Position numbers and translations under genes: made by a program
Shown: piece by piece, positions 1-26,261 of the stretch
How the letters are laid out: each line of letters starts with the position of its first letter
How positions within the stretch are numbered: the first letter of the stretch is position 1
Notes under the pieces: generated by a model
Database searches by the model: none
The model's input: the letters and a program-made list of their open reading frames with translations, nothing else
What the model was told of the DNA's origin: nothing
DNA from: a virus
DNA: 26,261 bases
IMG/VR virus record: IMGVR_UViG_3300027734_000280
Location: 1 to 26,261 of that record
Direction: 5' to 3' (one strand)

Positions 1-333
1 GGCGGAGCCATTTGTAGCTACAAACGGGTTGTTGTTAATTGTACTGGATGCGCGGATAGGCGTGATGTCGTTATACAACCCGCCTTGGTTGATGTAGAAC
101 TTGAGGTTTGTACCAACGCCGATCAGATTATTGCCACCAAGCGTGACCCAATTCCATAATGAACGGCATACACCTTGGTACGTAGCCGCAGAGTAAGGCT
201 CCCATCCACCAACAACTTCGGGATTACCCTGACGAAAGCGTATTTTGTCGGCTTCGTACCAACCGCCTTCCGTGGTGTAGCGAGTGTTCTCTTTGTTCAC
301 ACCCGGCTTGAACAGAATCTTTTGTAACGGCAT
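1..333 (-). CDS. Conserved virion structural protein, 3' end cut by window edge
   Basis: The reading frame opens with ATG at 333 and runs without a stop for 111 codons to the left edge, so only the N-terminus is present. It begins MPLQKILFKPGVNKENTRYT and continues with GGWYEADKIRFRQG and a VCRSLWNWVTL segment. From memory, this N-terminus is typical of a large conserved virion protein in many aquatic podovirus genomes, often called a tail or structural protein; its exact place in the particle is not known to me. It follows the endolysin stop by two bases, so it belongs to the same late operon. No catalytic motif is visible. The virion role is inferred from family resemblance and position. 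Confidence 0.75.
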   Translation of the reverse strand, partial: MPLQKILFKPGVNKENTRYTTEGGWYEADKIRFRQGNPEVVGGWEPYSAATYQGVCRSLWNWVTLGGNNLIGVGTNLKFYINQGGLYNDITPIRASSTINNNPFVATNGSA

Positions 334-335
334 TT

Positions 336-779
336 TTAGTCCAGCAGTGCGCACTCAGCCGTGCGGCGTTTTAACAGTCCCGGCAACACCTTGCCGCCGC
401 CTTTAGTCCAGAGCATCAGTTGTTCTTTTGCGCCTTCCCAATCATTGGCGTTGATTTTCCTCTTTAACGTGGAAGTCTGCAAGCGTCCTGTGCCCAAATT
501 GTAGGCAAAATCCACGATGGCATTGCACTTGCGAACGTCAGTAATCAGGCCGGGGCAGTTACGCAAAACTCCGGGTAGGTACGTATGCTCAAGTTCAATC
601 ATCAAAAGCGCCCGTGCCGTGGGTTCATCCATCGGGGCATCTTCTAAAGTTACCTTGCGTTTATCTGCGTAGTAGGTAGAACCATAGCCAATCGTAGCCA
701 CGCCAGCCGGACAAAGATAAGGCTTGGCCCGATACCCTTCATACCGGCGGCACAGTTCAGCGGCTAGTTCTAAATTCAT
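336..779 (-). CDS. Endolysin, GH24 (T4/P22-type) muramidase
   Basis: A 147-residue lysozyme that would hydrolyse the MurNAc-GlcNAc bond of peptidoglycan to release progeny. The GH24 catalytic pattern is visible: Glu14 in RRYEGYR, Cys23 eight residues later at the usual Asp/Cys position, and Thr29 in the VATIGYGST block. The E-x8-(D/C)-x5-T spacing is exact. The Cys variant is known in lambdoid R-type endolysins. A later NAIVDFAYNLGTGRL segment fits the family's C-terminal lobe. Residues 1 to 12 show no signal-anchor segment, so this is not a SAR endolysin and probably needs a holin for export. Its ATG overlaps the stop of the preceding membrane protein as ATGA, which suggests translational coupling of the lysis genes. 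Confidence 0.95.
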   Translation of the reverse strand: MNLELAAELCRRYEGYRAKPYLCPAGVATIGYGSTYYADKRKVTLEDAPMDEPTARALLMIELEHTYLPGVLRNCPGLITDVRKCNAIVDFAYNLGTGRLQTSTLKRKINANDWEGAKEQLMLWTKGGGKVLPGLLKRRTAECALLD

Positions 780-1270
780 AGCCCACGCTTGGCTAAAGTG
801 CGGTCAAGGAACCAGAAATTTATAGTTCCAGCTAACAAAGCTGAAAAGTCAGGTGACATCATCATCTTGAACACTTCAGCAGGAGGAGCGCCAGTAACCC
901 ATGCGTTCCAAGCAAACCAAACATGGATGAATGACCAAACAAACAGCACCCAGTACGTAACGACTGGCCTGACTGATGCTGACAGACTAGCCGCCCAACC
1001 GCCTGCGGCTTTGACCATTGTGGCTTGTTGCTCTATGGCGGTGTTAAACGCATCCATAACTCCTACGTCAACAGCCGCTTCCCGCTGTGCGCCAATCTCA
1101 GCCAACTTTTGCTGACCACGCAGCGTTTCCAGTTCGCACTGACGGGCAAACATATTGAGTTCATGCTGGCGCTCGTTCTTCTTGTCAAAGAACTTTAAGA
1201 CTTCAGGAGCCATGCGGAACAAGCCGCCAAAGATGGAGCCTAGCAAGCCCCCAGAAAGAATGTCTAACAT
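776..1270 (-). CDS. Putative holin-like membrane protein (164 aa)
   Basis: Residues 1 to 25 form a glycine-rich hydrophobic N-terminus (MLDILSGGLLGSIFGGLFRM). A charged helical stretch follows (about residues 30 to 65, many Lys, Glu, Gln and Arg). Two strongly hydrophobic segments come next (VVTYWVLFVWSFIHVWFAW, and FSALLAGTINFWFLD near the end). The layout resembles the GTA_holin_3TM group (three membrane segments with a cytoplasmic helix). The gene lies directly upstream of the endolysin and overlaps it by four bases, which supports a lysis role. It overlaps the preceding 91-residue membrane protein by seven bases (ATGTTAG). The function is inferred; a membrane-anchored structural protein cannot be excluded. 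Confidence 0.65.
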   Translation of the reverse strand: MLDILSGGLLGSIFGGLFRMAPEVLKFFDKKNERQHELNMFARQCELETLRGQQKLAEIGAQREAAVDVGVMDAFNTAIEQQATMVKAAGGWAASLSASVRPVVTYWVLFVWSFIHVWFAWNAWVTGAPPAEVFKMMMSPDFSALLAGTINFWFLDRTLAKRGL

Positions 1271-1539
1271 TTTTTGTCCTTCTCTTCATTTTGCATTAGT
1301 TTGATACCACTCAGGAACCCAATCATGCCGCCTATAAGTGTAGAAAAAGCGGGTGAAATCATTTTGAAGATTTCTGCGTTGTCCACTTCTTTGGCCCAAA
1401 GGCCAAGCATAAAGCTGAAGACCATAGCCAAAACAGAGATGCACAGGGTGAAGCTGACCATCAGCGTGACCCACAGGGTTAGTTTGTCCTTGGTCTCCAT
1501 TGCTGGCTTTTTGGGTCTGACTATCGGCTTCTTGGTCAT
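1264..1539 (-). CDS. Small two-TM membrane protein, possible holin or antiholin
   Basis: A 91-residue protein with a basic N-terminus (MTKKPIVRPKK), a first hydrophobic segment (about residues 20 to 48, LWVTLMVSFTLCISVLAMVF onwards), a short polar link with WAKEVDNAEIFKM, a second hydrophobic segment (FSTLIGGMIGFLSGI) and a charged C-terminus ending EEKDKKC. Size, charge distribution and position two genes before the endolysin fit a small holin or holin regulator. The link resembles the AEVFKMMMSPDFSALLAGTI region of the neighbouring 164-residue protein (EIFKMISPAFSTLIGGMI here), so the two may share ancestry in their last membrane segment. The functional call is inference. Confidence 0.7.
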   Translation of the reverse strand: MTKKPIVRPKKPAMETKDKLTLWVTLMVSFTLCISVLAMVFSFMLGLWAKEVDNAEIFKMISPAFSTLIGGMIGFLSGIKLMQNEEKDKKC

Positions 1540-1772
1540 ACATAAATATCCAACTTACGGTTCTGAAATATCTCCATACGGAGCCGGTCTTGAACTGTCT
1601 TCTTACAGTAAATCTCAAACCCTATGTCTTGCAACTGCACCTGTTTCTGTTTGGCTAACTCGTTTGCCTTGTTAACTTCATGCTGTCTTTCCAGCTTCTT
1701 CTGGGCAAGATCATGCTTGTCGGGGTATCCAGACGGCTGAACGGTCGGAAATAATTTGATTGTGTCGATCAT
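1536..1772 (-). CDS. Small hypothetical protein in lysis block (78 aa)
   Basis: The protein is soluble and charged, with a helical central stretch rich in Lys, Glu and Gln (about residues 20 to 50, KKLERQHEVNKANELAKQKQ) and no hydrophobic segment. The ERQHEVN part resembles the ERQHELN helix of the 164-residue holin-like protein downstream, which could mean shared ancestry or an interaction surface. It overlaps the upstream secreted protein by four bases (1769-1772) and the downstream membrane protein by four (1536-1539), so it is embedded in a coupled operon. I do not recognise a family; no function is assigned. Confidence 0.6.
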   Translation of the reverse strand: MIDTIKLFPTVQPSGYPDKHDLAQKKLERQHEVNKANELAKQKQVQLQDIGFEIYCKKTVQDRLRMEIFQNRKLDIYV

Positions 1773-2056
1773 TTCTTTTCACGCTCTTGTGCCTCTTTGT
1801 ATCCATGAATAATCAATGCTCTAGCTTCCGCCGAGTCGGCTGTGCCTGCCCATTCTGACAAATTGTTCCACATAACCACGTAGTCGCTGGCTTTGCAGTA
1901 TGGCGCATTGTTCTTGAGCCACGCAATCATTTGTTGATGGCGCTCGGACGGGTTGTGAATGGTGTAGCCAATCCCATAGAACTCGCGCACGTAACAGCCA
2001 TTCTTGGCTACGGCACCAACTAGCCCCAACAGCAGTAGCAGAAGGAGCCAGCGCAT
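1769..2056 (-). CDS. Small exported protein with signal peptide (95 aa)
   Basis: The N-terminus MRWLLLLLLLGLVGAVAKNG is a textbook signal sequence, with a likely signal peptidase I site after AVA at about residue 17. There is no lipobox cysteine at the right place, although Cys21 follows soon after. The mature part has a second cysteine (YCKASDYV), so one disulfide is possible in the periplasm. Its last 20 residues are charged and helical (GYKEAQEREKK). It lies at the start of the lysis block, where a spanin component might sit, but it lacks a spanin's long coiled coil. I recall similar short proteins in aquatic phages without known function. The export call is firm; the role is open. Confidence 0.65.
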   Translation of the reverse strand: MRWLLLLLLLGLVGAVAKNGCYVREFYGIGYTIHNPSERHQQMIAWLKNNAPYCKASDYVVMWNNLSEWAGTADSAEARALIIHGYKEAQEREKK

Positions 2057-2063
2057 ACATTGG

Positions 2064-3737
2064 TTAGCTCCACTTGATGATTACGATACCAGAGCCGCCG
2101 TTACCAGCAATACCGTCAACTTGAGCGCCGCCACCTCCACCGCCCGTGTTAGTGGTTCCAGACGTTCCCACCAAAAGACCGCCAGCACCACCACCGCCAG
2201 AACCGCCTGCACCTGCGGTGGAATCACCTTTTCCACCGCCACCTCCGCCAGCATAAGTTACAGATGTTCCTGTAATTGAAGAGGCTGAACCAGCACCGCC
2301 AGCACCCGCCGCCCCACCAGTTCCTGCGTTACCAAGTGCGCCTGCGCCCCCACCACCACCACCAGCGTTTCCTGATGGGTTTGATGTTCCTCCATTAAAG
2401 CCCTGTGCTGGAGAAGTGCTAGGCGTATTACCAGAACCGATAGTTGTAGAACCCCCAGCACCACCACCTGAACCGCCTGAACCCGCAAGAGTGCCAGTAT
2501 TACCGCCTTGACCTTTACCACCACCAGTAGAAGTTATAGAACTAAATACGGAATCGCTACCATTGGCAGAATTAGACCCGCTACCGCCAAAACCACCATT
2601 TCCTCCAGCGCCAACAGTAACTGTGTAGGTTGTACCTGCGGTAACAGAAAGACCCGTGGCAGTACGGAATCCGCCAGCGCCACCACCGCCCGTACTATTA
2701 CTAACACCAGTTTGACCTTGACCACCGCCACCGCCACCAGCAACAACTAAGTATTGAACTTGAGTTGCGCCAGCAGGAGCAGTCCATGTGTTGGACGAGA
2801 AGAAAATAACTGTATTACTTGGAAGTAAGTCAGTGGCTGTTGTTGGAGCCAATGTGCCTGAAGATGTAAACGTATGAACGACATTACCAGCGGCATAGGT
2901 TACTGTGCCACCAGTGAAATATTGAATTGAGCCGGGGTAGCGGAGAATGACAACGCCTGAACCGCCTGCCGCTCCAGTACCCGAACTATGAGAGGCGCCG
3001 CCGCCACCACCACCTGTGTTTGCAGTTCCAGCGGTCGGTGAAGTAGCGCCGCTACCGCCGCCGCCAATACCACCACCACCTACACCACCTGCGCCAATTA
3101 CAGCCGCGCCACCTGCGCCAGCACCGCCGCCACCCGCGTAAGCAGTCACTGCCCCAGAAATTGCACTAGCAATACCAGCGCCGCCATTACCCGCCGAAGA
3201 TGAGACAAATTTCAATCCAATAGTTCCAGCGCCACCACCGCCGCCACCACCTGTAACACCAGATGTTGATAAATCACCATTACCGCCAGCATTACCTTGT
3301 CCACTTATGCCAGAAGCACCTATGGCAGTCGTCCAGTATTGGGAGCCACCACCACCAGAACCTCCAGAAGTTCCTCCACCAGCACCAGATGAAGCACCGC
3401 CGCCACCGCCTCCACCAGAGGCAACAATACGTCCTGTAAATGCGCCAGATGTTGTAGAGTCAAAAACAGAGTTTTGTCCTACCGTTCCATTAGCAGTGCT
3501 AGTTCCGCCAGCACCGCCACCGCCAACAGTTACAAAATAAGAAGCGCCCAGCGTAATACCCGCGTATCCAGCAAGTAAACCACCAGCCCCGCCACCACCA
3601 CCACCGTTAGCGCCACCCCCTGCACCTCCAGCAACAACCAAATACTCAACAACAGACGGAGGAACGCCCGTCCAATTCAGGTTTTTGACCGCCTGACTGA
3701 CTTGACTCAGTGTCCACATTCCGCTGTATGTTGGCAT
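2064..3737 (-). CDS. Glycine-rich adhesin/tail fibre with two tandem Gly-rich domains (557 aa)
   Basis: Residues 1 to 28 form a short anchor-like module (LSQVSQAVKNLNWTG) that resembles the N-terminus of the 271-residue paralog. The first Gly-rich domain runs from VEYLVVAGG (near residue 31) to GGSGVVILRYPG (near 270). A linker of about 50 residues with a small beta module (HTFTSSGTL) follows. The second Gly-rich domain starts at VQYLVVAGGGGGG (near 330) and ends at GGSGIVIIKWS. The long runs of Gly, Ser and Thr with GGGGGGA blocks fit the glycine-rich phage domain family; similar Gly-rich repeats form polyglycine II sandwiches at the receptor-binding tips of some phage adhesins. Unlike its paralogs, the second domain stops right after its last strand and lacks the C-terminal SGTITF module. 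Confidence 0.8.
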   Translation of the reverse strand: MPTYSGMWTLSQVSQAVKNLNWTGVPPSVVEYLVVAGGAGGGANGGGGGGAGGLLAGYAGITLGASYFVTVGGGGAGGTSTANGTVGQNSVFDSTTSGAFTGRIVASGGGGGGGASSGAGGGTSGGSGGGGSQYWTTAIGASGISGQGNAGGNGDLSTSGVTGGGGGGGAGTIGLKFVSSSAGNGGAGIASAISGAVTAYAGGGGAGAGGAAVIGAGGVGGGGIGGGGSGATSPTAGTANTGGGGGGASHSSGTGAAGGSGVVILRYPGSIQYFTGGTVTYAAGNVVHTFTSSGTLAPTTATDLLPSNTVIFFSSNTWTAPAGATQVQYLVVAGGGGGGQGQTGVSNSTGGGGAGGFRTATGLSVTAGTTYTVTVGAGGNGGFGGSGSNSANGSDSVFSSITSTGGGKGQGGNTGTLAGSGGSGGGAGGSTTIGSGNTPSTSPAQGFNGGTSNPSGNAGGGGGGAGALGNAGTGGAAGAGGAGSASSITGTSVTYAGGGGGGKGDSTAGAGGSGGGGAGGLLVGTSGTTNTGGGGGGAQVDGIAGNGGSGIVIIKWS

Positions 3738-3749
3738 CTCTTGCTCCGA

Positions 3750-4106
3750 TTAAGCTGTAGTAACTTCAACCCAAGAAGTTGTGGGTTCGTCCCATGTAAA
3801 GCGTTTACCTTCTACAACAGGCATAGCTGTAGGTGCGCCCCACTGACAAGTGCTTTCATTTAACAACCAAGACGCATAAGGCTTAGGTGGAATAAACGCA
3901 TCGCGTTGTGCATCATAGGTAAAACCAATACCTGCATAGTTTTTACGCAGTGGTGTACCGCCTTGAGTGTGAACACCGCCTTGGGTGTTGTATGAGGTCT
4001 GAATCCAAGATGCTGGGTCGCCCCAGTGACCAAGGTTTAAAACGTCTTGCTCGATGACGATGACTTGCGTCACTACACCGTTTTCTACTTTTGCGAAATG
4101 GCTCAT
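3750..4106 (-). CDS. Conserved virion-associated protein (118 aa) between adhesin genes
   Basis: The sequence has three recognisable blocks: MSHFAKVENGVVTQVIVIEQ at the N-terminus, GGTPLRKNYAGIGFTYDAQRDAFIPPKPY in the middle, and FTWDEPTTSWVEV at the end. From memory this pattern recurs in many cyanophage and other aquatic phage genomes, usually next to tail or fibre genes, with no experimentally known role. It has no signal peptide or membrane segment, and its aromatic content (Trp, Tyr) suggests a compact beta fold. It sits between two glycine-rich adhesin genes in the late operon, so a fibre-associated or chaperone-like role is possible, but that is inference. Confidence 0.75.
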   Translation of the reverse strand: MSHFAKVENGVVTQVIVIEQDVLNLGHWGDPASWIQTSYNTQGGVHTQGGTPLRKNYAGIGFTYDAQRDAFIPPKPYASWLLNESTCQWGAPTAMPVVEGKRFTWDEPTTSWVEVTTA

Positions 4107-4115
4107 AGTTGCTCC

Positions 4116-5231
4116 TTAAAAAATGATTGAACCAGAAGAAGTCCAAGTGTAAATTTGATAACCGTCTGCGTAGTTTACTTGGGGTGAACCTGTCACTAGC
4201 GCTGGGGCTGAATTAAGTTGTGGGTAACGAACGATTACGATGCCAGAGCCGCCTGTGCCACCAAAACCTGAACCACCAGCAGAAGCGCCGCCACCTCCAC
4301 CGCCAGTGTTTGCAGTCCCATTAACCCCATAACCCTGAAGATCGTTACCACCTCTACCACCCCCTGCGGCGGCAAATCCACCGTTGATACTAGTAGTACC
4401 GCCGCCTCCACCACCGCCAGCATAGAAAACTCGTGCGCCAGTAATGCTAGAACACATACCTGTGCCGCCATTTCCCGGTGGGCCACCACTGCCTTTTCCG
4501 ACAGTTCCAACAGAACCTGCGCCTCCGCCGCCGCCGCCAACATTGACAGTTCCCAGCGACCCGCCTTGACCACCAGCAAAACCTTGCCCTGATGTTCCCG
4601 CACCAGCGTTACCGCCATCAGAAGCGCCGCCACCACCAGACCCGCCAGCAGTACCAGAAACGCCATTAAAGCTTCCACCGCCGCCACCACCAGTGGATGT
4701 GATGCTACTAAATACAGAGTTAGCTCCAGATGACCCAACCACACTACTACCACTAGCCCCACCCGCACCAACAGTGACAGTTAAAGCAGTACCACTAGCA
4801 ACAGCAAAACCAACCGCAGTCAAAAGACCACCCCCACCTCCACCTCCTGCGGCATTGCCACCTCCGCCGCCGCCACCAGCTACTACCAAATACTCAACAG
4901 TATTAGGAGCACCAGCATAAGGATTGAATGCACGTTGGGTTACGGCAGTGTGAGTGCCAGAGCCTGAACTGTTTGTGAACGTGACAGCAGAGCCGCCAAG
5001 CGTTGTGGAGAATTGGCAAGTGTTTGTACTTGTGCTGATGACGTAGTAATTTGTGTTCAATGACAAACCAGTTGGTAAAGTGCCAGTAGTTGTGAACTGC
5101 ACAGCCTGACCCACAGCAGGTGTTGCCTGCGTAGAAGCAAAAGTGAATGTTGGTGAAGTTACAGCCGTGAACGTGCCAATGGCGATGTTAATGTTCTGCC
5201 CTGCAATAAAACCACCTAATCTATTACTCAT
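4116..5231 (-). CDS. Glycine-rich adhesin/tail fibre (371 aa)
   Basis: The N-terminus MSNRLGGFIAGQNINI resembles the anchor of the 298-residue paralog (RVGGILSVG). Residues about 20 to 95 form a beta module with TGLSLNTNYYVIST and SGSGTHT motifs, a repeat type I have seen in phage fibres. The Gly-rich domain starts at VEYLVVAGGGGGGG (near 113) and ends at GGSGIVIVRYP (near 330). A C-terminal strand module follows (YTWTSSGSIIF), the counterpart of SGTITF in the two next genes. The extreme Gly content makes the plus strand a chain of CCACCGCC-like words. A receptor-binding role is inferred from family and position. Confidence 0.8.
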   Translation of the reverse strand: MSNRLGGFIAGQNINIAIGTFTAVTSPTFTFASTQATPAVGQAVQFTTTGTLPTGLSLNTNYYVISTSTNTCQFSTTLGGSAVTFTNSSGSGTHTAVTQRAFNPYAGAPNTVEYLVVAGGGGGGGNAAGGGGGGGLLTAVGFAVASGTALTVTVGAGGASGSSVVGSSGANSVFSSITSTGGGGGGSFNGVSGTAGGSGGGGASDGGNAGAGTSGQGFAGGQGGSLGTVNVGGGGGGAGSVGTVGKGSGGPPGNGGTGMCSSITGARVFYAGGGGGGGTTSINGGFAAAGGGRGGNDLQGYGVNGTANTGGGGGGASAGGSGFGGTGGSGIVIVRYPQLNSAPALVTGSPQVNYADGYQIYTWTSSGSIIF

Positions 5232-5240
5232 GTCTGTTCC

Positions 5241-6056
5241 TTAGAAGGTGATTGTTCCAGAGGCAAGGAACGTGTAAACAGTCCAGCCCGTAATAGATGA
5301 TTTAGTGCCAGTGGTCACACTTGCGGCATCGGCGTATGTGTTTGGATAACGAATGACGACAATGCCAGAGCCGCCAGCAATGTAGTCACCTGCTCCAGCA
5401 CCAGAGCCTTTATTTGCCGCGCCTGCTGAACCAGAAGCAGTTCTTGCCGCAGTTGTGTCTGAATTACCGCCGTTATTGCCAGCGCCATTACCACCGCCAG
5501 CATAAGCAGTTAAAGTACCTGTAATAGCAGAAGCCACCCCTGAACCACCAAGCGACCCATAACCGCCAACGGAAACGTCAGTACCACGAGTACCTGCGCC
5601 ACCACCACCGCCTGTAGCATTATTTGTTGCACCGCCACCCCCAGTCCACCCCTTACCCCCATCATTGCCTTGACCTAGTGTTCCGTAGCCTATTGTATTG
5701 CCGTTCCCGCCACCGCCCTGAGATGCGCCACCGCCTGATCCGCCATTTGCTGGGGCTGTAGTTCCACCGCCACCAGAACCACCTCCAGCGGCAGTTATTG
5801 AACCAAACACAGAATTACCGCCGTTGGAATAGTATTGACCTCCAGCACCAATAGTAATTAGTAATGTTTGCCCATTTGGTACAGGGTTTAAACCCTGCAA
5901 CAAACCTCCAGCGCCCCCTGCTGAACCCCAGTTATACCCAGTTCCACCACCACCAGCAATAACCAAATATTCAACTGACGGTGTTCTTTGTGCAGGCCAA
6001 CCACCTTGTTGAACAGCTTGTACGACTTGCTTGAGATTAAATAAACCGTTTGCCAT
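5241..6056 (-). CDS. Glycine-rich adhesin/tail fibre (271 aa)
   Basis: This is the shortest member of the adhesin cluster. A 30-residue N-terminal module (FNLKQVVQAVQQGGWPAQ) matches the anchor of the 557-residue paralog rather than that of its direct neighbours. The Gly-rich domain begins at VEYLVIAGGGG and ends at GGSGIVVIRYP. A C-terminal module of about 40 residues follows and finishes with YTFLASGTITF. The Gly-rich part is more diverse here, with more Asn, Thr and Tyr between Gly runs, as expected for surface loops under receptor selection. It sits nine bases from the neighbouring paralog on one side and six on the other. Function is inferred. Confidence 0.8.
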   Translation of the reverse strand: MANGLFNLKQVVQAVQQGGWPAQRTPSVEYLVIAGGGGTGYNWGSAGGAGGLLQGLNPVPNGQTLLITIGAGGQYYSNGGNSVFGSITAAGGGSGGGGTTAPANGGSGGGASQGGGGNGNTIGYGTLGQGNDGGKGWTGGGGATNNATGGGGGAGTRGTDVSVGGYGSLGGSGVASAITGTLTAYAGGGNGAGNNGGNSDTTAARTASGSAGAANKGSGAGAGDYIAGGSGIVVIRYPNTYADAASVTTGTKSSITGWTVYTFLASGTITF

Positions 6057-6062
6057 AAAACC

Positions 6063-6959
6063 TCAGAATGTGATAGTGCCAGAGGCAACAAACTTGTACA
6101 CGCGCCACGCGCCTGCAACGTACATTTCAGGAGAGCCTGTTGTTGACGTGGCTGGGGCTAAATAAGATGGGTAACGAATGATGACTATGCCTGAACCGCC
6201 AGCACCACCAGTGTAAACATTACCACTTGAACCATAAGTAAAGTTAGCCGCACCACCGCCAGAGCCTGTATTAGCAATTGCAGAAAAGCCAGAACCAATC
6301 AATTCATTGCTATTACCAGCACCACCACCTCCGCCAAGTCCACCAATGTATAAATATGAACCTCCACCCCCGCCACCAGCATAGGTTACAGATGTTCCAG
6401 AAATTGAAGATACCAAACCTGCGCCACCAATCCCAGCAACAAGTGAAGTACCCGCTATACCAGCAGAACCTGCGCCACCGCCACCGCCACCTCCTTGTGC
6501 GGTTCCTGTGCTACTACCACCGCCAGCATTGCCTTGTGTTGGAGAAGCTGTAGCTGTTCCACCAGTACCTCCATAAGCACCGCCGCCGCCAGAACCGCCC
6601 GTTTTACCATTGAATAAGCCTGTTGAATAAGCACCAGCACCGCCACCGCCAGTTGTTGTGATAGTTGTGCCACCAGCAAGACTTGAATTTACGCCAGAAA
6701 ACCCAGTGCCATCTACTGTACCTGCTACTGCTCCTGCGCCTCCAGCACCAATAGTAATTGTGATGGCTGAACCCATAGTCACAGCGTAGCCAGTAGCGGA
6801 TAAAAGACCACCCGCACCTCCACCTCCGCCGGGTGTCCCACCCTGTGTAGCCGCACCACCACCCCCGCCAGCCACGACAAGGTACTCCACCGTTGTTACA
6901 GGTGAATTGATGCCGTCAAGCCCGACAGAAAGAATGCCGCCAACTCTATCAAGAGACAT
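6063..6959 (-). CDS. Glycine-rich adhesin/tail fibre (298 aa)
   Basis: This is the first Gly-rich gene to be transcribed. The N-terminus MSLDRVGGILSVGLDG is similar to the anchor of the 371-residue paralog. The Gly-rich domain runs from VEYLVVAGGGGGAA (near residue 24) to GGSGIVIIRYP (near 250), and a C-terminal module ends in YKFVASGTITF. The conserved edges (VEYLVVAGG at the start, SGIVIIRYP at the end) frame variable Gly-rich loops, as in the other copies. With the next genes it forms a tandem family that probably arose by duplication. A host-recognition role is inferred. Confidence 0.8.
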   Translation of the reverse strand: MSLDRVGGILSVGLDGINSPVTTVEYLVVAGGGGGAATQGGTPGGGGGAGGLLSATGYAVTMGSAITITIGAGGAGAVAGTVDGTGFSGVNSSLAGGTTITTTGGGGAGAYSTGLFNGKTGGSGGGGAYGGTGGTATASPTQGNAGGGSSTGTAQGGGGGGGAGSAGIAGTSLVAGIGGAGLVSSISGTSVTYAGGGGGGSYLYIGGLGGGGGAGNSNELIGSGFSAIANTGSGGGAANFTYGSSGNVYTGGAGGSGIVIIRYPSYLAPATSTTGSPEMYVAGAWRVYKFVASGTITF

Positions 6960-6971
6960 AGTAGCCTCCTA

Positions 6972-7373
6972 TTAAGTGATAGCTTCAAATGTGGCTGTGT
7001 AGTTCAATGCGCTACTTGTACCGGAGATCACGCCTACAGACTGGTTCTCAGTCACATAGAACGATGAAGTCTTGTCGGCCACAACCACAGAAGCGTTTGG
7101 GGGGACGCTCACTTGATATGCAATGTAGTAGGGTGTACCGCTTGCATAGGTAGCATTGTTTGAGATAGCCACAGTACAAGTTGCAGCAGATGAAGTGACG
7201 TTAGCCACCACAATGCTCGTGACACGATTAACTGTACCAGCCGCAGGCGTCAATCCTGTCAGTGAAGTAGAACCGTTGTATGTCCATGCAACAGATACAG
7301 AGGTAGAAGCGGGTATGACATACGCCGAATTACCATAAATACTCGTGACGTTAACAATATTTGGATTTGCCAT
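6972..7373 (-). CDS. Beta-rich structural protein, fibre-associated (133 aa)
   Basis: The protein is rich in Ser, Thr, Val and Ala with regular alternation, typical of a beta-sandwich. Motifs include NVTSIYGNSAYVIPAS at the start, TSIVVANVTSSAATCTVAIS in the middle and a VISGTSSALNYTATFE end. There is a single Cys and no signal peptide or membrane segment. I recall similar short proteins encoded next to tail fibres in cyanophage-like genomes, without a tested role. It lies between the fibre-like 212-residue protein and the Gly-rich adhesins, so a minor tail or fibre-joining protein is plausible. Confidence 0.65.
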   Translation of the reverse strand: MANPNIVNVTSIYGNSAYVIPASTSVSVAWTYNGSTSLTGLTPAAGTVNRVTSIVVANVTSSAATCTVAISNNATYASGTPYYIAYQVSVPPNASVVVADKTSSFYVTENQSVGVISGTSSALNYTATFEAIT

Positions 7374-7383
7374 TTATTACTCC

Positions 7384-8022
7384 TTAGAACCCGAAGATCA
7401 TCGCCATAGCGATGGCTTTACCTGTTGAAACGCCAGCAGTTCCCCATGTAGGTGGGCTAGCACCGTTTGATAGAAGTGCCTGACCTGATGTACCTGCTGC
7501 TGTAAAAGCATATGCTGTACCCGTACCGTAAGGTACTGCGCCTGCTGTTGGGGCTGCTGTAGCATTTGTACCGCCGTTGGCAATTGGCAAAACACCACTA
7601 ACAAAATACGGGGCTACTTTTACATAATCTGTGCCGTTGTAGTAGACAAATGCTTTCTCACCAACAGCAATAGAAACACCGGTTTGACCAGCGGCTTTAA
7701 ATGTTACTGCGCTGGTAGCGCCTGCGTGATCCACCATGTACAGCTTGCTGTAACTTGGACCTGTGATAACCTTGGTAACCGTTTGTGTGCCAGTGATACG
7801 GATAACTGCGTATTGGGCTGTGGTGGAAGTTATCGCGTTTCCTGACGAGCTACCCGTAGTGTTTGCCAGAGTAATAGCGCCATCACCTGCAAAAGATAAT
7901 GTGCCTGCAATGGCAATATCAAGGTAGTCAGAAATACCGTAGTTGACTGTATCGCCCCACGTACCAGAGAGCGTTCCCTGTGTGGGGGTGACCAAGCCCA
8001 AAAGAGTTGTCGTTGCTGCCAT
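7384..8022 (-). CDS. Tail fibre-like protein (212 aa)
   Basis: The N-terminus MAATTTLLGLVTPTQGTLSG with TWGDTVNYGISDYLDIAIAG is a module I recognise from phage tail fibres. The middle part contains KLYMVDHAGATSAVTFKAAG, and the C-terminal third contains the LPIANGGTNATAAPTAGAVPYG block. ANGGTN is a common repeat motif in fibre shafts, followed by a short strand (SGQALLSNGASPPTWGT). This suggests a trimeric fibre segment or a fibre-like baseplate protein, but the gene is short and has no obvious receptor tip, so it may connect to the Gly-rich adhesins downstream. That link is inference from gene order. Confidence 0.75.
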   Translation of the reverse strand: MAATTTLLGLVTPTQGTLSGTWGDTVNYGISDYLDIAIAGTLSFAGDGAITLANTTGSSSGNAITSTTAQYAVIRITGTQTVTKVITGPSYSKLYMVDHAGATSAVTFKAAGQTGVSIAVGEKAFVYYNGTDYVKVAPYFVSGVLPIANGGTNATAAPTAGAVPYGTGTAYAFTAAGTSGQALLSNGASPPTWGTAGVSTGKAIAMAMIFGF

Positions 8023-8031
8023 GTTCGTTCC

Positions 8032-8871
8032 TTACGAAGTATTTATATTTTGCCAAACTGTTGACTGTTTGTCATCAATTAATTGCCAAGTATTTGATTG
8101 CTTGTCATCAATAAGTTTCCAATAAACAGCCGTTACATTCCCAACATTACCCGTTGCTCCGTTGCCCGTCAAACCAAGTGTTCTAGGTGTGCCCAAAGTA
8201 CCAACATTACCCGTTGAACCTACCCCAGTTAACTCAACAGTTATACCAAATGTTACTGTACCAACATAAGCCAGCGCTTGGTTGGAGTTAAGTGGCACAA
8301 TTGGCCCAGTAACTTCACCCAGTGCGGAATTACCTGTAATGCCCAGCGTACTTGTAGCTACAACTGTACCTACATCACCCGTCGCCGCAGTGCCTGTCAG
8401 TGCTTTACTACTGTCATTTACTACAGATCCAACTGCGCCAGAAGCCCCAACTCCTGTTAACGCAATTAAACGTCCTGCAACTGAAACATCACCAACCGCG
8501 CCTGTAGCGCCTACGCCAGTAACCGCAAACCCATATCCAATACCTAAACCAGCACCGCCCCAAGCTTCACTACCCCAAGTGCCGTAGCCCCAAGGCGTAC
8601 CCATCAAACCTACTGCGCCAACACCAGTCAAAGCAACCGTAACAGAAGCCCCAACTGTACCAACCGACGCAGTTGCTAAATCACCAATCTCATCAGCTGA
8701 CTGACTCTGAACAACTGTACCAACAGCTCCCGAAGCACCTACACCTGTAACTGCTACAGAAACGACAGGCGAGGCCGTGCCAACGGTCGAATTAGCTTGG
8801 TTGCCCGTAAGAGCAAATGCGCCACCCCAACCGTATTCACCCCACGCATTATCGCCCCACCCAAGAGCCAT
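8032..8871 (-). CDS. Tandem-repeat virion protein with LTGVGATGxVG repeats (279 aa)
   Basis: The sequence is built from short repeats with consensus (A/L)TGVGATGAVGxV, about nine to ten imperfect copies between residues 15 and 250. It has two Trp/Gly-rich blocks (GWGDNAWGEYGWGGAF at the N-terminus and WGYGTWGSEAWGGAG near residue 100). The C-terminus carries a different repeat, WKLIDDKQSNT then WQLIDDKQSTV then WQNI. The composition is almost free of Cys and charge, as in a beta-helical or fibrous virion protein. From memory, proteins with a MALGWGDNxWG start and this repeat occur in aquatic phages as structural proteins of unknown position. Repeat number probably varies between relatives. 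Confidence 0.7.
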   Translation of the reverse strand: MALGWGDNAWGEYGWGGAFALTGNQANSTVGTASPVVSVAVTGVGASGAVGTVVQSQSADEIGDLATASVGTVGASVTVALTGVGAVGLMGTPWGYGTWGSEAWGGAGLGIGYGFAVTGVGATGAVGDVSVAGRLIALTGVGASGAVGSVVNDSSKALTGTAATGDVGTVVATSTLGITGNSALGEVTGPIVPLNSNQALAYVGTVTFGITVELTGVGSTGNVGTLGTPRTLGLTGNGATGNVGNVTAVYWKLIDDKQSNTWQLIDDKQSTVWQNINTS

Positions 8872-8880
8872 ACCCTACTT

Positions 8881-9357
8881 TCAGGTTGTAGCGATACGCA
8901 ACAACGCAGCAGCAGTGGTATTAGCAGGCATAGTCAATGTAAATGTACCGGCGGTAATTGTCTGTGAACCGAAGGTGTGTACGCTGACAGCCTTATTGCT
9001 CTGAGTAGAGTTATAAATAAACACTGTATCAAACGCAGTCGTCAAAGTCACAGTTGTGTACGTGATTGAAGCTGAAGGCGTCCAGTAAGCTGTACCGGCG
9101 GTTGTCGATGTATTAGAAGCCAAAGGCGCAGTTGCATTTGTTACTGTTACACCACCAGCCGAATACCCTGTACCAGTTACTTCGCCGGAAGATGAGTACA
9201 CAGTTGTTGACGCATTAACCGTTGCGCTTGTCAAATACAAAGCTGCTTTGAACGTATCAGCAGTGGTAGCAGCACGGATAGGCGCTACACCAAAATTATG
9301 GGTTGCAGTAAGAACTTCGCCTAAGAACGAAGTGCACATTGCTTGGGTATTAGCCAT
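8881..9357 (-). CDS. Beta-rich structural protein, paralog of 9555-9974 (158 aa)
   Basis: The central block FKAALYLTSATVNASTTVYSSSGEVTGTGYSAGG aligns with IKIALYTANANLNEDTTVYS plus SEVAATGTYSAGG in the 139-residue protein nearby. Both also share a late segment (NSTQSNKAVSVHTFGSQ here, NVTQGNKSVAVLDFGSD there) and a TFTLTMPAN or TFTVTMPTN strand close to the C-terminus. So the two genes are clearly paralogs, separated by one small gene. Similar proteins are common next to fibre genes in aquatic phages. A tail or fibre-connector role is inferred. No enzymatic motif is visible. Confidence 0.7.
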   Translation of the reverse strand: MANTQAMCTSFLGEVLTATHNFGVAPIRAATTADTFKAALYLTSATVNASTTVYSSSGEVTGTGYSAGGVTVTNATAPLASNTSTTAGTAYWTPSASITYTTVTLTTAFDTVFIYNSTQSNKAVSVHTFGSQTITAGTFTLTMPANTTAAALLRIATT

Positions 9358-9366
9358 GATGTTTCC

Positions 9367-9558
9367 TTATGTAAGAGATGCTGCTTCAGCAACAATTGGG
9401 GGCATTTTCTTCAGGGCTACATGGGCTGAACGATGCACCAATTCACCCTCTAACCAATACTCCACCCAAGTGGTGTATTCGTTCTCATTATCGACGACTC
9501 CCTCTCTTTTCTCAAGCAGAGATTCATCCATATCACCTTTGGTAGTAGTAACAATCAA
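9367..9558 (-). CDS. Conserved small phage protein (63 aa), TTG start
   Basis: The protein begins MIVTTTKGDMDESLLEKREG and contains TTWVEYWLEGELVHRSAHVALKK. I recognise this pattern as a small conserved protein in many aquatic phages, of unknown function. The start codon is TTG, 9556-9558 on the minus strand, preceded by AGGAG six to seven bases upstream, inside the end of the preceding gene. The stop of that gene overlaps the start as TTGA. It sits between the two paralogous beta proteins. It is acidic, without membrane segments, and could be a small regulatory or assembly partner. Confidence 0.65.
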   Translation of the reverse strand: MIVTTTKGDMDESLLEKREGVVDNENEYTTWVEYWLEGELVHRSAHVALKKMPPIVAEAASLT

Positions 9559-9974
9559 TTTGAACTCCTAATCAATGAAGTGGTTGCGCCATTGGTCGGC
9601 ATGGTAACTGTGAATGTGGTTGTAGAAGTCTTGTCTGAACCGAAGTCCAATACAGCAACAGACTTATTACCTTGCGTAACGTTGTAAATCAACGCGCATC
9701 TTGCGGTAATTGCACCTGTCCAAGATACATTAGGAAAACTTACGTACGCCGTATAACCAGAAGTGCTGACCGTGATTGGTGTCAATTGCGAGCCACCAGC
9801 CGAATATGTACCTGTAGCCGCTACTTCACTATCTGTGCTATACACGGTTGTGTCTTCATTCAGATTAGCATTGGCTGTGTACAAAGCAATTTTGATAACA
9901 TCGGTCGTTAGGTCATGAATACCTTGATACAACTGCGCTTTAAAGCTGGTGGTCTGAGTCTGAACAATTGACAT
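9555..9974 (-). CDS. Beta-rich structural protein, paralog of 8881-9357 (139 aa)
   Basis: The sequence starts MSIVQTQTTSFKAQLYQGIH and carries the shared blocks IKIALYTANANLNEDTTVYS and GTYSAGGSQLTPI, a middle strand region ending at RCALIYNVTQGNKSVAVLDFG, and the final TFTVTMPTNG. The first 25 residues differ from the paralog, so the anchoring end has diverged while the core is kept. The gene follows the adaptor by one base. Its neighbours (SU10-type adaptor on one side, fibre genes on the other) fit a protein at the tail or fibre attachment region. This is inferred from context only. Confidence 0.7.
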   Translation of the reverse strand: MSIVQTQTTSFKAQLYQGIHDLTTDVIKIALYTANANLNEDTTVYSTDSEVAATGTYSAGGSQLTPITVSTSGYTAYVSFPNVSWTGAITARCALIYNVTQGNKSVAVLDFGSDKTSTTTFTVTMPTNGATTSLIRSSN

Positions 9975-9975
9975 A

Positions 9976-10650
9976 TCAAGTTACCTTCTGACGGAACTGA
10001 CCAGAACGATAAGCGTCTTGACGCTCCATACCATCACCCAAACGTTTTGCAAGCATTAGTGCTTCTTGGTATTTAGTGTTGTAGAACGCCATAATGTCAG
10101 CTTCACCTTTCATGTAGGTGTAAGCCTCAACCAAAGAGCCGTACAAAAGTACAGAATCAAAGTTATCACCTAGCCATGTTTGGCCATCTGCTGCAACCGT
10201 AATGGACTCAGGATAGTAGTAATAGTGCAGCTCAACGCCATAACTTGCATCGGCTGTTGGGCCAATTAGAAATGAAAGCTCGTCATAAATTGTAGAACTC
10301 AATACTGTCGGGCCAAACAACGCATAGTACTTAGGTGTGCCTGTATCTGTTGTTGGGTTGGGGTACGCTTGACGAATAAAGTTAACGTCTTTGTTAAGCA
10401 AGTATTCGTAGTTACCGCTACCGTCAATGACCGCCATAGAGTACACAGCCAAGAAATCAAGGGGACAGTCTAAATACTTTGTGTTCACCGCAATCGTACT
10501 GGTGACGTTTTTACGGATTGAAGGGAACTGAACCGAGTTATATATGCGCTGCTCTGCCTGAGTCACAAAGACAGGGATCTCCGCCACGAAGCTTGTCTCC
10601 GTGTTCTCTGTGTAGGCTTGTATAGCAGCTTTTAACTCGGTGTAATTCAT
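9976..10650 (-). CDS. SU10-type adaptor (head-tail connector) protein (224 aa)
   Basis: The N-terminus MNYTELKAAIQAYTENTETS and the following VFVTQAEQRIYNSVQFPSIRKN match what I know of the phage SU10 adaptor family, which forms a ring below the portal in podoviruses. The middle part has an LDCPLDFLAVYSMAVIDGSG strand and a YYYYPESI tract. The C-terminal helices (LLYGSLVEAYTYMKGEADIM) end in a basic DAYRSGQFRQK tail. Length is usual for this group. The start overlaps the previous stop by four bases. It supports a podovirus-like virion, though short-tail morphology is not proven by this gene alone. Confidence 0.8.
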   Translation of the reverse strand: MNYTELKAAIQAYTENTETSFVAEIPVFVTQAEQRIYNSVQFPSIRKNVTSTIAVNTKYLDCPLDFLAVYSMAVIDGSGNYEYLLNKDVNFIRQAYPNPTTDTGTPKYYALFGPTVLSSTIYDELSFLIGPTADASYGVELHYYYYPESITVAADGQTWLGDNFDSVLLYGSLVEAYTYMKGEADIMAFYNTKYQEALMLAKRLGDGMERQDAYRSGQFRQKVT

Positions 10651-10907
10651 GCCATTGGTCCGCGTGACATCACGCCTTTAGTAGCTGCGCCCGTACCACG
10701 CATTTTAATACCAGATGTTTTGGTTGTGCTTTCACCATTGTTGTAGTTACCAACACTCATTTTCATGGTTGTGGTGCTACTAATGTCTGAAGGCTTACCG
10801 GGGTTAGCTGATACCTGTACCTTTTTACCAGTCATGGTATGAGGTTTGGCATAAGTAGCGGCATCACCAACTTCCTTACCCATCACTTTTTTACTAAATT
10901 TAGCCAT
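10647..10907 (-). CDS. Small basic protein with degenerate tag motif (86 aa)
   Basis: A Lys, Ser, Thr and Gly-rich protein starting MAKFSKKVMGKEVGDAATYA, with no hydrophobic core. Its last 20 residues (about 67 to 86) contain IKMRGTGAATKGVMSRGPMA, a degenerate form of the DGxATKGKTxG motif that ends several other small proteins of this window. The gene overlaps the adaptor start by four bases and follows the 61-residue protein by two. Composition suggests a disordered, possibly nucleic-acid-contacting virion component. The function is unknown to me. Confidence 0.6.
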   Translation of the reverse strand: MAKFSKKVMGKEVGDAATYAKPHTMTGKKVQVSANPGKPSDISSTTTMKMSVGNYNNGESTTKTSGIKMRGTGAATKGVMSRGPMA

Positions 10908-10909
10908 GA

Positions 10910-11095
10910 TTAGCCTCGCTTTTGGTTTGCTACACGGGCCAAATTGCGACCGACTTTCATCATCGCTTCACTTGTTACACCCGCAGATTTTTTGCCGCCC
11001 TTGGGGTTAGATGCAGTTGGGCCACTATTAGGGAAAATTTGAACATCTGTTCTACCCTTTTTTGCAACGCCATCAGCAGATTTTGTGTATGCCAT
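10910..11095 (-). CDS. Small basic protein with N-terminal tag-like motif (61 aa)
   Basis: A 61-residue basic protein. Residues 5 to 16 read KSADGVAKKGRT, which matches the DGxATKGKTxG motif found at the C-terminus of proteins encoded at 12964-15739, but here at the N-terminus. A QIFPNSG stretch follows, then a Lys-rich helix-forming C-terminus (MMKVGRNLARVANQKRG). No known domain is recognised. It is encoded between the zinc-ribbon protein and the 86-residue protein. A virion or DNA-binding role is possible from charge, but no more can be said. Confidence 0.6.
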   Translation of the reverse strand: MAYTKSADGVAKKGRTDVQIFPNSGPTASNPKGGKKSAGVTSEAMMKVGRNLARVANQKRG

Positions 11096-11104
11096 TTTAA
11101 GCTC

Positions 11105-11533
11105 CTAATTAACTGTTACCGTAACTGTACCAACATATGCTGTTGCCACCAAGTAGTTTGGTGTTAAAACTGCATCAAAAGTGCTTGCTCCACCTACTGG
11201 TGCCCAGCCCCATTGAATGTCCCGTGAACCACCCGTTACAAACCCTGCCGCATCGGGAGCAGTACTAGTTGAATTAACTGTCTGCAGCCCGTTCGTACCA
11301 GCCGTATAGTAAGTCGTATCTCTACGTGGGTTACGTACAGCTTGAGGGTCATCAACCGGATACATACCCAACTGCAACTGAGGTTGATCAGGGTCCCAAC
11401 ATTCTTTACAAACAAGTAAATTGAAGGTTTTGGTTTTAATAATCTCCATACGCAATTCTTTCAATTTAAATTGAAAGCCACAGCGATCGCATATAGCGAT
11501 ACTGTTCTTGCCAGAAGCAAACCGATTACCCAT
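11105..11533 (-). CDS. Zinc-ribbon virion protein (142 aa)
   Basis: Four cysteines are arranged as two CxxC pairs: Cys15 and Cys18 (ICDRCGFQ) and Cys42 and Cys45 (VCKECWD), separated by a hydrophobic/basic stretch. This pattern is a likely zinc ribbon that stabilises the N-terminal domain. The C-terminal 60 residues are beta-rich (GGASTFDAVLTPNYLVATAY), ending TVTVTVN. From memory, such short zinc-ribbon proteins recur beside neck genes in aquatic phages. The start overlaps the stop of the 308-residue connector by one base (TGATG). A minor neck protein is plausible. The metal binding is inferred from the cysteine spacing. Confidence 0.65.
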   Translation of the reverse strand: MGNRFASGKNSIAICDRCGFQFKLKELRMEIIKTKTFNLLVCKECWDPDQPQLQLGMYPVDDPQAVRNPRRDTTYYTAGTNGLQTVNSTSTAPDAAGFVTGGSRDIQWGWAPVGGASTFDAVLTPNYLVATAYVGTVTVTVN

Positions 11534-12459
11534 CAGGTGCCCCCAATGTACTGTTGACGAGGCACAAAACGTAAAGCAGCGCGTTCTTGGTCTTCACCAG
11601 CCGCCAACTGCCAAGCCTCGTCGTATTGCATTTTGAGTACTTCTAAACGTGTTGCCCCATTCTCTACCTTAAGTGCAAGATAGTAGGCGAGTCCAGCAAC
11701 CAAACAGGGCAGGAAACGGAAAGGTACATCCATAGTCCGAGTGCCGCCGCCTGCGTCATCAATACGACGCATACGCCAATAAACGAATTGGTAGGTTTGT
11801 GATCCATCAGGTGTGGGCCAAACAGTAACGGATGGCAAGTTTTGTTGGTAAACAGTAGCGGCAGTCGAGTGCGCTACTGCGGTTGTATTATTTTGGCCAC
11901 GGAAGCAGTTATAGAGTACGTTCCCGCTGATGTAGCCATACTGTACTGTTTCAGATTCAATTAAAACAAACCCAGTAGCAGACAACCCCGCTGTAGAAGT
12001 CAGCGTAATTGTAGTATCGGTAGCTGAAATTCCACCATTTAATGTAGTTCCTATGGACGACGTTTGTCCATCTAAACGCTGAAACCACATTTGAATTGGG
12101 CGAGCTTGCTGTAACTTGTTTGGAATTGTGGCGTAAGTAGAAACACTAATACGGGTAATTGTCAAATCAGCCTGCGTAGAAGAATTACCAGCGCCTGTAC
12201 GAATAACGTGTTCAAGCAGATCTACTGTGTCGTTTGGTAAAGCATATGTGGCTAACCCTTGAGTCATGGTAATCGTACCTTGCTCAAACGTCCACATGTT
12301 GATGCCACGGTTTGCCCAGTCAGCAAACAACAAGTTTAAAGAACGGCGGGCTGTACGTAAGTCGTAGCCCGTACGCAACTCCGAACCAGCACGCTCAAAT
12401 GCTTCCTCAACGATCTCTGTGAGGTCAAGGTTAAACGTTGCTGTTCCAGAAGTGGTCAT
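11533..12459 (-). CDS. Neck/connector protein (308 aa)
   Basis: The N-terminal part (DLTEIVEEAFERAGSELRTG, then RRSLNLLFADWANRGINMWT) is a helical region, followed by GLATYALPNDTVDLLEHVIR. This is the pattern of podovirus tail-tubular A-like or gatekeeper neck proteins. Residues about 135 to 205 form an inserted beta domain (TTLNGGISATDTTITLTSTA, then FVLIESETVQYGYI). The C-terminal part has WPTPDGSQTYQFVYWRMRRI and helices up to FVPRQQYIGGT. Together with the SU10-type adaptor, it would join the portal to the tail. The position in the ring stack is inferred from gene order and resemblance. Confidence 0.75.
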   Translation of the reverse strand: MTTSGTATFNLDLTEIVEEAFERAGSELRTGYDLRTARRSLNLLFADWANRGINMWTFEQGTITMTQGLATYALPNDTVDLLEHVIRTGAGNSSTQADLTITRISVSTYATIPNKLQQARPIQMWFQRLDGQTSSIGTTLNGGISATDTTITLTSTAGLSATGFVLIESETVQYGYISGNVLYNCFRGQNNTTAVAHSTAATVYQQNLPSVTVWPTPDGSQTYQFVYWRMRRIDDAGGGTRTMDVPFRFLPCLVAGLAYYLALKVENGATRLEVLKMQYDEAWQLAAGEDQERAALRFVPRQQYIGGT

Positions 12460-12689
12460 CTAAATCCTGCCGTTTTCTTTGCAATAGTCTTTGGTTGCGC
12501 TACAAATTGTTGTCCGGCTTTTTTGCCAGCACGTTTCGCACGCGTTGTTGCAGCGTACTCAGCAGGGCTGAGACTTTTGATCGCAGCACTTGGAAGGTAT
12601 CTTTCACCCGTGTCAGAAGAGCGTTTGCCACTTTTGGTTCTCCATTTTTGGTCGCCCCAGTCTTTCAATGATTTCTGAGGCGCTTTCAA
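12456..12689 (-). CDS. Small basic conserved protein, DUF5872-like (77 aa), TTG start
   Basis: A Lys/Arg-rich protein with the blocks KSLKDWGDQKWRTKSGK, TGERYLPSAAIKSLSPAEY and AATTRAKRAGKKAGQQFVAQ. From memory this pattern (WRTKSGK, GERYLP, then a basic helix) belongs to a small family found in aquatic phages and large DNA viruses, probably DUF5872; a domain search would confirm that. The start is TTG at 12687-12689, overlapping the previous stop as TTGA. A G-rich stretch lies just upstream, so translation may be coupled. The gene is followed by the connector with a four-base overlap. A virion-internal, DNA-contacting role is inferred from charge only. Confidence 0.65.
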   Translation of the reverse strand: MKAPQKSLKDWGDQKWRTKSGKRSSDTGERYLPSAAIKSLSPAEYAATTRAKRAGKKAGQQFVAQPKTIAKKTAGFR

Positions 12690-12961
12690 TCTCGATACCC
12701 CCCACCTGATGCTTTGTACTTCTTAGCAACAAGTTGAGCTTTACGTGCTGACCATTGCCCTGCACCCGTACCTTGCGTAGCTGCTGCTTTTACTTGCGAC
12801 ACAATCCTCTTACGAAGACCGGGTTTTGTGTAATTGCCAGCCGCATTTACTTTACCACCAGCAGCGTACTGCGTAAAATCCGTGTCATCCCGACGGGCAG
12901 TTTTCTTACCCTTGGGCATTTTACTTGGGGACATGGCTCCCATGCCACGGCTGGCCATCAT
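12686..12961 (-). CDS. Small basic conserved protein (91 aa), KVNAAGNYTKP type
   Basis: The N-terminus (MMASRGMGAMSPSKMPKGKK) is Met, Ser and Lys-rich. The middle YAAGGKVNAAGNYTKPGLRK and the end GQWSARKAQLVAKKYKASGG are a pattern I recognise from many cyanophage and pelagiphage genomes, where its function is unknown. The basic helix near the end could contact DNA. There are two adjacent ATG codons at the start (12961 and 12958); either could be used. It sits two bases after the stop of the previous tag-bearing protein. It does not itself carry the tag motif. Confidence 0.7.
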   Translation of the reverse strand: MMASRGMGAMSPSKMPKGKKTARRDDTDFTQYAAGGKVNAAGNYTKPGLRKRIVSQVKAAATQGTGAGQWSARKAQLVAKKYKASGGGYRD

Positions 12962-12963
12962 GG

Positions 12964-13449
12964 TTACACCATCTTTCCGCGTGTTTTACCTTTGGTGCAG
13001 CATCCATCAGCACGACTAGAAGCGGTCATACCGCCACCAGCGTAACCTTTAACATCTTTACGAGCTTTCATTTGGGCTTTATCGTCCATGCTCGTCATTC
13101 TGTTTGAACCAAAAAATTCACCAACTGATCGAATTTTGTCCCCAATGTTATCAAGACCTTTATCAAGACTCTTGTTTATTCCATCAGGATTTAGTATTTT
13201 TTCACGTTCATATTTTTTAACAGACTGATCATAAACAGCTTTAGATTTGGCGTTATCTCTAGCATTGTTTGCAGCATCTCGGCTTGCTTGTCGCCCTGCA
13301 ATTTCGCCTTGCTTTTGTTTACGGTAGCTATCAAAGTCACCAGTCGTAGTATCAGGTTCAGGCATCGCTTTATCAAAAGCAGCGCCAGCTTTTTTACTAG
13401 CCTTTTCGTCGGCTACGTCTTGGGGGGTTTTGTATTCAATGTCAGCCAT
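12964..13449 (-). CDS. Small charged protein with C-terminal DGxxTKGKTRG tag (161 aa)
   Basis: Residues 1 to 115 are a highly charged, helical region without a hydrophobic core (many Lys, Asp, Ala and Arg, e.g. RKQKQGEIAGRQASRDAANN), suggesting coiled coil or disorder. A Lys-rich hinge with YAGGGMTASS follows. Residues 146 to 161 are the tag SRADGCCTKGKTRGKMV, with two adjacent cysteines. The same tag ends three neighbouring proteins. I do not recognise the N-terminal domain. A role as internal head or assembly protein is suggested by its place in the head cassette, but this is inference. Confidence 0.65.
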   Translation of the reverse strand: MADIEYKTPQDVADEKASKKAGAAFDKAMPEPDTTTGDFDSYRKQKQGEIAGRQASRDAANNARDNAKSKAVYDQSVKKYEREKILNPDGINKSLDKGLDNIGDKIRSVGEFFGSNRMTSMDDKAQMKARKDVKGYAGGGMTASSRADGCCTKGKTRGKMV

Positions 13450-13458
13450 GATTTTTCC

Positions 13459-14580
13459 TTAACAAATTCTGCCGCGTGTTTTGCCTTTGGTAGCAATACC
13501 ATCAGCACGTTTTGAAGCACCACTGCGAGCCATGCCGCCAGATGCCATTTTCTTTGGTTTAACTGAACCACCACGCTTGTAGCCAATTGCGCCACCAGTG
13601 GTGTCAGATTCGGACAAAGGTTTCTTTCTATACCGAGCTGCCAGTCTTTCAGCAGCATCCATAGCTTTGGAAGTCATACTGGGAGCAGCTTCTTCAAACT
13701 GCTTCATGCCCTTTGGGCCAGCCATCCAAGACATTGGATTAGTCACAGCCTCACGTCCAGCGGCGGGTACTTCACCAGAGAATTTACCAACGTTTTTAGG
13801 ACCAGCCATCCAAGCTAATGGATTAGTAACTGCTTCACGTACGGGGACTTCACCAGCCATAGCTGATCTACGTATTGCATCTGCATTACGCATTTCGTAA
13901 CCAATCTTACTAACACCGGACAACTTACCGGGACCCATAGCCGCCAGTGAGTTGCTTACATTACGGCCTAATTCGGAACTATCAATCTTTTCACCGCGAA
14001 CACCAGAGTAGCCAGCGGGGCCGCCAGTAGGAATTTCATTTTCTTTAGCTCCACGCATTGCCATACTACGAGCATAAGCCTCGGCTTCACCTGCACGAGG
14101 GCCACCTTGACCACCACGACCAGAGCCACCTTGACGGCTGGCAGCATAAGCTGCAAGTTCTTCAGCTGTGGGACCACCCTGACCACCACGACCAGCACCT
14201 GCCATAGGCGCGTTACGTGTACCACGAGACATACCTGCTTCACGATTACGTGGATCTACACCTGTGGCAACACTAGGCGCTGTAGTAGCGGTAGGACGTG
14301 CTGTAGGACGTGCTGCAGGTTTATTATCATAACCACCGCCAGCGTCTTCAACGTCAAAAGGATTTGGCTTGTAACGTGATACACGCTCGCCTTCAGAGAC
14401 TTTTTCACCTTCTGCAAGGGCGCGTTTGCGCATGTCATCATCAATAGATGGCCCAGCTTCTGGAGCGGCGGCGGGCATTCTGCCACCACCCGTAGGGGCG
14501 GCTTTATCCCCTTTTGACAACATGTAACCCAGCGCACCAAGCGCTGCAAGTCCAGCTAAGTCTCTACCTTTACGTGCCAT
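13459..14580 (-). CDS. Repeat-containing Gly/Arg-rich protein with C-terminal tag (373 aa)
   Basis: The N-terminus MARKGRDLAGLAALGALGYM is a short amphipathic or weakly hydrophobic segment that resembles N-termini in other aquatic phage proteins. Residues about 86 to 170 are low-complexity, rich in Pro, Arg, Ala and Gly, with a repeat GRGGQGGPTAEELAAYA (130-146) and GRGGQGGPRAGEAEAYA (154-170). A second repeat, REAVTNPLAWMAGPK (248-262) and REAVTNPMSWMAGPK (276-290), follows. The C-terminus has KPKKMASGGMARSGASK and the tag RADGIATKGKTRGRIC (358-373). The protein is likely largely disordered. A head-internal or ejected protein is a possible role by composition and position; no family is recognised. 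Confidence 0.65.
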   Translation of the reverse strand: MARKGRDLAGLAALGALGYMLSKGDKAAPTGGGRMPAAAPEAGPSIDDDMRKRALAEGEKVSEGERVSRYKPNPFDVEDAGGGYDNKPAARPTARPTATTAPSVATGVDPRNREAGMSRGTRNAPMAGAGRGGQGGPTAEELAAYAASRQGGSGRGGQGGPRAGEAEAYARSMAMRGAKENEIPTGGPAGYSGVRGEKIDSSELGRNVSNSLAAMGPGKLSGVSKIGYEMRNADAIRRSAMAGEVPVREAVTNPLAWMAGPKNVGKFSGEVPAAGREAVTNPMSWMAGPKGMKQFEEAAPSMTSKAMDAAERLAARYRKKPLSESDTTGGAIGYKRGGSVKPKKMASGGMARSGASKRADGIATKGKTRGRIC

Positions 14581-14590
14581 GGTTGTTCCT

Positions 14591-15247
14591 TTAGCAGGGC
14601 ATTCCGCCCTTGTTCATTTTAATTTGTGTACCTTTGGTTTTGCCTTTTGTAGCAACACCATTAGCAGCGGAACGGAATGAGCCGCCAGAAGCCATTTTCT
14701 GAACCGGCTTCATACCAGCTGGCTGACCCTTAGAACCAAAAGACATGTACTTAGCATCGCCGCCTTTAGCCAATTTCAAAGCTGTACCTTTACCACCTTT
14801 GTGCTCTTGCATGTCGTGCTGTTTAAAAGCTTTTTTGATCATGGCTTTATCTTGGGCTTTGTCTGTCATGCCACCTTCAGCCATTTTCTTCATGCCCATC
14901 ATTTGTTTACGATCAAAAGCTTCTTCTTTTTTGGAGCCTTCTTTCATGCTTTTCTTCTCAATGTCTTTACCAGACTTTTCGAATTTAGCAAATGGGTTTA
15001 CGCCTTTTGTAGCCATGGTATTACCACCTTTTTTAAAGAAAGCCGATCCACCATGGTCGGTCTTTGGTTTATTTACAGCTTGAACTTCAGCGCGGGAGCT
15101 AGGTGCGCCCTTACCAAAACTCATACCTTTGCTTGCTCCACTAAACTCTTTAGCAACAGACGTTGGTATACCAACAGCTTTTGCAAACTTTGGGTTGTGT
15201 GCAGCGGCGTCCATGAAACGCTTTTGTTTTTCACTCGTCGCTGGCAT
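14591..15247 (-). CDS. Mosaic small basic protein with tag and internal start (218 aa)
   Basis: Three modules are visible. Residues 1 to about 40 carry SEKQKRFMDAAAHNPKFAKA and VGIPTSVAKEF, a motif set I know from short phage proteins. Residues 78 to 112 begin MATKGVNPFAKFEKSGKDIE, which looks like the start of an independent protein. Residues about 128 to 162 contain QDKAMIKKAFKQHDMQEHKG, another recurrent block. The shared KMASGG plus SAANGVATKGKTKG tag follows (residues 185 to 206), with an extra Lys-rich tail ending in MPC. The ATG of residue 78 has AAGGTGG seven bases upstream, so a 141-residue product may also be made. The start at 15247 is preceded by GGGGAT, and the gene overlaps the previous one by 17 bases. 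Confidence 0.7.
   Translation of the reverse strand: MPATSEKQKRFMDAAAHNPKFAKAVGIPTSVAKEFSGASKGMSFGKGAPSSRAEVQAVNKPKTDHGGSAFFKKGGNTMATKGVNPFAKFEKSGKDIEKKSMKEGSKKEEAFDRKQMMGMKKMAEGGMTDKAQDKAMIKKAFKQHDMQEHKGGKGTALKLAKGGDAKYMSFGSKGQPAGMKPVQKMASGGSFRSAANGVATKGKTKGTQIKMNKGGMPC
15014..15030 (-). promoter_or_regulatory. Possible internal ribosome binding site and start
   Basis: On the minus strand, AAGGTGG (15030-15024) lies seven bases before an in-frame ATG (15016-15014) inside the 218-residue gene. The codons that follow encode a module start (MATKGVNPF). This could give a shorter second product or be a relic of a gene fusion. Confidence 0.4.
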
Positions 15248-15428
15248 TTGAATCCCCTTTGCGTTTGGTCATACCGCGAACGGTTTCAGACTCCCAAATA
15301 CGAAGACCAAGGTAAATGATCGTAAATAGAGAAGCCAAAGGCGGGAGCCATGTAGCCATAACGCCAATAGTCGTCAAGACTGCTGCGCCATCTGCAACTG
15401 CTTTAGCCGTGTCGTGATGTTCAGTCAT
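15231..15428 (-). CDS. Small membrane protein (65 aa), holin-like
   Basis: The start is placed at ATG 15428 rather than at a more upstream ATG, because it follows AGGACG about eight bases upstream and gives an ATGA overlap with the preceding stop. The protein begins MTEHHDTAKAVADGAAVLTT, with a hydrophobic region of about 30 residues (LTTIGVMATWLPPLASLFTI and IYLGL) broken by PP, then a charged tail (WESETVRGMTKRKGDSNASDE). I recall such HDTAKAV-type small membrane proteins as putative holins in many phages. Here it sits within the head cassette, far from the lysis block. Whether it acts in lysis or in virion membrane passage is not visible. Confidence 0.65.
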   Translation of the reverse strand: MTEHHDTAKAVADGAAVLTTIGVMATWLPPLASLFTIIYLGLRIWESETVRGMTKRKGDSNASDE

Positions 15429-15739
15429 ACCATACGTCCTTTTGTTTTGCCTTTGGTAGCACAACCATCAGCAGCAGAAACGTAACCACCATCAGCACAA
15501 TTCCACGCCCTCAAAGATTTATTGATCCTTGAATCCGGGTCGTTGGCTGTCTTTGCGCTGGTTAGCTTCTTTTTCATGCCACTCATCCTCGCACAGAAAG
15601 AGTCGCGCCGGGAGCCGCCTTCTGGCTGGGGACGTTTCAAGTTCATGCCTTGCGCTTTCGCAGAGGCTCGCCCCTTGGCGTTCAAGCCACCCTTGGGGTT
15701 CTTGCCTTCTTTCCTCTGCCATGCTGGACTCTTAGCCAT
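15425..15739 (-). CDS. DUF6321-type protein with C-terminal tag (104 aa)
   Basis: Residues 1 to 81 match what I know of the DUF6321 family: SPAWQRKEGKNPKGGLNAKG, RPQPEGGSRRDSFCARMSGM and KKLTSAKTANDPDSRINKSL, ending at RAWNC. The family is conserved in aquatic phages and some bacteria, with no known function. Residues 82 to 104 are an added tail, ADGGYVSAADGCATKGKTKG followed by RMV, which has the tag shared with neighbouring proteins. The protein is strongly basic with two or three cysteines. Its start overlaps the previous stop by eight bases (ATGGCTAA). A nucleic-acid-contacting virion role is possible. Confidence 0.8.
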   Translation of the reverse strand: MAKSPAWQRKEGKNPKGGLNAKGRASAKAQGMNLKRPQPEGGSRRDSFCARMSGMKKKLTSAKTANDPDSRINKSLRAWNCADGGYVSAADGCATKGKTKGRMV

Positions 15740-16016
15740 AGAACACCGTGATAGAGGCGTTTGTTGGTAACACTACGTAAAACCCGTTTTGAAACAATAC
15801 ACCTTCACCGGGTATCAATGTTGCAATAACGGCTGTGTTAGTTGTAACGTGTAGAGTTAGCAAATTGTTGCCAGCATTAGTGGTTGCATTATCGTAAAAT
15901 TGAATTTCACCAGCAGTACCGCCGGGAGCAACTTGATAACCACGAACTCTGGTACGGCCTGCAAAACCCACACCGCTTGCATCCAAATGGACGGCTTTTA
16001 CGTCTGTCTGCATCAT
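15732..16016 (-). CDS. Small beta-rich structural protein (94 aa)
   Basis: The protein begins MMQTDVKAVHLDASGVGFAG and contains RTRVRGYQVAPGGTAGEIQF and TVFYG at the end. Alternating hydrophobic residues (LLTLHVTTNTAVIATLIPG) suggest a small beta barrel or sandwich. From memory it resembles short structural proteins found near capsid genes in aquatic podovirus-like genomes. GGAG lies before the two tandem ATG codons. The exact start (16016 or 16013) is not decided. A head surface or neck plug role is conceivable but not shown. Confidence 0.65.
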   Translation of the reverse strand: MMQTDVKAVHLDASGVGFAGRTRVRGYQVAPGGTAGEIQFYDNATTNAGNNLLTLHVTTNTAVIATLIPGEGVLFQNGFYVVLPTNASITVFYG

Positions 16017-16035
16017 AATTAATCTCCTTGTAAAT

Positions 16036-16051
16036 GGGGGCCGAAGCCCCC
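16036..16051 (-). terminator. Stable cUUCGg hairpin between structural genes
   Basis: GGGGGC (16036-16041) and GCCCCC (16046-16051) form a perfect 6-bp stem. On the minus-strand transcript the loop is UUCG closed by C-G, an unusually stable tetraloop. No U-tract follows (AUUUAC), so it is either a weak terminator or an mRNA-end stabiliser between the 162-residue and 94-residue genes. Confidence 0.6.
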
Positions 16052-16059
16052 TAGACTAA

Positions 16060-16548
16060 TTAAGCAGCAGAAGACGAAGGATTAGCTGAACCGTCGCTAT
16101 CGCGCACAGTGTAAACACAAGTAATACTTGCTGCACCGCCACTGGCTGTACCAGCACAGGCGTAAGTTACTGTAACGATTGCATCAGTTGAACCTACGCT
16201 CTGATAAGTAGCAATGCTTGCGTCAGTGATAGTGAACGTTGCGCGGCCAACAGACAAAGGCGTAGTGGTAGCACCACCAACAGTACCCAGAGTTGTAGAG
16301 CCAATCTTCACAGTGATTGTGTTACCAGTAGTACCTGCGTAGGCAGTAGTAATGTTCACTAGGAAGTTGTTAATCATTGCGCCAGCGGGCAACACAAACA
16401 ATGTAGTAGCAGTTGTATCGTTAACAGTGGTCACGCCAGTCTGTGTAACAACAGTTGCGCCCATGTTGCGGATCGTGCCAGCAGTGGTGCCGGTAGTGTT
16501 TTTAACAGTGCCAAGCAGCCAAGGGCCTAGGTGAGTTGCGAATCCCAT
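16060..16548 (-). CDS. Beta-rich structural protein downstream of capsid (162 aa)
   Basis: The N-terminus MGFATHLGPWLLGTVKNTTG with TIRNMGATVVTQTG is a pattern I remember from aquatic podovirus-like genomes, beside the capsid gene. The rest is Thr, Val, Ala and Gly-rich beta sequence (VLPAGAMINNFLVNITTAYA, then VTVTYACAG) ending with a short disordered tail (SDGSANPSSSAA). No enzyme motif or membrane segment is visible. It starts 155 bases after the capsid stop, behind a terminator and a structured leader, so it may be expressed from its own promoter or by readthrough. A capsid decoration or vertex role is possible but unproven. Confidence 0.65.
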   Translation of the reverse strand: MGFATHLGPWLLGTVKNTTGTTAGTIRNMGATVVTQTGVTTVNDTTATTLFVLPAGAMINNFLVNITTAYAGTTGNTITVKIGSTTLGTVGGATTTPLSVGRATFTITDASIATYQSVGSTDAIVTVTYACAGTASGGAASITCVYTVRDSDGSANPSSSAA

Positions 16549-16559
16549 GATAATTCCTT

Positions 16560-16627
16560 ACATACAAGTTAAGTGCATCAATCTGTATGTCGTCAGCCGG
16601 GACTGTTTGATGCACCGGAAAGCCCGG
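16560..16627 (-). promoter_or_regulatory. Interleaved inverted repeats in leader (pseudoknot-capable)
   Basis: Three inverted repeats interlock. ACATACA (16560-16566) pairs with TGTATGT (16584-16590). GTGCATCAA (16573-16581) pairs with TTGATGCAC (16607-16615). CCGGG (16597-16601) pairs with CCCGG (16623-16627). The order a-b-a'-c-b'-c' cannot form as simple nested hairpins, so it suggests a pseudoknot or alternative folds in the minus-strand leader of the 162-residue gene. It lies just downstream of the capsid terminator. Confidence 0.5.
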
Positions 16628-16650
16628 ATTAAAGTCAATATACACCAAAT

Positions 16651-16672
16651 AAAAAGGGGGCACAAGGCCCCC
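16651..16672 (-). terminator. Rho-independent terminator after major capsid gene
   Basis: GGGGGC (16656-16661) and GCCCCC (16667-16672) form a stem with a five-base loop. On the minus strand it is followed by five T (16655-16651) and then ATTTG. This is a canonical intrinsic terminator 32 bases after the capsid stop codon. It likely allows partial readthrough, so that capsid mRNA is made in excess. Confidence 0.85.
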
Positions 16673-16676
16673 TTCC

Positions 16677-16696
16677 AATATTTCCGAAGAAATATT
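16677..16696 (-). other. 8-bp cUUCGg hairpin just after capsid stop
   Basis: AATATTTC (16677-16684) and GAAATATT (16689-16696) form an A/T-rich 8-bp stem. On the minus-strand RNA the loop is UUCG closed by C-G. It lies seven bases after the capsid stop codon and just before the terminator hairpin, so it may stabilise the capsid mRNA 3' end. Confidence 0.55.
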
Positions 16697-16703
16697 TAAT
16701 TTA

Positions 16704-17615
16704 TCAGGACGAACCGGGTGAGCCAAAAGTGCCCAACGGATCAGACCAGCCGAAGCTATAACGCTCACGGGCCTTGTAACGAACGTTACCTGTGTCGAAG
16801 TCACCGTCCATCTTGTTCTCCAAAGGAGAGCGGATGAAGTGCTTCAGACCGTTAGGTACATCAGTAGTCAAATACCAGCCGTTTGTGTCGGTCAGGTAGT
16901 GGTTAATGGTGTAGCCTTCAGGGATTGAACCGTTGTTCTTCAACGCGTTGATGTCGTTGTCAGTTGTGCCAACACGGAGGCTGGTTTCCAACAAACGAGT
17001 CGCAACGAATTGCAGGGCTGGAGGAACAATCAATTTCTTTGGTTTAGCAGCGATCAAAAGACCACGCTCGTCTGTCCAAGCAGCGATTTGAATAACGGCG
17101 GCTTCCAAAGAAGTCTCGTTCAAATCAGCGGCAGTAGAAGGACGATTGCTGTTCGTACCACCTGAGATCAGGGGGTGAGCAGTGCTATACAAAGGTACGC
17201 CGTCGCCACCAACATAGGCTGCGCTGAAACCGTTATTAATAACGGCGGCAGCTTTAACCTGTTTGGTGTAAGCCATAGCACGGGCCAATGCTTTGGTGTA
17301 ACGAGCAGACAAGGAGTCATACAAGTTATCTTCCACAGCTTCTTCCGTGATGGAGAAGCCTAAAGCGATGGTTTCGTGGTTGTAGCGAGTTGTCCATGCC
17401 TCTTGAGCATTGTCATAAGCGATGGCAGAACCCTCGTTTTTGACTGGTGCAGCAGAGAAACCAGACAGCTTGGTCTCTTCTTCGAAGGAACGCTCAGAGG
17501 TTTCAGTCTCATAAATTTCTTTATGTTCTTCACCGTAGCGTGCGTACTCCATACCGAACAATGCGTTCAGGCCGGGCAGGAGTTCCTTAAGTAGTTGTGC
17601 GCGTGAAATTGCCAT
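16704..17615 (-). CDS. Major capsid protein, Mu gpT-like (303 aa)
   Basis: Length and content match the Mu-like gpT major head subunit family (HK97 fold). Visible landmarks: an N-terminal helix region MAISRAQLLKELLPGLNALF with MEYARYGEEHKEIYETETSE, a central AWTTRYNHETIALGFSITEE with AVEDNLYDSLSARYTKALARAMA (the long spine helix), the PLYSTAHPLISGG loop, the LIAAKPKKLIVPPALQFVAT strand and the final DFDTGNVRYKARERYSFGWSDPLG. No protease or delta domain is visible. It is followed by an RNA hairpin and a terminator, as expected for the most abundant virion protein. The scaffold-like gene upstream and the decoration-like gene next to it complete the head module. Confidence 0.9.
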   Translation of the reverse strand: MAISRAQLLKELLPGLNALFGMEYARYGEEHKEIYETETSERSFEEETKLSGFSAAPVKNEGSAIAYDNAQEAWTTRYNHETIALGFSITEEAVEDNLYDSLSARYTKALARAMAYTKQVKAAAVINNGFSAAYVGGDGVPLYSTAHPLISGGTNSNRPSTAADLNETSLEAAVIQIAAWTDERGLLIAAKPKKLIVPPALQFVATRLLETSLRVGTTDNDINALKNNGSIPEGYTINHYLTDTNGWYLTTDVPNGLKHFIRSPLENKMDGDFDTGNVRYKARERYSFGWSDPLGTFGSPGSS

Positions 17616-17628
17616 TTTAAGTTACTCC

Positions 17629-18453
17629 TTAAGCAATGCTGGTACCAGCATAATACTGATGCTGACCAAAGTTGATCTTGACCAGAATCTCTGGGTACTG
17701 CATCAACACAATAGTAGTGTTCAATGTAGCAACAGGAGCTTGGTTCAAAATAAACGATGTAGCACCGGCAGATGCGGCGGTGTCAACGAAAGAACCCGAA
17801 GAAACATAGTTTCCAGAAGAGTCCAACGAGCCAACGTCTGTACCAACGGGTAACGCAAACGGCAGAGCCGAGCAAGTTACAGTAGCGGTAGAAATGCTGG
17901 TGTAAGTCACAGTTCCAAGTGAAACAGCCGTATCAGGCACCAAACCAAGCACGCGAACGGGCAAGGATGATGTAGTAGCGGGAGTATCGTTAGGTGCGAG
18001 AATGGCATTCTTGGAATTGCCAGTTGTAGTGCTACCTGTGTTGTTAATCATGGCCAAGTTTTGGCCAATCATGGCGCGAGCGCCAGAAGCAACAGCGGTA
18101 GTAGCAGAACAAACAACACCCTTGAACACTTGGTCAGGATCATCAGCAACAATAGCTACTGCATCACCAGCCGCAGTTGATGCGGGCCAGTATTGCGAGA
18201 AAGTCAACTGTTTAGTGACGGGGTTTGTGTAACGGCATCCCAAGAAGATACCTGTTTGATTGCCTGCTGTGCCAGTAGACACAGACAGACGCACGATTTC
18301 ACCACGAGACAATCCTACGTAATCGCCGTAGAAAATAGCCGTGCTGTAACCGTTAGTGATCGGGTAATCACGAGTAGAACCCGCAAAGACCTGACCTCCG
18401 ATCAAATTGATCGGTTTTAGCCCGTAAGGGGCGTCAACAACCGGATAAGCCAT
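17629..18453 (-). CDS. Capsid decoration-like structural protein (274 aa)
   Basis: The N-terminus MAYPVVDAPYGLKPINLIGG followed by QVFAGSTRDYPI is typical of a conserved protein encoded beside the capsid gene in many aquatic phages. A middle block (GIFLGCRYTNPVTKQLTFSQ with YWPAS) and a beta-rich C-terminal half (GTDVGSLDSSGNYVSSGSFV, ending VKINFGQHQYY) follow. There are few Lys and no enzyme motifs. A capsid decoration, head-fibre or minor head protein is the likely role, inferred from place and beta content. The start is preceded by AGGAG at good spacing. It sits 13 bases upstream of the capsid start. Confidence 0.7.
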   Translation of the reverse strand: MAYPVVDAPYGLKPINLIGGQVFAGSTRDYPITNGYSTAIFYGDYVGLSRGEIVRLSVSTGTAGNQTGIFLGCRYTNPVTKQLTFSQYWPASTAAGDAVAIVADDPDQVFKGVVCSATTAVASGARAMIGQNLAMINNTGSTTTGNSKNAILAPNDTPATTSSLPVRVLGLVPDTAVSLGTVTYTSISTATVTCSALPFALPVGTDVGSLDSSGNYVSSGSFVDTAASAGATSFILNQAPVATLNTTIVLMQYPEILVKINFGQHQYYAGTSIA

Positions 18454-18469
18454 AAAAGACTCCTATATT

Positions 18470-18931
18470 TTAAGAACCAGAACCGAAAGTGACCTTGGTT
18501 TTCTTTTCTGAGAAAAGAGGCATCCTAGGATCATTTTCACGAAGGAAATTATTGTCAACTGAATCCACTTGAGACTTGCTCTGCTGCTCGTAATATTTAG
18601 CACGTTGCTCCATAAACTCTGCAGGGATTCGGCATAACAATAGACCACCAATCTCAATGCCGCCTTTAAAGCGACCTTCAGTGGCAGCGTGCATCATCAG
18701 CTCGGGATATTCTTCTGCTTTGCAGGGTTCGTATCCTTCACGCATTTTTGAGGAAATGTTGCTGGCATCAGCTTGGCCCATCGTACTGAGTCGAATATAC
18801 CGATGCTTCCAACCGGGGCGATCCTCGGGCATAGGAAGTGTTTCAGGCGGACGCCACGCTTCTGGGCGGTAAGCAGCCTTACGGGTTTCCAACTCACGAC
18901 TTAAACGATTTTGTGTTTCGGCCATATTCAT
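18470..18931 (-). CDS. Conserved head-module protein (153 aa)
   Basis: The protein begins MNMAETQNRLSRELETRKAA, then WRPPETLPMPEDRPGWKHRY, and continues with RYIRLSTMGQADASNISSKM and EGYEPCKAEEYPELMM, then GGIEIGGLLLCRIPAEFMEQ and a charged tail with EKKTKVTFGSG at the end. The blocks recur from memory in phages with this gene order, between scaffold and capsid. There are two possible starts: ATG 18931, in an ATGA overlap with the scaffold stop, or ATG 18925, better spaced from GAGGTG. The function is unknown; a capsid assembly factor is likely by position. Confidence 0.65.
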   Translation of the reverse strand: MNMAETQNRLSRELETRKAAYRPEAWRPPETLPMPEDRPGWKHRYIRLSTMGQADASNISSKMREGYEPCKAEEYPELMMHAATEGRFKGGIEIGGLLLCRIPAEFMEQRAKYYEQQSKSQVDSVDNNFLRENDPRMPLFSEKKTKVTFGSGS

Positions 18932-19932
18932 TCACCTCTATTAATTAAAGCAACCTGTCTTGCATATTCTTCTGGAGTCACTCCAAGCTTGCGAGCCAAC
19001 GCAACTTGTGATGCCTTCAGCCTAATGCGATTAGGTGGAGTACTGCGGGAAGCTGGAGCTACCACTGCAGATGATTTTGCACGGCGTGGAGGTTCATCCT
19101 CTTCAACCGGTTCTGCCCTTCTTCTTTGAGGCGGGGCATCTTCGTCCTCATGGCTCTGAGCATCTTCAAAATACTCAGGAAAGCGTTTGCGCATGGTTTT
19201 ATCAACCGTACGGAAGTATTCTTCCGTGCCAACATAATCTGCACCATACTCGCGTTGTAACTTCTTGTCAATACCCATAGCAGTCATTGTCATTTCATCA
19301 TCATTTCCAAACCAATCGTTGTTGGAATTGATCCATTTTTGGGTACGTGGGCTGACTTTAGGCTGTTGGGCTTCTTCTCGAGCTGGAGGTTGGAACTTAG
19401 GTTCCTTCTCCACCTCAATTGGTTTCATGGTCTCCGCTTTGTCCAGTTTTAAGGTTGCCTTGGAAATTTCCTTCTGGGCGGCTGTTAAAGCATCGGCGTC
19501 GCCTGTTTCGTAGGCGGCTTTAAATTTCTTCTCAGCGGACTCCAATTCAACCTGTGCGGCTGACTTAGAAGTTGCAATAAAAGCTTTACTACCGTGTGAT
19601 AGTTGTTGTTTCAGGCGTTTATTCTCTTCAAACACCTGACGGGCAAAGTCTTCTGCCGCTTGCCGTTCGCGTTCAGCTGTCTCTTTTGCGCGACGTTCAT
19701 CATGATAACCACGTGTAAATTTCTTTAAACGTGACTGAACTTTCTCATCGTACGAGGACAACTCGTCATCAGAAACGTCCTCTGGAGGGGGCGCAGCTTT
19801 ACGACCACGGTCTGCGGGAGGGGTGTCATCTTCAATTTCAATCTTGAAATTGTCTTCTTTTACGGCTTTTGTTTTTTCTTCCTTCTCATGAGGGAATTCA
19901 AAATCTTCGCCTTCAAATTCAGCTTGTGCCAT
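18928..19932 (-). CDS. Scaffold-like protein (334 aa)
   Basis: The protein is very charged. The N-terminal 60 residues are acidic (FEGEDFEFPHEKEEKTK, IEIEDDTPPADRG). A long helical region follows, with Glu, Lys, Arg and Ala runs (residues about 70 to 180: RRAKETAERERQAAEDFARQ and KRLKQQLSHG), a middle part containing SPRTQKWINSNNDWFGNDDE, another acidic/Pro stretch (EPVEEDEPPRRAK) and a basic C-terminal helix (NRIRLKASQVALARKLGVTP with EEYARQVAL). Acidic, coiled-coil, with a basic C-terminal helix and located between portal and capsid: the typical description of a phage scaffolding protein. The sequence itself shows no enzyme motif. Confidence 0.8.
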   Translation of the reverse strand: MAQAEFEGEDFEFPHEKEEKTKAVKEDNFKIEIEDDTPPADRGRKAAPPPEDVSDDELSSYDEKVQSRLKKFTRGYHDERRAKETAERERQAAEDFARQVFEENKRLKQQLSHGSKAFIATSKSAAQVELESAEKKFKAAYETGDADALTAAQKEISKATLKLDKAETMKPIEVEKEPKFQPPAREEAQQPKVSPRTQKWINSNNDWFGNDDEMTMTAMGIDKKLQREYGADYVGTEEYFRTVDKTMRKRFPEYFEDAQSHEDEDAPPQRRRAEPVEEDEPPRRAKSSAVVAPASRSTPPNRIRLKASQVALARKLGVTPEEYARQVALINRGE

Positions 19933-19940
19933 ATTTTTCC

Positions 19941-20351
19941 TTATGCAGCGCGGGCAATTCCACGCGGATCTTCAACAACGGCTTCGATTGAATCATCATT
20001 GATGATGCGGAACTCTCGGCCATGAATCTTCAGGCGCGTGCCTGAATTAGGGCGGACGATGACAAAATCACCTTCCTTGCAGCTCGGCCCACTAGGGAAC
20101 CGGGTTGGATCTTTGTAGCAGTCAGGCCCAAGCTTGACTACAAATAATACTGGGGTCAGTATTTCTTCGTAGTGCATGGATTGACCAGCTTTAATGATGC
20201 CTACTTCGCTATCGGCGTACTCTTCCATAGCTTCTGGCACAACGCATAAAACGTGAAACGTCTTAGGTTCAGGCAATTGCTTGGCTTTTTGTTCAGCATT
20301 TGTATTAAGAATGCCGGACAGATCAACCGCTGCAACGTCAAATTCAGTCAT
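19941..20351 (-). CDS. GroES-like co-chaperonin (136 aa)
   Basis: The start is ATG 20351 (MTEFDVAAVDLSG), preceded by GGAG; the frame is open for eight more codons upstream, but that part lies inside the previous gene. The C-terminal half has the Cpn10 beta-barrel core: VLFVVKLGPDCYKDPTRFPS, then CKEGDFVIVRPNSGTRLKIH and FRIINDDSIEAVVEDPRGI. The co-chaperonin caps GroEL and lets it fold phage capsid protein (as T4 gp31 does). Lying between portal and scaffold/capsid genes, it probably helps fold this phage's capsid. The N-terminal 45 residues (SGILNTNAEQKAKQLPEPKT) are an extension compared with a plain GroES. The start overlaps the previous stop by eight bases (ATGACTGA). Confidence 0.85.
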   Translation of the reverse strand: MTEFDVAAVDLSGILNTNAEQKAKQLPEPKTFHVLCVVPEAMEEYADSEVGIIKAGQSMHYEEILTPVLFVVKLGPDCYKDPTRFPSGPSCKEGDFVIVRPNSGTRLKIHGREFRIINDDSIEAVVEDPRGIARAA

Positions 20352-20541
20352 CCATTTTCTCCATTTTTTGCACAAGGTCGTTAAGTATTGACTCTGCGGT
20401 CGTTAGACCTTGGATTATTCCGCAGAGGTTCTTGTATTCAGCGTAGTCTTTAGCGCTACCGCGTTGAACTGCGGTCTCGTATGTCTCTCGCTGTTTTACA
20501 ATTTCTTTGGCTACATAGGCCAATGTTTTGTAGTCGTTCAC
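20344..20541 (-). CDS. Small helical protein between portal and co-chaperonin (65 aa), GTG start
   Basis: A 65-residue helical, charged protein (MNDYKTLAYVAKEIVKQRET, then KDYAEYKNLCGIIQGLTTAE and LVQKMEKMDD). Its start codon is GTG (20541-20539), overlapping the portal stop as GTGA. Similar short proteins follow the portal gene in related genomes, in my memory, with unknown function. One Cys. No hydrophobic segment. It could assist portal or scaffold assembly, but nothing in the sequence proves this. Confidence 0.65.
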   Translation of the reverse strand: MNDYKTLAYVAKEIVKQRETYETAVQRGSAKDYAEYKNLCGIIQGLTTAESILNDLVQKMEKMDD

Positions 20542-23033
20542 TCAGTTTCCTTTTTAGGGAATTTGCTAGGCTGTTTAGACTGCGCTGCCCGTTGCGCGTT
20601 TTGTGAAGACATCTGTGCTTTGTGCTTGGCGATTTCTGCACCAATACGCATGCCTTCAGTTTCCTGTTGGCGTTGTGCCTTGTCTTTGTTTGCAGCGGCT
20701 GTAGCCGCGACCTGCATTGCAGCAATCTGTTTCTGAGCCTCAATGCGAGACTCTTCCACACGAATGCGATCGGCTTTCTCTGCCGCATCAATCTGTTGCT
20801 TCTGCTGTTTAAGCTGCAACTCTTGACCTTTGAGCTGGAGTTCTTGCATCTGCATCTGCACAACTGGGTCCTGCATCTGCTGCTGGGCTTGTTGTTGTTT
20901 GGCTTCTTGCGTGTCGCGCTGCATCAACTTCTCTGACGCTTGCGCTACCATAGACGCAATCTGATCTGCCAACTCTGGCGGCACTGCTTTGTTTTGGTCC
21001 TCTGTTGGGAGGATATGACCCATCTCTTCTTCAATCTGACGACGATACTCAAACGCAATGTGCTCGTTGATGTGAGCCATTGCCGCAGCTTGAATAGCCT
21101 GCGCCTGTGGGTTCATCTGCATCAACTGCATAATCTTGGGGTTTTGTATTGCTGCCATGTGAGACTTGATGTGCGCTTCATGGTTTTGTTCCATAAACGC
21201 TTTGACGGGCTTCATTGTCAGCAGGTTTTGGTTCTCAGTAATTGGATCTGTTGGTACTTGATCTTCATCAACTGGGATCAGTTTGTTGGCATTCTTGATG
21301 CCTAGCACCTCAATCATCTGGCGATGTAAGAGGGGTAAGTTGTAGAGTTGCGGCGCTGTTTGCGCTAACTGCAGTGCAGCTTGATACTGCACGATTTTCT
21401 GCGCCATTGTTGACGCATTAGGATCTGACACGGGGATCACATCTACGCTGTCATAGTCTGATCTACGTGCTTTGCGTGAGCCTTCTTCTGGTTCGTACGA
21501 ATACTCATCAGGTGTGAACTCTGCAATGATCACTTTCAAGAGTTTGAACTCTTGCTTCATTGTGTAGTGCATACGAGCTTGCACAGCGCCCATCACTTTA
21601 AGAGTACGCTCCAAAATTGCCAAGGTAGTTCCCACAGGCGCTTGCGCACTCATGTCACTCACCTTCATGTCACCAGCGGACGCAAACTGACGACCTTCTT
21701 GAACTATGCGGTCAAACAGTGTGTAAAGAACCTGACTTGGTTCTTTGTAGGGCAGAGGCAAAATGTTGTCTCTAATACTGCCGGAGGGCACATCCACGTC
21801 TCGCCATTCACCCGGTGCAATCGGTGTGTCGTCCCCCTTGATCCGTAGACCGCGAGACTTAAGACCACCGGGTAGATTAGACAAAGTGCCAGCGTCAACC
21901 AACTGACGTATGAGCATAGTCGCTGACTTAGCGTAACCGCCGATGAGGTGGATAAGTCCGTATCCATAGAAGCCAAACCCCGGTATATATTGGTAATGTA
22001 CAAAGTGCTGGCGCTTCATATGCAGCTCATCACCCTCGTACCAGTTGCGGCGCACTGCCAAAATCTTACGAGTGCCCTTCTCAACTGTAATTACATAAGG
22101 CAGAGCAATCCCAGTGGGCTTACCCTTCTTGTTCTTATGCTCGTAGCCGGGCAAGTCAATATCAACGTGCATCTCCAAAATGCGGAAGCGATCATCATCA
22201 ATCGCAGACATGCCCGTCTCTTCAGCTTTTTGCTTCTCAATGTCATCAAGCTCATGTGTGGGATCACCCAACTCAATGTCCATGTAGAACCCAGCATCTT
22301 GCAACTGCAAAATCTCGTTCTCTGTCTTACGCATCACATGCGCTACGCGGGGGGATGTCTCTAAGTTAGACGCGCCATAAGGCACGACAATGTCTTCTGC
22401 AGGAATAAACACTGCCATCTGACGGCCTTTGGCTGGGTCGTAGTACACCTTCTTGAATGCCGATCCTGCGATTGGCAGATTCCACAACATCTTTTCATGT
22501 TCTGGACGGTACTCATACATCACATCTGTAAGTTGATAATTCATGTCCTCGCGCACGCGAGTGGCTGCATCTTCTTTTTCAGGTGTGTCTTTACCAAGAA
22601 TAACAGTCTTAACAGGGCCAGCAGCAGGGAATGTCTCCATGATGCCTTCACTTTGGAAGCGAACAACTGACTCAGTGAGCAGTGGGTGGAATACACCACA
22701 TGCACCTTGCCATGGCTCTGTCCTGTCCTCATATTTTAAACCAAGTAACTTCAAACCATCCACATAAGTCTGCATCCAATCTTTGCGGTCGTTGATGTCT
22801 TTATCAAAGTCTTCTACAAGTTCTTCACCCAAAGACTGCAAATATGAATCATCTAAATATTCTGCCAAGTTAACATCAAAGTCATCTGCTGTTTCACGTT
22901 CTGGCTTTAAATTAATCTCCATACCACCAATGCCAATACTGACCTCATCAGGGTTTTCAATTTCAATTTCAATGGGGTCTTGTCCCATTGAGCCATACCC
23001 TTCGGGTGTCTGATACAGTGCTTTGTCCAACAT
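20538..23033 (-). CDS. Portal protein (831 aa)
   Basis: The dodecameric portal vertex through which DNA is packaged and ejected. The N-terminal 90 residues are acidic (QDPIEIEIENPDEVSIGIGG, DDFDVNLAEYLD). A core portal region follows, with FDKDINDRKDWMQTYVDGLK, EPWQGACGVFHPLLTESVVR and VMYEYRPEHEKMLWNLPIAG, and strands such as RQMAVFIPAEDIVVPYGASN. Then come FVHYQYIPGFGFYGYGLIHL and a long-helix region (TTLAILERTLKVMGAVQARM). Residues about 620 to 831 are a Gln, Ala, Met and Lys-rich helical tail (QQQAQQQMQDPVVQMQMQEL), typical of a large barrel or crown domain as in P22-like portals. Length is in the usual range for podovirus portals. It sits nine bases after terminase. Confidence 0.9.
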   Translation of the reverse strand: MLDKALYQTPEGYGSMGQDPIEIEIENPDEVSIGIGGMEINLKPERETADDFDVNLAEYLDDSYLQSLGEELVEDFDKDINDRKDWMQTYVDGLKLLGLKYEDRTEPWQGACGVFHPLLTESVVRFQSEGIMETFPAAGPVKTVILGKDTPEKEDAATRVREDMNYQLTDVMYEYRPEHEKMLWNLPIAGSAFKKVYYDPAKGRQMAVFIPAEDIVVPYGASNLETSPRVAHVMRKTENEILQLQDAGFYMDIELGDPTHELDDIEKQKAEETGMSAIDDDRFRILEMHVDIDLPGYEHKNKKGKPTGIALPYVITVEKGTRKILAVRRNWYEGDELHMKRQHFVHYQYIPGFGFYGYGLIHLIGGYAKSATMLIRQLVDAGTLSNLPGGLKSRGLRIKGDDTPIAPGEWRDVDVPSGSIRDNILPLPYKEPSQVLYTLFDRIVQEGRQFASAGDMKVSDMSAQAPVGTTLAILERTLKVMGAVQARMHYTMKQEFKLLKVIIAEFTPDEYSYEPEEGSRKARRSDYDSVDVIPVSDPNASTMAQKIVQYQAALQLAQTAPQLYNLPLLHRQMIEVLGIKNANKLIPVDEDQVPTDPITENQNLLTMKPVKAFMEQNHEAHIKSHMAAIQNPKIMQLMQMNPQAQAIQAAAMAHINEHIAFEYRRQIEEEMGHILPTEDQNKAVPPELADQIASMVAQASEKLMQRDTQEAKQQQAQQQMQDPVVQMQMQELQLKGQELQLKQQKQQIDAAEKADRIRVEESRIEAQKQIAAMQVAATAAANKDKAQRQQETEGMRIGAEIAKHKAQMSSQNAQRAAQSKQPSKFPKKETE

Positions 23034-23042
23034 GACTATTCC

Positions 23043-24608
23043 TTAAACTGTGTAAAACCGCTCACGGCGGTAACCTTTGAACCATTGAATCTCGTCTTCT
23101 TCATCACTTGGAAGTTTGAGATACCCACCTTGCCTAAAACGCATGAGCGCTAATGTCATCGAGTCAACCAAGTCATCATGTTCTCCAGATGGAAAAGACG
23201 CAACTTCGTCCACGAGTTCTTCCGCCCAGCGTGTCTGCGGTGCCCATACTTTACCTGACCTGAATATATCTGCAACTGCATTTAGTCTGGTGATCTTGTC
23301 TTGTCCCTTGCCGGGACTGAATTCTTGGACTGGGATTCCCATTGCTCGAAATTCCTGAATGAGTGGCGCACCTGCCGCTTTTTTCTCAACCAAGAACGAA
23401 TCGGGGTCCCATTCTTCCCATTCTTCAAACGCCCATGCTTTTAACTCTGGGAACTCCACCCGGCGCTTGGCTGCATTTAACAGGATCAAATTAGGTAGAT
23501 TTCGATCCTCTTGGTCGTAGAATACCCCCCACGTTGTCACCGCAGAATAGTCATTGATCTTCTTAAGCTCATGTGCTGTGTCCCAAGACTGAATAATAAA
23601 ACTACATGACGGCGGACGATCATCTTCCCACCACTTCCACCACTCTCTTTTGACAATCGCGCCTTGTTCTGACGTTGGCTGCTGCTGATATTGAGCCATC
23701 CACTTGCCACTTGGCAACTCATCACGCAGTGAAATTAACTGATCTAAGGGCCAAAACTCAGGCCAAAGTGGTTTTTCATTGGGCAAAATTGCCGGAAATT
23801 CAATGACTTTCCACTCTTCACCACCCCTTTGGGCGGCTGCTTTTATCACTTGAGCGGTCAAATCACGCAGTGACCAGCGTGTCATAACGATCACAATCGC
23901 CCCACCCGGCTGAAGACGTTGCCGAGGACCGGACGTGTACCACTCATACACCTTGTCATACACCTCTGGGTTGTATGCACCGATCGCGGCCTCTTGTTCT
24001 GAGTGCGGGTCATCTATTATTAGTACGTCAGCGCCCTTACCAGTCACTGCACCGCCAACACCGATCGCAAAATAGTCGCCACCGAAGTTTGTGTTCCACC
24101 GCCCCGCAGCTTTTGAGTCAGTTTGAAGCTCAATTGTGGGAAAAATACGCTTATAAGCCTCAGAATCGACCAAATTTCGCACTTTTCGGCCAAATCCAGT
24201 CGCCAATTCAGCTGTATGGGACGTTTGGATCACTTTTTTATGCGGAAATTTACCTAAAAACCAAGCTGGGAGCAGGTACGAGGCAAATTCTGACTTGGTA
24301 TGGCGTGGTGGCATGTTAATGATCAGCCTTTTCACCGTCCCATTGGCAACTTCTTCAAACGCCTTGGCCATTCTTCGGTGGTGCGCCCCATTAATGAACG
24401 TCGGCCACACCGCCCCCACAAACTCCATGAAGTCGTCTTGTGCTTTTGCGCGAATCTTACGGGTCTTGAGTTCTTCTAGTATTTCTGTGACCGCTGACTG
24501 TTCATCAACTGGGAACCTTCTGACCAGTGCCTGCAACTGAACGGGGGTCATCTGCCTTACCCGTTCAATTACTTCAGGGTCTTCAAATATTTTGCGATGC
24601 TCAGTCAT
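23043..24608 (-). CDS. terL: Terminase large subunit (521 aa)
   Basis: The DNA packaging motor: ATPase plus nuclease. With the start at ATG 24608 (overlapping the small-subunit stop as ATGACTGA), the Walker A motif MPPRHTKSE is at about residues 99-107, Walker B VLIIDDPH at about 195-202 and the coupling motif VMTRW at about 241-245. The nuclease domain has the acidic residues of the RNase H fold: Asp343 in SWDTA, Glu408 in LVEKKAAG, and Asp478/Asp479 in EHDDLVDS. A longer reading frame reaches 24659, but its first 17 codons lie in the small-subunit gene and lack a start signal. All motifs are intact. The type of DNA end (headful or cohesive) cannot be told from this sequence. Confidence 0.95.
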   Translation of the reverse strand: MTEHRKIFEDPEVIERVRQMTPVQLQALVRRFPVDEQSAVTEILEELKTRKIRAKAQDDFMEFVGAVWPTFINGAHHRRMAKAFEEVANGTVKRLIINMPPRHTKSEFASYLLPAWFLGKFPHKKVIQTSHTAELATGFGRKVRNLVDSEAYKRIFPTIELQTDSKAAGRWNTNFGGDYFAIGVGGAVTGKGADVLIIDDPHSEQEAAIGAYNPEVYDKVYEWYTSGPRQRLQPGGAIVIVMTRWSLRDLTAQVIKAAAQRGGEEWKVIEFPAILPNEKPLWPEFWPLDQLISLRDELPSGKWMAQYQQQPTSEQGAIVKREWWKWWEDDRPPSCSFIIQSWDTAHELKKINDYSAVTTWGVFYDQEDRNLPNLILLNAAKRRVEFPELKAWAFEEWEEWDPDSFLVEKKAAGAPLIQEFRAMGIPVQEFSPGKGQDKITRLNAVADIFRSGKVWAPQTRWAEELVDEVASFPSGEHDDLVDSMTLALMRFRQGGYLKLPSDEEDEIQWFKGYRRERFYTV

Positions 24609-25236
24609 CCACACCCTCGTCGTCCAAGACAACTTCACCCAGTTCTGCATCCAGATCAATTACTTCAACTGCTGGTGCATCTGGTAAGGGGTCATAACTG
24701 GCTAACACATCTTTTGTGTCCACATCAATGATGTCACTCATGTATGCAGTGAGCTTTCTGGCCAACTCGTTCTCCAACTCTTCTGTTGTACGGTGAGTTA
24801 TATTGACTTCGATCCGTTCAACAAAGGCCCCCACGTCCGACAATTTGCCCAACATGTCCAGTGCCTTGAGTTGTGTCTTTTCTTGGTTAGATGTACTTAG
24901 CTCCAACAGCTTAAGCTTTATATAAGAGCGCAGCTGCTGTGCGTTCCGTATCACATCGAAGTCGTATTCATCCAACAACGCCTTGAGCATCAAGGCACGT
25001 GCCGGTGTATTAACGTCTTTAGGATCCCCAGTAGGACTGTCTGTAAACACAGCCCTTACAGCTTTTTTGTCTGTGCTTGAAACTTGAAGGTTGGATGTAT
25101 CCAGACCGTTGGCTTCTAAGAACTCTACTGTATTAAAGAGACGCTGCGCCCGTTCACGCAAATCGTGAATCTCCTCGCTTGTCATCTTAGATGGCGGGGG
25201 CACATTTAATTCTGGTGTAACAAGAATCGCGTCCAA
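24601..25236 (-). CDS. Putative terminase small subunit (211 aa)
   Basis: The gene is first in the late operon, directly before the large terminase, the usual place for the small subunit that recognises packaging sites. The frame is closed by TAA at 25246-25248, so the start is TTG 25236 (MDAILVTPELNVPPPSK) or ATG 25185 (MTSEEIHDLRERAQRLF); neither has a clear Shine-Dalgarno sequence. The central part is helical (NTPARALMLKALLDEYDFDV, RNAQQLRSYIKLKLLELSTS, KALDMLGKLSDVGAFVERIE) and fits the oligomerisation helices of small terminases. The C-terminal 50 residues are strongly acidic (PAVEVIDLDAELGEVVLDDE). No classical helix-turn-helix is clear, so the call relies on position. Confidence 0.65.
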   Translation of the reverse strand: MDAILVTPELNVPPPSKMTSEEIHDLRERAQRLFNTVEFLEANGLDTSNLQVSSTDKKAVRAVFTDSPTGDPKDVNTPARALMLKALLDEYDFDVIRNAQQLRSYIKLKLLELSTSNQEKTQLKALDMLGKLSDVGAFVERIEVNITHRTTEELENELARKLTAYMSDIIDVDTKDVLASYDPLPDAPAVEVIDLDAELGEVVLDDEGVDD

Positions 25237-25352
25237 ATTTTTGCACCGAGGTTAACGGGAATGGGGCGACTGTACCATCAAATTTTAAAAAATACAAAAT
25301 TTTTTTACGACTACCCTTTTGGGTCCCCTTACCGGGGGGTGTTTTTGTGTTG

Positions 25353-25370
25353 GTACTTATTAATAAGTAC
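25353..25370. promoter_or_regulatory. Perfect 18-bp palindrome, operator-like
   Basis: GTACTTATTAATAAGTAC is its own reverse complement over 18 bases without a spacer. It lies between the late operon and the rightward gene. Such symmetry is typical of a dimeric DNA-binding protein's site. The regulator is not visible in this window. Confidence 0.55.
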
Positions 25371-25384
25371 AGACGTTTTCGTAT

Positions 25385-25439
25385 GGGGGTACCCCCCTCA
25401 AGATGTTGAGGTATGTTTGAACTACATCTAACATAGATG
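25385..25439. repeat. Cluster of three adjacent inverted repeats
   Basis: GGGGGTACCCCC (25385-25396) is a perfect 12-bp palindrome. CTCAA and TTGAG (25397-25401 and 25406-25410) form a 5-bp stem with a GATG loop. CATCTA and TAGATG (25425-25430 and 25434-25439) form a 6-bp inverted repeat with a three-base spacer. Together with the 18-bp palindrome they cover 87 bases of symmetric sequence. Confidence 0.5.
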
Positions 25440-25563
25440 GGGGGTGTGTTTTTGTTTGTATATATGTATGGGTGATTTGAAAAATGGTGTTGTAACGAGC
25501 AATTCTCAGTACACATACTCGCCATGGAACCAATCCCTATATCTTGGGGGTGGGGGTATCGAC

Positions 25564-25580
25564 TTTCGTACAGTACGAAA
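25564..25580. promoter_or_regulatory. 17-bp palindrome TTTCGTAC-A-GTACGAAA, operator-like
   Basis: The 8-bp arms TTTCGTAC and GTACGAAA are perfect complements around a single central A. It lies 110 bases before the start of the rightward gene. Its half-site shares GTAC with the 18-bp palindrome, but the two are not the same sequence. It may be an operator for the plus-strand gene. Confidence 0.55.
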
Positions 25581-25689
25581 ATGCTGTAAGGGTAGGGCTA
25601 TCCCGTGCAAACTGGTATGGTTCAGGTACAGTTCAGTTGTCGGTTGCGGAGACGTTCGTTTCCCCCGATGCTCTTTGAAAGGAAACATC

Positions 25690-26196
25690 ATGAGCGCACT
25701 TTCCCTGACATCCTTGGCGCAAGCCTGTGGCGCATCTGTTGGCAACATGAATAAAGCTTTGGCATCTGCTGAAGCTTTTAAGACTGAAGCCAATAACAAC
25801 ATCTTGGCTTTGCATAAAGCCAAGGCAAAGATTGGCACTTACAAAAAGGATGGTACTGGTTGCGGTTTGGCAACTGCCTTTGTCGATGGTTGCATGGCTT
25901 CAGGCTTGACTCAAAGCACGGCGCAGAAAACCTATTTGCCCACCTTTAAAAAGGCGGTCGAATCAGGCAAGCCAGTCACCGATTGGAACTTGCAACGTGC
26001 TAAGAAAGCAGGCGGCACGTCCAATGCCGCCAAAGGCAAAAAAGAGTTTGCAGATAAACTGGCAACTGTTTATCGTGACGCTGACTTCGAAGGCTTCATG
26101 GATGACTTGCAAACAAGTTATGAAAACGCTGAGTTTGATACCTTGCATGAAGGGATCAAATCTTACCTTGAAGCCTCTGGCATCAAACTGAAGTAA
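25690..26196 (+). CDS. Rightward gene of unknown function (168 aa)
   Basis: The start ATG 25690 is preceded by AAAGGAAAC; the frame is open further upstream to 25444, but that part (Cys/Gly-rich, with a palindrome) is not coding-like. The protein is helical with many Ala and Lys. Landmarks are SLTSLAQACGASVGNMNKAL, IGTYKKDGTGCGLATAFVDG, MASGLTQSTAQKTYLPTFKK, AVESGKPVTDWNLQRAKK and a C-terminal acidic helical half (ATVYRDADFEGFMDDLQTSY). It has three cysteines and no signal peptide. The only plus-strand gene, it is a candidate early-region product. I recall loosely similar small phage proteins but no known function. It ends 11 bases before a strong terminator. Confidence 0.75.
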   Translation: MSALSLTSLAQACGASVGNMNKALASAEAFKTEANNNILALHKAKAKIGTYKKDGTGCGLATAFVDGCMASGLTQSTAQKTYLPTFKKAVESGKPVTDWNLQRAKKAGGTSNAAKGKKEFADKLATVYRDADFEGFMDDLQTSYENAEFDTLHEGIKSYLEASGIKLK

Positions 26197-26207
26197 TCTT
26201 CAGTCCC

Positions 26208-26241
26208 AAAACCCCTGACCGAAAGGTTGGGGGTTTTTTTT
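26208..26241 (+). terminator. Strong rho-independent terminator of the rightward gene
   Basis: The stem runs from AAAACCCCTGACC (26208-26220) to GGTTGGGGGTTTT (26225-26237), 13 pairs with two G-T wobbles, and the loop is GAAA (26221-26224). T-residues continue to 26241. This is a textbook intrinsic terminator, 11 bases after the stop codon of the plus-strand gene. It means this gene forms its own transcription unit. Confidence 0.92.
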
Positions 26242-26261
26242 CGTCTCAAACTTTTGAAACC

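Follow-up and report, generated by a model that had tools for sequence, protein, structure and literature searches.

Several described phage systems combine glycine-rich tail proteins, variable tips or dedicated chaperones. The tail fibre gp24 of cyanophage Pam3 works with a chaperone, gp25 (PDB 7YPX; PMC9608196), and joins a TNF-like fold and a Gly-rich distal domain, a conserved stem, a variable tip and a small chaperone. This fibre is similar to gp38 of phage S16 (PMC9608196), which, like its counterparts in T2-type phages, is an adhesin at the tip of the long tail fibre with a glycine-rich bundle and variable receptor-binding loops (PDB 6F45). Polyproline-II bundles are described for mycobacteriophage Bxb1, in gp33 and gp29 and in tail wing brush and tail spike proteins (PMC13243192), and in the Alteromonas phages A5 and V22 a module of fibre plus cognate chaperone is common to distantly related phages (PMC10579305). 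The locus described here resembles these systems in parts and differs from each of them.

The window, a 26,261-nt stretch of viral DNA, carries four minus-strand genes (A, B, C and D) that encode Gly-rich, adhesin-like proteins. A first-pass annotation had recognized these four and missed two further genes, p118 between C and D and g6972 before A. Both are members of the cluster, giving the module order g6972-A-B-C-p118-D; whether g7384 also belongs to the cassette is uncertain. The features are as follows, with half-1 and half-2 denoting similarity to the two halves of a bipartite anchor discussed below.

7384–8022, minus strand: g7384, 212 aa, a tail-region protein, found upstream of the cassette in 28 of 30 cases
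6972–7373, minus strand: g6972, 133 aa, a small conserved protein directly before A; candidate platform or adaptor for the anchors
6063–6959, minus strand: gene A, 298 aa, Gly-rich, adhesin-like, slot A (PF21722, 81.7 bits; AlphaFold model and Foldseek)
6891–6959, minus strand: anchor of A, MSLDRVGGILSVGLDGINSPVTT, half-1 type (z-scores against the bipartite anchor halves)
6171–6890, minus strand: Gly-rich domain of A (VEYLVVAGG ... SGIVIIRY)
5241–6056, minus strand: gene B, 271 aa, Gly-rich, adhesin-like, slot B (PF21722, 27.7 bits)
5976–6056, minus strand: anchor of B, MANGLFNLKQVVQAVQQGGWPAQRTPS, half-2 type (z-scores against the bipartite anchor halves)
5346–5975, minus strand: Gly-rich domain of B
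4116–5231, minus strand: gene C, 371 aa, Gly-rich, adhesin-like, slot C (PF21722, 65.9 bits)
4899–5231, minus strand: anchor region of C, with half-1 type MSNRLGGFIAGQN, an insert, then ...FNPYAGAPNT (cassette comparison)
4224–4898, minus strand: Gly-rich domain of C
3750–4106, minus strand: p118, 118 aa, candidate adhesin chaperone (phrog_7759, E=6e-34)
2064–3737, minus strand: gene D, 557 aa, two Gly-rich domains, slot D (PF21722, 147.4 bits, two stretches)
3651–3737, minus strand: anchor of D, MPTYSGMWTLSQVSQAVKNLNWTGVPPSV, half-2 type (z-scores against the bipartite anchor halves)
2937–3650, minus strand: first Gly-rich domain of D, grouping with B tips (tip tree)
2070–2759, minus strand: second Gly-rich domain of D, grouping with the second B domains of other phages (tip tree)

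The same arrangement is present on two other contigs (L115 and L116) at 99.6–100% protein identity, so it is no assembly artefact, although these contigs could derive from the same site. The proposal of four genes with five Gly-rich domains was borne out: D has two domains, all four genes exceed the curated Pfam cut-off for PF21722 (Gly_rich_2; 24.3 bits) and match phrog_2295, and gene A used as a query against the whole record found exactly five places. Gene B has one domain here and is two-domain or extended in many relatives. An AlphaFold monomer model of A (pLDDT 85.6, pTM 0.85) matched best, in Foldseek, a Bxb1 tail-tip chain (PDB 9D93; E 5e-5, prob 1.00, TM 0.34–0.49), and also the Pam3 fibre (prob 0.99, E 0.028, TM 0.39–0.46) and the Gly-rich domain of ALK; all reported fold matches had TM-scores below 0.5, and S16 gp38 was not among the matches listed. 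An HMM of A orthologs matched the Pam3 fibre with E 0.004, and phmmer of D against the PDB returned nothing. These predictions point to a Pam3-like fibre fold for the Gly-rich domains, and both A and p118 fold-match chains of entry 7YPX. Pam3 differs in having a single fibre, which docks through a long helical domain at its N-terminus, whereas here there are four adhesins with short tags: A, B and D have just 20–30 residues before the domain and no long helical docking domain, and in C the anchor and tip are parted by an 80–90-aa insert that is absent in other cassettes (MSQTLLGGFLSATFNPLSG). S16 gp38 differs as well, attaching to gp37 by its own N-terminal helices. Bxb1 is another type of phage with another host.

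The anchors had been described as two kinds arranged in alternating pairs, and comparison against a shuffled control agrees (B-D, z=10.8; A-C, z=3.3; the four cross pairs, -1.1 to 0.2). Other phages keep a single bipartite anchor, MxxRYxGGIISATPP...GVWTLxQxLQYxxAGTWP, with 444 related stretches. Among 19 distinct N-termini gathered for comparison, 13 continue into a Gly-rich tip and others into LamG or another repeat tip. Slot A anchors resemble the first half of this anchor (z=12.1; second half, -0.3), as do those of slot C (z=10.2), and the anchors of slots B and D resemble the second half (z=9.1 and 7.6; first half, 2.3 and 0.6, respectively). A and C carry half 1 only, B and D half 2 only, and none of the four holds both halves in one protein. 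The two anchor kinds, as judged from these sequence similarities, thus appear to be two halves of one tag that is kept whole elsewhere, a relation new to this analysis. The earlier idea of two attachment sites was right about the two kinds of anchor, and is better replaced by two halves of one anchor. The anchors are short, and the relation between half tags and bipartite tag fits a split or a fusion alike. Phage DSL-LC04 (OR003939) has a similar anchor with a Gly-rich tip, a g6972 homolog directly before it and a p118 homolog nearby; proteins of this type, Gly-rich or LamG, differ in holding the halves in one protein and in numbering only one or two per locus.

The g6972 family lies beside anchored adhesin genes in 30 of 30 cassettes and in 16 of 16 loci with the bipartite anchor (16 of 80 loci by an over-strict regular expression that undercounts them). 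It is present in 40/40 anchored p118 loci versus 1/18 p118 loci without these anchors; one unanchored locus with g6972 is L227. On the strength of this co-occurrence, g6972 would be the best candidate for a partner or platform on which the tags dock. Searches of g6972 against Pfam and the PDB gave no informative match. Fusions of a g6972-like domain to a Gly-rich tip, suspected by eye in two loci (L211 and L222), were not confirmed by HMM.

The other small gene, p118, is the most conserved of the cassette, with a mean identity of 0.84 versus 0.58–0.61 for the tips across 24 full cassettes. Situated between C and D, and close to Gly-rich genes at most loci, it is placed as chaperone genes of the gp25/Tfa type are, next to the fibre. 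Among ten named phages with p118 relatives, most have Gly-rich genes no more than 4.5 kb away from the relative. Its model (pLDDT 81) has a sole helix of 6 residues, and the best fold match among 350,542 PDB chains was the Pam3 fibre chaperone, chain 7ypx_a, a weak match (prob 0.90, E 0.11, TM 0.34). The Pam3 chaperone, which is absent from virions, differs in being a 162-aa protein with a C-terminal helical trimerisation domain, which the p118 model lacks, and profile and Pfam searches with p118 gave no chaperone link. We regard p118 as a candidate chaperone of the cassette's Gly-rich proteins, a weak assignment.

Slot-specific anchors and gene order are conserved in about 40 distinct related cassettes; the loci were collected through similarity and include near-copies, which leaves the counts non-independent. 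So many adhesin genes in tandem had seemed unusual, but of the 58 p118 loci that extend 4 kb or more upstream, 40 contain anchored Gly-rich sets, mostly of four genes, and where the anchors are of other kinds as many as seven Gly-rich genes lie near p118. The cassette is found in five records whose portals are 28–31% identical to that of the window, and one relative, whose portal is 92% identical, is without the cassette, including p118 and g6972. Transfer is visible in one pair of records: L173 has neighbouring tail genes 79–94% identical to the window's, L181 has a portal 29% identical to it, and the DNA of the two matches (80–84%) only over a stretch that starts ~64 nt ahead of g6972 and ends within the first domain of D. 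Within this stretch the identities are.89 for A,.83 for C,.86 for D and.63 for B, which has been largely replaced. The module g6972-A-B-C-p118-D therefore moves between otherwise unrelated phages. The A5/V22 modules differ in consisting of a single fibre with knob domains rather than four Gly-rich adhesins with split anchors (PMC10579305). When cassette carriers were searched for a tail sheath, those of 65 kb and 335 kb had none that matched; only one record matched, and it has no half-1 or half-2 anchors. A tblastn search of gene C against named phages found nothing, most likely through BLAST's low-complexity masking, and was replaced by motif and HMM searches.

We consider it probable that these genes make up a self-contained and exchangeable cassette for receptor binding, with docking tags, a chaperone and a duplicated pair of adhesin genes. 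Each of A–D would be a small tail adhesin whose 20–30-residue N-terminal tag attaches it to the tail and precedes one or two Gly-rich domains built, as in Pam3 gp24, from a TNF-like fold and a polyglycine bundle, with the variable far loops making contact with the host. We infer that p118 would serve as a folding chaperone common to all tips of the cassette and that g6972 would be the docking partner or platform of the tags. Duplication of a half-1 plus half-2 pair would have produced A+B and C+D. Selection would hold tags and chaperone constant while the tips diverge and are exchanged one slot at a time, and phages with different cores would pass the entire cassette among themselves. Several receptor specificities in one phage are plausible on this reading of the sequences.

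The history of the tips bears on this explanation. Duplication of a two-gene unit, one of two origins suggested by the first-pass annotation, is supported by the tip tree, in which A and C tips fall on one side of a branch (support 87), B and D tips on one side of another (96), and the second domains of B and D group together (98), matching the anchor pairs; the A+C side is the less well supported, and a grouping of A with B tips survives the AU test (p-AU 0.17). The other suggested origin, in which the tips of one phage are routinely swapped among four anchors, is very improbable. Anchors and tips compared separately both give the A/C and B/D pairs, and by the criterion that the first-pass annotation itself set, this concordance tells against an exchange of tips between sites. 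In 148 of 167 cases a tip has its closest counterpart from another phage in the same slot (permutation mean 32, maximum 50). Slot labels require 10 changes on the tip tree versus 71 when shuffled, which largely refutes routine swapping. What speaks for it is one clear slot jump, in which the tips of D in L164 and of B in L166 group together (support 100), and a handful of nearest-neighbour exceptions, 16 of 19 of which remain within the pair class. Across related contigs, tips are replaced between phages inside a slot and do not routinely change slots. Anchor distances correlate with one another (r.37–.79) and only weakly with those of their own tips (.21–.45). Constant flanks around hypervariable tips would also suit a diversity-generating retroelement that varies the tips via reverse transcriptase, but RVT_1 matched in none of 12 cassette-bearing records, which may be fragments, and we give this mechanism almost no weight.

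The Gly-rich proteins could instead be structural decoration of the tail, a brush or fibre coat that binds no receptor. The Bxb1 tail-tip chain is among the top fold matches of A, and the polyproline-II bundles of the Bxb1 brush and spike proteins point the same way (PMC13243192). Yet no part varies more than the tips, which are exchanged one slot at a time under constant anchors, and LamG-type lectin tips sit on the same anchor in other phages; recognition fits these observations better, and we think decoration unlikely. A stronger form of the receptor-binding cassette explanation holds that the anchors are split between partners of a heteromer: A and B, and likewise C and D, would have to dock jointly, each giving half of the tag, so that each site bears two different tips. 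The confinement of each half to its own slots is consistent with joint docking, since the two halves form the anchor of one protein elsewhere; so are the alternating order A-B, C-D and the retention of both anchor kinds together in nearly all full cassettes. Against it, the genes that follow g6972 homologs in HTVC033P, S-SKS1 and Bellamy have a short tag, GGxIG-like or similar, at their start and lack half 2, and half 1 may therefore suffice alone. Obligate heteromers thus seem a possible but rather doubtful refinement of the receptor-binding cassette, which we prefer in its simpler form.

The receptor-binding cassette supplies names for a great many tail genes of environmental phages that have lacked annotation: a recurring anchor, a likely socket (g6972) and a likely chaperone (p118). 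More speculatively, a bipartite anchor split over two genes may let two adhesins share a dock built by g6972, with duplication of the pair yielding four tips, and anchor and g6972 may form a general plug and socket through which entire cassettes, as well as tips of the Gly-rich, LamG and other kinds, are passed among phages whose tails differ. If so, metagenomic contigs could reveal tip content and probable receptor breadth, and the exchange of host-recognition parts among unrelated phages would become testable on a module with visible boundaries.

This 26,261-base IMG/VR contig fragment derives from a tailed phage. Its minus strand bears the terminase, portal and neck/tail genes, after which come the adhesin cluster, genes for lysis and a structural gene. 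The closest named portals are ~41% identical to the window's (e.g., those of Pelagibacter phages HTVC027P and HTVC023P and of phage DSL-LC04), and a 74-kb contig carries portal and adhesins 100% identical to it. Domain searches of the window bore out the four genes with five Gly_rich_2 domains described in the first-pass annotation (hereafter A–D), each a short N-terminal anchor followed by a Gly-rich tip. Two adjoining genes (9555-9974 and 8881-9357) both hit phrog_644 and seem to have arisen by duplication of a tail-region gene. Two small genes accompany A–D:

g6972: 133 aa, ~12 nt before A, candidate platform
p118: 118 aa, phrog_7759, between C and D, candidate chaperone

Relatives gathered by searching with the portal, gene B and p118 comprised 41 distinct cassettes once near-copies were removed. 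The order g6972-A-B-C-p118-D and the slot-specific anchors were kept across them, and several tandem Gly-rich genes, a number earlier considered unusual, proved normal in this group. Mean identity was highest for p118 (0.84), followed by anchors (0.60-0.81) and tips (0.58-0.61, falling to 0.39-0.41 without shared glycines). Within its anchor region (4899-5231), gene C has an inserted segment of 80-90 aa; many cassettes have a short form without it. The second domain of D (2070-2759) has seemingly N-terminal edge strands (VIFFSSNTWTAPAGATQVQYLVV), versus C-terminal ones in A-C, and looks like a circular permutation. Three loci (L211, L215 and L218) hold larger arrays of many Gly-rich genes with other, quite different short N-termini and without g6972, suggesting other anchor/socket systems.

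A Gly-rich protein of DSL-LC04 begins with MSMRYKGGILSATPPTTSTAAATGVWTLIQQLQAQAAGQWP, and a search with it returned 444 related stretches; we used 19 distinct bipartite N-termini for comparison. The anchors of A and C matched only the first half of this bipartite anchor (z 12.1 and 10.2) and those of B and D only the second (z 9.1 and 7.6); against opposite halves, z was -0.5 to 2.3. The two anchor kinds proposed earlier are thus real, but as halves of one anchor. Either the cassette split the bipartite anchor or other phages fused its halves; it may have gone in either direction. Bipartite anchors carry Gly-rich tips in 13/19 cases and LamG or another repeat in 6/19; Pfam confirmed LamG in DSL-LC04.

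Anchor likeness exceeded shuffled controls for B-D and A-C and not for cross pairs. Tips of A and C likewise grouped in the tree (support 87), as did those of B and D (96) and the second domains of these two genes (98), and tip identity within pairs exceeded that of cross-pairs by 0.039, the excess being positive in 840/965 A-C and 887/1051 B-D comparisons. Together, these three results agree with the suggested duplication of a two-gene unit; two separate duplications could also account for them. Shuffling between slots, also suggested, is rare and mostly within a pair class, since the nearest tip lay in the same slot for 148/167 tips; the one clear between-slot case was D of L164.

All 30 cassettes whose upstream sequence was long enough had a g6972 homolog upstream of the anchored genes, as did 16/16 bipartite loci. 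When p118 loci were restricted to those with ≥4 kb of upstream sequence, g6972 was present in 40/40 anchored versus 1/18 unanchored loci (Fisher p 9e-14, the loci being non-independent). The gene that follows the g6972 homolog in HTVC033P, S-SKS1 and Bellamy has a short tag at its start, GGxIG-like or similar. Because library searches found no function for g6972, it is from this co-occurrence that we infer its likely role as anchor platform. One 367-kb record that lacks a clear anchor (L227:11639-13161) has a g6972 homolog, then a Gly-rich gene with HIQYKQASLWPA in its N-terminus, which may be a diverged second-half anchor.

Structural matches of the gene A model (pLDDT 85.6) included Bxb1 tail-tip chains and the Pam3 fibre, with a weak match to the ALK Gly-rich domain; a profile of A orthologs matched the Pam3 fibre in sequence (E 0.004). 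The best match of the p118 model among 350,542 chains was the chaperone chain of the Pam3 entry (probability 0.90, E 0.11). This convergence of two independent searches on one entry is suggestive, but TM-scores were < 0.5 and p118 lacks the helical domain of that chaperone. The Pam3 chaperone folds the Gly-rich fibre and went undetected in virions (PMC9608196).

Comparison of cassettes indicates that single slots are exchanged while neighboring slots match: L173 and L181 are alike in A, C and D (0.83-0.89) and not in B (0.63), L152 and L163 in B alone (0.90), and L169 and L174 in A and B. Whole cassettes also move between phages. The tail genes directly upstream in L173 are window-like (79-94%), the portal of the L181 record is 29% identical to the window's, and the L173/L181 DNA match runs only from ~64 nt before g6972 into the first domain of D. 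A 335-kb record (L190) has homologs of A, C, p118 and D, and a relative with a 92% identical portal has neither p118 nor g6972, with other genes in their place. Anchor distances in one slot correlated with those in the others (r.37-.79) and only weakly with those of the tips they carry (.21-.45). GIY-YIG endonuclease genes, which may promote slot exchange, interrupt the cassettes of three relatives, either separating adhesin genes or separating C from p118 (L140:1685-2362, L162:1113-1739, L172:6449-7186); that of L172 begins with the slot-C anchor letters MSQTLLGG.

Gly-rich phage fibres and transferable recognition modules are already known, the latter with precedent (PMC10579305). The literature searched, which left most subscription journals outside its coverage, yielded no description of this cassette. 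What is new is the combination of four slots, a split anchor, a candidate socket and a candidate chaperone, travelling together.
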